From Deltaproteobacteria bacterium (lineage in GTDB: Bacteria > Myxococcota_A > Polyangia > JAAYKL01), in NCBI GenBank assembly GCA_016935665.1, contig JAFGQN010000203.1, positions 1-49,236 on the forward strand: a stretch of DNA of 49,236 bases, read 5' to 3'. The notes below the pieces were generated by a model. The model ran no database searches. It had not been told where the DNA came from and saw nothing but the letters and a program-made list of their open reading frames with translations. Positions 1 through 49,236 of this stretch are shown here, one piece after another (position 1 is the first letter of the stretch; each line of letters opens with the position of its first letter). The position numbers and the translations under genes are program-made.

Positions 1-163
1 GGAATTTCTTAACGCTCCGCCCTGCGCTGTTTTTTGAAACACTGAACGCCCGAACAATTTCCGCCTGCCTGCACATCCCATGGCATACCAGCTGGGCCGT
101 GAACATCCGAAATGATCGCTGGTCGTCCGCATCATGACAAAAAACGGGATTAATGCCGCAAAA
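1..163 (-). pseudogene. 5'-truncated helix-turn-helix transposase-like gene, also cut by the window edge
   Basis: Reading the minus strand from 163 down to 2 gives 54 uninterrupted codons. They contain PVFCHDADD, RSFRMFTAQLV, then CRQAEIVRAF and SVSKNSAGRSVKKF. The last part reads as a classical helix-turn-helix, and the HDADD-RSFRMF lead-in matches my recollection of the N-terminus of transposase-like HTH proteins common in deltaproteobacteria. An in-frame TAG lies at 164-166, and no ATG, GTG or TTG occurs between that stop and the motif (only ATT), so the normal start seems lost. The first in-frame ATG (104-106) lies inside the conserved motif. The rest of the gene is outside the window, so it could still be a complete gene with an odd start. 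Family assignment is from memory of motifs. Confidence 0.5.
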
Positions 164-217
164 CTAAAACCACTGCCTTTTAAACAATCAAAACCCAAAT
201 TTTTTTTTAGGAATCTT

Positions 218-2824
218 TTACAGCATTGCTTTTCTCGCCAGTTTTCGTCGGACAGCAGACACGGTTAGCACCAGACTGAACAGGAGCAGGGTGGCGAAAA
301 TCAAGCCCACCATTTTTCCGGCGAATATAAGTGTTTCGGTATTCTCCTGCACAATGGTATTTTGAATTCGGTCTGCATCTCGGGTGAGTGTTTTATAGTC
401 CACGGTAAGTAAAACGAATGAATCGTTGATTCCAAGGGGTGCATACCCCCAGAACACCGACTGACCGTTTTGTTTTAGTGTTACAACGCCTTCTTTGTTT
501 TCAGCCAATGTGTCCCTCATAACTGCAACCGCCTTTTTTTGAATGTGTGAAATCCGGGTGCGGGGGACCGCCGTTTGCCAGGTGGCGTTGCGATTCATTT
601 TTTCATAGGTGGTTGAAAACAGAATATCGAGCTCATCGCCGTCGATACGCGCGATTTCGATTTTAAATTCATCGGCCCAACGGGGATTTACCTTTAGCTG
701 GCGCTGTAAATCGCTCATATATAAATCAATACCGGCGACACCGTGAAGTTCTCCGTTGGATTTTCGCACAGCGCGCACCGCGGATACCAGAACCCGGTTT
801 GTGGTAACGTCCCTGTAGGGGCGCGTGAATATTACATTATCGACCGCTGCGCCGATTTTAAACCAGTCCCGCAATACCGGATCATAGTCGGCCGGTTTAT
901 CCCTTGAGCCAGGGTAGTTGGCCGACAAATGACTGTCTGCAAATGCCATAAAATATCGTACAAGCAGGTTGCGGTTCCGCATATAGAGCCGTTTGATTTC
1001 CGGCGCTATGCGCTGCAATGCCATTTTCTCTCGATATGTATCTACAATTGGCGCAAAGGAGGGTTGGTGAAATACAAATCCATCGAATGTAACCAGGGAA
1101 GGACTATTTGCAGCATCGATATTTTTTGCATGTCTCCTGGAATACACAAAATCCAGGAGCTCTGATGCCTCCATGCGTTCTTGCTCTTTAGCTGTCGCGC
1201 CTTCGGTGGCCGCGTATGCCAACTCAAATGAATCCGCAAAATGGTCCAGAGCAACGCCAATGGTGTGTTGCTGAAGCTTAATATTGGTGGCCACGTTGGA
1301 CACAATGCGCTGCAATGCCTGTTGTCCATTGGACACAAGAGTGGCGCGCACTTCCATGGATAATCTGTCCGCAGTGGTTTCCATAAAGTGGTACACCAGC
1401 CACGCCGAAACCGCGGAGGCCACAAGCAAACCCGCAAAGACGATACCGGCGAACCGCAGATACACCATGGCCCGCCGGGCCTTTCGGATATTGTGAACGG
1501 CCGCTGTGACTTTTTGCCGCAATGTATCGGCCTGTTGACCTTCCACGTCTTTGAGATATACAAGCGCTGAATTGTATTCCCCCGACTGAATCATTATTTT
1601 TGCGGCTTCAAGACTGTCTTTTTGAAACGCCTCTTTCGCTTGCTGATTTGCATCCCAAAGCACCAGCGACTGGCGAAACAGCGACAACGCATTGGCCAGA
1701 TTGTAAAACAGCGAAATGCGCGAGGCATCGTTGACTTTCCCTGGTGACATGGATTTGGCCGCAGCAAATTGCCGTTCTGCCTGTTTGGCTATTTGGCGAC
1801 TTTGCTGATGTTTAAGATAGTCCTTTAAATCCCTTTGAAAATCCAGGACGGATGCATATCGTTTTTTTGGATTGGACGCCATGGCCTTTGCGCATATGTG
1901 CCTGATTTCCGCATCCACGTTGGCAGGCAATGGCTTGCAGTAGTCTCTTTCCTCGGTGGTTTTGAATAGTCTTTCGAGTCTATGCCGATGGGGTGATTCT
2001 CCCGCCACAATATCGTACAGGCATGCTCCCAGTAAATAGATGTCCGAATGAACTCCCAGTGCAGCGCCGTCACCATCCATCATTTCAGGCGCCATATAGG
2101 ACCATGTGCCCTCTGGTCCCGTGAGTTGCGTCACATGGGGCATGCCTTCCACCGATATGTGCAAAGGATCTTCTGTAATCGATGACGCCAGCCCCCAGTC
2201 CAGCAGAAGAATCTCACCAAATTCGCCGGTCATAATGTTGTCGGGTTTAATATCGCGGTGAATGATTTCCCGACTGTGCGCAAATGCAACGGGATTGCAG
2301 ATGGCGATTAGAATTTCAATTCTGTCGTCGAGGTCGAGACCGCACGAAAGAATGCGATGTTCCCCGGTTTGGGGTCTTAAAATATTTTCCAGTGTGCAAC
2401 CGCTGACGAGTTTCATGGACATGCACAGACTGTCTGGCGTTTTTCCAAGACCGTATACCGGAACAATATTGGGGTGCGCCAGTTTGCCGGTGACCACTGC
2501 TTCGGTAACAAAACTCTGTTTGATTCGGTCGATGGCCCCTAATGTCGGCTGCAGCTCCTTTACCGCAACCTGCCTTTGCATTTCCTTTTGGGTTGCCTGG
2601 AACACCGTTCCCATGCCGCCTTCACCCAGCTTTTCGCCGAGTATCAGCTCCGAAGTGCTGCTGAGCGTTCTATTGGGGGCAGGGGACTGTGGGGTAACAT
2701 GGGTCGATTGATTCTGAACACTTACTGTTGGCGCTGCCGCCGTTTCTTTAATTGTATCATTTGATTTTCTTTCAGATGAAAGTATCGCCTGCTCAATAAC
2801 GGCGTCCCGGAAATCGTTGGCCAT
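218..2824 (-). CDS. Ser/Thr protein kinase with extracytoplasmic Cache-like sensor (paralogue 1)
   Basis: This is a membrane-anchored Hanks-type kinase of about 868 aa. The kinase domain (residues about 60-335) has a glycine loop GEGGMG, the ATP-binding lysine in VAVK (about 89), the catalytic loop HRDIKPDN (Asp about 191), DWG in place of DFG (about 209) and APE. A helical region follows, then a membrane helix at about 450-475, a sensor of about 350 residues resembling double-Cache domains, and a second membrane helix at about 831-855. The sensor should therefore face the periplasm while the kinase stays cytoplasmic. I chose ATG 2824 because AGGA lies 6 bases upstream; upstream alternatives (TTG 2887, ATG 2860) have poorer spacing. 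The neighbouring gene at 2916-5459 is a full-length paralogue, so the pair looks like a tandem duplication. Ligand and substrates are unknown. Confidence 0.88.
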   Translation of the reverse strand: MANDFRDAVIEQAILSSERKSNDTIKETAAAPTVSVQNQSTHVTPQSPAPNRTLSSTSELILGEKLGEGGMGTVFQATQKEMQRQVAVKELQPTLGAIDRIKQSFVTEAVVTGKLAHPNIVPVYGLGKTPDSLCMSMKLVSGCTLENILRPQTGEHRILSCGLDLDDRIEILIAICNPVAFAHSREIIHRDIKPDNIMTGEFGEILLLDWGLASSITEDPLHISVEGMPHVTQLTGPEGTWSYMAPEMMDGDGAALGVHSDIYLLGACLYDIVAGESPHRHRLERLFKTTEERDYCKPLPANVDAEIRHICAKAMASNPKKRYASVLDFQRDLKDYLKHQQSRQIAKQAERQFAAAKSMSPGKVNDASRISLFYNLANALSLFRQSLVLWDANQQAKEAFQKDSLEAAKIMIQSGEYNSALVYLKDVEGQQADTLRQKVTAAVHNIRKARRAMVYLRFAGIVFAGLLVASAVSAWLVYHFMETTADRLSMEVRATLVSNGQQALQRIVSNVATNIKLQQHTIGVALDHFADSFELAYAATEGATAKEQERMEASELLDFVYSRRHAKNIDAANSPSLVTFDGFVFHQPSFAPIVDTYREKMALQRIAPEIKRLYMRNRNLLVRYFMAFADSHLSANYPGSRDKPADYDPVLRDWFKIGAAVDNVIFTRPYRDVTTNRVLVSAVRAVRKSNGELHGVAGIDLYMSDLQRQLKVNPRWADEFKIEIARIDGDELDILFSTTYEKMNRNATWQTAVPRTRISHIQKKAVAVMRDTLAENKEGVVTLKQNGQSVFWGYAPLGINDSFVLLTVDYKTLTRDADRIQNTIVQENTETLIFAGKMVGLIFATLLLFSLVLTVSAVRRKLARKAML

Positions 2825-2915
2825 GGTTTTTCCTGCAGGATCGATCGTTTCTTTCTTCATGGCGAACCGATTTTCTCCGGCGCTCAACCCTGATTGCTAC
2901 GCAGGGCGATTGCGA

Positions 2916-5459
2916 TCACATGGATTTCTCTGTTAGTTTACGCCGTACCAATGGGATGGCAAGCAGCAGACTGAGCATCAGCAGCGCCCCGAAAATCAGA
3001 GCCACCACTTTACCAAGATATATCAGGGTGGCCGTGTTCTCGTGCACGATGGAATTGCGGATGCGGTCGGCTTCCCGAGTGAGTGCTTCATGGTCAATGG
3101 TGACCAGTACAAATGAATCCTGGATACCGAGGGGGGCATATCCCCACAGTACTTTGCGATTTCTGTGTTTCAGACTGACGACGCCTTCCGCTCCTTTGGA
3201 GAGGTCGGATTTCATTTGACTAAAAATGCCGGCCTGCAGATTTGAAAACCGATCTCTCGGCACCCATGATGCCGTATCCGCCAAAGCGGCCATGTTTTCG
3301 TAGTCTGATGAAAACACGATTTCCACCTGATTGTCGATGATACGCGCGATTTCAATTTTGCATTGATTGGCCCATTTGGGATCCACCTTCAGGGGGCGCA
3401 GTAAATCGAGAATGTGTAAGTCGACGCCCGCCACACCAATAAAATCCCCGTTTGCGTTGTGGATGGGCAGCACTGCGGACATGACAATTCGGTTGGTTCG
3501 GCTGTCGCGATACGGCGGTGTAAAATGGAATCCGGTCGCAGTTTTGCCCCGCTTATACCATCCGGTCTCCTTCATCGCTGGCGTTTCGCTTTTTGCTGAT
3601 TCTTTGGGGTATGTGGCCATCAACCCGCTTCGTTCGAATCCCATAAAATACCGGATAATAAGATCTTTGTTGTCGCGGTGCAACCGCTCCACCAACGGCG
3701 CAATTGCCTCCAGTGTGGCACTTTCCCATATGACGTCTTCAGGGGAGCCCACAGATGGCAGCGAAAGAGCAAATCCGTTTTGTTCTGCTCTGGCCATCGC
3801 CGACTCTGCCGTCATCTCCGGTGAGAGTTGCCCATCTGCGGCAAATGACATTTCAAAACTTTTTGCAAACTGGTTTAATGACGTGGCCACGGTCTGCTTT
3901 TCAAATCCCATGGCCGTGGCGGCGTTTCGAACCACTCTGCGCAACGTGTGTTTGCCATCTTCAACCAGCGATTTTTGTGTTTCTTCAGCCACTTGTGACG
4001 CGGTTTTTTCCATGAAGTGATACACCAGCCAGGCAGATACGACAGACGCGATAACCAGACCAATCAATACAATTGCGGTGATACGCACATACACCAGCGC
4101 TCGCCCGGCGCGGGTGGATTCAATCAGTGCCTCCTGTATCTGAACACGCATGGCCTCGGCGTCGTCGCCTTCGGCATCTTTCAGATATACCAGAGCCGTA
4201 TGGAATTCACCGGACTGGTACATCATGCGCGCCGCCGCCAGACTTGCGTCGTGATGCGCCTGCTGAGCGTCGGTATTTTCGGCCCACAGCGATAGCGCCT
4301 GCCGGTATGATGACAGAGATTTTGCCAGTTCGTAGAACAGAGTCACTCGCTCGGACTCGGTCAATTTGGGAGAAAACTGCTTTTGTGCTTCGGTGAAATG
4401 TCTGCCGGCGGATGCGGCGACCTGCCGACTTTCCTGATGCTTGAGGTGATTTTTTAAATCCTGTTGAAAGTCACGTACGGAGGCATACCGGTCTTTGGGC
4501 GATGACGCCATGGCCCGCTCACAAATACGCCGTAATTCCGAATCAACAGTTAGGGGCAAAGGGGCATACGAATCCCTTTCGATGGCATTGCGATAATTTT
4601 TCTGGTGACGGTGACGGTGAGGCGGTTTTCCTGTCAGTACGAAATACAGGCTGGATCCCAGCAGATAAATATCGGAATGCACGCCCAGCGCGTTTCCGTT
4701 GCCGTCCATCATTTCCGGCGCCATGTATGAAAGGGTGCCTTCGGGGCCGTTGGTTCGGGATACGTGGGGAACGCCATTGACCAAATCGTGCTCAGGAGTA
4801 TCCGAAATGGAACAGGCCAGTCCCCAATCCAACAGCAGCATTTCGCCAAACTCCCCCACCATAATGTTTCCGGGTTTAATATCGCGGTGGATGATTCGCT
4901 GGCTATGGGCAAATGCCACAGGGTTGCAGATGGCAATGATGATTTCGATACAGTCGTTGACGTCGTAATCCGCCGCCATGCTGCGATGTCGTTCGGTCAG
5001 GGGGGAAACAATGTCTTCGAGTGTACAGCCGCTGACGAGCTTCATGGACATGGACATGCTGCGTTCAGATTCGCTTAGCCCATACACTGGCACTACGTTT
5101 GGATGGGCCAGTCTCCCGGTGATGATGGCTTCATTGTAAAATCCTTCGCGGATGCTTTCCACTTCAAGCAGGTGAGGATGAAGCTGTTTAATGGCCACAT
5201 CGCGACGCAGATCCTTTTGGCGTGCGCGATATATTTTACCCATACCGCCGGCGCCGAGTTCCTCTTCCATGGCGTATTCGGACCTGCTGTATAACAGCTG
5301 GTTCAACACCGTGTCAGAATTCCCGGTGTGGACTGCAGGGCCGCCTTTCAGTTCCATGGTAATGTCCCGTGCCAGATTGTGTACCGCTGAGATAGTGGGT
5401 TCGGGAACGCGAACGTTGTCGGCTTTTAATATTGGCGAATTCGTAATATCTGAACTCAT
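2916..5459 (-). CDS. Ser/Thr protein kinase with extracytoplasmic Cache-like sensor (paralogue 2)
   Basis: The protein is 847 aa with the same architecture as its downstream neighbour: kinase domain, helical linker, membrane helix at about 455-480, Cache-like sensor, and a C-terminal membrane helix at about 813-835. Kinase motifs are GAGGMG, VAIK, HRDIKPGN, LDWGLA (DWG for DFG) and APE, so it should be catalytically active. The open frame extends to 5567, but ATG 5459 has AAGGTG 10 bases upstream, and the extension would overlap the rnz gene; 5459 is the better start. The sensor half differs more between the two copies than the kinase half, which suggests they read different signals but may share targets. 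The 91-base gap between the two genes is compatible with co-transcription. Confidence 0.88.
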   Translation of the reverse strand: MSSDITNSPILKADNVRVPEPTISAVHNLARDITMELKGGPAVHTGNSDTVLNQLLYSRSEYAMEEELGAGGMGKIYRARQKDLRRDVAIKQLHPHLLEVESIREGFYNEAIITGRLAHPNVVPVYGLSESERSMSMSMKLVSGCTLEDIVSPLTERHRSMAADYDVNDCIEIIIAICNPVAFAHSQRIIHRDIKPGNIMVGEFGEMLLLDWGLACSISDTPEHDLVNGVPHVSRTNGPEGTLSYMAPEMMDGNGNALGVHSDIYLLGSSLYFVLTGKPPHRHRHQKNYRNAIERDSYAPLPLTVDSELRRICERAMASSPKDRYASVRDFQQDLKNHLKHQESRQVAASAGRHFTEAQKQFSPKLTESERVTLFYELAKSLSSYRQALSLWAENTDAQQAHHDASLAAARMMYQSGEFHTALVYLKDAEGDDAEAMRVQIQEALIESTRAGRALVYVRITAIVLIGLVIASVVSAWLVYHFMEKTASQVAEETQKSLVEDGKHTLRRVVRNAATAMGFEKQTVATSLNQFAKSFEMSFAADGQLSPEMTAESAMARAEQNGFALSLPSVGSPEDVIWESATLEAIAPLVERLHRDNKDLIIRYFMGFERSGLMATYPKESAKSETPAMKETGWYKRGKTATGFHFTPPYRDSRTNRIVMSAVLPIHNANGDFIGVAGVDLHILDLLRPLKVDPKWANQCKIEIARIIDNQVEIVFSSDYENMAALADTASWVPRDRFSNLQAGIFSQMKSDLSKGAEGVVSLKHRNRKVLWGYAPLGIQDSFVLVTIDHEALTREADRIRNSIVHENTATLIYLGKVVALIFGALLMLSLLLAIPLVRRKLTEKSM

Positions 5460-5563
5460 TGTGACATTACACCTTACATGAAATATTTTCGGTTTTTCAA
5501 ATACACAGGATGGCAAATTTTTAACGATTTGGAAATGTAGAATTCGTGTTGAATGGGAAAAAA

Positions 5564-6490
5564 TCAATCGGGCAATGGGATTTCGAAGGAATCCAGACCT
5601 CGGGCCACGATGGCGTTCTCGAAGTGTACCTGCGCTTCGGTTTTCAGGATTGTTTCATCATCGTAGGCATACCGGGGACTGATATGGACCAGCACCAGTT
5701 TTTGAACGCCTGCTGCTTTGGCAATTTTCGCCGAAGATGCGGCTGTGGAGTGTTTTTTATCTGCGGCTTCCGCTGCATGTTCCAATGTAAACATGCCTTC
5801 AATAAACGCGAGATCTGCATTTTGGCATACTGCTTTCAATCCATCGCAGGGGGCCGTGTCTGTGGCAAACGTGATAATGCGACCGCGTCTGTCCGGTCCA
5901 AGTACATCCTGTGGCAAAATGGTTCTGCCGTCGTCCAGAGTGATGGCAGAACCCGCCTGTAATCGGCCGTACAGCGGTCCCGTGGGAATTCCCAGTGCTT
6001 TCGCCTTTTCCAGATTGAATTTGCCAGGCCGCGTATGCTCCTCCACGCGATATCCCAGGCAAAATGTGGAATGCTGCAATGGTTCCCAGAATATGGTGCA
6101 GCCATTCCAATCCAGTGCTTTTCCGCCGGTGCTTCGATGCCATTCGATATACCGGATTTCGAAGTTGATTCGGTACCGCAAATCCTCGAGTGTGTGCTGT
6201 ATGAATTTTTTTACGCCCTTTGGACCGATGATTGTCAGTGGACCGGGGTCATCGCATTGCGCGCGAAACATCAATACGCCCGGCAATCCCAGCACGTGAT
6301 CCGCGTGGAGATGGGAAATGGCCACGACGTCCAGTGCGCGGATTCCCACGCCTCCCTTTTTAAGAGCAAGCTGAATACCTTCTCCCGCATCGAACATGAG
6401 CATGCGGCCTTCGTGGCGAAAAAGAACAGAAGTGGTTAATCTGGCCGGCATTGGCATCATTCCACCGGCGCCAAGTACTACGCAATCCAT
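5564..6490 (-). CDS. rnz: Ribonuclease Z (tRNA 3'-end endonuclease)
   Basis: This 308-aa metallo-beta-lactamase-fold enzyme matches the usual length of bacterial RNase Z, which removes 3' trailers from tRNA precursors. The zinc motif SHLHADH lies at residues 59-65 (H60, H62, D64, H65). FDAGEG lies near residue 33. Further down are FATDTAP, HSTA and the C-terminal LVLVHISPRY, which corresponds to the HxSxRY motif of the family. The N-terminus MDCVVLGAGG is typical, so the start is secure. It lies 104 bases upstream of the kinase pair on the same strand and is divergent from gap. Nothing points to truncation. Confidence 0.92.
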   Translation of the reverse strand: MDCVVLGAGGMMPMPARLTTSVLFRHEGRMLMFDAGEGIQLALKKGGVGIRALDVVAISHLHADHVLGLPGVLMFRAQCDDPGPLTIIGPKGVKKFIQHTLEDLRYRINFEIRYIEWHRSTGGKALDWNGCTIFWEPLQHSTFCLGYRVEEHTRPGKFNLEKAKALGIPTGPLYGRLQAGSAITLDDGRTILPQDVLGPDRRGRIITFATDTAPCDGLKAVCQNADLAFIEGMFTLEHAAEAADKKHSTAASSAKIAKAAGVQKLVLVHISPRYAYDDETILKTEAQVHFENAIVARGLDSFEIPLPD

Positions 6491-7782
<1,292 letters not shown>

Positions 7783-7806
7783 TTTCTGAGTAAATCAGAT
7801 TGTTAA

Positions 7807-7839
7807 GCCGCTCCTCTTTATTGAGGGGCGGCTTTTTTT
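7807..7839 (+). terminator. Rho-independent terminator of gap
   Basis: A 10-base-pair GC-rich stem is formed by GCCGCTCCTC (7807-7816) and GAGGGGCGGC (7823-7832), with one G-T wobble and a six-base loop. Seven T residues (7833-7839) follow immediately. It lies 24 bases after the gap stop codon. Confidence 0.93.
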
Positions 7840-7945
7840 ATTGGGGGGGCCAGGGGGATTCGTTGACAAAGTTGAGATGGTCCATGTGTAATTGCGGGGT
7901 TTGTCCCTGAAGATCAATCACATATCTGAAAGTATCTTTGGGAGA

Positions 7946-8104
7946 GTAGGGTCCGGGGTTTATCCCCGGCCGTCGACATAGGATCTCCGGCGAGGTTGGA
8001 AATGCACTCCGGCTCATTCCTTGTATATAGATTTTCAGGTGCGCATTTTTGGCTGGAACCCATCTGGAACTCGCAATCGGCCGGGGATAAACCCCGGACC
8101 CTAC
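7946..8104. repeat. MITE-like segment bounded by perfect 27-bp inverted repeats
   Basis: Bases 7946-7972 and 8078-8104 are exact reverse complements over 27 bases. Each arm starts with GTAGGGT (read inward from the outer end) and contains its own hairpin CCGGGG-TTTAT-CCCCGG. The arms are separated by 105 bases without coding signal. I see no matching target-site duplication at the outer edges, so this may be two head-to-head copies of a dispersed palindromic repeat rather than a transposed unit. Confidence 0.8.
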
Positions 8105-8227
8105 ATTTTTGGTATACATTACAAACTGTGATCAATGATCAGGGGTTGTCCCCGCCGATTCTTTATTTCGACAGAGCCGCCCAGCAAACATAGGGGGGCG
8201 CAAGATCATGATTTATTGGAAAATAGA

Positions 8228-8252
8228 GTAGGGTGGCAATTTATCTGCCACC
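8228..8252 (+). repeat. Dispersed palindromic repeat, variant stem
   Basis: The unit starts with GTAG and forms a perfect 7-bp stem GGTGGCA / TGCCACC around the loop ATTTATC. It matches a unit at 12829-12853 on the opposite strand at 22 of 25 positions. It shares the GTAGGGT lead and the TTTAT loop with the 27-bp units at 7946 and 8104, but has a different stem. Confidence 0.7.
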
Positions 8253-8264
8253 GTGACCGATAAG

Positions 8265-8290
8265 CGGCCGGGTTCAACCTCGGGCCCTAC
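8265..8290 (-). repeat. Degenerate copy of the palindromic repeat
   Basis: Read on the minus strand this begins GTAGGG and ends CCCGGCCG, like the 27-bp units at 7946 and 8104. The middle has diverged and the hairpin is imperfect. Confidence 0.55.
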
Positions 8291-8334
8291 ATTCATTTGA
8301 TCGGCTGTTGCGATAGCCCTGCCAGCAAACCGAA

Positions 8335-9621
8335 TCAGTTTTTACGGATGGGACCAAGGTGGGTGATATACCAGTCTTTGCCCCAGTTAATGAGGACCTG
8401 GATTTCAAAGCGACGCTTTTTGTCACCATTGGATGCCGACACAATGTTTCTGGTACAGGACCAATATGCCACTTTGTTGGCCTCTGTTCCAGGCGCTTTC
8501 CAATTGCAGCTACCGAGTTCAATATCGTCCACTTTCCACCCCATATCCTTGAACCGAGCGCGTTCCTGCTGGAAATCCTCTTTGTACCATTCCAACAATT
8601 TATTGTGATAGCGCCCCGGATTGGGAGAGTCCTTTACAACATTAAACGCTTCGGCGGGGAAGAAGAACGGCATGGCATCGTCAACGGTGTTGGTTGTGAA
8701 TGCGGTCAGCAGTTTTTGAGCGCCGGTCAGTGCACTGTCTTTTTTTGGGGGGGATCCCTGGCTCTGGTTGTCCGCTGGGATATTCCCATTTCCTGCTTCG
8801 GAATCGTTGGCAACTGAAGCATTTTTATTGTCTTTTGCAGGGGGATGGTTCCCCAGCATGTAGGGATACGTAAATCCTCTAAAGCAAGCGGAAAATTTGG
8901 GAAGTGCCGTTTTAGGAAGAAGCGTTTCCAGCTTTTGGATCACACATTTTTCCACATCAGTGCCGGTGAACTTGTTTTTTTTAGCATAGGCGTACACGAG
9001 TTTTCCATCTCCGGTGGCGACAACGCGCGTGGACATTGCTTCAATCACGGGGCTGTCATGACATTTGGCCAGTTCTCTGGTCAATGTTCCCATTGCCTGC
9101 TGATATTCAACGACGTTTGGAAAATAGGGCAGTTTTTCGGCGGGATCCGGCGTAGGGGGCTCTTTGCAAATGATATTTTTTTTCTTCAGTGTTTTGAGCA
9201 CCAGGAGTCGTTCTTTAACACCCTGAATCAGCATGGAATCGTTGTAATGCCCCTCCAGAATTTTGAGCGCTTCTGTGTAAAGCGTTTCCGCTTTGTCATA
9301 CTTCCCCATTCGCACGAGAACAGATGCTTGATCATCGAGTGCCGATGCATAGACATCGCTTCCGGGTTTCACCTGTTGAATGGCTTTTTCAAACAGAGCG
9401 AGCGCATCTCCGTTGTAACCCGTTCTCTTGAGTTTATAAGCGTCTTTAATTATCTTTTGATAATCGCCAGTGCCCCTGGGAAGCGCTTGCTGTTTATTAT
9501 CATTTCCGGCAAACGATGGTTCGTTCTTTTTACAGCCGACTACTGCGGTTGCAACACAGATACAGATGAATGCAGTACGAGTCGGTCTCAAGACAGATTT
9601 AAACATGGATTTTCTTTTCAT
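8335..9621 (-). CDS. TPR lipoprotein with AgmX/PglI-like and C-terminal NTF2-like domains
   Basis: The protein is about 428 aa. A signal peptide ends in the lipobox VVGC (Cys about 30), so it is probably anchored in the outer or inner membrane. Residues about 60-145 hold two or three TPR-like helical repeats (NGDALALFEKAI, KYDKAETLYTEALKIL). The middle part, with VVATGDGKLVYAYAKK, EKCVIQKLE and FTYPYML, resembles the AgmX/PglI C-terminal domain. The last 120 residues look like a small alpha/beta domain, perhaps NTF2-like. ATG 9621 was chosen over 9636 because GGAG lies 9 bases upstream. It is divergent from the peptidase gene at 9747 with 125 bases between. Function is unknown; an envelope scaffold or assembly role is only a guess. 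Confidence 0.75.
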   Translation of the reverse strand: MKRKSMFKSVLRPTRTAFICICVATAVVGCKKNEPSFAGNDNKQQALPRGTGDYQKIIKDAYKLKRTGYNGDALALFEKAIQQVKPGSDVYASALDDQASVLVRMGKYDKAETLYTEALKILEGHYNDSMLIQGVKERLLVLKTLKKKNIICKEPPTPDPAEKLPYFPNVVEYQQAMGTLTRELAKCHDSPVIEAMSTRVVATGDGKLVYAYAKKNKFTGTDVEKCVIQKLETLLPKTALPKFSACFRGFTYPYMLGNHPPAKDNKNASVANDSEAGNGNIPADNQSQGSPPKKDSALTGAQKLLTAFTTNTVDDAMPFFFPAEAFNVVKDSPNPGRYHNKLLEWYKEDFQQERARFKDMGWKVDDIELGSCNWKAPGTEANKVAYWSCTRNIVSASNGDKKRRFEIQVLINWGKDWYITHLGPIRKN

Positions 9622-9746
9622 TAGAGGTTGCTCCATATAAGTGTGTTAATGTTTTCAGTAAAAACGAGCGCAATATAGTACGTTCCGCTCTCATTGACAA
9701 TGGTCGGATACTGGACCTGAATTCTGGAGACTGTTACAAAGAAACC

Positions 9747-10445
9747 ATGACGTTCGGCAAGGGTTTTTCCAAAAACTTATTTTCGATTCTCACTGTGATT
9801 GCGATGGGCGCACTGTGTGCGGCGGGCGCTGTGGTATTGGCCATGCCGCTGGATGAATCCGATTCTCCGGAGCACAGTTTTTTTCAGCAGGCCCAAGACA
9901 ATACTGTTTGCGAGACGTCCGCGGTAGAAATAAATCGAACGCGGAGCGGTACTGATAAAACCCTGCTGAGGCAATACAACAGCTTTGGGACGGTGTCACG
10001 TCCTGGAGTGGTGATGCCGGTGGCAACCCTGTACAATGCGCATACCAGAGAGACGCTTCCCATTTTTGACAGTCCCAAACCCAAACCGGAATTGGTTCGG
10101 CATTTTTTTAGATGTCGCGGCTTCGGCGAGACTGTGGATATGGCTCCGGCGCTCCTCGACGTGCTCCTGGCCGCCGCAAGGCAGTTTCAAGCGAAACGGA
10201 TTTCCATTATTTCGGGTTATCGGTCACCCAAATTCAACGATGCGCTTGCCAAGAAGGGGCGTCGCGTCGCTGCCGAGTCACGGCACATGAAAGGCGAGGC
10301 AGTGGATTTTCGTTTGGATACGGTTGAAGCGCGAGAGCTGGGCAAATGGCTGCGAGAAAACTTTGAGGGCGGCGTGGGTACATATCGCGCCGATAATTTC
10401 GTTCATGTGGATGTGGGACCGAAACGAAGCTGGAATGGACATTAA
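9747..10445 (+). CDS. M15-type (DUF882/YcbK-like) peptidoglycan peptidase
   Basis: This 232-aa secreted or membrane-anchored zinc peptidase has an N-terminal hydrophobic segment (residues about 11-33). The C-terminal domain contains SGYRSP (156-161), SRHMKGEAVDF with H180 and D187, and FVHVDVG with H220. These are the three zinc ligands of the DUF882/M15 family, whose E. coli member MepK cuts peptidoglycan cross-links. The expected role is cell-wall remodelling in the periplasm. The downstream thioredoxin-like gene begins 78 bases later on the same strand. No good Shine-Dalgarno precedes the ATG. Confidence 0.85.
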   Translation: MTFGKGFSKNLFSILTVIAMGALCAAGAVVLAMPLDESDSPEHSFFQQAQDNTVCETSAVEINRTRSGTDKTLLRQYNSFGTVSRPGVVMPVATLYNAHTRETLPIFDSPKPKPELVRHFFRCRGFGETVDMAPALLDVLLAAARQFQAKRISIISGYRSPKFNDALAKKGRRVAAESRHMKGEAVDFRLDTVEARELGKWLRENFEGGVGTYRADNFVHVDVGPKRSWNGH

Positions 10446-10523
10446 TACCGGGTGGTATTGGGGGTGGGCGATGCGCCTTTGCCGGAATTCCGGTTGGCGT
10501 TTGTGGCAGGAGGAATTATACAG

Positions 10524-11144
10524 GTGAGCATGATGCTTGAGAAAATAGAGAAAACAGTTGCCCCCAAATTGTCCGGAAAACAGCTGGTATTGTTGTTTGG
10601 GGTTGTATCGGCGTTTGGTGTGTTGCTGGTGCAGTATTTCGCCAAAGTCAACGAAGGGCTGGCGCATTACCAGGCGGCTGAATTTCAGATTGTCGCCCCC
10701 GATTACGAAGCGGATTCCACAAATGCAAAAACCGTGGCGGATTTTATGCTTGTGGATTCGCAAAATCGAAATGTCAAACTGAGTCAATTCAGCTCGGTAG
10801 ATGTTTTGGTTGTAAATATCTGGAGTGCCGGCTGCCCGGTGTGCCGACAGGAAATCCCTTCGCTGACAGAGCTGGATCGCCGGTTGTCTGGGGAGGAGGG
10901 CGTGGCGCTGATAACCATTGCGGTGGCTGAAAGCTTCGAGGAGGTGGCCAGTTATTTCCCCAGAGGCACCAATCTGCGCATTTTATTCGACAAAGAAGAC
11001 AAAATCGCCGGTGGTGTTTTTGAAACGGAAAAATATCCGGAAACGTTCATTCTGGACAAAAAACGGCGCATTCGCGCACGATTTGACGGGCCCAGAAACT
11101 GGCACGGCGATACATTCATCAATTACGTGAAGTCCTTTTTGTAA
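10524..11144 (+). CDS. Membrane-anchored TlpA/ResA-like thioredoxin
   Basis: The protein is about 206 aa, with one N-terminal membrane helix (about 18-38) and a periplasmic redoxin domain. The active site WSAGCPVC (C104, C107) and the following EIPSLTEL match TlpA/ResA proteins, which reduce periplasmic disulfides or help cytochrome c maturation. The C-terminus has the cis-proline-type segment KYPETFILD and then IRARFDG. The frame opens at 10452, but GTG 10524 has a perfect AGGAGG (10508-10513) ten bases upstream, whereas ATG 10530 would be 16 bases away, so I take the GTG. It probably shares a transcript with the upstream peptidase. Confidence 0.85.
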   Translation: MSMMLEKIEKTVAPKLSGKQLVLLFGVVSAFGVLLVQYFAKVNEGLAHYQAAEFQIVAPDYEADSTNAKTVADFMLVDSQNRNVKLSQFSSVDVLVVNIWSAGCPVCRQEIPSLTELDRRLSGEEGVALITIAVAESFEEVASYFPRGTNLRILFDKEDKIAGGVFETEKYPETFILDKKRRIRARFDGPRNWHGDTFINYVKSFL

Positions 11145-11402
11145 CCTGGTTTGTGACTAATTCGTTGTCATAATATTCCCGGTCGCCGTGTGACGAAAAA
11201 CAGCGTCGCGAAAACGATGTCGCAAATTGCATCACAGTGTTGTTCCAGCCGGTTTTAGTTGTATAGTGTTTCCATCAAAAAACAGGAGTGGCGGGGATGC
11301 TGGAAAACGTTGCGATGCATGCGCCGATGGATTAGTGCCGGCCATTTTTCATTCCGGCGGTGTCAACGGGGTGGGACAACAGTTTCGATGGGAGAATCGA
11401 GA

Positions 11403-12734
11403 ATGCGTTTTGAGCACGACACGGACCCCAAACGTGCGATTACACAACGAATCGGCCTGCAAGACAGCACTGAGAGCGCCATTTTAAAAAAGCTTAGTGT
11501 TGTTGACGTTGGCGATGAGCTGGTAAAAGTGTACACGGATGACAGGTCCACATTTGAATTGATTCTCAGTTCCGGTTTCTGGCCGTCGCAGCAGTCATCG
11601 GTGGGCGAATCCATTAAAAAATTCAGTGAACAATGCAATAAGGCGCCTGGCGTCACCGAGCAGTTTCGAGAGCAGTTGTCGACGCTGGTCTTAAAGGAGG
11701 GCGTGGGCCCTGCATATTCCCCACGAGGCGCTGAGCCGCGTCACGTCAGGCAGGGCGGCGTGGTCCCATTGGAAGATTATGACTCCAGAGAGGCATTGTT
11801 TCCCGCGTCAGCAAAGGAATCAGCTGGAAAGGACCAAATAAGTGTTGTCGGAGAGTTATTTCCGGAATATGAGAAGAAGCCACCAAATGTCAGGGAAGGA
11901 CATTATTCCTGCAAATCTTCCCTGAAAGGCAAACTATCCGGTGAAACCCACCGGATTGACGATAACAACATGATCGGCTCTGACAATCTGATTCAGACCG
12001 TTCATAAACTGATACCGGGTTCAATGATTCAACACAAAACAGGACAACGTAATTTGCTGATTTTGCTTACTTTTGCGGCTGTATGTATCGCTACTGTTGC
12101 GGTGGTGTTGGCTGTGGTGAAAATTAGAAAGCAATCCCCGGATGACGTGACCGTGGTTTCCGCGGTGATGGTCCAGGCTGTTAATGATCCCAATGTGGTA
12201 ACGGCTGGCAAAATAGAAGGCAAAGTGTTGACAGGCGGCGGTAAAGTGAGCGCTTCCGGTACAGGTAGTGCATCTGCCTCAAAGACATCTGCGCAAAGCG
12301 CACCGCAGCCATCTGCCCATCCCGCATCTTCGATGACCAATACACGCACCGCGTCAACAAACGGTGAAAAGCCCAACAGCGCAGACGGCATAGACTCGGT
12401 GTCGAAAGGATTAAACGTTGCACCCGGTGAGTTGAAGGGGGAGGAGCCCTCGCAAACGAAAGCAACGTCACCCCTGGCGCCTGCTCAGGCTGAGATTGAT
12501 AAAGCGCTCGCGTCCTTCGAAAAATCGGTGAACAACTGCAAAATGCACAATGACTACCCTCTTACCATGCAACTGGTCGTGGATGGCAAAACCGGCAAAG
12601 TGATTCGCACAGAAACTGTCGATCGCAAATTTTCAGGAACGACGATTGGATACTGTGCATCCAGCGCCGTCCTTTCCGCCGTTCTCCCGATTATTGCCAG
12701 CGGCAAACAATACTCTGTGGAACATAACTTTTAG
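11403..12734 (+). CDS. Single-pass membrane protein with AgmX/PglI-like C-terminal domain
   Basis: The protein is about 443 aa. The first 215 residues are soluble and unrecognised. A membrane helix lies at about 217-241, followed by a Ser/Ala/Thr/Pro-rich linker. The last 85 residues have the pattern of AgmX/PglI domains: SVNNCKM, VVDGKTGKVIRTE, then IGYCASSAV. Such domains are recurrent in Myxococcota gliding, polarity and envelope proteins. N-in/C-out topology is likely. I picked ATG 11403 because GGAG (11391-11394) sits 8 bases upstream; ATG 11388 and 11259 lack one. The distal domain is shared with the lipoprotein at 8335-9621, hinting at a common envelope process, but the substrate is unknown. 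Confidence 0.72.
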   Translation: MRFEHDTDPKRAITQRIGLQDSTESAILKKLSVVDVGDELVKVYTDDRSTFELILSSGFWPSQQSSVGESIKKFSEQCNKAPGVTEQFREQLSTLVLKEGVGPAYSPRGAEPRHVRQGGVVPLEDYDSREALFPASAKESAGKDQISVVGELFPEYEKKPPNVREGHYSCKSSLKGKLSGETHRIDDNNMIGSDNLIQTVHKLIPGSMIQHKTGQRNLLILLTFAAVCIATVAVVLAVVKIRKQSPDDVTVVSAVMVQAVNDPNVVTAGKIEGKVLTGGGKVSASGTGSASASKTSAQSAPQPSAHPASSMTNTRTASTNGEKPNSADGIDSVSKGLNVAPGELKGEEPSQTKATSPLAPAQAEIDKALASFEKSVNNCKMHNDYPLTMQLVVDGKTGKVIRTETVDRKFSGTTIGYCASSAVLSAVLPIIASGKQYSVEHNF

Positions 12735-12828
12735 GCTGTCAGCCACACTGATTTCCATGGGGATCCCCGCCCCGGAGCGGGCGTGTGAATGTGGGTGTTT
12801 AAACAATTATTCGTTGCCTGGAGGACTC

Positions 12829-12859
12829 GGTGGCAGATAAACTACCACCCTGCTTTTTT
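12829..12859. repeat. Copy of the palindromic repeat followed by a T-run, possible terminator
   Basis: GGTGGCAG (12829-12836) pairs imperfectly with CTACCACC (12842-12849) around ATAAA. Read on the minus strand, 12853-12829 matches the unit at 8228-8252 at 22 of 25 bases, including the loop TTTATC. Six T residues at 12854-12859 follow on the plus strand, so it may terminate transcription of the 11403-12734 gene between convergent genes. Confidence 0.55.
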
Positions 12860-12892
12860 CCTGGAAACTTGAAATGCGTGAGCAGGGGAAAC

Positions 12893-14131
12893 TTATCGTT
12901 TGATGCGTCCGGCAGCAGCGGCGGCTTTCAAACGAACCGCATTGATGCGAATGAAACCGGCTGCATCCTTCTGGTCATAGCCCCCTTCAATATCCATACT
13001 GGACATGTCTTCGTTGTACAGGGAATTGGGGCTTTTTCGTCCCGTCACATAGACGCCGCCCTTGTACAGTTTGAGCGAGACCACTCCGTCCACGGCTTCC
13101 TGGCTTTTATCCACGATGGCGTTGAGGAAATCCATTTCAGGGCTAAACCAGAATCCGTTGTAAATGGCATCCGCGTATTTCTGAACAATCATGTCGCGGA
13201 TACGCATCACTTCGCGATCCATGGTGATCCCTTCGAGGTCGCGATGGGCGAACAGGAGAATCGTGCCGCCAGGGGTTTCGTACACACCACGGGATTTCAG
13301 ACCGACGAAACGGTTTTCAACGATATCCACTCTGCCGATACCGTTGTCGTGTCCCAGCCTGTTGAGATAGGTAAACAGCGCCAGAGCATTTTCCACAACG
13401 GTGCCGTCCGTCTCATTTTCCACTTTAACAGGAACACCCTTGCTGAAGGTGATATTGATATTTGTGGGTTTGTCCGGAGCGTCTTCCGGATCCACTGTTT
13501 TACTGAAAACGTCTTTGGGGGGACGGAAGAACGGATCTTCCAGGACGCCGGCCTCATGACTGATATGAAGCAGATTGTCATCTTCGCTGTACGGTTTCTT
13601 GTGGGAGACGGTGGTCTGAATCCCATGTTTGGCCGCATAGTTGAGCAAATCCGTGCGCCCTTTGAATTCATCGAGAAATTCCTGCATTTTCCAGGGGGCA
13701 ATAATCCGGATGTCGGGTTTTAACGCGTAAAAGCCCAGCTCAAAGCGCACCTGATCATTTCCTTTGCCGGTGGCGCCGTGGGAGACATACTCCGCGTTTT
13801 CCTTTTCGGCTATTTCGATATGGCGTTTGGCAATAATGGGACGGGCGATACTGGTGCCCAACAGATACTGCCCCTCATAAATGGTGTTGGCTTTGAACAT
13901 CTGAAAGATGTAATTGGTCACAAACTCTTCTTTGAGATCTTCCACATATACTTTGCTGGCGCCGATTTTGAGCGCCTTTTCTCGGGCCGCCTCGAAATCG
14001 TCATCCTGACCAACATCGGCGATGTAGGCGATCACTTCGAATTCGCGCTCCAGTAACCATTTCAGGATGATGGACGTATCCAAACCGCCACTGTAGGCGA
14101 GAACCACTTTCTTTTTGGCTTCTGTATTCAT
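12893..14131 (-). CDS. argG: Argininosuccinate synthase
   Basis: This 412-aa cytoplasmic enzyme joins citrulline and aspartate with ATP to form argininosuccinate, the penultimate step of arginine synthesis. The N-terminal PP-loop is AYSGGLDTS (residues about 12-20). Other family motifs are [35 protein letters not shown] and ITMDRE. Length matches the family norm (about 400-445). No other arginine gene is within the window. The next upstream gene on the same strand (SNF2 helicase) ends 152 bases away, so argG may have its own promoter. Confidence 0.97.
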
Positions 14132-14283
14132 TTCTTACCTCTCGTTGCCAATAGGGTTTTAAAAAGAGGGAATATCTACCACGAAATCTTTGGAATATAA
14201 ATTCATAAAGTTGATTTATTGATGAAGAAGGACGCCTGAAATTGGTGGATATTTTGTGTGCCAGGTGGCGGGATTCGTGCGGA

Positions 14284-17247
14284 TTACCGCAGCAGTTCAA
14301 TGAGATCTTCCCGTGTGATTGACAATGCCTGACCGGCGTCGCCAATAGCGGCTTCGGCCAGTTTGCGTTTCTTGTCCTGCAGTGCGAGAATTTTTTCCTC
14401 AACCGTTTCCGCCGCCACCAGACGATATACGAACACCGGTTTATCCTGACCAATGCGATGGGTGCGATCGGCCGCCTGATCTTCCGCGGCGGGATTCCAC
14501 CACGGATCGAGCAGAAACACATGGTCGGCGGCCGTGAGGTTCAATCCGGTGCCACCGGCTTTTAAAGAAATCAGCATTACTGGCGGACCATCGTTGGATT
14601 GGAAAGTTTCCACAACACCGGCGCGATCCCGGGTGCTGCCGTCCAGGCGGATAAACGCGATGCCGGCCGCATTGAGGTGTGGTTCAACCAAATCCAGAAA
14701 TCCTGTCCACTGGGAGAAAACCAGTGCTTTGTGACCGTTTGCAATGGTGGCCTGAAGCTCCTGGTTCAGAATATCTATCTTGGAAGATGAAACCGCATGA
14801 TGGCCAGGCACGAGGGCAGGGTGACACGCCGCCTGGCGCAACCGCAGCAGTTGTTCCAGGGCAGCCATAATACTGCCGCCAGCCTCCAGCTGTTTCACAA
14901 TGGAGCTACTGGTAGCCGCCCGAACGGCATCGTAAATGTTGCGCTCGCTTTCGCAAAGCTCGCAATGCAGTATGAGATTGGTTCGCTGGGGCAGTTCCAA
15001 CTCCACTTCATCCTTTTTGCGTCGCAAGACGAACGGTCGGATTTTCTTGCGCAGGCTGGCGGTGGCAACGGGATCTCCCTGTCCAATGGGAAATGCGAAC
15101 CGTTTTTGAAACTTGCGATAGTTGCCAAGCAAACCGGGATTGGTGAAATTGAAGACGCTCCACAGCTCTTCCAGTCGGTTTTCCACCGGAGTGCCGCTCA
15201 TGGCGACTCGGAATTCGGCTTTCAGGCGGAACGCCGCCCGTGCGGCCTGACTCCCGGGATTTTTGATATTCTGCGATTCGTCCAGTATCACCATGCGCCA
15301 CTCTCTCCCTGTGAGCAACGCGCGCTCGATGCGAAGCAGTGCATAATTGGTGACGATGAGATCCGCGGATTCATCCAGCTCCCGATTTTGTCCATGAAAA
15401 ACACAGACTTTGAGATTGGGACGGAAACTGGCAGCCTCGGCAGCCCAGTTGTGAATGACGCTGGTGGGGCACACCACAAGGGTTTGACCCTGAATGCTGC
15501 ACAGTGCCTGAATCGTTTTGCCCAGTCCCATATCGTCGGCCAGGATGCCGCCCAATCCCGCGTCCCGTAAAAAGCATAGCCAGTCGACGCCTTTTTTTTG
15601 ATAGTTCCGCAGCGTACCATTGAGATCCATTGGCAATTTTGTATCTGGTATTGTTTTGAACCCGTCGAGAAGTGGCGCCAGACGGGTAAAGCATGGTTGT
15701 ACCTCAAGCTCGAGATCGGAACAGAGCTTGGCAAGCATCGGCACCGCGGCCACCGCCACCTTTTTATCTTCCTCGCGCCGGGCGTCGAGAATATCCAGTA
15801 CGAGATGCCCATGGGTATCCAGCCAGCTTTGGGGAATGGGCGCGAATCCACCGCCTTCCAGTGGCGCGAGGTTCAGCCCTTCACGCCAGGCCTCCAGCAC
15901 ATTGCGGGCAGTGGCTTTTCTGCCGTGAAAATTGGGATCCTGAGGCTGGTCAACACTGAACCAGATGTCGAATGCGTCGTCTTCCAACTCAATTTTGGGG
16001 ACCATTGGCGCCGCATTTTTTATGGCGTGCTGGGAGGCGTCCAGCGTGGCTTCGCTCCACTCCTGCGCTTTTTCAACGAATATGGAGGCTTCTTTGCGGT
16101 TGTATACCACCTGTCTGCCGGGCACCAGATTGAGATCGTCCCGAAGAGTGGCTTCCATCTCCTTTTCCCCTTTGATATCACGCAACGGGATGGTGCCCTG
16201 AATGTACACCATCCGCCCGTTCTTTATTTTCACATGGGGGGGATTTCCATATACGATTTCAGGCAGGACGGAAACCGTGCTCCCGTCCTGAATCATGTTC
16301 ATTATCAGGCGAGGCTCCACGAAGCGGGAAACCGGCGGCAGGATATCGGTGCGGATATCCACATAGTTATCTCTTTCCAGCTGGGGCAGTACGGTCGTTA
16401 CAAATTCGGCGAGATCTTTGTGCGCATAGGTAATCCGCCTGGGCAGTTTTTCCATGGCGTCGCCACATATGCCGCGCTGGCCGATGGGATGGAGGGTCTG
16501 GTCGCACAGAGCCGCGCCAGGGGCCAGAAATTCGTCGATATCGGGATTGGGGCTCAAATGTAAATCAACTCCGTCATCGTCATTTCCAACCACGGAAATC
16601 AATGGGAGCATCGGTTCCTTTGAGACTTCAATTTTTCGGTTGTCGAGATATACCCTGGTGGATTCATTCAACTCGACAATGAGACTCGCCAAGAGATTGG
16701 CTGGCAGCTTTTTTTGTGGATGAATGTTTCTGCCGATCATCCGATCGGCATTCAGGTCTGCCTGGGTGGGGCGATATCCCATGGGGAATGCCCTGGCGGC
16801 CACCTGCGACATGATGGGTCTGGCGAGGACTGCTGTTTTGCCTGCTGACGAAATATACTTTCGTGTCAGCGTCAATCCTCCGTTTTTTCTGAAGAATCGG
16901 TACTCCATCCGTGTTGGAGACCGGTCTTTTTGAGGCAGAGACTTGCCCTGACGATGGGCCTTTTCTGTTGAAACAATGGCTGCGGCGATGTGAGCACAAA
17001 AGTCCGTTTTCTGTTTGCAGCTGCATTCCCATTCATTGTCCTCAGGATAGAGCACCACTATGGGATCGGTGACCTCTGAAGGTGTATTGACGCGAAGCTC
17101 AATTTCGGATTCCGTCGCAGAGAGACCTTCGACGGCGTCCATCTGCGCCAGTCGCTCTCCCTGCTGCCATACTTGAGGACCGCATCGTTGGCGAAACAGG
17201 GTTTTCAGTTCATGTAGTGAAGGTAGTGAGGGTGACGTAGATTTCAT
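14284..17247 (-). CDS. SWIM zinc-finger SNF2/Rad54-family helicase
   Basis: This 987-aa protein has an N-terminal SWIM zinc finger, CxCx(6)CxH, at C75, C77, C84 and H86. An unassigned middle region of about 400 residues follows. The C-terminal SNF2 ATPase has DDMGLGKT at about 571-578 (Walker A), DESQ at about 656-659 in place of DEAH, SGTPVENRLEELWS, RLDGSTRDR, and the arginine-finger motif DRTHRIGQ. SWIM-SNF2 proteins are common in bacteria and are thought to translocate on duplex DNA, perhaps in repair, transcription recycling or defence, but their exact jobs are mostly unknown. I see no toxin or nuclease partner beside it. Confidence 0.93.
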   Translation of the reverse strand: MKSTSPSLPSLHELKTLFRQRCGPQVWQQGERLAQMDAVEGLSATESEIELRVNTPSEVTDPIVVLYPEDNEWECSCKQKTDFCAHIAAAIVSTEKAHRQGKSLPQKDRSPTRMEYRFFRKNGGLTLTRKYISSAGKTAVLARPIMSQVAARAFPMGYRPTQADLNADRMIGRNIHPQKKLPANLLASLIVELNESTRVYLDNRKIEVSKEPMLPLISVVGNDDDGVDLHLSPNPDIDEFLAPGAALCDQTLHPIGQRGICGDAMEKLPRRITYAHKDLAEFVTTVLPQLERDNYVDIRTDILPPVSRFVEPRLIMNMIQDGSTVSVLPEIVYGNPPHVKIKNGRMVYIQGTIPLRDIKGEKEMEATLRDDLNLVPGRQVVYNRKEASIFVEKAQEWSEATLDASQHAIKNAAPMVPKIELEDDAFDIWFSVDQPQDPNFHGRKATARNVLEAWREGLNLAPLEGGGFAPIPQSWLDTHGHLVLDILDARREEDKKVAVAAVPMLAKLCSDLELEVQPCFTRLAPLLDGFKTIPDTKLPMDLNGTLRNYQKKGVDWLCFLRDAGLGGILADDMGLGKTIQALCSIQGQTLVVCPTSVIHNWAAEAASFRPNLKVCVFHGQNRELDESADLIVTNYALLRIERALLTGREWRMVILDESQNIKNPGSQAARAAFRLKAEFRVAMSGTPVENRLEELWSVFNFTNPGLLGNYRKFQKRFAFPIGQGDPVATASLRKKIRPFVLRRKKDEVELELPQRTNLILHCELCESERNIYDAVRAATSSSIVKQLEAGGSIMAALEQLLRLRQAACHPALVPGHHAVSSSKIDILNQELQATIANGHKALVFSQWTGFLDLVEPHLNAAGIAFIRLDGSTRDRAGVVETFQSNDGPPVMLISLKAGGTGLNLTAADHVFLLDPWWNPAAEDQAADRTHRIGQDKPVFVYRLVAAETVEEKILALQDKKRKLAEAAIGDAGQALSITREDLIELLR

Positions 17248-17654
17248 TTCAGGGCATTTCGAACTGAGTAATTAAGAAAGTTGTCTCCAAAATTGGATGG
17301 AGCACTATAGCACATATCATCGGTTGCTGACAAGTCGGCTGGTTGTATAAGTTTTGGAAAACACTTGCATTGGCTTGAACTAACTATCCGCAATTATTGG
17401 ATATATGTGACTGGATGTGGTGAGGGAAATTGCATCGGCATTTTTTTTCGAATCCCGCTGCTTTTCAAGTGCCTGAAAATCAGGTTGCTCCACTTAATTT
17501 CTTACCCGGAGAACCGATAAGTCCATAGGTACAGCAATTCAGCGTATTGCGGCGTTTGGCCTGGATTGCGGGGTTGCAAATGACTAATGCTTCCCTGGTT
17601 GAATAATGCGCAAAAAGCAATTAGCTGCTTGGAAAAAGCACTCTTTTGAACGTG
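17248..17654. other. Intergenic region between divergent SNF2 and receiver-kinase genes
   Basis: This 407-base stretch should contain promoters for both flanking genes. TTGAAC and TGGATA spaced by 17 bases occur around 17382-17410 but are too weak to call. No RNA gene, repeat or short gene with a good ribosome binding site was recognised. Confidence 0.4.
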
Positions 17655-18890
17655 ATGCAGAATAATGCGACTCCCAGTATGTTTCGAGTGGATATTTTAC
17701 TCGTCGATGATCGGCGGGAAAATCTGTTTGCCCTCGAACATCTGCTGGCGAGCGACGAACTTCAGATAACGTCGGTTGAATCCGGTCAGGATGCGCTGCG
17801 GCAGGTGCTGGAAAAAGAGTTTGCGCTTGTCATCATGGATGTGCAGATGCCCGGGATGGACGGGTACGAAACCGCCGAGTTGATGCGTTCCAATAGCCTC
17901 ACAAAACATATTCCGATTATTTTTGTTTCCGCTGTAAACAAGGACGAGCACCATTTGTTCCGCGGATATGATTCGGGTGCCGTGGATTATCTGTTTAAGC
18001 CCATTGAACCCAAAATATTGACCAGTAAAACCCGTGTGTTCGTCGATTTATATCGGCAGCGCAAAGAGCTTGAACGAACCAGCCTCGCTTTGGAACACAG
18101 TCTGCAGGAAATTCGATACAAGGACGAACAGCTGCGACAGAAGCAGAAGCTGGAAGCTATCGGAAAACTGGTGGGCGGTGTCGCTCACGAAATACGCAAT
18201 CCACTGTCTTTCATGTTGTCGCATATGCGCCGCGCTGCCCGGAGCAGTCAGTTTATTCTGGGTTACTCCAGTACTTTAAATGATTGTGAAAAAGGCGCTG
18301 AAATAATTGATAAAATAGCAACGATTCACGACGGGATGGAAATCGCCATAGATGGGGCCAATCGTATTTCCAAAATCGTTCAGGACCTTTCCAGGTTCGC
18401 CCGAACCGATCGAAACGAGAAGGTTCGAATGGTATCGGTGAACGAAGTTCTTGGCAAGGTGGTGAATCTCGCCAGGCATGACATTCGAATTTATGCTGAA
18501 TTAAAAGAGGAGTACGCGTCGCTGCCACCCATTTCAATTAACGAGAGCAAACTGTTCCAGGTGTTTTTAAACTTGCTGACCAATGCCATACATTCCCTCA
18601 AGTATCAGGAAGACAAAAAGAATCTGATTTCGATACGGTCGTGGTTAAAGGACGACATTGTTTATGTTGAGATGGCAGACACCGGTTGTGGAATACCGGA
18701 AGAGAACTTAACCCGGATCTTCGACCCGTTTTTTACCACCAAAGATGTGGGTGAAGGAACCGGTCTTGGCCTGGCCACATGCTTCGGTATTGTGGATGCA
18801 TACGGCGGGAATGTCAGTGTTGAGTCTCAGGTAAACATTGGTAGCCGATTCACTGTCAGCCTGCCCGTTCATCCCTCTCCCGAGGAATAA
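17655..18890 (+). CDS. Receiver-histidine kinase protein (REC-HisKA-HATPase)
   Basis: This soluble signalling protein is about 411 aa. The N-terminal receiver has acidic residues in LLVDDRREN, the phosphoacceptor Asp in VIMDVQMPGMDGYE (about 62) and the lysine in DYLFKPI. A short coiled coil leads to the HisKA domain with phosphorylatable His in GGVAHEIRNP (about 178). The HATPase domain has NLLTNAIHSL (N box), DTGCGIPEEN (G1), FDPFFTTK (F box) and GTGLGLA (G2). With no membrane helix it probably acts downstream of another kinase, with the receiver controlling the catalytic part. The frame also opens with TTG 17646, but ATG 17655 is the conventional choice; the ribosome binding site is poor for all options. 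Confidence 0.87.
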   Translation: MQNNATPSMFRVDILLVDDRRENLFALEHLLASDELQITSVESGQDALRQVLEKEFALVIMDVQMPGMDGYETAELMRSNSLTKHIPIIFVSAVNKDEHHLFRGYDSGAVDYLFKPIEPKILTSKTRVFVDLYRQRKELERTSLALEHSLQEIRYKDEQLRQKQKLEAIGKLVGGVAHEIRNPLSFMLSHMRRAARSSQFILGYSSTLNDCEKGAEIIDKIATIHDGMEIAIDGANRISKIVQDLSRFARTDRNEKVRMVSVNEVLGKVVNLARHDIRIYAELKEEYASLPPISINESKLFQVFLNLLTNAIHSLKYQEDKKNLISIRSWLKDDIVYVEMADTGCGIPEENLTRIFDPFFTTKDVGEGTGLGLATCFGIVDAYGGNVSVESQVNIGSRFTVSLPVHPSPEE

Positions 18891-18981
18891 CCTTTTAATT
18901 ACCCACTATTTTTTTCTTTTTGCCTTTGTTTTGCTAAACTGATTCCGAAATTCTTAACCCTGTAAATGCTTCGAGGCACAT

Positions 18982-20403
18982 ATGAATTTTTCTGAAGAGC
19001 TGGCGCTGAATCTGAAATCGGATTATCCCATTATTTTTATCAGCGCGTTTGAAGAGCAGTCGGTGATCCCCGAGGTCCGTCGTGCGTGCGAACTGGCGGA
19101 CCGAGAGTGTATTGTTCAAAGAGCACCTGGAGAGCTGGTGGATATTCCGCACCAAATCCAGACGCTGACCACCGGAAAAGTTCTTTTGCTTACAGAAGTC
19201 TCTGCTCGCCTGGAGGAACCGGATGCGATTCGGCTGTTGTCGGATCTCGATTTAAAATCGGCCGGTTCTGTGGTTGTCATTGTGCCCTGGATATCCATAC
19301 CCGCAGAACTGGAGCGAATCAGCGCCATTATGGAGTATCCCCTGCCGACAGTTGAGAAATTGCGAGCCGTTCTCGACGATGTTTGTGCACAGACCGCTGT
19401 TTTGCTGATGGCAGAAGACACGGATGCAATGATTCGGGTATCCCAGGGATTGACAGAAGGAGAGGCGAGACGCGCCTTTCGAAAAGCGCTTCTGGGGTGG
19501 CCTGAAGCGTCAGTGGAAGCGCGGGCTGCAGTTGAGCGTGAAAAGAGAAAGGCGCTGCTCAGGAGTAATGTTCTGGAGCACGTGGACGTGGATGCGGGGC
19601 TGATGGACGTGGGCGGTATGAATATGCTGAAATCCTGGCTGAAGTCTCGGAAATCCGCATTTACTGAGGAAGCTCGGGCCTTTGGGTTGCCTGTGCCCAG
19701 AGGCTTGTTGCTGATGGGGATTCAGGGATGCGGGAAATCCCTTGCGGCCAAAGCCGTGGCCGGATTCTGGGAGCTGCCGCTGGTGCGTCTGGATGTTTCG
19801 GCCATTTTTGGTCAACGCCACCCGGAGGAATCACTTCGGTCCGCGTTGAAAATTGCCGAAGCCATGGCGCCCTTGATATTGTGGATAGATGAAATCGAAA
19901 AAGGCTTTGACAACGAATTTAAGGGAACAGAGGCGCGGTTACTGGGGGGACTGATTACCTGGTTGCAGGAAAAGAAAAAGGAAGTCTTTGTGGTGGCCAC
20001 GGCCAACAAGGTGGACGCATTGCCACCGGAACTTCCTCGAAAGGGCCGATTTGATGAAATATTTTTTGTGGATTTGCCCGATGCCAAAGAGCGCAAAGAT
20101 ATACTTGCCCTTCACATGAAAAAGCGCGGATTAAATCCCGAGCAGTACGACTTGACATCCCTTTTGGCGAAAACCGAAAAATTTACGGGAAGCGAACTGG
20201 AGCAGCTGGTGATTAGCGCCATGTATCTGGCGTTTGAACGCCACGAGACGGTGACGGATGCGGATTTCAGGCGGGCCTTGAGTCAAAACGTAACACTTTA
20301 CGAAACATTTGAGCCGCAAATCAAGACGATGCGTGAATGGGCCCGCAAGCGCGCACGCATGGCCAGCAGCGATCGGTCGAAAGTGGATTATTTCGATCGG
20401 TAA
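18982..20403 (+). CDS. Ycf46-like AAA+ ATPase
   Basis: The protein is 473 aa. The N-terminal 200 residues resemble the Ycf46 family's degenerate AAA-like domain, starting with the typical SEELALNLKSDYPIIFI. The second half is an active-looking AAA+ module with Walker A GIQGCGKS (246-253), Walker B LILWIDEIEKG (D303, E304), and GRFDEIFFVDLP. Relatives are found in cyanobacteria and plastid genomes and are linked to photosynthetic regulation there; the role in this kind of bacterium is unknown. GAGG five bases before the ATG supports the start. It converges with the hydrolase gene, whose stop is only 4 bases away. Confidence 0.82.
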   Translation: MNFSEELALNLKSDYPIIFISAFEEQSVIPEVRRACELADRECIVQRAPGELVDIPHQIQTLTTGKVLLLTEVSARLEEPDAIRLLSDLDLKSAGSVVVIVPWISIPAELERISAIMEYPLPTVEKLRAVLDDVCAQTAVLLMAEDTDAMIRVSQGLTEGEARRAFRKALLGWPEASVEARAAVEREKRKALLRSNVLEHVDVDAGLMDVGGMNMLKSWLKSRKSAFTEEARAFGLPVPRGLLLMGIQGCGKSLAAKAVAGFWELPLVRLDVSAIFGQRHPEESLRSALKIAEAMAPLILWIDEIEKGFDNEFKGTEARLLGGLITWLQEKKKEVFVVATANKVDALPPELPRKGRFDEIFFVDLPDAKERKDILALHMKKRGLNPEQYDLTSLLAKTEKFTGSELEQLVISAMYLAFERHETVTDADFRRALSQNVTLYETFEPQIKTMREWARKRARMASSDRSKVDYFDR

Positions 20404-20407
20404 TTCT

Positions 20408-21193
20408 TCACTCTTTTAAAAATTTTTCGATGGTGTCGAACCAGACCTGATGCATTTGAGGGCTGATGCTGTGGGAAATTCCCTGAAATTCAATGAATTC
20501 CGCGTTGGCTCCCATTTGCTGCAGCTTGCGGACGGATTCCTTGCCGCGAGCATAATCCACGGTCTCGTCATCGGTACCGTGAAGTGCCACTATGGGGGGG
20601 AGATCTGTTCCCTGAACGGTGTCGATGGCCAGCAATCCCGATACGGGAACGGCGGCATGGACTTTATCGGGGCAGGTAACGGCCATGGAAAACGTGAGGA
20701 TACCGCCCTGTGAGAATCCGGTCACCACAGGCGGACGATCAAATTGCGGGCCACTTATGAATTGGCAAAGCGTTTGAGTCGCCTGTGCCACATCTTTTTT
20801 CAGGGTGTGCTTCGGTGTGTCCCGCACGGGAATGGCGACATCGAACCATGAGCCGCCGGGGCCGAACCGGGTAGATGCTCTGGGGAGCACAATGTCCGCA
20901 GGCAGGGGGCGCTCTTTAAACAACATGGAAAAGTGTTCCGGTGAATCCCCGAGACCGTGAATGGCCACCACTTTGCGACTGACAGCCTTGCTCTGGCCGG
21001 AGCGGATGACAATGCTGTCCAGGGTAGGCGACATGGATGCTTCCGGCTGACGACGCGATTGGGGCCGGGTTGTGTCCGTTGCCGATGCTTTTGGACCGTT
21101 GCACCCGTTCCCGGCAACAATGATCAGGCCGATGACGCCGCACAGGCAAACACTGCACGTGATGAAAAACAGATTTTTCGGTTGATGTATCAT
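20408..21193 (-). CDS. Exported alpha/beta hydrolase of the phospholipase/carboxylesterase type
   Basis: The protein is about 261 aa. A hydrophobic export signal (residues about 8-27) ends in GNGC at Cys31, a poor but possible lipobox. The hydrolase domain carries VAIHGLGD (oxyanion loop), the nucleophile elbow GFSQGG, Asp in HGTDDETVDY and His in GISHSIS, the usual order of a Ser-Asp-His triad. The best family fit is the small carboxylesterase/phospholipase group (PF02230). The frame is open back to 21292, but that start would put 99 extra bases across the divergent gene at 21222; ATG 21193 gives a normal signal peptide. The substrate cannot be named. Confidence 0.82.
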   Translation of the reverse strand: MIHQPKNLFFITCSVCLCGVIGLIIVAGNGCNGPKASATDTTRPQSRRQPEASMSPTLDSIVIRSGQSKAVSRKVVAIHGLGDSPEHFSMLFKERPLPADIVLPRASTRFGPGGSWFDVAIPVRDTPKHTLKKDVAQATQTLCQFISGPQFDRPPVVTGFSQGGILTFSMAVTCPDKVHAAVPVSGLLAIDTVQGTDLPPIVALHGTDDETVDYARGKESVRKLQQMGANAEFIEFQGISHSISPQMHQVWFDTIEKFLKE

Positions 21194-21221
21194 TCGCTTT
21201 ATTTTACTTCCAGTATCACCA

Positions 21222-22799
21222 ATGCAAAGGACATTCAACAGAACACTGGGGGAAACCGCACTGGCAGCGGTCATGATTCTCATCGTTGGCATGATGATTG
21301 TGCCGCTTTCGTCGTGGCTGATGGACTTGCTGATAGCTGCAAATCTGGCGATTTCAATGCTTATTTTCGCATTGGCGCTGTTTCAGAAAAATCCGCTTCA
21401 GTTCATGTCATTTCCTTCGGTGCTGCTGATTGCCACGCTGTTTCGATTGGCGCTGAATGTGTCCTCCACCCGGCTCATTTTGACCCGTGCGGATGCGGGT
21501 CGGATTATCGGTGGTTTTGGCGGGTTCATCGTTGGTGGCGATATCATCGTGGGCGCAGTGATTTTTGGTGTGATTCTAATGGTGTTGTTTCTGGTTATCA
21601 CCAAAGGGGCGGAACGCGTGGCCGAGGTGGCCGCCCGCTTTACCCTGGATGCCCTGCCCGGCATGCAGCTCGCCATCGACACCGATTTGCGCAGCAAGAC
21701 AATTTCCCCAAGGGAATTGACATTGCGTCGGGAAGCACTGGAAAAGCGGAGCATGTATTACGGCTCTTTGGATGGTGCCATGAAGTTTGTGAGGGGGGAC
21801 GCTGTTGCGGCCCTGGTAATTACTGTTATCAATATCGCCGGTGGCATCTCTGTGGGGTTATTTCGCCAGAATATGAACTTTATCGATTCCCTGAATCTCT
21901 ATGGCCGTCTCACGGTTGGCGATGGACTCGTGACAATGATTCCGGCGCTACTCATTTCGACAGCCGCGGGCCTGCTGGTTACCCGGGTGGCGCAGGGAAC
22001 CGATGAGGATGGATTGGCCGAGCAGTTGCGGCGTGAACTTTCGTCGACTCCCAACGCGCTTTTAGCAACTGCGACAATGATGATTCTTCTGGCGGTGGTC
22101 CCCGGACTTCCGGCCTGGCCATTTCTAATTGCAGCGGCGGGACTGGGGGCTGCTGTTCTCATCCCCAGGATGGGATCGGCACGCCAGCGATCCACAAATA
22201 AAATGGCGCGCGCATCTGTGGTGGGAGACGCCATTTCTCTGGATGAGCTGCAACAGTTATTGGATAACGTCTCTCAAACGCACCCGGTGCTTGTGAGAGA
22301 AGCGGTCTGGCAGCGAATCTCCCTGTCAAAATTGTCGGATCTGTTGGGGGAGCTCCAACAGGATGGTATTGATTCCAGATACTTGCCCGACATTCTGGAC
22401 GCTTTGGCGCGCATCACACCAGTGGATGACATGGATGAACTGATGCTCCATTTGCGTCAACGGCTTTCGTCTGTCATTTCTGCGTCCATCGGTGGTGGTA
22501 ACCATTCATTGGCGGTTATCACTCTCGAAATGGAGACCGAACAGTTGCTGCAAACCAGCCTGGTCACCTCCAGTCGAGGGAAACGGCTGGTGTTGCCACC
22601 GGAGCTGGGAACAGAACTTGTTGAAAATATAGATGATATTCATGCCAGGGGCCAAAGCTCGATAATTCTGGTGAGCGATCAACTGCGTCGACCGTTGCAG
22701 CGTTTTTTGCGTGCATCATTGAGAGATGTTCGGGTCGTTGGACACGGTGAACTGACCGATGAGACATGTGTTGAAGTGTGCGCTCAACTGTCCCTCTGA
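21222..22799 (+). CDS. Orphan type III secretion/flagellar export gate protein (FlhA/SctV family), shortened cytoplasmic domain
   Basis: This 525-aa multi-pass membrane protein is clearly FHIPEP family. LFRLALNVSSTRLIL lies at about 73-87, ITKGAERVAEVAARFTLDALPG at about 126-147, GSLDGAMKFVRGDAVA at 181-196 (including the Asp matching the proton-path residue of FlhA), and TVGDGLVTMIPALLISTAAG at 231-250. The last membrane helix ends near 316. Only about 20 residues later the sequence aligns by eye with the third cytoplasmic subdomain, starting ISLDELQQLLDNV, and runs to a normal-looking fourth subdomain (LVSDQLRRPLQRFL). Usual family members are about 680-700 aa, so subdomains 1 and 2 seem absent. 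No other secretion gene is in the window. No good ribosome binding site precedes the ATG; it is divergent from the hydrolase with 28 bases between. Confidence 0.88.
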   Translation: MQRTFNRTLGETALAAVMILIVGMMIVPLSSWLMDLLIAANLAISMLIFALALFQKNPLQFMSFPSVLLIATLFRLALNVSSTRLILTRADAGRIIGGFGGFIVGGDIIVGAVIFGVILMVLFLVITKGAERVAEVAARFTLDALPGMQLAIDTDLRSKTISPRELTLRREALEKRSMYYGSLDGAMKFVRGDAVAALVITVINIAGGISVGLFRQNMNFIDSLNLYGRLTVGDGLVTMIPALLISTAAGLLVTRVAQGTDEDGLAEQLRRELSSTPNALLATATMMILLAVVPGLPAWPFLIAAAGLGAAVLIPRMGSARQRSTNKMARASVVGDAISLDELQQLLDNVSQTHPVLVREAVWQRISLSKLSDLLGELQQDGIDSRYLPDILDALARITPVDDMDELMLHLRQRLSSVISASIGGGNHSLAVITLEMETEQLLQTSLVTSSRGKRLVLPPELGTELVENIDDIHARGQSSIILVSDQLRRPLQRFLRASLRDVRVVGHGELTDETCVEVCAQLSL

Positions 22800-23055
22800 G
22801 GCGATTGTGCCGACAGATACAGACATGTCTTCTGATGTATTCAGATTGCCCATGAAAACCGATATAGTCTGATAAAAAACCGAAAAAACCCGCTCAATGA
22901 CTCATAATTGACCGTCGGAAAATATTCAAACCGGCAGATGTCTGTGGTAACATCTGTTGTCAGCGCTTCTATTTAAGATAAATATTATGAAGGGTCATTA
23001 ATTCTCCACAACGACAGTCGTTAATCGTTGAAAGCATTAGTGAGAAGGGACATTT

Positions 23056-25386
23056 ATGAGCAGCAAATCAGATGTGCGACAACACACTTCACCCGTTACC
23101 GCTGTGCCGTCTGATGCCAGGTCCGTTATACAGAAGATTTACTGGTTTTCCATGTTCGGCCTTATTGCAGTGAGTGGGGTGGCCGTCGTAAATGAGCTTC
23201 TGCCTGTTGCGGTTCCCATCACCGTGGTTGTGTTGGGGGGGGGCGTGTTTTTTCTCGTTCGGGCCCATGAAATCGAGTGGCGTCGGCGCCGGAAAGCCGA
23301 AGCCAATTTACAGCAGGTCATCGAAGAATCGGAGCGAATAGATGCTCAGTTGCGAAAAAAAACCGCGTTTGCGAATTCCATGGCAAGGGAGGCAGAAAAT
23401 GCCAATAAAGCCAAATCGGAGTTTCTCGCCAATATGTCTCATGAAATTCGCACTCCGATGAACGGGGTATTGGGAATGCTCTCCCTGTTGCAGGATACCA
23501 GTTTAAACGGGGAACAGAAATCATTTGTAGACGTGGCCAAAAGCAGTGCTGAATCCTTGTTGACGTTGATTAACGACATCCTCGATTTCTCAAAAATAGA
23601 AGCACGCAAACTGAAAGTGGAGGAAATTGATTTCGATCTCCGAACCATGTTGGAGGATTTTGCCTCCACTCTGGCGTTTCGTGCCAATGACAAGGGGCTG
23701 GAATTTATCTGCGGTCTGGATCCGGCGGTACCCACATTTGTGAAAGGGGACCCGGGCAGATTGCGTCAGATTTTGACCAACCTGGCGGGAAACGCATTCA
23801 AATTCACTCAGCATGGCGAAGTCTCTGTACGTGGTTATCTGACAGAACAGGACTTGGATACCGTGACGCTGGAATTTCATGTAAAAGATTCAGGGATTGG
23901 CATTTCCAAAGCGAAACAGGAAAAGCTGTTTGAGGCGTTCACACAGGCAGACGGTTCCACAACACGGATGTACGGTGGTACCGGGCTGGGATTGACAATT
24001 TCCAAACAGCTGGCCGAGATCATGGGGGGACAGATTGGACTCCATAGCGATTCGGGTGAAGGCGCCGATTTCTGGTTTACAGTGAAGCTAAGGCGTTCCA
24101 GCAGAGTGCCTGAACCCAAAACGCTTGGAAATCTGTCCGATACAAATGTGCTGGTTGTCGATGATAATGATACAAATCTGGAGCACACAAAGTCGCTTCT
24201 GGTTTCATGGGGAATGAAAGTCACCACCAGCGACAATGGCACAGACGCATTGATTAAGTTGCGCGAAGCAGCATTGGACGGCGTTCCGTATCAGGTGGTT
24301 CTCATCGATTTGCACATGCCCCTGATGAATGGTGAAAAACTGGGCCGCATTATAAAAAGCGATGCCGAAATATCTGGAGCGCACCTGATTCTAATGACAG
24401 AAATGGGGCAGCGTGGTGACGGCGAGAAATTCAAAGAGGCGGGATTTTCGGCGTATCTCACCAAGCCGGTGTTGCAGTCCGATATGTACGTGTGTCTGGC
24501 CCAGCTGGTTGGGGACGGAAATTTGACCAGCTCCAATCGTCCTGCGGCGCCATTTATCACACGGTACAGTATTGCCGAGGACCGCAAGGCGCGATTCAAG
24601 ATTTTGCTGGCGGAAGACAATCTGACCAATCAGAAAGTGGCCCTGGGGTTGTTAAAAAAACTCGGCTATCGGGCGGATGCTGTTGCGGACGGCGCAGAGG
24701 CAATAGAGGCATTGGAAAACCGCTACTACGATTTGGTTCTTATGGATGTTCAGATGCCCAGACTGGATGGCTACACCGCCACAGAACAAATCAGAGATCC
24801 GGCGAAGACCAAAGTATTTGATCCCAGTGTGCCTATTATTGCAATGACCGCTCATGCCATGGAGGGCGATCGTCAAAAATGTCTGAGTCACGGCATGGAT
24901 GATTACATAGCGAAGCCGATTGATCCAATGCAGCTCGAAGAAGTGATCTCCCGATGGTTGTACCGCCAGCAGATACCCTCCGAAAGTGAGACGGACGCGT
25001 CGAAGACCTCGAAAATCCCCAATGCTGAAGATGAACAGCGGCGGGAGGCTGTTTTTGACCGAGAGGCATTGCTGGAGCGCTTGATGGGCGACTACGATTT
25101 GTACCAGGCGATTCTGGCGGAGTATCTGAAGGATATGTCTGTTCAGCTTTCAGAGCTTAATCAGGCAGTGGCGAAGAAAGATGTTGTGGTCGCCGGACAA
25201 ATCGCACACCGGATAAAAGGCGCATCGGCCAATGTGGGTGGTGATGCCCTGGCACGGATAGCATTGGCAGTGGAGGAGGCTGGAGAGCAAAAAAAGGATT
25301 TGCAGCAGGTGGGACGTCTGTTGCCGGAGATCTCCCGTGAATTCGAAGAACTTAAGGCAGCAATGCAGAAGGAAGTAGAACCATGA
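23056..25386 (+). CDS. Hybrid sensor histidine kinase with two receivers and an HPt domain
   Basis: This 776-aa protein has two membrane helices (about 29-47 and 50-69) with almost no periplasmic loop, then a coiled coil. The HisKA domain has His129 in [11 protein letters not shown]. The HATPase has [18 protein letters not shown] and [10 protein letters not shown]. Receiver 1 has Asp about 418 in LIDLHMP and receiver 2 has Asp about 564 in LMDVQMP. The HPt domain has His about 718 in [14 protein letters not shown] complete His-Asp-His phosphorelay is therefore present in one chain, but no output domain. AAGGGA precedes the ATG. Its stop overlaps the start of the next kinase by 4 bases (ATGA), so the two are translationally coupled. 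Confidence 0.92.
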
Positions 25387-27851
25387 GCCACACTGTTCCC
25401 ATTTGTCCCGAAAGCGGGTTGCCGATTTTCCAGCGACCGGAGTGGACGGAGTTTCGGGTGACAGAAGACTATGTGGCCAGTTTTTACAGAATTGGTGAAT
25501 CGATCTTTTTTACCAAAGCGATGGGCAATCTGAAACATATGCCGCTCGAATATGTAGACCGTATCGAACAGTATATAAATGAGGAGTTCACTCGCTGGCC
25601 CATCGTGGAAATCAAGGATTTGTCTGAACTTCATGGAATGCCTTCGCGCGCGTATCGCATACGTTTAGTGGATTATTATTTAAGAAACCGTGGAAAAATA
25701 GCGGGATTGATTTATCTGAACGCGCCATTTCATCTCAATATGACGCTAAGATCTGCGGGATTGCTTTATGAGACGGCCGTTCCCCAGGCCACCTGTAAAA
25801 CGTATGCAGAGGCGATGCATAAGGCACTTGAAATGCTCGACGCAAGCCGCTGCGCCGATGACCAAACCATTGCGCCATCTGAAAAGGCGCCGCAAAAAGT
25901 ACTGGTGGATGTAAACGACATTAAGGCGCTGGCACGTTATCTTGCAGGTAATGTTTGGGATGCGCAGGTGGACGAACCGCCGGCTGTTCCGAGATTCAGC
26001 GACGACCATCCATTGCTTCCAATTATGGAATCCATTGTGGTGGTAAAGAATGATTTGGATGAAGTGCGAGCGGATATGGAACGGGAAGCGGCCCGCGCAA
26101 ACGAGCTCGCGGTGACCGCTTTCGAGAAAAAGCTGATAGCTGAATCACTCAACAAGGAGCTGAAAAATCAGGCGCGGAATGCAAACCTTCTGGCGCAACG
26201 GGCGGAATCCGCCAACCGGGCCAAGTCTGAGTTTATGGCCAACATGTCTCATGAAATCCGAACGCCCATGAATGGAATCATAGGTATGACCGGATTGCTG
26301 ATGGACACGCGACTCTCCGCTGAACAGCGGGAATTTGCCGAGATTGTTCAAAAATCCAGTGCCGCATTGATGACGCTTATCAATGATATTCTGGATTTTT
26401 CCAAAATCGAAGCGGAAGATTTACAGCTGGAAAACATTGATTTCAATCTCTTTGCCATGATGGATGACTTTGCGGCAGCATACGCGGTGTACACCGAAGG
26501 CAAGGATATTGAATTTGTGTGTGCGGTGGATCCCAATCTGGAGGTGTATTACAAGGGCGATCCGGGACGTATTCGACAGGTTCTCAGCAATATGGTGGAC
26601 AACGCATTTAAGTTCACCGAGCAGGGAGAGGTTTCGATTTACGTGGAAACCGGGCAGAGATCGCCCCATAAAACGGAACTTCGTTTTTCGGTGGCGGATA
26701 CGGGCATTGGGATAGATCCCGATATTCAGGACAATCTGTTTGACAGTTTTACGCAGCTGGATGGCACCAGTACACGAAGATATGGCGGAACCGGTCTGGG
26801 GCTCGCCATCGCGAAAAAGCTGGTGGTGATGATGGATGGGGATATTGGCGTGTTCAGCGAAAAGGGGAAAGGGGCGGAATTCTGGTTCACGGTGGAACTG
26901 GAGAATTCTGAACGGCATTCCGCTGCGTTTGCAAAAAGTGAAATTGAGAATACGCGGATACTGCTGGTCGATGACAACAGGAGCAGCCGCAAAGCTACAA
27001 TGCAGCTGTTGAATTCCTGGAATACCGATGCCACGGCTGTTTCCGATGGCAGCACCGCATTGCAGCGATTGTACGAAGCGACGCAGGGCGAAAAGCCCTT
27101 TGATGTAGTAATCATCGATACAAAAATGCCTGGGATGAGCGGAGAATCTCTTGGAAAAAATATCCGTGGCGATGTTCAGCTGCAGGATACGAGAATGGTT
27201 TTAATGACCATGGTGGGCAATCGGGGGGATGCCAGACGCGCCAGAGATAACGGCTTTGACGCATACATAACCAAACCGGTTCGCTACGCGGATTTGTACG
27301 ACTGCCTGATTCGCCTTTTGGAACTGGACGCAGGAGAGGAGTTCATCACCCGTCACAGTCTGTATGAGCAGCGGCGGAACCGGTTTCGCATTCTGGTGGT
27401 GGAAGATAACGCCACCAATCAGAAAGTGGCGATGGGGATGCTCAAAAGATTGGGATTTCGAGCGGATGCGGTGGCAGATGGCAGGGAGGCGGTGGAGCTG
27501 CTCAAAATGGTTCAGTACGATTTGGTGCTGATGGATGTGCAAATGCCAGTGATGGATGGATACGAAGCAACGGGGATCATTCGCGCCAATCCAGATATTC
27601 TCAATCCCAAAGTGCCGGTTATCGCTCTGACAGCCAGCGCGTTGAAAGGCGACAAACAAAAGTGTCTGGATGCCGGCATGAACGACTACATCTCCAAACC
27701 GGTGGACTTGAAAAAACTTCAGCGTGTCATTACTCGCCAGTTGATGGAAGAAAAGCACGAATCCCGTGATTCCCTGATGCCCAGAGGCGGGGCAGGCTGG
27801 AGCACCGATGTCCTCGACGAAACCAAAAAAGACACGGAAGCGAAAGCGTAG
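25383..27851 (+). CDS. Hybrid histidine kinase with unusual N-terminal domain and two receivers, no HPt
   Basis: This 822-aa protein has no membrane helix. Residues 1-165 form an unrecognised alpha/beta domain (motifs [36 protein letters not shown]), possibly STAS-like or PAS-like by secondary-structure feel only. A linker and coiled coil follow. HisKA has His290 in [11 protein letters not shown] and the HATPase has [10 protein letters not shown] and GGTGLGLAI. Receiver 1 has Asp about 579 in [11 protein letters not shown] and receiver 2 has Asp about 718 in [11 protein letters not shown]. There is no HPt domain, unlike the overlapping upstream kinase, which could serve both. The two proteins are similar from the HisKA domain through both receivers, so they look like duplicates with different sensory ends. 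Confidence 0.9.
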
Positions 27852-27860
27852 CGCGCCCGC

Positions 27861-27898
27861 GATACCTCTGAGACTTTCATTCGCATGGTTGAGGTATC
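27861..27898. other. Inverted repeat after the hybrid kinase pair
   Basis: GATACCTC (27861-27868) and GAGGTATC (27891-27898) form a perfect 8-bp stem around a 22-base loop, 9 bases after the kinase stop codon. There is no T-run, so it is not a standard terminator; it may be an operator for the downstream protease or a weak pause site. Confidence 0.35.
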
Positions 27899-27961
27899 CG
27901 GATTAAATGATTAGTTTGTTAGTTCAGGAGAACCTGGCTTCTGGAGGCCAGGGAAGTTTGA

Positions 27962-29578
27962 ATGACGCGAATGAAACTCTTTGCCTTTGGGATACTGTTA
28001 CTGGCTCCGTTTCTCCTTCACGCGCAGACTCATTTTCAAAACATTGCCTCCTCGGATTATGCGTCGGCACATGTACTTGTGCGATTCAAGCCAGGCGTGA
28101 ATGACAGTGTTCAACGGAAGATCCATAAACAGCTGGGGACTCGGGAACTGGCCCGCCTGGGTTCGATGACATTTGTGAGCGTGTCGGTGCCGAAGGGCAA
28201 ATCCGCCCCGGGGCTGGTGCGTGCATTTGCCGTCCTGCCTCAGGTTGCCTGGGCGCAGCTCGATTACGTGGCGCATGTATCTGCTATCGTTAATGACCCG
28301 TTTTTCAGTTATCAGTGGCACTTCGAGCGAATAGGCATCCCCGCGGCCTGGGATTTGGCGCCAACGCCGGAAAATGTGGTGGTGGCTGTGCTGGATACGG
28401 GAATTCGCATCCCGTCGGGTGGCGACGGTGTGGAAATTCTGATGGCGGGTTACAACGCCATCTCTCCCGGGGATCCTCCCCTTGACGGTGACGGACACGG
28501 CACCCATGTCTCAGGTACAATCGCACAACACACCAACAATATGATGGGAGTCGCCGGGATGGCCTCCGGTGTTCAACTGTTGCCGGTAAAAGTACTGGAC
28601 GATGACGGCAATGGTTTCACCTCCTGGATTGCGGATGGACTGAAATATGCCACAGATCAGGGGGCCGATGTGGTGAACATGAGTCTGGGATACCCTCTCA
28701 ACATAGGGGATCCCGGACCGGCACTCTCTGAAGCCATCCAGTATGCGCATCAGCACGGGGTAACGCTGGTGGCTGCCACAGGCAATGATGGCAGTAAAAA
28801 ATTAATCAGTTATCCCGCTGCTTACGATGAAGTTATTGCGGTGGGGGCCACGCGCTTTGACAATACTGTGGTACGTTACTCCAATCGGGGAGAGGGTATC
28901 GATCTGGTGGCGCCCGGGGGCGATATTTCAGTGGATCAGAACGGTGATGGCTATGGGGATGGCGTGTTGCAGGAAACATTCTCGATAACCAATGGACAGC
29001 CTGTTTTTGGTTACTATTTCTATCAGGGCACATCCATGGCCGCACCGCATGTTTCCGGGGCAGCGGCGCTTATTGTGGCGGCGGGCATCGATACTCCCTC
29101 TGATGTGCGTTTCATTTTGCGACAATCCGCGCTTGATATGGGCGCACGCGGCTGGGATATCGCCTATGGCGCGGGATTGCTCAATGTTCGAAAAGCGGTG
29201 GCGTTGGCGCTGTCCCCCACAATGCACTGCTGGAGCGATGGGGATTGCGACGACGGTGATACGTGTACAACGGATACGTGCACTCGGTTTGGGACGGTTG
29301 CGGCGTATTGCAGTCACACACTGCCCCCGTGCGGCGTTGAGGATGGATGCTGCGACACAACCTGCACCCCCGTTCCGGATCCGGATTGCAGCGGCATTGA
29401 AACCTGTGGAGACAATTACTGTGTTGGAACCGTTTTAGGTGAAGATTGCACATCCTGTCCCAACGATTGCGCCAGGTCCAATCACCCGGTTCTGGGTGAA
29501 GCCTGTTGCGGGGACGGCGCGTGTACAGGCAGAGAAACGGTTCAAAGCTGTGAGGTGGATTGTTTACAGACTAAATAA
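27962..29578 (+). CDS. Secreted subtilisin-family (S8) serine protease with Cys-rich tail
   Basis: This 538-aa exported protease has a signal peptide (about 1-21, ending LLHAQ), an I9-like propeptide (about 35-105), and the S8 catalytic domain with Asp145 in AVLDTGI, His182 in GHGTHVSG, oxyanion Asn275 in AATGND, and Ser358 in GTSMAAPHVSG. After residue 420 comes a tail of about 110 residues very rich in Cys, Asp and Gly, with DGDCDDGDTCTTDTC and two CGDxxC...C..DC-type repeats, probably a disulfide-bonded or calcium-binding surface module. It is likely made as a zymogen and acts outside the cytoplasmic membrane. AGGGAA precedes the ATG. Confidence 0.93.
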   Translation: MTRMKLFAFGILLLAPFLLHAQTHFQNIASSDYASAHVLVRFKPGVNDSVQRKIHKQLGTRELARLGSMTFVSVSVPKGKSAPGLVRAFAVLPQVAWAQLDYVAHVSAIVNDPFFSYQWHFERIGIPAAWDLAPTPENVVVAVLDTGIRIPSGGDGVEILMAGYNAISPGDPPLDGDGHGTHVSGTIAQHTNNMMGVAGMASGVQLLPVKVLDDDGNGFTSWIADGLKYATDQGADVVNMSLGYPLNIGDPGPALSEAIQYAHQHGVTLVAATGNDGSKKLISYPAAYDEVIAVGATRFDNTVVRYSNRGEGIDLVAPGGDISVDQNGDGYGDGVLQETFSITNGQPVFGYYFYQGTSMAAPHVSGAAALIVAAGIDTPSDVRFILRQSALDMGARGWDIAYGAGLLNVRKAVALALSPTMHCWSDGDCDDGDTCTTDTCTRFGTVAAYCSHTLPPCGVEDGCCDTTCTPVPDPDCSGIETCGDNYCVGTVLGEDCTSCPNDCARSNHPVLGEACCGDGACTGRETVQSCEVDCLQTK

Positions 29579-29764
29579 ACACTTTGCAAATGTAGATGTA
29601 TTTACAACCTGATACTCTGTTGGAAGCTTAAGTAATATTATTACCATTTTTTATCCGGATATAAGTTCGCGTTTGTAAGTGTAGGTGTTGGTGATTTAAA
29701 CCAGAGGACAAAGGGGGGATGCGTCATGGCATTTGAAGCAGGTGACTGGGCTCTGATTGGATAA

Positions 29765-31060
29765 TCACAGGGGTTTTAGACGAAATGACCACAGCCCGTA
29801 GAGAAATCCCATTACTCCCAGAATGAACGCATAAAGATGATAGTATCGCAGCACCAGTTGCCGGTGCGCCAGCTGTTGAACGGGAGCAATTCCCAATTTG
29901 GGGGGCAGCTGTTCCACAATAAATCCCTGCGATAACGAATCGTGTGTCAGGGCCACTTTGGCAAATGTGCGGCGTTTTCGTTGAACTTTATTTTTCAGCA
30001 CATAAAGCTGGTTTTTGCGAGCGCCAACTATTTTGCGCGACGTGACATTCGGTTTTTGAAAGATGTCCACATCGTCGGCCACAATTTCGATGAGACGGTG
30101 CGGGGGTTGATACAGTGGGGCGGTCCAATAGTTCTGAATTTTTAAATCCACCGCGTCAGCAATCCATATCAATGCAATAAACAGCACACCAAAAATGCTT
30201 CCGCCTTTCAAAAACTGAAATAATCGAATGGGCGGTCTGGATATTTTTGAAAGGAAACGAATGGCCATTAGAATTGCGCCTGTTGCAACTGCGATAATAA
30301 GCCAGCGAAGCATGGGATGGGGCGGCGCCAGATATGGGGAAAGCGTGGCGCTACCCGCCAGCAGATAGCGCAGATAATCGTGAAAAATCAGATATCCGGA
30401 TACCAGATTGGTGATGGCGTAGACAACGAGTTCCAGACGTTGTGCTTTGTTCGGTGGAAAGAAGCGCGGGTGGCGGACCGCATCGGTGAGATTTCGCACA
30501 GCGGTCCAGTCGCACACCCAGACAGATAGTTTTCGTCTTTTGCCTTTGGGCACAAATGTGCGTTTGCGCTTAAGGCCAAAATCCGTCATTTTTCGCTTCA
30601 AACGCCTGGCTGCCGCTTCTGAAACCAGTATTTCATCGGTGCCTGCGGCGCTTTCAACCCGCGCGGCCACATTCACAGTATCTCCGAACACATCCTTCGA
30701 TTCCACAATCGCTTGTCCCGTATGGACACCAATTCGAATATGTACCTGAAATGATTTGTCTTTTTGTCTCGCCAAACGCAACTGCTGCTGCATGGCGATG
30801 GCGGCTTCCACGCCGTCTTTCGGGTTTTTAAAGGACGCCATAATGGAATCGCCAATGGTTTTAATCAGCGTACCGCGAAACGCCTCCACCACCGGAAACA
30901 GCAACTTGTTGTGACGATCCAGCATCAGTCTGCCTGCCGTATCGCCGTGTTTGTCCCAGAATTTAGTGGAATCAACAATATCAGTGAACAGCACGGTGAC
31001 TTCATTTTTGGATTTTTCAATCGAACGCGATAGATTTAATGTGTTCTTGCTCACTGCCAT
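29765..31060 (-). CDS. Membrane-bound class III adenylate/guanylate cyclase
   Basis: The protein is about 431 aa. The cyclase domain is at the N-terminus (about 20-195). FTDIVDST supplies the first metal Asp, LIKTIGDSIMASF the substrate Lys and second metal Asp, and VFGDTVNVAARVES the transition-state Asn and Arg, so it should be active; Lys suggests ATP as substrate. Four hydrophobic segments follow (starting LVVYAITNLV, LRWLIIAVA, GVLFIALIW and YHLYAFILG). Between the third and fourth is an SH3b-like stretch (DDVDIFQKPNVTSRKIVG) probably in the periplasm. The frame opens with GTG 31072, but ATG 31060 has AAGGA just upstream. Putting the cyclase before its membrane part is a less common order. 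Confidence 0.88.
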   Translation of the reverse strand: MAVSKNTLNLSRSIEKSKNEVTVLFTDIVDSTKFWDKHGDTAGRLMLDRHNKLLFPVVEAFRGTLIKTIGDSIMASFKNPKDGVEAAIAMQQQLRLARQKDKSFQVHIRIGVHTGQAIVESKDVFGDTVNVAARVESAAGTDEILVSEAAARRLKRKMTDFGLKRKRTFVPKGKRRKLSVWVCDWTAVRNLTDAVRHPRFFPPNKAQRLELVVYAITNLVSGYLIFHDYLRYLLAGSATLSPYLAPPHPMLRWLIIAVATGAILMAIRFLSKISRPPIRLFQFLKGGSIFGVLFIALIWIADAVDLKIQNYWTAPLYQPPHRLIEIVADDVDIFQKPNVTSRKIVGARKNQLYVLKNKVQRKRRTFAKVALTHDSLSQGFIVEQLPPKLGIAPVQQLAHRQLVLRYYHLYAFILGVMGFLYGLWSFRLKPL

Positions 31061-31188
31061 TGCATCCTTCACAAGTCGCCCTCATTAAGGCGTTTAACAG
31101 GCGCATTGTACAGGTTTGAGCATGCACGGGGAAGAGAAAAGGGGGTGATGCAGCTGTTTGAAATCTATGTTGTCAGCAAACGATGAAA

Positions 31189-32133
31189 TCAGTTTGTCCT
31201 GGCAGGGGAAAGGTCAACCACACAGTAATTGAAGGGAATCGCGGCATCCACGCGGCCCGCTGCGTAAACCTGAACAGCCTTGATTCCAATCGCTGTCGAG
31301 TAGGGAATTCCACTGGTTCCCCAACATTCGCTTTTAAAGTTACTCCAGGCAATAGTGGCGATACCATTGGAAAACTCTGTACAGTAGCCAACGCCATTCT
31401 CTGCCATGATTTCGATTCGCAATGTGGCTGATGTGGATTGGGTTATATTCACGTTAATTCCCGAGTAAGAGATTCCCGCATACCACGGTGCGATGATGTC
31501 GCTGCCTTTTTCCTGCTTTACATTAAATCCGATGGTTCCCAGCGAGTTAAAGCTTTCAATGAGCGCCCCATGAACACAGATGGCTTTTTCACTCAGCACA
31601 TACTCGCCATCCAGCTGATTGATGGTGCCTCCCGCCTCAAGGCCGGTACTCGTCCATGCGTTGCCGTGCCAGTCGCCTGCAATGACATACGGACCCGTCA
31701 TAGTGGTGTCAATATCGGCATCCGTTGTGTCCGAGTCCGGATTATTGATGGTATCGGTGTCACTGTCCGTTTCGGCGTCATTGTCGGTATCCGTGTCCGT
31801 ATCCCCATCTGTATCTGCATCGCCATCCGCATCAGTGTCGCCGTCGCTATCCGTATCCCCGTCCGTGTCCCCATCTGTATCCCCATCTGTATCTCCATCT
31901 GTATCCCCATCGGCGCTGGTATCCATTGAGGGAGAGCGATCACTGACAGAGTCCGTATTCGTCTCCCTTTCACTGGCAAGAGCCGTATCTGTTTCGCTAT
32001 CTGTGGTGTCCGTGCTGTCTTCCGGGTCCGAAGTTGGAACATCCCAGTTTTTCAGGCCTTCCACCTGCTCTTCACAGCCGAATAGAAACAGTCCAAATGT
32101 GAACAGTATAAATAGCAAATTTGTTTTGCGCAT
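31189..32133 (-). CDS. Lipoprotein with Asp/Thr/Gly repeat linker and C-terminal beta-rich domain
   Basis: This 314-aa lipoprotein has a signal peptide ending in the lipobox LFGC (Cys20). Residues about 35-145 are a low-complexity linker of Asp, Thr, Gly, Ser and Glu, with tetrads such as DGDT repeated many times; such acidic linkers are likely calcium-binding stalks and are common in Myxococcota surface lipoproteins. The last 165 residues start with AGDWHGNAW and contain two to four Cys and many aromatic residues, compatible with a beta-sandwich such as a carbohydrate-binding fold, but I cannot name a family. It is probably surface-exposed. Confidence 0.8.
   Translation of the reverse strand: MRKTNLLFILFTFGLFLFGCEEQVEGLKNWDVPTSDPEDSTDTTDSETDTALASERETNTDSVSDRSPSMDTSADGDTDGDTDGDTDGDTDGDTDSDGDTDADGDADTDGDTDTDTDNDAETDSDTDTINNPDSDTTDADIDTTMTGPYVIAGDWHGNAWTSTGLEAGGTINQLDGEYVLSEKAICVHGALIESFNSLGTIGFNVKQEKGSDIIAPWYAGISYSGINVNITQSTSATLRIEIMAENGVGYCTEFSNGIATIAWSNFKSECWGTSGIPYSTAIGIKAVQVYAAGRVDAAIPFNYCVVDLSPARTN
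31871..31906. repeat. 12-bp tandem repeat in the Asp-rich linker
   Basis: Three near-identical copies of CCATCTGTATCC (plus strand) lie head to tail at 31871-31882, 31883-31894 and 31895-31906, with looser copies upstream to about 31790. They encode the GDTD tetrads of the lipoprotein linker on the minus strand. Near-identity at DNA level suggests recent slippage expansion. Confidence 0.85.
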
Positions 32134-32572
32134 AGTATCGTTCTCCCGTTCAGATTACCTGCTTCGGCAATATTGAAATATTACATTTTGATTATATCTT
32201 TCAGGACTTGAAATCTCAATTGCTAAATCGGTCGAATAGCGAAGCAAAAAAGCGCATCTCGCGAAATATATGATTATTCAGGGGAAATCTGACCATGTAA
32301 ACACAAAAAAAAATTCAAATATGCTATATTTGTCAAAATTATGTTCATTTTTGGTTGGTGTGGCATATGGGAGGCGCCCGAAATTGCGCAAAAAAGCAAT
32401 GCCAGAGGTCGTTGACAGTCTTATGTTTGTTATCGCAACAAAAGCGCCGCCCACAACTCTTTTACTTGCAAAACAAACTGTAACACTCACTGCCGGGTTG
32501 AACAGTTGGCCCTTAAAATTTACACAAACGGACAGGCAAGGGGATGCCAGAGACGGCGGGTTTCAGTTTGAA
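32134..32572. other. AT-rich intergenic region between two lipoprotein genes
   Basis: This 439-base region lies upstream of the Asp-rich lipoprotein gene and downstream of the VWA lipoprotein gene, both on the minus strand. It is visibly richer in A and T than its surroundings around 32160-32380. A TTGACA occurs on the minus strand near 32332 but without a good -10 box. The plus-strand open frame running through it continues antisense into the VWA gene and is not credible. No RNA gene recognised. Confidence 0.45.
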
Positions 32573-33886
32573 TTATTCCAGAACGACGGTCTGGGTTTCG
32601 CAGCCGAATTGAATTGTCAGGTGGGCGTCGGCTTCGGATTGGAACCATGTGCAGGTATTGGGGCACACTTTGATTTGAGTGGGCGCCGCCGGATTGTCGT
32701 AATACCATCCGTGTTCCACGTCAGCGCAACGGTCTGCCGCAGGGATATTTCCGATAACGTACGGGGCAGTGATTTGGCTCGAAAATTCCACATTAACCAG
32801 CCCCGCATCGAGTGTTTCACCCGTTGGTGGCGCGGGGATCTCCCACTCACAGTTGATTTTCGAGCTCGCGATAACCGAGCTTCCCAGCGCCTCGAACACC
32901 GGGTTGAAATCCTGTTCGCACAGATCGCCGGACACGCCCCCAGTCATGGCCACCAGATTGCTGTATGTGTCCCAATATATGGGCGGTATTGCATCCGGGC
33001 TGGAGGGAGCGGCATAAGTACTGCATTGACTGTCCGCCGGCGCTTCGTCCTTGGGTGCAAAGGCAAAAATACCATGGAATAAATAATTGCCCAACAGAGG
33101 GGAAAGTGCCTGGAACGATTCGTTGAATTGTTCAGCGGTGGTTTGATCTCCATCATCCGAGACCACCACAATGTGTTTCATCGAATCGTCGCGGATCATG
33201 TCGTGCCATCCCGCTTCGGTGAGGCCATTGTTATCTTCATATGTGGTGACAAGCCACTCCAGCTCCTTCATGCTGGGGACGCGAACGCTCAGATGTTTGT
33301 AACGTGGCAGATTGGAATCCGGGGTAACCGGTTCTTTGGGATCCTCTGTATCGGGCGTATCACTGACGTACTGACACCCGTCTTCTGCTCCAAGAGGCGG
33401 ATCGATACAAATCCCGTAACTGACACCCCCGCGATTGCCGCAATCCCCGGGCAGGCAGGAAATCATCACAATCTGCGGGTCAATTCCGCTGTTCATAATT
33501 CGCTCAGAAAAATCGTTCATATTCGCGCGTACCATTTCAATCTCATCGTAAAGGCTTTTTGAATTATCAATAACAAAGATTATATCTGCGGGCTCACGGG
33601 TGTTTTCGGCATCCTCGGCCACCGCGGCGCATTCTTCAAATTCCAGGGGATTAGCGCCCGAATCAGTCGGTATCTGTACCATCGTGGTGGACGTGTCTGT
33701 ATCGAAGCCACCGATTTGATGTATTGAATCAGAGTCCTCAATTCCGATGCTGTCGGAGGACATATCGGTGGAAATATTTGTGGATTGGCTTTTTCGACTG
33801 CAGCCGGGGCCTGCAAGCAGTGTGACTGTGACGCAGGTGCATATCGCAAGGTGTGTGGACTTCCTGAGTTTTTCGGGTGACATCAT
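32573..33886 (-). CDS. VWA-domain lipoprotein
   Basis: The protein is about 437 aa. A signal peptide (about 8-28) ends AGPGC, a non-canonical lipobox. A Ser/Asp-rich segment follows, then a von Willebrand A domain starting ADIIFVIDNSKS, whose DxSxS is the MIDAS metal motif; VVSDDGD further on would be another MIDAS element. The C-terminal 100 residues contain paired Cys (CEWEIP, CPNTC, FGCETQ). This resembles VWA lipoproteins abundant in Myxococcota, with unknown ligands. ATG codons at 33886 and 33883 both follow AAGGAG (5 or 8 bases); either is possible. The frame extends to 33961 without start support. Confidence 0.84.
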   Translation of the reverse strand: MMSPEKLRKSTHLAICTCVTVTLLAGPGCSRKSQSTNISTDMSSDSIGIEDSDSIHQIGGFDTDTSTTMVQIPTDSGANPLEFEECAAVAEDAENTREPADIIFVIDNSKSLYDEIEMVRANMNDFSERIMNSGIDPQIVMISCLPGDCGNRGGVSYGICIDPPLGAEDGCQYVSDTPDTEDPKEPVTPDSNLPRYKHLSVRVPSMKELEWLVTTYEDNNGLTEAGWHDMIRDDSMKHIVVVSDDGDQTTAEQFNESFQALSPLLGNYLFHGIFAFAPKDEAPADSQCSTYAAPSSPDAIPPIYWDTYSNLVAMTGGVSGDLCEQDFNPVFEALGSSVIASSKINCEWEIPAPPTGETLDAGLVNVEFSSQITAPYVIGNIPAADRCADVEHGWYYDNPAAPTQIKVCPNTCTWFQSEADAHLTIQFGCETQTVVLE

Positions 33887-34154
33887 ATTGGCTCCTTGGT
33901 TAGCGAAATCGGGCTTGAGGAGAACCCTGCAATTAGAAGACCACGACGCATCAGACCACACAGGGTGAACGCACTGCTGATTTTATGGAAGTTGGGACTC
34001 TGGCGCATTGAATTCGTTAAACGATATTCGACAAAAACGTCGAACCAATACCGTCCCAGAGGTCGAATGGATCTCTGATTTATTGTGCAAAAATGTGTTC
34101 AGATTGAATTGTTTGACATGCTTATGGAGTTGCTTTGGAGAGGGGCATGCCAGA

Positions 34155-35447
34155 CTACCAGTGTGCCGTTTTGTTGTCATCCGCTTCCCTGGCGCCCATG
34201 GCGCGCCTGGCCATTCGGGACGGTTCAATGATACTGATGACAGTGGGTGTATCCGCAGCGGAATACGAGCGCATTTTACGGGCATGAAATTTGGTCAGCA
34301 CGGTTTTTTCGGAATACACGGGGAGATTGGGATTTCGCGGCGGATAAAACGGTTTGGCCAGGATGTCGAATTCCAGCAAATCGTCGACACCTTTGTTTTT
34401 CACCGGGGAATCCGACACGATAATGGTGAACAGGGCTTTAATGTCGCCGATGGTCACCTCGCATTTTTCAAAGTTTCCAGAGATGGTTTTGGGCAGGCGA
34501 ACCCCGTGGGCGGAGAGTACCACCGGTTGCGTCAATGTGCTGGACGTCACCCCCTCCCTGGCAAATGTGCTTTTAAGTGCGCCCTGTACGATATTCAGCA
34601 TTTCCCCCAGCGCGTCATTGATTTCGTGGTCGTCCTGCGCCGCCACGTCCAGCATTCCCTGATACAGTTTTCGAGCCGAATAATCATTCATCTCCACTTT
34701 GATGTCTATCCAGGTTTCATGCTCGTTCAAGTACATGGGGGTCCACACAAGATGGACGAGATCCTGGGCCAGTGACAGGGTTTTGGGAATGGTGGCACTG
34801 GCCATGCCGCATCCCAGCTGGCTGAATACATTGGCAATGGTGGTGTGAAGATTTCCAAAGGCATTGATACTGGATATTTTTTCGCTGAAGTTCAGTTTGC
34901 GCGGTGGAAGATGTTCAATTTCCTGTTTGGATTGAGCAATTGCCGTTTCGGGCGCTGCCGACTGCGTTTTGGTGGGCGTCAATTTCGAAACCACCTCCCG
35001 CAGCAGATCGTGTCGCCTGAGAACGGTCTCCAGATCATTGATTTGTTTTTGCAGTGCCTGCTGAAGATCAATGGTTCGCTCTGCAATGCGCATGCGCACG
35101 TTCAAATCGTTCCTGTGCCATTTTTCCATCAGGTAATCATCGGCCCCTGCATCTGCAGCATCCAGCAGCAGTTGGGGATTATTGGCTTCGCAGATCAGAA
35201 TCACATAGGGATGAATCTTTCCCATATTTTGATCGGTGAGTTTCCGCAATTCGGTACAAAGCTGCACACCGTTCATACCTTCAAGATCCCATGCCGCCAG
35301 CGCCACATTGATGGGAGAATCCGATGTAAGTAATTTCAGTGCTTCGTTTCCATTTGTCGCTTCAATGGTCTCGTAGCCGAGGTTTGTCAGTTCCGAAACA
35401 AGTCCTTCCCTAAAGCGATTGTTGCTATCCGCTGCAAGTACTTTCAT
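34155..35447 (-). CDS. Pseudo-receiver protein with CheX/CheC-like domain
   Basis: This 430-aa cytoplasmic protein has an N-terminal receiver-like domain (1-120), a coiled coil (about 120-145), and a domain containing INDALGEMLNIVQGALKS (about 285-305), which resembles the Glu/Asn signature of CheX/CheC phosphatases. By eye the receiver aligns as AWDLEGMNG against the usual DWNMPGMDG, putting Ala52 at the phosphoacceptor site, and YLMEKW against YLTKPF, putting Glu108 at the conserved Lys. It is therefore probably not phosphorylated in the usual way, although Asp54 is nearby. It may act as a phosphatase or scaffold for receivers of the nearby kinases; that is inference. No chemotaxis genes are in the window. 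Confidence 0.7.
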   Translation of the reverse strand: MKVLAADSNNRFREGLVSELTNLGYETIEATNGNEALKLLTSDSPINVALAAWDLEGMNGVQLCTELRKLTDQNMGKIHPYVILICEANNPQLLLDAADAGADDYLMEKWHRNDLNVRMRIAERTIDLQQALQKQINDLETVLRRHDLLREVVSKLTPTKTQSAAPETAIAQSKQEIEHLPPRKLNFSEKISSINAFGNLHTTIANVFSQLGCGMASATIPKTLSLAQDLVHLVWTPMYLNEHETWIDIKVEMNDYSARKLYQGMLDVAAQDDHEINDALGEMLNIVQGALKSTFAREGVTSSTLTQPVVLSAHGVRLPKTISGNFEKCEVTIGDIKALFTIIVSDSPVKNKGVDDLLEFDILAKPFYPPRNPNLPVYSEKTVLTKFHARKMRSYSAADTPTVISIIEPSRMARRAMGAREADDNKTAHW

Positions 35448-35642
35448 TTTTTACCTCCCAAATACCGGATGCGGTATACATAACTGAACGGCGCGCATCG
35501 TATTGAATGAAGACCTTCGATGTTTTGATTTGTGGTCCATGCACTCTTTTTAACAGGGATACGTATGGCGACATCCTCTAATTGCCGATATAACTTGTTT
35601 CATTGCGAGGAAGGACCACGGGCAGGTTTTTGAGGAGGCGGA

Positions 35643-36977
35643 TTATTTCGGGGGCATCTGGATAAAACCCCGGTCCTGGCGTATGTCCATTTCGGCTCGT
35701 GCGCGCTTGATTTGGGTTTCTGCCAGTTCAAAGGCCTCTTTGGGAGAGAGCTTGATTTTGGCGATTCCCTGTTCAATGGCCTTTTGACCCACGGCCACTG
35801 CTTCTCTCGGGAATACTTCCCACATGTCCATGGTGGGAATGAGACGGTTTTCCTTCAGCCCGTGATCTTCGGCCACCTTTGCCAGTTCCCTCGCGGCGGC
35901 GATACACATTTCATCGGTGATGGTTGTGGCGCGTACGTCCAGCGTACCGCGAAATATTCCGGGGAATCCCAATGAGTTGTTGACCTGGTTTTCAAAATCG
36001 CTTCGTCCTGTGGCCACAATGCGAGCACCGGCCCGTTTGGCTTCCCATGGCCAAATTTCCGGAATCGGATTGGCGCATACAAAAACGATGGAATCCGAGT
36101 TCATGGAATGAATCCACTCCGGCTTCACCGTGTCCGGTCCTGGCGCGGAGAGGGCGATCATCACGTCGGTTCCTTCAAAAGCCTCCGCCGGCCCCCCTTT
36201 GCGCTGTTCGGCGTTGGTGAAGTCGGCCAGTTTGTCAAGCCACGGATTGTCAACGAGATCTGCGCGGCCCCTGTGGACGATACCGTGTAAATCGCACATG
36301 TAAATATAATCTGGATTGGCGCCCGCTTTGGCCAGCATGATGGCGATTCTCTGATTGGCGGCGCCGGCGCCCAGCATACCGATTTTTACCTTTTCGATGG
36401 GTTTGCCCACTATTTTCAGAGCATTGATGAGACCTGCCAGTGTGACTGCCGCCGTCCCCTGCTGATCGTCGTGCCAGACGGGAATCCGGGCTTCGGCACG
36501 CAATTTATCCAGGACTGTGAAGCATTTGGGACTGCTAATATCTTCCAGATTGATTCCGCCGAAAGTGGGCTGAATCATCTTTACAAAATCGATGATCTGT
36601 GTCGCATTTTTTGCGTCAATGCAAAGGGGAACAGCGTCCACCCCCCCCAGATATTTAAAAAGAATGGATTTGCCTTCCATCACAGGCAATCCCGCTTCAG
36701 GACCAATATCTCCCAGACCCAAAACACGGGATCCGTCGGAAACCACTGCAATGAGATTGCCTTTGGACGTGTGCTCGAACACTCTTTCGGGGTTCTGACA
36801 AATATCTTTACAGGGAGCGGCCACGCCAGGGGTATACCAGATAGCGAAGTCGGAAAGGTCCCGAATGCAGCATTTGGGGACCACTTCAATCTTGCCCTTG
36901 TAAAAAGGGTGCAGCTTCAGTGCGTCTTTAGCGGGTTTCTCCGCTTTGTTCAGCAGTTCCGTGTCGTCGATGATCAT
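35643..36977 (-). CDS. NAD(P)-dependent malic enzyme
   Basis: This 444-aa cytoplasmic enzyme oxidatively decarboxylates malate to pyruvate and CO2. Motifs include the N-terminal malic domain LSDFAIWYTPGVAAPCKDI and NLIAVVSDGSRVLGLGDIGPEAGLPVMEGK, then NLEDISSPKCF, PVWHDDQQGTA, and the Rossmann loop GMLGAGAAN. The length fits the short bacterial/archaeal form rather than the long form fused to a phosphotransacetylase-like domain. ATG 36977 starts just before the conserved N-terminal region, and no later ATG would keep it. The first 50 bases overlap the end of the YHS lipoprotein gene in another frame on the same strand, so translation may be coupled. Confidence 0.92.
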   Translation of the reverse strand: MIIDDTELLNKAEKPAKDALKLHPFYKGKIEVVPKCCIRDLSDFAIWYTPGVAAPCKDICQNPERVFEHTSKGNLIAVVSDGSRVLGLGDIGPEAGLPVMEGKSILFKYLGGVDAVPLCIDAKNATQIIDFVKMIQPTFGGINLEDISSPKCFTVLDKLRAEARIPVWHDDQQGTAAVTLAGLINALKIVGKPIEKVKIGMLGAGAANQRIAIMLAKAGANPDYIYMCDLHGIVHRGRADLVDNPWLDKLADFTNAEQRKGGPAEAFEGTDVMIALSAPGPDTVKPEWIHSMNSDSIVFVCANPIPEIWPWEAKRAGARIVATGRSDFENQVNNSLGFPGIFRGTLDVRATTITDEMCIAAARELAKVAEDHGLKENRLIPTMDMWEVFPREAVAVGQKAIEQGIAKIKLSPKEAFELAETQIKRARAEMDIRQDRGFIQMPPK

Positions 36978-37293
36978 CACTCGAAGTATCCTTCCCCGTG
37001 TAATTCTCAGGATTTTGCAAAAAGGCCTGTTTGTGGTCTTCCAGGAAGAAATAGTATGTCTTTCCGGAGTGTTCTGCTGTACCAACGGCTTCGCTTTCGC
37101 GAAATGTCAGCCCGCACACCGGACATTCCACCGTTTTGCCCGAGGCTTTTTCTTTGCCTGAGATTTTTTCGACACTGCCCGTATCGGCGGTATGCCGTGA
37201 GGCGTCAGAGTTTGATTTTCCACAGCTCAAAGGGCCCCAAATGAGACAGTTGCAGAACATCGCGCCGACTATGCATCGTAAATATTTGCCCAT
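36928..37293 (-). CDS. YHS-domain lipoprotein
   Basis: This small 121-aa protein has a signal peptide ending in PLSC (Cys24), then a Ser/Lys-rich linker. A YHS-like domain follows: ECPVCGLTF, then the aromatic run KTYYFFLEDHKQAFLQNPENY. YHS domains are Cys-containing metal-binding modules often found with copper or other metal handling proteins. The periplasmic lipidated location is predicted from the signal. The gene's 3' end overlaps the malic enzyme start by 50 bases, and its reading frame stays credible only to about the YHS end (PENY); the 20 last residues are hydrophilic and may be unconstrained. It is divergent from the VanW gene. Confidence 0.72.
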   Translation of the reverse strand: MGKYLRCIVGAMFCNCLIWGPLSCGKSNSDASRHTADTGSVEKISGKEKASGKTVECPVCGLTFRESEAVGTAEHSGKTYYFFLEDHKQAFLQNPENYTGKDTSSDDHRRHGTAEQSGETR

Positions 37294-37454
37294 GTCGTTT
37301 TGAAATTATTTTGAAACTATTGATAACACAATGAAAATCTGGCACTTTCGTGGCAGTTTTCAAGGCGGAAACAAAAAATGACCCGTTTTTGCTCAGTCAC
37401 AATGGAGAGGCTGATTTTATAAGGGCGGTACAAAAGGTTTCCCCTGGAAGAAAT

Positions 37455-38942
37455 ATGGCAATTAAAAACAAACATTCTTTTTTTGGACGGATTGAAGCGT
37501 GGCAACGGGCGCATCCTGTGGTAGCGGACAGTATGGTTATCGCCTTTGTGCTGGGACTCGGGGCTCTTGTGGCGTTGGTGATTTACTGGCCGGCATTGCA
37601 ATCGAAAGAACCGCTTAAAAAAATAAAAGTCGATGGCGTTGAAATTTCTATCAACGATGCGGGCGAGAAGGAACTGGTTCAGCTGGCCCGAAAAAAAATA
37701 TCGGGCGAAGTGGTGCTTAAAGGCGGTGGCATATCGCACACGGCCACATGGGGCGGACTTGGGGCCCGGGCGGCGCATGCTCCCATTGTGCGCATATTGA
37801 ATGCGCTTGCAAATGAGCAAAGCCCGGCCTCTAAATATTATCGACGCGAAAAGGGTGGGGCGCTCTCGCTGCACATCCCAGTCTCTCTGGATAGCGAAGC
37901 GGCGGTGGAAGCGCTGGTGGCCATCAAGGAGAAGCTGGACAGAGCCCCCAAAAACGCCCGGTTTGATTTTAAACTCAATCGGGTGGTTCCCGAGAAGAAC
38001 GGTCTGTCGCTGGACGTGTACAGCACGCTTGAGAAAATGGATGAAGCGTTGGCCACGGGAAAAAACGAAGTGAAGATGAACGTGAAATCCGTGAAGCCCG
38101 AAGTCGTTGCCGCTGAGTTGAAAAACATTGACGTGGATACAGTGGCCGGATTCTACGAGACACCGTATTCCAGACAGAAAAAAGATGTGGACAGGACTTA
38201 CAATGTGAAGCTGGGGGCATCCATTCTGGATGGTCACGTGATTATGCCGGGGGAACTGTTTTCATTTAATGACGTGGTGGGAGAACGCTCTCAGGCCCGC
38301 GGATTTCGGTACGCACCGGTAATCGCCGGCGGCAAGATTGTGGAGGGCATGGGAGGTGGTACCTGTCAGGTGGCGTCCACGCTTTACGCGGCGGCCTTCT
38401 TTGCCGGTTTGGCTATCGAAGACCGGGTCCCCCATTCCAGACCCAGTTCGTACATCAAGCTCGGACTGGACGCCACTGTGAGTTATCCTGCCAAGGATTT
38501 AAAAATCAGAAATCCTCTCGATTACCCGGTAGTTATTCATTTTATTGTGGAAAATGGAGTTGCGAGAGTTGAAATACGCGCTAAAGAAAGACCATTCACT
38601 GTATCGTTGCTGCGAAAGGTGATTGGCACAACGCCGTATCCGGTTCGCATCATCAACGATGACAAATTGCCCAAAGGCAAAGAGGTGGTCACACAACGTG
38701 GTGTGCCGGGGTACAAAGTAAGCCGATTCCGCATTATTGAACGGGATAAGGTGGCGTATCGGTTTCAGTCGTTTGATCGATATCCACCCACGGTGGAATT
38801 TGTACACAAGGGCACAGGAGCGGCGGGAACAGTAAACGCAAAGGACGCTCCCAAACCCGATATGCACAACCCCTATCGTGCCTCGCCTTCGTTGCGTCTG
38901 GTACAGGGAATGGATTTATGGTACGAAAAAACGCATAACTGA
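37455..38942 (+). CDS. VanW-family membrane-anchored cell-wall protein
   Basis: The protein is about 495 aa, with one N-terminal membrane helix (about 27-49), two tandem regions that resemble the putative peptidoglycan-binding domain usually found with VanW (about 60-230), then the VanW domain: LGASILDG, IMPGELFSFNDVVGERS, GGGTCQVASTLYAAAF, YPAKDLKIRN. VanW proteins are named for a vancomycin-resistance cluster but are widespread; their biochemical role is unclear. There is no resistance ligase here. GGAAG lies five bases before ATG 37455, so the upstream extension to 37350 is not used. Gene spacing of 48 bases to the next gene suggests an operon. Confidence 0.87.
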   Translation: MAIKNKHSFFGRIEAWQRAHPVVADSMVIAFVLGLGALVALVIYWPALQSKEPLKKIKVDGVEISINDAGEKELVQLARKKISGEVVLKGGGISHTATWGGLGARAAHAPIVRILNALANEQSPASKYYRREKGGALSLHIPVSLDSEAAVEALVAIKEKLDRAPKNARFDFKLNRVVPEKNGLSLDVYSTLEKMDEALATGKNEVKMNVKSVKPEVVAAELKNIDVDTVAGFYETPYSRQKKDVDRTYNVKLGASILDGHVIMPGELFSFNDVVGERSQARGFRYAPVIAGGKIVEGMGGGTCQVASTLYAAAFFAGLAIEDRVPHSRPSSYIKLGLDATVSYPAKDLKIRNPLDYPVVIHFIVENGVARVEIRAKERPFTVSLLRKVIGTTPYPVRIINDDKLPKGKEVVTQRGVPGYKVSRFRIIERDKVAYRFQSFDRYPPTVEFVHKGTGAAGTVNAKDAPKPDMHNPYRASPSLRLVQGMDLWYEKTHN

Positions 38943-38990
38943 ATGCGGTAAATTATCACCTGTTGTCAACAATGTGGAAGGATTTCCAGA

Positions 38991-41702
38991 ATGAGCGTTC
39001 TTGGTTTTTATTTTGAAGCACATCAGCCCCGTCGATTAAAGAAGCATCCGTTACCCGCAGATCCGTTCGATGATGCTTTGAACAAAGAGATTCTGAATAA
39101 AGTGGCCAATAAGTGCTACCTGCCCGCAAATGCGATGTTCGCGCGGCTGATTCAGGAACACGAAAATTTCAAGATTTGTTTCAGCGTCACCGGCACCCTG
39201 ATGGAGCAGGCGCTTATGTTCAACCGCAAACTGGTTGACAGTTTCGCCATGCTGGGACAACTGGCCAGGGAAACGGGGCGCGTGGAGTTTCTTGGAGAAA
39301 CATACTACCATTCGCTGACAGGCCTGTTCAAGGACGGCAATAAAGAGGAATTTAAAGAGCAGATAAAGAAGCACCGTGAGATGATGGAAAAGTATATTGG
39401 GGTGACGCCCAAATCATTTCGAAATACCGAGCTTCTGTACAACAATTCCATTGCCGGCGTTGCGGCGGAAATGGGGCACACATCCATTATCTGCGAAAAG
39501 CGCGATGATATGATTGCCGGCAAATCGCCCAACGCGGTGTTCAAGGACAAGCACGGCGCCATAACGGTAATTCCCAGGAATTATGACCTCAGCGACGAAC
39601 TGGCCTTTCGGTTTACCCACCGTCACTTTACCGCCGATACATTTGCAGACTGGGTGGCGCGCATAGATGGCGAAGTGGTGATGATCGGCATGGATTACGA
39701 AGCCATTGGTGAACATCAATGGGAGGATACCGGTATTTTTGGGTTCTGGGAGCATTTGCCCAGAGCGCTCGATGAACGCCCCAATATTGTAATGAAGAAT
39801 CCCACTGAAATCGGGTACGAACTGAAAGACGCGCAGCGGGTGAGCATTGACAATTTGGCCACTTCCTCATGGGCGGACGAGGGACGCAATACCAACCCCT
39901 GGCTGGGCAATCGCGGACAGCAGCGTTTGTTTGAGATGTATCAGGAGATGGAAACCCGCATTCGAATGAAGGATGATGAGGAGCTGCTGGACACCTGGCG
40001 CCATCTGGGCACATCCGACAACTTTTATTATATGTGCACCACGCGTCATGGCGCGGATGGCGGCGTCCACGAATACTTCAGTCATTTCGACGACGTCACC
40101 GAATCCATTGTGGCCTATACCACCGCGTTGACCCAGTTGGGCACTCGTCGCGCCAAAAAAGCGAAACAGGTGTCCAAAAGCGCCAAACGGTATCGACGAC
40201 CACGCGTTTTGCTGGTGACACCGGAAATCACGGAGCTGGCATCCGGATTTGGCAACCTTTCCAATGTGGTGAGTGCCAAAGGCGGGGGACTGGCCGACAT
40301 CAGTTCCGCGCTCATTGATGAAATGATGAAAATGGGACTGGATGTTCATGTGGCCATTCCCAAGTATGAACGTCAGATTCGCGAATATTCCCAGATTTCG
40401 CAGCGGGAGCTGGATCGGCTGGCCAGCATATTCAAGGGACCCAAACGTATTCACCTGGTGCAGGATTCCCTGTTCAGCCATATTCGCGACGTATACGAAA
40501 AACACGGCGCCAACGATGCATTGCACCGCTCCATTGCATTTCAGGAAAAGGTAATTAACACCGTGTTGAGTGAGGCGATGCCGGCGCACGGCAAAATGCT
40601 GGTGCACTGCAACGACTGGATGACAGGCTTGATTCCGGCCGCCGCCAGGGAGCGGGGCTTTAAAACCATGTTCACTATTCACAATATATACTCGGAAAAA
40701 AAGACGTTGCGAGAGTTGGAGGCCATGGGCATCGACGTCAGCCGCTTTTACAACGAGCTTTATCTGGAGCAGCATCCCGATTCCGTTGCCAACCCATGGG
40801 AGACCATTGGCGTGGATTTCCTGCTCAGCGGCATCAAGGCGTCCCATTTTGTAAACACCGTGAGTCCCACATTTTTGAACGAGATTGTGAATGGTTATTT
40901 TCCCGACATCATTTCATGGCAGACGCGGGAGGAGTTCAAGGCAAAGTATTTTGCCGGAGCGGCGTCCGGTATCCTGAATGCCCCCAAGGCCAATGCGCAC
41001 CCCGCAATTGGCAAAGGGCTTTTTCTCAACTATGACGAAACCACGTTTGTGGAAGGTAAGAAAGCCAACAAAATGGAGTTTCAGGAGCAGATGGGGCTCA
41101 AAGTGGATGAAAATGCGCCCCTGATGTTCTGGCCCAGCCGATTGTTTTCCCAAAAAGGCCCCGAGCTTCTGGCGGCCATTGCGCAGCCTCTGGTTGATGT
41201 ATACACAGAGGATAATCTGCAGATTGCGGTGGTCGCCAATGGCGACTATGGCTGGGAGCGTATTTATGGTCAAATCGCCTGTGCCAGCAACGGCCGGATT
41301 GCGTATTCCAACTTCGATGCCAATCTCAGCGAGCTGGGCAAGGCGGCTGCGGATTTCATTCTGATGCCGTCGCTCTACGAACCCTGCGGGCTGCCGCAGA
41401 TGGAGGGAATGCGATACGGAACACTGCCCATTGTACGTGCGACCGGAGGGCTTAAGGATACCGTGGAGCATTTCGACCCGGAAAAGGATACCGGAAACGG
41501 GTTTGTATTTAACGACTATGTTTCAGACGCGTTCTGGTGGGCCTGCAGCGAAGCCATGAATTTTTATCGGCTGCCAGAAAAAGCGCGCCATAGAACGATT
41601 CGTCGAGTGATGCGGGAAGGGGCCAATACATTCAATCTGGAAAAAACCACCATGCAGTATGTGCGTGTCTACGAAAAGCTGCTGGGAGAAAAACTGATAT
41701 AA
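38991..41702 (+). CDS. GH57 glycoside hydrolase fused to GT5 glycogen synthase
   Basis: This 903-aa cytoplasmic protein joins two alpha-glucan enzymes. Residues 1-395 are a GH57 alpha-amylase-like domain: EAHQPRR (region 1), LGETYYHSL, FRNTELLYNN with the predicted nucleophile Glu147, and GMDYEAIGEHQW with the acid/base candidate Asp235. A short basic linker (KKAKQVSKSAKRYRR) leads at about 403 to a GlgA/GT5 glycogen synthase with AKGGGLADI near 428 (the KxGGL ADP-glucose loop), HCNDWMTGLIPA, and the C-terminal MPSLYEPCGLPQMEGMRYG. Separate GH57 and glgA genes are often neighbours; here they are one chain. It should act in glycogen synthesis and trimming. AAGGA precedes the ATG. Confidence 0.93.
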   Translation: MSVLGFYFEAHQPRRLKKHPLPADPFDDALNKEILNKVANKCYLPANAMFARLIQEHENFKICFSVTGTLMEQALMFNRKLVDSFAMLGQLARETGRVEFLGETYYHSLTGLFKDGNKEEFKEQIKKHREMMEKYIGVTPKSFRNTELLYNNSIAGVAAEMGHTSIICEKRDDMIAGKSPNAVFKDKHGAITVIPRNYDLSDELAFRFTHRHFTADTFADWVARIDGEVVMIGMDYEAIGEHQWEDTGIFGFWEHLPRALDERPNIVMKNPTEIGYELKDAQRVSIDNLATSSWADEGRNTNPWLGNRGQQRLFEMYQEMETRIRMKDDEELLDTWRHLGTSDNFYYMCTTRHGADGGVHEYFSHFDDVTESIVAYTTALTQLGTRRAKKAKQVSKSAKRYRRPRVLLVTPEITELASGFGNLSNVVSAKGGGLADISSALIDEMMKMGLDVHVAIPKYERQIREYSQISQRELDRLASIFKGPKRIHLVQDSLFSHIRDVYEKHGANDALHRSIAFQEKVINTVLSEAMPAHGKMLVHCNDWMTGLIPAAARERGFKTMFTIHNIYSEKKTLRELEAMGIDVSRFYNELYLEQHPDSVANPWETIGVDFLLSGIKASHFVNTVSPTFLNEIVNGYFPDIISWQTREEFKAKYFAGAASGILNAPKANAHPAIGKGLFLNYDETTFVEGKKANKMEFQEQMGLKVDENAPLMFWPSRLFSQKGPELLAAIAQPLVDVYTEDNLQIAVVANGDYGWERIYGQIACASNGRIAYSNFDANLSELGKAAADFILMPSLYEPCGLPQMEGMRYGTLPIVRATGGLKDTVEHFDPEKDTGNGFVFNDYVSDAFWWACSEAMNFYRLPEKARHRTIRRVMREGANTFNLEKTTMQYVRVYEKLLGEKLI

Positions 41703-41744
41703 TCAGTTGAACAATTCTTCGATTTCCCCATAAGTACTTATCGC

Positions 41745-43550
41745 ATGGCTTTGGTTACAATTAAAAACGCCTGGCTGTCGTATGGCGGCTATCCACTTTT
41801 CGAAGACACTGAATTTCAGATTGAGCCCCAGGAACGCGTTTGTCTGGTGGGACGCAACGGGGCGGGCAAGTCCACTCTGCTGAAGATTGTGCTTGGAAAT
41901 GTGCCCCTCGAAAAAGGGGATGTCATCAGACAGCCTCAGGCAAAAATCGCATACCTGCCCCAGGATGTGCCCGATGATATCGAAGGGCGCTGTCTTGAGG
42001 TGGTTCAAAAAGGCGCAAACGCGGGTGTTCACGATGCCCACGAAGCGGAATATCGCGCGCAGTCGGTAATCACCCAGCTGGGGCTGGATGAAAACGAGCT
42101 CGTACAAAACATGTCCGGTGGCCAAAAGCGGCGGGTGCTGCTGGCCCGGTCAATTGTTTCGGAACCGGATTTGCTGCTGCTGGACGAGCCCAGCAACCAT
42201 CTGGATATTGAATCCATCGGCTGGTTGGAGAATTTTCTGTGCCGCTTCGATGGCGCCATTCTTTTTGTGTCCCACGACCGGTATTTTTTAAAGAAAGTAG
42301 CCACCCGAATCGTGGATTTGGATGCGGGCAAACTGACCAGCTGGCCCGGCAATTACGAGCTTTATCTGGAGCGAAAAGCCGAGTTGCTGGAAGTGGCCAA
42401 AGCCCAGAATGAAAAATTTGAAAAGAAACTGGCTGAAGAAGAAGCGTGGATTCGGCAGGGCATCAAGGCCAGGCGTACCCGCAATGAAGGTCGCGTGCGC
42501 AATCTGCTGAAACTTCGGGAAGTTGCACGGCAACGGCGAAAACAGCTGGGAAAAACCGATTTCAGCATTAATGACCAGACAGCACGCGCCAGCAAGCGGG
42601 TGATTCAACTGAAGAACGCCTCATACGACTGGAAAGAGAACGATTCCAGCAACGGCCTGCGACTCATTGATGGACTGGACTACACCGTCTATCGCGGCGA
42701 CAAGCTGGGAATTGTCGGCAAGAACGGATGCGGTAAAACCACATTGATTCGGCTGATGCTGGGAGAACTGTCTCCCACGGCTGGAGAGGTCGAGCTGGGA
42801 GAGAATCTGGCCGTGGCCTATCTGGATCAGCTGCGGGGCAGACTGGACGAAAGCAAAACCGTGGCTGAAAATATCAGTGACACCGACAACATCCTTTTGG
42901 GCGGGAAACCCAAACACGTGATTTCCTATCTGCGTGACTTTCTATTCACCGCAGATAGGGCCAAATCCCCCCTTTGGGTGTTGTCCGGTGGCGAGCGAAA
43001 TCGACTGCTGCTCGCCAAGCTGTTTACGCAGCCCGCCAATTTACTGGTGTTTGATGAGCCCACCAACGATTTGGATTCGGAAACGCTGGAGCTGCTGGAA
43101 GACAAAATCGCAGCTTTCGACGGCACTGTTCTGGTGGTGAGCCATGACCGGGAATTCCTCAACAATACAGTGACCGGCACGCTGGTTTTTGAGGATGGCG
43201 CCATCCGCGATTACGCCGGTGGGTATGACGATTGGATTACACAACGCCCTGTTTTGGAAAATAGAGTTAAAAAAGCCGAAAAGAAGTCGAAACCCAAATC
43301 CAATGCCAGTCGCCGCAAGCTCACCTACAAGGAGAATCGCGAACTGGAAGCGCTGCCAGGAGAGATAGAGGCGCTGGAAGCAGAGCAGGAAACATTGACA
43401 GCCAGGATGCAGGATCCGGCGTTTTTTATTGATAACGCGGATGAGGTCAACGCCACCAGCGACAGGCTGGCGGAAATTGAGAACCTGCTGATGGCTTCTC
43501 TTGAACGCTGGGAGTTGTTGGAATCCATTGGCGAGGGCAGATCACAATGA
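41745..43550 (+). CDS. uup: ABC-F ATPase, Uup-like
   Basis: This 601-aa soluble protein has two ABC ATPase cassettes and no membrane part. Cassette 1 has GRNGAGKST, signature MSGGQKRR and Walker B LLLLDEPSNHLD. Cassette 2 has GKNGCGKTT, signature LSGGERNR and Walker B LLVFDEPTNDLD. A basic linker joins them and a C-terminal coiled coil (about 535-595) resembles the Uup DNA/ribosome-binding tail. ABC-F proteins act on ribosomes; Uup is linked to transposon excision and ribosome assembly in E. coli. It lies 42 bases after the GH57-GT5 gene and overlaps rlmN by 4 bases. Another ABC-F subfamily is possible, but the tail favours Uup. Confidence 0.9.
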   Translation: MALVTIKNAWLSYGGYPLFEDTEFQIEPQERVCLVGRNGAGKSTLLKIVLGNVPLEKGDVIRQPQAKIAYLPQDVPDDIEGRCLEVVQKGANAGVHDAHEAEYRAQSVITQLGLDENELVQNMSGGQKRRVLLARSIVSEPDLLLLDEPSNHLDIESIGWLENFLCRFDGAILFVSHDRYFLKKVATRIVDLDAGKLTSWPGNYELYLERKAELLEVAKAQNEKFEKKLAEEEAWIRQGIKARRTRNEGRVRNLLKLREVARQRRKQLGKTDFSINDQTARASKRVIQLKNASYDWKENDSSNGLRLIDGLDYTVYRGDKLGIVGKNGCGKTTLIRLMLGELSPTAGEVELGENLAVAYLDQLRGRLDESKTVAENISDTDNILLGGKPKHVISYLRDFLFTADRAKSPLWVLSGGERNRLLLAKLFTQPANLLVFDEPTNDLDSETLELLEDKIAAFDGTVLVVSHDREFLNNTVTGTLVFEDGAIRDYAGGYDDWITQRPVLENRVKKAEKKSKPKSNASRRKLTYKENRELEALPGEIEALEAEQETLTARMQDPAFFIDNADEVNATSDRLAEIENLLMASLERWELLESIGEGRSQ

Positions 43551-44587
43551 GTTTTGACGATACTCCGCTGGTGAGTGCCAACCTCGAAGAATTAAAGGCG
43601 ATTTTATCCCAGGAAGGATATCCGGCCTATCGCGCGTCTCAGATTTTTGACTGGATTCACGCCCGCGGAGAGCTCGATCCTGAGCGAATGACCAATTTGC
43701 CCGAAGCGCTTCGCCAGACGTTAAAACAAAGCAACGCCCTCGTGCCGGTGCAGCTGGGAGAAGTCCATACATCGGCGGACGGAACGCGGAAAATAGAAAT
43801 CCTGTTGAGCGACGGCCTGATGGTGGAAACGGTGCTCATTCCGGACGGGAAGAAGCTTACACAGTGCATTTCATCTCAGGTGGGTTGTTCAGTGGGGTGT
43901 GACTTCTGTCGCTCCGGCAAATTTGGCTATGTGCGCAACCTGGATGCGGCCGAGATTATCGGTCAGGTGCTGGTGGCGAAGCAGGCGTATTTCGAAGACG
44001 AACAACTGACCAATGTGGTGTTTATGGGGATTGGCGAACCGCTCCATAACTACGACAATGTGGTGCGCACCTGGCGGTTGCTGTGTGATCCGTCGGGATT
44101 AAATCTGTCGTCACGCAAAGTCACCATCTCCACCGCCGGCATCGTTCACGGCATCGAAAAGCTGGGCCTCGATTTGGGGGGCAAAGCCGCTTTGGCCATC
44201 TCGCTGCATGCCGCGACCGAAGACACTCGACAAAAACTGGTCACTGGCCTTAAAGCATCTCTTGCGGATATTATCGATGCACTTAAGCGGTATCCGTTGC
44301 CCAAACGTCGTCGGTTCACCATTGAATACGTTCTGGTGAAGGGTGTGAATGATTCCGACGAAGACGCCCGCAATCTTTCCAAACTGCTCAACCCCATTCC
44401 TGTTAAAGTGAATCTGCTGCCGCTGAATCCGCACGATTTATCGAACATGGCGCCGCCGGATGACGCACGCGTTGAAGCCTTTCAACGAATATTGGTGAAC
44501 AAGGGAATATCAGTTTTTATGCGCAAACGGCGCGGAGATGATATAAATGCGGCATGTGGTCAGCTTTTGGGCAAACCAGGCAAATAA
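43547..44587 (+). CDS. rlmN: 23S rRNA/tRNA adenine-C2 methyltransferase RlmN
   Basis: This 346-aa radical SAM enzyme methylates C2 of A2503 in 23S rRNA and A37 of some tRNAs. The iron-sulfur cluster motif CSVGCDFC is at C114, C118 and C121. The N-terminal RlmN domain has YPAYRASQIFDWIH. VVFMGIGEPL binds SAM. The catalytic C-terminal Cys is in DINAACGQL (about C337). Glu94 in LMVETVLIP corresponds to the conserved glutamate. The start overlaps the uup stop (ATGA), so both ribosome-related genes are translationally coupled. It ends the operon that starts with the VanW gene. Confidence 0.96.
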   Translation: MSFDDTPLVSANLEELKAILSQEGYPAYRASQIFDWIHARGELDPERMTNLPEALRQTLKQSNALVPVQLGEVHTSADGTRKIEILLSDGLMVETVLIPDGKKLTQCISSQVGCSVGCDFCRSGKFGYVRNLDAAEIIGQVLVAKQAYFEDEQLTNVVFMGIGEPLHNYDNVVRTWRLLCDPSGLNLSSRKVTISTAGIVHGIEKLGLDLGGKAALAISLHAATEDTRQKLVTGLKASLADIIDALKRYPLPKRRRFTIEYVLVKGVNDSDEDARNLSKLLNPIPVKVNLLPLNPHDLSNMAPPDDARVEAFQRILVNKGISVFMRKRRGDDINAACGQLLGKPGK

Positions 44588-44797
44588 GCGGATTACACAT
44601 GCAGTGCACCGCGGCATTGGCGATTGTCAAACGCGTTTAATCAGCCTGTCACAATCAACTGCCTGCCATATTCGCTTAAGGGATGAGACCGGGAACAAAT
44701 TGGCTTCGCCAGCGTTAATGCTCAAATGGGTGAAATTTCAGAAGTTGGACTTTTTTAAGAGCTGTATGCGATATTTGTTGACACTCATTGGACGAAA

Positions 44798-45382
44798 ATG
44801 ACAGATTACACGGCCTACAATAGATACCTGTTTAACGAATTTGAGTTCAATTCTCAATTCGACATATCTAAATGTACCGAAAGCTGGCCTTTTCGAATAC
44901 ATCCCGTGGGGAATGTGGCAATTGAGGGTGTTGCAACACGCATTTTCCAGTTTGGCGAGAATGAAAATCTTTGGTATCTGGTAGATGGTGAGTCCATTTC
45001 CGTGTATCACGGCGGCGGTCTGAATCCGCTGCAGTTTAAAATGTTTTTGCTGGGAAATATCTGGTTGGGCAGAAATCAACCCATCGATCTCCATACGTCT
45101 ATATTGGGCGATTCCAGAGTGCCGGCAACGACGGTGCGCAAAGAGAATATTCGAACGCTGGTGGAGAAATTTTTTCCAGGTACAAAGGTATCCATCTCTG
45201 AAGGGCTTCTGCTGAAAAAGTGCAATGAGTACGTGGCGCTGGTGATAGAAGAATTGACCGGCGCCGCTCATGTGATTGGCAATAAAATGATACTGCGCAA
45301 TATTCCCTTTGAAAACCTGTCTCCCTGGAAGCGTCTCTCCATTGGCATTGGTACGCTCATATCCAAGAATCTGTTGCGATAA
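44798..45382 (+). CDS. Uncharacterised 194-aa protein
   Basis: I do not recognise this protein. It has no signal peptide or membrane helix, a balanced composition with several aromatic residues (YNRYLFNEFEFN at the start), and a central IYHGGG-like turn (ISVYHGGGLNPLQF). The second half has alternating hydrophobic strands and helices. The gene is isolated: 210 bases after rlmN and 174 before the beta-propeller lipoprotein. No clear ribosome binding site precedes the ATG. Codon use and a continuous 194-codon frame support a real gene, but with lower confidence than its neighbours. Confidence 0.6.
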   Translation: MTDYTAYNRYLFNEFEFNSQFDISKCTESWPFRIHPVGNVAIEGVATRIFQFGENENLWYLVDGESISVYHGGGLNPLQFKMFLLGNIWLGRNQPIDLHTSILGDSRVPATTVRKENIRTLVEKFFPGTKVSISEGLLLKKCNEYVALVIEELTGAAHVIGNKMILRNIPFENLSPWKRLSIGIGTLISKNLLR

Positions 45383-45543
45383 ACGCAAAAGCTGCAATCG
45401 TTCCAATGCTGACACAATGCGTGCCAGCATAATCGGGTCGAAAAATCAATGTGCAATCCTTAATTGTCTCATCTTTTCAATGGGTTATGTTTCCTGTTGC
45501 TGGTTGGTGTGATTTTTGCTTTTTCTGTTGCCAGTATAATATG

Positions 45544-45549
45544 AAGGAG
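45544..45549 (+). promoter_or_regulatory. Strong ribosome binding site of the beta-propeller lipoprotein
   Basis: AAGGAG lies 7 bases before ATG 45557 and fixes the start. A TATAAT (45535-45540) directly upstream is too close to be a normal -10 box for this gene. Confidence 0.8.
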
Positions 45550-45556
45550 AAAATCC

Positions 45557-48500
45557 ATGAAAAAGATACTTGCATACGCATGTTTGACTTATTTAATTCT
45601 GGCCTTGTTTCAAATCACCGGATGCGGTGATGGCCCAAATTCCGGAGGGGACGATTTATACGGTTCAGATAGAGATACCAATCGTACAGACGGCTCCGAC
45701 CCGGAAGACTCGTCAGCGCCATTGGACACTGGGCGGGTGGGGGATACTGATTTTGTATCTGCAAATCCCAGTCAGACGTATTATTCGGATGCAGATGCCG
45801 ATGGTGATACCGATGTCGATGGCGACGTGGATGGGGAAGGGGATGTTGACAGCGCTGAGACCAACGATGCCGATGACACGGATTCCGGTGAAACGGAGCG
45901 CGAAATAGAAGAAGCGGATATTCTTCATGTAGTGGACAATACCCTCTATGCGCTGTCCCGTTATCGCGGCTTGACGGTTATTGATATTTCAACCCCGGCG
46001 AAGATGCGAATTCTGGGCCGCTTCCAGGCATACGGCGTGCCGTTTGAGATGTACATTCGCGACAATGTGGTGATGGCCCTGTATTCCAGCTTTTATTCTT
46101 ATGAGTATAATGACGAGACCGGTCAAATGGAATCCGGTTCCAACAGTCGGGTTCTCGCTCTGGATGTGAGCAATCCGGCGCAGATTACCGAATTGGGCGC
46201 CTTTGAGCTGTTGGGGGCCATGAGCGATTCCCGCATTGTGGGTGACGTGCTGTACACGGTGTCCTTTGAAGATGGCTATTGCCGGGGATGCGACGCCACG
46301 CGCAAATCCGTCATCACCTCTCTGGATATGGCCAACCTCACCACTATTCATGTGGTGGACAGTCTTGCATTCGAAGAGGAGAATTACTCATGGCGCCGCA
46401 GTATCGCGGTCAATCAGAATCGCATGTACGTATCCGGCCCGGGATATACGGCGGACGACTGGGATGGGTATCGGTCAACACTGCAGGTGGTGGACATCTC
46501 GGATCCCGGCGGCGATTTGGTGGAAGGGGCGAGCGTGGAACTGGCCGGTCAGATTGAAAGTCGCTGGCAGATGAATGAATACAACGGTGTGTTGCGCATC
46601 ATCAGTCAGCCGGGAAGCACGTGGGGGTCCGGGGAACAACCGGTGGTGGAAACGTTCGAAGTGGTTTCATCACAGGAACTCAAACCGCTGGGCCAAATGA
46701 AAATGACGCTGCCCACACCAGAGAATCTGATGAGTGTGCGTTTCGATGGAGACCGCGCCTATGCGGTTACATTTGAGAGAACAGACCCTCTGTTTGTTAT
46801 CGATATTTCAGACCCCACACAGCCGGTACAATTGGGCGAGCTGGAAATCCCCGGCTGGCTTTATCATATGGAACCGCGCGGCGACAGGCTCTTTGCCATT
46901 GGCTTTGATGATTCATCCGATGTGGCGGGGGGGATGGCCGTATCCCTTTTCGATGTGGCCAATCCCACCGAGCCCGTGATGCTCGACCGTGTTAATTTTG
47001 GCAGTCAGTGGGGATGGATGCCCGAAGATCAGGATCGTATCCACAAGGCATTCCGCATTCTGGATGATTTGGGCCTGATACTGATGCCATTTTCGGGATG
47101 GAGTACCACGGACGATGGGTATTATGGTCAATACCATTCGGGAATTCAGCTTATCGATTTTACAAACGACACCCTCACATTGCGCGGTGTGGCGCCCCAT
47201 AAGGGGCATGCGCGTCGCGCGTTTGTACACGACGACACGCTTTTTGCCATGTCCGATGAACGGGTTGACGCCTTCAGCATCGATGATCGCGACAACCCTC
47301 AAAAACTGTCGTCTGTCACGCTTTCAAGGACCGTCTATCGCACGGTTCGCGCCGGTGATTACGTGGTGGAACTGATCTCCGACTGGTGGACAAAGGAAGC
47401 GGGCCTTGAAATTTATCCCATCGATGCGCCGGATGGGGACATTCCTGTTGGGACAATTGATTTGTCCGGACTGCGACCGGAGAATGCCTACGAGTATTAC
47501 TACTGGTATTCATCGTTCAATTTTTCCAATGCGGCGCTTTATCAGAATGGCAATTACATCTATCTGATGTGGAGTGAATATCCCAGCTACATTGAGTACG
47601 ATATGGCCTACGAGGAGGATTACCAGGAACCGCAGGAAAAACTGGGTGTGGCCATCTTTGATATCAGCGATGCGACACAGCCCAAAATGGTAAATAAGCA
47701 AATGCTGCCCATGCTGTTTAACCCGGGCCGGTATAATTCCTACTGGTATTCCCGTGCTCTCCCTGGTGTGGGCAACGCGATGGTGCAAAAAGGAGCTGTA
47801 TTTGCTTCGAAAGTCAACAGATACGACTGGTACTACAATGAAGATGGAGACTACGTTGATAAATCCAAAAAACAGATAGCCGTTTTGGATTTGTCTTCGC
47901 CCAGTAATATTCAGTACGCCACCATCGAACAGGATAGTTACCAAAACGAACAAGGGTTCCAGGATGGCGATGGCGTACTGTATTCCTCACACTCGGAAGC
48001 GGTGGATGACGAAGCAAAGAGTGTGAAATTTTATCTGGATCGTTTGGACATATCCAATCCAGAGGCGCCCAAATGGTTGCCGCCCATTAATGTGCCGGGA
48101 ACGCCCGTCTATTACTCCGAGCGCACCGGAAAACTGGTGACCATCGATTATCGCTGGGTATTCACCACCGCCAAAGACGACGCGGAATGTGGCAAGAACT
48201 ATTATTACTATTATGGCGTTATATACGATGAAGAGACAAAAGAGTGCGCAAAACTCCATTACCGGCTGGCATTGCTGCAGGTGGATGACATTCGTGCGGC
48301 CATGGTGCAGGAATTGTCGCTGGGTCAGCTATCAGCGCTGGGACGCGTCGTGGCCACCGATGAGGCGCTGTTCCTGAACCTGCCGTTGCAGTACATCTGG
48401 CATAATGACTATGAAGACTACGAGGTGGAATTGCCCCGATTGCTGGCATGGTCTCTGAATGATGCCACGCCATTTAAAGAACTGGGAAACTGGACGGTAC

Positions 48501-48715
48501 CCGCAACTTATGTCTATCTGCAGGACGTCAAAGGCACCCGCGCTCTCATGTCCACCGACTATCCGCCGGCCGCACTGCTGTACGATGCCGCTGTGGGGGG
48601 GGAAGACGCCTTGACCCAGGAGATGCTCCGGGGATACGGCTACGACATGACCCTCGAATCCGACTTCATCATCTCCGCCAACGGCATGTGGGGCGTGCAG
48701 ACTATTAAACTGTAA
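45557..48715 (+). CDS. Large lipoprotein with C-terminal beta-propeller domain
   Basis: This 1052-aa lipoprotein has a signal peptide ending in the lipobox ITGC (Cys23). An acidic linker (about 28-115) with DADGDTDVDGDVDG-type repeats follows, like that of the 31189-32133 lipoprotein. From about residue 120 to the end is a long beta-strand-rich region with recurring blocks such as LTVIDISTPAKMRILG, LVVIDISDPTQPVQLGELE-like and VAIFDISDATQPKMV. These blocks match the secreted beta-propeller family distantly related to WD-40 (PF09826), each giving one blade. It is likely on the cell surface and may bind proteins or glycans. The length is compatible with one large or two propellers. The sequence is rich in Tyr and Trp in the middle. 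Confidence 0.85.
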   Translation: MKKILAYACLTYLILALFQITGCGDGPNSGGDDLYGSDRDTNRTDGSDPEDSSAPLDTGRVGDTDFVSANPSQTYYSDADADGDTDVDGDVDGEGDVDSAETNDADDTDSGETEREIEEADILHVVDNTLYALSRYRGLTVIDISTPAKMRILGRFQAYGVPFEMYIRDNVVMALYSSFYSYEYNDETGQMESGSNSRVLALDVSNPAQITELGAFELLGAMSDSRIVGDVLYTVSFEDGYCRGCDATRKSVITSLDMANLTTIHVVDSLAFEEENYSWRRSIAVNQNRMYVSGPGYTADDWDGYRSTLQVVDISDPGGDLVEGASVELAGQIESRWQMNEYNGVLRIISQPGSTWGSGEQPVVETFEVVSSQELKPLGQMKMTLPTPENLMSVRFDGDRAYAVTFERTDPLFVIDISDPTQPVQLGELEIPGWLYHMEPRGDRLFAIGFDDSSDVAGGMAVSLFDVANPTEPVMLDRVNFGSQWGWMPEDQDRIHKAFRILDDLGLILMPFSGWSTTDDGYYGQYHSGIQLIDFTNDTLTLRGVAPHKGHARRAFVHDDTLFAMSDERVDAFSIDDRDNPQKLSSVTLSRTVYRTVRAGDYVVELISDWWTKEAGLEIYPIDAPDGDIPVGTIDLSGLRPENAYEYYYWYSSFNFSNAALYQNGNYIYLMWSEYPSYIEYDMAYEEDYQEPQEKLGVAIFDISDATQPKMVNKQMLPMLFNPGRYNSYWYSRALPGVGNAMVQKGAVFASKVNRYDWYYNEDGDYVDKSKKQIAVLDLSSPSNIQYATIEQDSYQNEQGFQDGDGVLYSSHSEAVDDEAKSVKFYLDRLDISNPEAPKWLPPINVPGTPVYYSERTGKLVTIDYRWVFTTAKDDAECGKNYYYYYGVIYDEETKECAKLHYRLALLQVDDIRAAMVQELSLGQLSALGRVVATDEALFLNLPLQYIWHNDYEDYEVELPRLLAWSLNDATPFKELGNWTVPATYVYLQDVKGTRALMSTDYPPAALLYDAAVGGEDALTQEMLRGYGYDMTLESDFIISANGMWGVQTIKL

Positions 48716-49024
48716 GCGTAACTTTTTTTCAAACGTCTCTTATTCTCCCCTGACTTTTCCCAATTTCATTCGCAATAAAATATCGACAAGCTCTCCAGAC
48801 AATTTCACAAGCGCCATTTCCAGTTTTCATACGTCGCAAAAAGATGAACGGTTGTGTAAACAATCCATCCAAATCCGGACTTTGCTTTTTTTGGGAATAC
48901 CGACCATTCCTGCGAATGTCCAGAAAGGCGCTGCCATAACATGGACCCATACGTCAGATGATGCTATGTTAGTGTGATTGTTCTCCTGGTGGAACCGTGA
49001 AACCAAGGTGTCACCTGTTTTTTA
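48716..49024. other. Intergenic region before the last gene
   Basis: About 309 bases without a credible gene. There is no terminator with a clear stem after the beta-propeller gene, only a T-run at 48723-48729. The palindrome AGGTGTCACCT (about 49006-49016) lies just upstream of the next start and could be a small operator. Confidence 0.4.
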
Positions 49025-49236
49025 ATGACTGTAACTGTGCACAGAACAAGCTATATTTCCTCGACCGCTCGTCTTCTGTTATTTCTGGCGTTGGTGGTGG
49101 GTTGCAGCACCGATTCTTTTTCAGTAAAAATTGACGACATTTGCGTTCGCAGCGCCTCTGGGGAAAACCTGAAAGAGCTCATCATAAACACAACCGGTAA
49201 CACACCGCTGATAACCCGAAATCTCGGTTGCGGCGC
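49025..49236 (+). CDS. N-terminus of a lipoprotein, cut by the window end
   Basis: From ATG 49025 the frame is open to the last base. It encodes a signal peptide with hydrophobic core RLLLFLALVVGC, the lipobox VVGC at Cys27, then SFSVKIDDICVRSASGENLKE and INTTGNTPL. The rest is unknown. The pattern suggests a secreted beta-rich lipoprotein, perhaps with an Ig-like module as in many proteins of this lineage that discuss 'novel domain' C-terminal to the lipobox, but no family can be named from 70 residues. The ribosome binding site is weak (AAGGTG too far). Confidence 0.65.
   Translation, partial: MTVTVHRTSYISSTARLLLFLALVVGCSTDSFSVKIDDICVRSASGENLKELIINTTGNTPLITRNLGCG

Follow-up and report, generated by a model that had tools for sequence, protein, structure and literature searches.

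The palindromic repeats in the window, which is the whole stretch of 49,236 nucleotides analyzed here, most likely belong to a RAYT-type REP family, whose A/B hairpin pair became enclosed by ISAs1 ends and was then dispersed through transposition of the ISAs1 type. Two different transposition systems have thus probably spread the REP pairs. This interpretation draws on the hairpins and their pairing, on the flanks of a gene for a REP-associated tyrosine transposase (RAYT), on terminal inverted repeats (TIRs) with target-site duplications (TSDs) outside them, and on ISAs1 genes with matching ends.

The features of the window are listed in Table 1, in which the z-scores compare folding as single-stranded DNA with that of shuffled sequences. 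The segments 7946–8104 and 8191–8321 are different arrangements. The sequence-only reading had reported at least four units with a conserved lead and a TTTAT loop, and the four that it located were confirmed in place, far beyond chance: when the window was shuffled with its dinucleotides preserved, the mean number of matches to either hairpin pattern at up to 3 mismatches was 0.00. The reported identity over 27 bases between 7946–7972 (+) and 8104–8078 (−) was confirmed, and 8228–8252 (+) and 12853–12829 (−) both read GGTGGYAR..TTTAT..CTGCCACC, the second with the lead GCAGGGT and a T·G wobble. The TTTAT loop is present, but in the 8228 copy it forms just part of a 7-nt loop.

Table 1. Features of the REP-carrying segments of the window
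Feature	Position	Strand	Basis or remark
Left block: degenerate REP, spacer, hairpin A	7895–7972	+	resembles the sequence upstream of the C118 RAYT gene
Hairpin A, GTAG + GG-T-CCGGGG/CCCCGG-CC	7946–7972	+	pattern search and fold (z −2.9)
Right block: hairpin A, GGTATACATT..TGATCAATGATCA spacer, degenerate REP	8077–8154	−	resembles both C118 RAYT flanks
Hairpin A, inverted copy, identical to 7946–7972	8078–8104	−	repeat listing, pattern search, fold (z −2.9)
Left TSD, CCAGCAAACA	8181–8190		9/10 identity with 8322–8331
Complete 131-bp MITE with a B + A' REP pair as cargo	8191–8321		ends, length and flanking duplication checked
Hairpin B, GTAG + GGTGGCA/TGCCACC	8228–8253	+	fold (z −4.4)
Degenerate hairpin A, partner of B 8228–8253 in one unit	8264–8290	−	R1 match
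Right TSD, CCAGCAAACC	8322–8331		9/10 identity with 8181–8190
Solitary hairpin B, lead GCAGGGT, partner lost	12828–12853	−	pattern and fold (z −3.8)

The same reading explained the two stem types as stems swapped by compensation. This explanation is wrong: A and B are the two partners of one pair, and a compensatory swap between them is ruled out, since both coexist within one unit. Accordingly, the claim that stem changes keep pairing fails between A and B and holds inside each hairpin, where the paired changes are real. Only hairpin B was noticed at 8228 because the A half there is degenerate (z −0.8 when folded alone), and the reading also missed the 8290–8264 half and the TIRs and target duplication around 8191–8321. 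The location of many pairs of this genus inside a TIR/TSD transposon, likewise not noticed, is the more unusual part.

The MITE at 8191–8321 has the ends TAGGGGGGCGCAAGATC (left) and CAGGGCTATCGCAA (right, reverse complement), which were read by eye and then checked computationally; the left end is degenerate, with TAGGG in place of CAGGG. As background for the duplication, 9/10 identity was reached by 2 of 40,000 nearby offset pairs. The enclosed unit (8228–8290) matched R1, a covariance model for which 14 paired units were used, with 71.4 bits, and a match of 38.3 bits covers 12797–12853, near which (12828–12853) a search for TIRs gave none that was convincing. Elsewhere in the window, positions 31735–31920 hold a low-complexity run with copies 12 and 18 nt apart, which overlaps a predicted minus-strand ORF (31189–32133).

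In a full unit, the GTAG-tagged hairpin B is separated by about 13 nt from a reversed hairpin A that ends in CTAC, so that the two form a head-to-head pair, about 64 nt long, whose GTAG tags face outward. As in GTAG REPs, the tag stands at the foot of a 20–40-nt hairpin that occurs in many copies, and, as in REPINs, the inverted REPs keep a conserved spacing, seen in an alignment of 31 units of 60–65 nt, chosen as near full length from the own genome (G000) and the sister species G001 and G002. In these 31 units, pair 7–23 of hairpin B is C-G in 23 and U-A in 6, and pair 47–53 of hairpin A is G-C in 14 and C-G in 12. The covariation score was 0.186, compared to 0.107 (sd 0.009) for shuffles, none of 500 of which scored as high, and to at most 0.061 for slid partners; because related copies are not independent, it reflects structure-keeping change rather than a number of events. 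The hairpins therefore keep pairing through paired substitutions in each half. A C-G/T-A dimorphism of the same kind after GTAGGG appears for Enterobacter sakazakii in a published table of REPs (PMC2817692).

Across the own genome, hairpin A was found in 37 places and hairpin B in 44 (up to 3 mismatches), whereas the reversed-pattern controls gave 0 and 0. The covariance model, a check that the sequence-only reading had proposed along with the genome-wide search, matched the 8.16-Mb assembly 100 times at E≤0.01. This figure may differ from the true copy number, since the assembly collapses these repeats: at least 29 of its contig ends, 15 on the B side and 14 on the A side, lie in class-1 copies that are nearly identical. 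R1 matched in 10 of the 96 genomes searched, the own genome included. Within the own family, it matched in the own genome and 7 of 13 others (G001, G002, G004, G005, G007 and G010, and weakly G012); outside the family, it matched in 2 of 82 genomes, both weakly, so that almost none was seen elsewhere in the class. Separately, a Chitinispirillaceae MAG contig (Zod data set; L233, 1–86) starts with a class-1 MITE end; mis-binning seems likelier than transfer here, because the two R1 matches of that genome are one copy cut at a contig end and one weak match.

The search for a RAYT, likewise suggested by the sequence-only reading, was successful. The own genome has 14 Y1-transposase matches, and one Y1 gene, on contig C118, scored 97.3 bits against the NCBIfam REP-associated tyrosine transposase model (cut-off, 80). 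Hairpin A lies in inverted copies on either side of this gene, the downstream copy overlapping its 3' end. The GTAG-tagged hairpins, their head-to-head pairing and their position at the flanks of a RAYT gene above a curated cut-off bear out the proposal of REP-like mobile repeats. In G010, of another genus of the same family, the remnant of a RAYT 3' end is followed by this hairpin with a comparable spacer, and a relic on the own-genome contig C24 retains the 5' part of a RAYT with the hairpin.

Window positions 7895–8154 resemble the flanks of the C118 RAYT, the gene itself being absent. The left block is 74% identical to the C118 upstream flank over 78 nt, and the right block is 91% identical to the upstream flank over 79 nt and 96% to the downstream flank over 68 nt; the 105-nt core between the inverted A copies (7973–8077) gave no blastn match to the RAYT gene. 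In the 47 sources covered (some overlapping, three of them ISAs1 loci), no further Y1/RAYT locus gave an R1 match, and a search of the sister species for a close RAYT relative gave 0 matches in G001 and only 27–32% in G002. From its flanks, the C118 RAYT would be expected to cut these hairpins, and the GTAG REP family would be, or would have been, served by it. The own genome also has another REP-like array, GTAGAGACGTAGCATGCAACGTCTC, which is unrelated to this family and present in both orientations; it lies roughly 1 kb from a different Y1 transposase ORF (contig C210; L019, 2755–3006).

In this genus, the pair often lies inside a MITE of 120–140 bp, which is bounded by terminal inverted repeats of the CAGGGCAATCG type and flanked by target duplications of 10 bp. 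These elements are short and non-coding, have TIRs on both sides and are flanked by a target-site duplication. Outward of the pair stand inverted ends such as CAGGGCAATCGCAAAGTC, followed by 10-bp direct repeats, and three end classes, CAGGGCAATCGCAAAGTC, CAGGGTTATCGCAAG and CAGGGCAATCGAGTTCT, enclose the same core. Palindromic units match on both strands, so that the totals of 78 and 106 fetched matches are no measure of copy number. Among the fetched matches, the ends were classified on one strand per place, with own-genome copies cut by contig ends left out, for 50 rows from the own genome (one too short), 5 from G001 and 10 from G002, and, in other genera, for 3 from G004 (one too short), 5 from G005, 22 of 41 matches from G007 and 12 from G010. 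Several contigs, C61, C63, C77 and C92 (L100, L101, L106 and L110), stop 33 nt inside another repeat, whose end, CAGGGCAATCGCAAGAATGAAATGTTTTCTAAA, matches the A-side end of the class-2 MITE in L118.

Of the 49 own-genome units with enough flank, 17 had TIRs on both sides when up to 2 summed mismatches were allowed (control, 0), and 27 when up to 4 were (control, 1); recognizable ends were absent in 22. The automatic scan that gave these counts did not recognize the left TIR of the window element. Direct repeats of at least 7/10 stood exactly outside the TIRs in 12 of the 17, and a combined TSD and TIR score of at least 20 was reached by 7 of 55 units, compared to 7 of 2000 random positions; this automatic score chose wrong ends for the window element. 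The duplications are perfect (10/10) in L118, L125, L129 and L132 and 9/10 in L126, L144 and the window element. In the sister species, an end motif at up to 4 mismatches accompanied 3 of 5 units in G001 and 2 of 10 in G002, without clear duplications. In the other genera, the classified pairs are bare: an end motif was seen in 1 of 22 in G007, 0 of 12 in G010, 1 of 5 in G005 and 0 of 2 in G004, with controls of 1, 0, 1 and 0, respectively. On this sample, enclosure in a MITE characterizes this genus, above all the own genome, and is superimposed on a bare REP pair that occurs family-wide.

The ends point to ISAs1 as the parent family. The inverted repeats of ISAs1 elements are given in PMC11946415, in its account of this family, as 14–22 bp starting with CAGGG, with a 10-bp direct repeat, and the MITEs have CAGGG ends, 10-bp direct repeats and ends in common with ISAs1 transposase genes. 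In a collection of 84,980 species genomes, 92 stretches contain the exact 18-mer end CAGGGCAATCGCAAAGTC, and 80 of these stretches were listed as loci. Ends of this type bracket or adjoin ISAs1 transposase genes in L195, L225 and L179 and a disrupted gene in L171, and among these four a perfect duplication at both ends is found only in L171; the transposases between shared 18-mer ends belong to NF033564. In the sister species G002, an ISAs1-type gene lies between CAGGGCAATCGAGTTCT ends, the class-3 MITE end, with a perfect 10/10 duplication, GCACTTTCTG. Unlike the ISAs1 insertion sequences, the element here has no transposase, and its interior is the REP pair.

No intact ISAs1 transposase was found in the own assembly: PF13808 gave 0 matches, and just the C-terminal end is present, at five contig ends. 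All five contigs share the same terminal 84 nt, in which the reading frame gives KKRKRCAYDPDYILEVLAA followed by a stop. This peptide aligns to the very C-terminal end of the transposases in L195 and L225, with none of 300 shuffles aligning as well, and not to that of the transposase in L179. Because the assembly breaks at these repeats, the ISAs1 body may be missing from it rather than truly absent. To count as ISAs1-derived, an element does not need a trans-acting ISAs1 copy in its own assembly.

We therefore favor the following order of events. The REP pair, of the RAYT type, would predate the genus. Within this genus, it would have become enclosed by ISAs1-type TIRs, forming a MITE of about 120–140 bp, and would then have been amplified. 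The ISAs1 DDE transposase of a full-length insertion sequence would act in trans on the MITE ends, and the whole package would insert with duplication of a 10-bp target. Because three end classes carry the same core, several ISAs1 relatives probably took part in amplifying the pair. Counted against this interpretation are the lack of an intact ISAs1 transposase in the own assembly, the own-genome units without ends, the decay of the window element in its TAGGG end and its A half, and the lack of a close RAYT in the sister species.

The reverse order, in which the hairpin pair arose within an ISAs1-derived MITE and the bare pairs are MITEs that lost their ends, is unlikely. It follows a proposal for the small copies of QMITE2 in Coxiella, described as TIR-less and REP-like in PMC5896051, and it would suit the Lujinxingia loci fetched in this analysis, where every hairpin match lies between or beside TIRs. 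However, the bare pairs of G007, G010, G004 and G005 show end motifs no more often than the control, and the RAYT flanks in those genera carry the hairpin without TIRs.

A plain REP/REPIN family moved by the RAYT only, with the outer inverted repeats as REP-linked decoration or preferred insertion palindromes, was the first hypothesis after the RAYT was found, and it was set aside when the outer TIRs and 10-bp duplications were found. The RAYT with its flanking hairpins, the bare pairs of other genera and the own-genome units without ends all agree with it, as do the GTAG dimers inside palindromes described in part of Di Nocera 2013 (PMC3733652). We consider it improbable, because the 10-bp direct repeats stand outside the TIRs and not outside the REPs, and because the TIRs match ISAs1 ends and build other MITEs that lack these hairpins.

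It is equally doubtful that the hairpins act mainly as RNA, as 3'-end stabilizers or terminators under selection: convergent ORFs surround each of the two sites in the window (GAPDH and a TPR ORF at the first, ORF 11259–12734 and argininosuccinate synthase at the second), and the substitutions are paired and include a wobble pair, but the TIRs and duplications are left unexplained, no terminator was called on the units in 7700–8400, and a terminator role is not needed because GAPDH has its own terminator-like hairpin at 7805–7834, upstream of all units. The RNA element that the sequence-only reading had offered as an alternative is unsupported as a known family, because Rfam gave 0 matches at gathering score in 7400–13200.

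ISAs1 ends enclose hairpin pairs in other lineages as well. Within the 80 loci, 32 ISAs1-end elements of less than 500 nt were found. Five of them, in Lujinxingia vulgaris TMQ2, hold two facing GTAG hairpins whose sequence is quite different from A and B; a sixth (L240) passes the GTAG-hairpin detector on one side only, and L213 fails it, yet has both hairpins with 1–2 mismatches. These seven elements carry duplications of 8–10/10. The detector gave a hit on each of the two strands in 177 of 20,000 random Lujinxingia stretches and in 10 of 20,000 from the own genome, in draws that include the elements themselves. In a groundwater deltaproteobacterial MAG (L189, 3073–3248), an ISAs1-end MITE with a 10/10 TSD holds a facing pair of CGTC-tagged hairpins, read by eye. 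The association with GTAG is not universal, because most other elements hold palindromes without this tag. These elements raise the tentative possibility that extragenic palindromes have, in ISAs1 transposition, a second and general means of dispersal, by which host REP-like dimers were enclosed between ISAs1 ends and amplified in separate lineages, with GTAG here and in Lujinxingia and CGTC in the MAG. If so, CGTC REPs, which in the relevant part of PMC3733652 apparently have no dedicated transposase, would gain a route of spread.

The repeats share with published GTAG REPs, REPINs and REPtrons, in the parts of PMC2817692, PMC3116915 and PMC3733652 that treat them, the GTAG tag, the 20–30-nt hairpin, the head-to-head heterodimers, stem subfamilies with paired changes, a repeat-flanked RAYT and a location between convergent genes. 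Unlike those repeats, many pairs here lie inside a TIR/TSD transposon. Transposition by RAYTs, which are IS200/IS605-type enzymes, is not known to create ends of the TIR/TSD type.

In Anabaena variabilis, GTAG-15 dimers are regularly enclosed by a longer palindrome, as here; the section of PMC3733652 on this case reads these as target palindromes and assigns no duplication or transposase. QMITE2 of Coxiella burnetii is a clear published precedent, and the one found, for a GTAG REP inside a TIR MITE: as described in PMC5896051, in its treatment of these elements, it measures 150–190 bp, has 7–11-nt direct repeats and lies mostly 3' of genes, and its small TIR-less copies resemble plain REPs, as do the bare pairs here. 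Compared to QMITE2, the core here is a heterodimer, the direct repeats are of 10 bp, the parent IS family is identified as ISAs1, and bare pairs occur in sister genera. From titles and the starts of abstracts, mostly outside subscription journals, no ISAs1-based MITE carrying REPs was recognized.

REPs rank with the most common repeats of bacteria, and a domesticated single-strand transposase is held responsible for their spread. The presence of such a pair within a DDE-type MITE with target duplications indicates that a wholly different transposase can carry REPs. Because the recognition sites of both candidate enzymes share one 130-bp piece of DNA, the question is testable. For CGTC REPs, packaging by ISAs1 may provide a mobilizer.

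What the first reader, a model, noticed from the sequence alone, without database searches (positions are those of the whole stretch)
21222..22799. Orphan type III export gate that lacks the chaperone-docking half of its cytoplasmic domain
The FlhA/SctV-like protein keeps all membrane motifs, including the conserved Asp of the proton path, and what aligns with cytoplasmic subdomains 3 and 4. Only about 20 residues separate the last membrane helix (ends about 316) from subdomain 3 (starts about 338), where typical members have about 170 residues with the linker and subdomains 1 and 2. In FlhA the chaperone-binding dimple lies between subdomains 1 and 2, so this version should not dock chaperones in the known way. 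No other secretion gene is nearby. It may be an export channel with simplified control, or a repurposed ion/protein gate.
Basis: partly seen in the sequence, partly recalled or inferred. Interest (0 to 1): 0.72.

Follow-up and report, generated by a model that had tools for sequence, protein, structure and literature searches.

The report
Stripped-down type III export gate
The gene encodes the inner-membrane gate of a second, scattered type III secretion system whose gate naturally lacks the domain pair that docks cargo chaperones in known systems; several related genera share the loss, so it offers a natural test of which parts of this export machine are really needed.

Summary
Window 21222-22799 encodes a 525-aa FlhA/SctV homologue with the whole membrane domain and complete subdomains SD3+SD4 (model residues 336-525 fit Salmonella FlhA 502-691, Z 21, 2.0 Å). 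Only about 19 residues stand where relatives have 140-170; linker, SD1 and SD2 are gone. 'Orphan' is wrong. The genome has a flagellar set including a full-length FlhA, plus a second, scattered non-flagellar set: SctV (window), FliO+SctR, SctS+SctT, SctU, SctN, SctJ and SctQ, each at a locus conserved in relatives. The SctV shortening is shared by eight genomes in four genera, is under purifying selection (dN/dS 0.15-0.19), has full-length orthologues in sister genera and a parallel case in another family (G187). Two partners are also reduced family-wide: SctU lacks its autoprotease/switch domain, SctJ lacks RBM1. Best reading: a needleless-T3SS*-like exporter of the Myxococcota type, still proton-coupled, that has lost substrate switching and the SD2-SD4 chaperone dock. 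Secretion itself, needlelessness and cargo are untested. It is a new variant of a known kind.

The parts
21222..22799 (+). short SctV/FlhA-like export gate gene, 525 aa
   Evidence: FHIPEP E=4e-151; SctV/FlhA equivalog models hit but below their cut-offs
21222..22169 (+). membrane domain (residues 1-316), conserved charged residues kept
   Evidence: PF00771 profile 1-300; PDB sequence hits 12-319; conserved charged positions
21615..21686 (+). FHIPEP cytoplasmic loop (residues 132-155); PGKQ reads PGMQ
   Evidence: alignments
21798..21800 (+). Asp193 codon, equivalent of Salmonella FlhA Asp208
   Evidence: FVRGDA motif, invariant in the homologues aligned
22170..22226 (+). about 19-residue junction where linker+SD1+SD2 (140-170 residues) are missing
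   Evidence: junction profile matched contiguously in 4 of 379 phylum genomes
22227..22796 (+). complete SD3 and SD4 (residues 336-525)
   Evidence: phmmer to FlhA/SctV C domains, E down to 3e-12; Foldseek and VIA-align Z 20-22

Best explanation
The window gene is the SctV export gate of a second, non-flagellar type III system of the Myxococcota kind. Its genes are scattered at seven fixed loci. The machine has been stripped of soluble control domains: SctU lacks the autoprotease/switch domain, SctJ lacks RBM1, and in one group of genera SctV has lost linker+SD1+SD2. Shown: gene set, domain losses, conservation, purifying selection. Inferred: it still assembles an SD3/SD4 ring under SctRSTU, uses the proton motive force through the intact membrane domain together with SctN, and exports one class of substrate without hierarchical switching and without the SD2-SD4 chaperone dock, like the needleless T3SS* used in predation by Myxococcus xanthus.
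For: Second set in the window's genome: SctV C36; FliO+SctR C144; SctS+SctT C133; SctU C46; SctN C82 with T3SS_ATPase_C domain; SctJ C152; SctQ C224, apart from flagellar FlhA C205, FliPQR-FlhB C10, FliF/FliI C118. SctV, SctR and SctS of this set occur in all family genomes searched except G008 (88% complete), which lacks them; a few single parts were missed in incomplete genomes. G003, G005, G012, G013 have the set but no flagellar FlhA/FliP/FlhB. Each gene keeps its own conserved neighbours (Lon, BamA-OmpH, a Ser/Thr kinase, PriA). The tree separates the clade from flagellar FlhA at 100/100; full-length class-mates pass the SctV equivalog cut-off. dN/dS 0.15-0.19 overall and 0.14-0.29 in SD3-4. 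SctU without the NPTH domain that class-mates keep; SctJ without RBM1. Parallel short SctV plus short SctU in G187. FliO in non-flagellar T3SSs of Myxococcota: PMC12403147. T3SS*: PMC12075869, PMC10433427.
Against: No secretion data. A needle, secretin, SctD, SctL, SctO and a Kil/Tad partner were not searched for, so 'needleless' is carried over from related systems. M. xanthus T3SS* has LcrH-type chaperones (PMC10433427), unlike what is proposed here. In FlhA the ring uses D1-D3 as well as D3-D3 contacts, and YscV SD3-SD4 alone was insoluble (PMC7911332, PMC9163089), so ring formation without SD1 is unproven.
Confidence: 0.6

Rival explanations
1. A decaying relic: a non-flagellar T3SS losing domains on the way to loss.
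For: Several components lost domains; SctT, SctJ and SctQ diverge fast (about 25-40% identity where neighbours keep about 65-85%); G008 lacks the components searched; other families show different erosions (G015, G023, G031, G047).
Against: Core parts stay open in many genomes across four genera with the short SctV; dN/dS well below 1; charged residues of the membrane domain invariant; kept where flagella were lost.
Confidence: 0.15
2. A repurposed non-secreting complex: the export-apparatus core serves as a proton- or force-coupled base for another envelope machine (for example a Tad/Kil-type pilus) rather than exporting its own substrates.
For: Loss of substrate-recognition and switch domains with the membrane core and ATPase kept; in M. 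xanthus T3SS* acts together with the Kil pilus and is recruited by it (PMC12075869).
Against: SctN with the T3SS ATPase C domain and SctQ are kept, as expected for substrate delivery; no Kil genes were searched for here.
Confidence: 0.2
3. SD1-SD2 function supplied in trans by another protein.
For: Split domains are possible in principle; the intermediate G007 form suggests stepwise loss.
Against: A whole-genome FHIPEP search found only the flagellar FlhA and the two pieces of this gene. SD1-2 is the weakest part of the profile, so sensitivity is limited.
Confidence: 0.05

Closest known systems
Needleless T3SS* of Myxococcus xanthus (mxan_2434-2464) and the 'Myxo' non-flagellar T3SS group
   Same: Non-flagellar SctV/R/S/T/U/N/J/Q set; FliO present as reported for Myxococcota non-flagellar systems (PMC12403147); full-length class-mates score as SctV
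   Different: Genes scattered at seven loci instead of one cluster; SctU without switch domain, SctJ without RBM1, SctV without SD1-SD2. Published T3SS* includes LcrH chaperones; no report of these truncations was found in the papers searched. M. xanthus sequences were not compared directly.
Chlamydial FlhA (Cpn0363, 583 aa)
   Same: Shortened FHIPEP protein with about 308 residues of membrane part, in a non-flagellated host (PMC2830194); NCBIfam model PRK05910 is 584 long
   Different: Cytoplasmic part about 275 residues there, about 190 here; here a second set of partners exists; the window protein does not meet that model's cut-off (208.6 of 670 bits)
Flagellar FlhA / injectisome SctV
   Same: Membrane domain, FHIPEP loop, SD3, SD4
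   Different: Linker, SD1 and SD2 absent

Membership tests
FHIPEP (FlhA/SctV) family | Membrane domain with FHIPEP loop and conserved charged residues | tested here: met
   Lys of PGKQ is Met
FHIPEP (FlhA/SctV) family | C-terminal domain of four subdomains SD1-SD4 | tested here: not met
   SD3 and SD4 present, linker+SD1+SD2 absent; so it is filed as a variant, not a canonical member
FHIPEP (FlhA/SctV) family | Curated equivalog score for SctV (692 bits) or FlhA (772 bits) | tested here: not met
   464 and 454 bits; full-length class-mates meet the SctV cut-off, full-length proteins of the same family reach 455-539 bits
Non-flagellar T3SS (NF-T3SS) | Core set SctJ, N, Q, R, S, T, U, V | tested here: met
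Non-flagellar T3SS (NF-T3SS) | SctU with autocleaving cytoplasmic domain (NPTH) | tested here: not met
   236 aa, PF01312 positions 2-240 of 335, no NPTH
Non-flagellar T3SS (NF-T3SS) | SctJ with RBM1 and RBM2 | tested here: not met
   Only RBM2 and TM; PF01514 match starts at positions 72-88 in all family members
Needleless T3SS* (M. xanthus) | No secretin, needle, translocon | not tested
Needleless T3SS* (M. xanthus) | Function with a Kil/Tad pilus in predation | not testable with these tools
   Needs genetics; presence of Kil genes not searched
Flagellar FlhA | Groups with flagellar FlhA in a tree | tested here: not met
   Flagellar clade 100/100 includes the genome's other FlhA, not this protein

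The most novel reading that the evidence does not exclude
A working type III exporter that needs neither the SctV SD2-SD4 chaperone cleft nor the SctU autoprotease switch nor SctJ RBM1: a natural minimal type III export engine with a single ungated substrate class, arisen more than once.
Probability: 0.4. Interest if true: 0.8.

Novelty: new variant of a known kind. Interest (0 to 1): 0.58.

Why it matters
What the cytoplasmic domains of SctV and SctU contribute to export itself, as opposed to substrate order, has been approached mostly by mutating flagellar and pathogen systems. A lineage that has kept the membrane core, ATPase and SD3-SD4 while losing linker-SD1-SD2, the SctU switch domain and SctJ RBM1 gives a natural minimal construct to test. 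The order of loss can be read from the family: SctU and SctJ were reduced family-wide, SctV only in a subset, with one intermediate (G007).

Tried and rejected
Orphan gate: rejected, a second set was found. Assembly error or strain-only deletion: rejected by eight genomes. Compressed SD1/2: rejected by length and structure. Split SD1/2 in trans: no FHIPEP piece found. The full-length AF2 model is poor in the membrane part (mean pLDDT 59, 7 sequences); only SD3-4 (mostly 66-84) is used. A second fold of SD3-4 with 45 sequences failed once and was unfinished when the report was written. Whether the family's short SctVs arose once or twice is unresolved (56/87). Flagellin next to FliO-SctR was seen in G000 and G001 only and is taken as incidental. 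VIA-align rows to the membrane part (Z under 8) are taken as helical-bundle noise.

Full report
The gene. Window 21222-22799 (+) is one open frame of 525 codons. Pfam FHIPEP matches at 4e-151 and the whole-genome search splits the match into profile 1-300 and 473-655. Against solved structures, residues 12-319 match full FlhA/SctV membrane domains and about 335-521 match the C-terminal half of their cytoplasmic domains. The model of residues 336-525 superposes on Salmonella FlhA 502-691, Yersinia YscV 510-704 and Shigella MxiA 494-686 with Z 20-22 and 1.9-2.5 Å. With the published borders (FlhA linker 328-361, D1 362-434 and 484-503, D2 435-483, D3 504-583, D4 584-682, PMC7911332; YscV SD3 514-600, SD4 601-704, PMC9163089) the protein ends its membrane part, has about 19 residues, and then begins at SD3. 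The full-length flagellar FlhA of the same genome has 163 residues in that interval.

Motifs. Eleven charged positions that were mutated in Salmonella FlhA are kept, including the equivalent of Asp208 at Asp193; the FHIPEP-loop Lys of PGKQ is Met or Leu in the whole family (PMC3139655, PMC7911332).

Not an orphan. The genome (8.16 Mb, 249 contigs) holds a flagellar set (FlhA C205, FliP-FliQ-FliR-FlhB C10, FliF and FliI C118) and a second set: FliO and SctR at C144:8430-9405, SctS and SctT at C133, SctU at C46:27.0-27.7 kb, SctN at C82:97180-98445 with the T3SS ATPase C-terminal domain, SctJ at C152, SctQ at C224. With the window these are seven loci. Each sits in its own gene context that recurs in relatives: FliO-SctR before Lon, SctS-SctT before BamA and OmpH, SctJ after a Ser/Thr kinase, SctN after an AlgH-like and two small unnamed envelope-like genes, SctU beside PriA-like or radical-SAM-like genes (the last two names are from reading the sequences, not from a search). 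So the set looks inherited vertically as scattered genes.

The family. Second-system SctV is short in G000, G001, G002 (genus g1), G003, G012, G013 (g2), G005 (g4, contig ends in SD3) and G010 (g9, contig starts in the membrane part); intermediate in G007; full-length in G004, G006, G009, G011. The clade is separate from flagellar FlhA (100/100). Within it the short forms are one side of a branch at 56/87, so one or two losses. In 379 genomes of the phylum a profile of the junction matches contiguously only in this family and in G187 of another family, whose SctV is about 507 aa and whose SctU is also short. G015, G023, G031 and G047 carry a differently eroded SctV. Short SctVs of one genus show dN/dS 0.15-0.19 (SD3-4 0.14-0.29).

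Partners are reduced too. All second-system SctUs of the family that were read end after the membrane part and the first cytoplasmic helix (224-242 aa where the start is clear) without the NPTH autocleavage domain, even where SctV is full length; class-mates have full-length SctU, and NPTH was seen directly in four of them. SctJ keeps RBM2 and its membrane helix but not RBM1. SctN is full length.

What it is. Full-length class-mates pass the SctV equivalog cut-off. FliO in non-flagellar systems is reported for Myxococcota, including both systems of M. xanthus (PMC12403147). One of these, the needleless T3SS*, works with the Kil pilus in prey lysis (PMC12075869, PMC10433427), and the Myxo group is the earliest branch of non-flagellar T3SS (PMC3459982). 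The organism carries no name here; membership of Myxococcota is inferred.

How it probably works. Shown: the gene set, domain losses, conservation. Inferred: the SctRST channel with a bare SctU and an SctV ring of SD3-SD4 is driven by the proton motive force and SctN. SD3 and SD4 are needed for ring formation and SD2-SD4 is the chaperone cleft (PMC9163089); without SD1-2 the cleft and the FlhA dimple are gone, while the SD4-SD4 cleft used by SctO and by the SctX helix remains. Without the SctU domain there is no known switch. A system without a needle or hook has no length to measure and no late class to wait for, which would make both losses tolerable. Secretion and cargo are untested.

Verdict.

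Noticed in passing
L047 7124-7855 (G000:C152) and homologues: SctJ/FliF-like partner lacks RBM1 in every family member seen; it lies directly after a Ser/Thr kinase gene with a conserved C-terminal part.
   Followed up: partly
L187 1480-2190 (G000:C46): SctU-like protein without autoprotease domain, the same in all family genomes read; G187 and G345 of other families also have short ones.
   Followed up: yes
L075 6867-9141 (G000:C82): Two small envelope-like proteins without Pfam family and a weak zinc-phospholipase-like protein sit before SctN in several genera; candidate new components or substrates.
   Followed up: no
L074 10692-13039 (G000:C133): SctS-SctT are flanked by a protein without Pfam match that looks like GltJ/AgmX C-terminal parts (by eye) and by an MshEN-receiver-TPR protein, conserved in four other genomes.
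   Followed up: no
L061, L064, L072, L073: In another family (f3) the second SctV lost its last membrane helices and part of the cytoplasmic domain; no SctU was found in three of the four genomes.
   Followed up: partly
window 20408-21292 (-): Alpha/beta hydrolase ORF overlaps the first bases of the SctV ORF on the opposite strand when read from its first ATG; a homologue is also beside SctV in G002.
   Followed up: no
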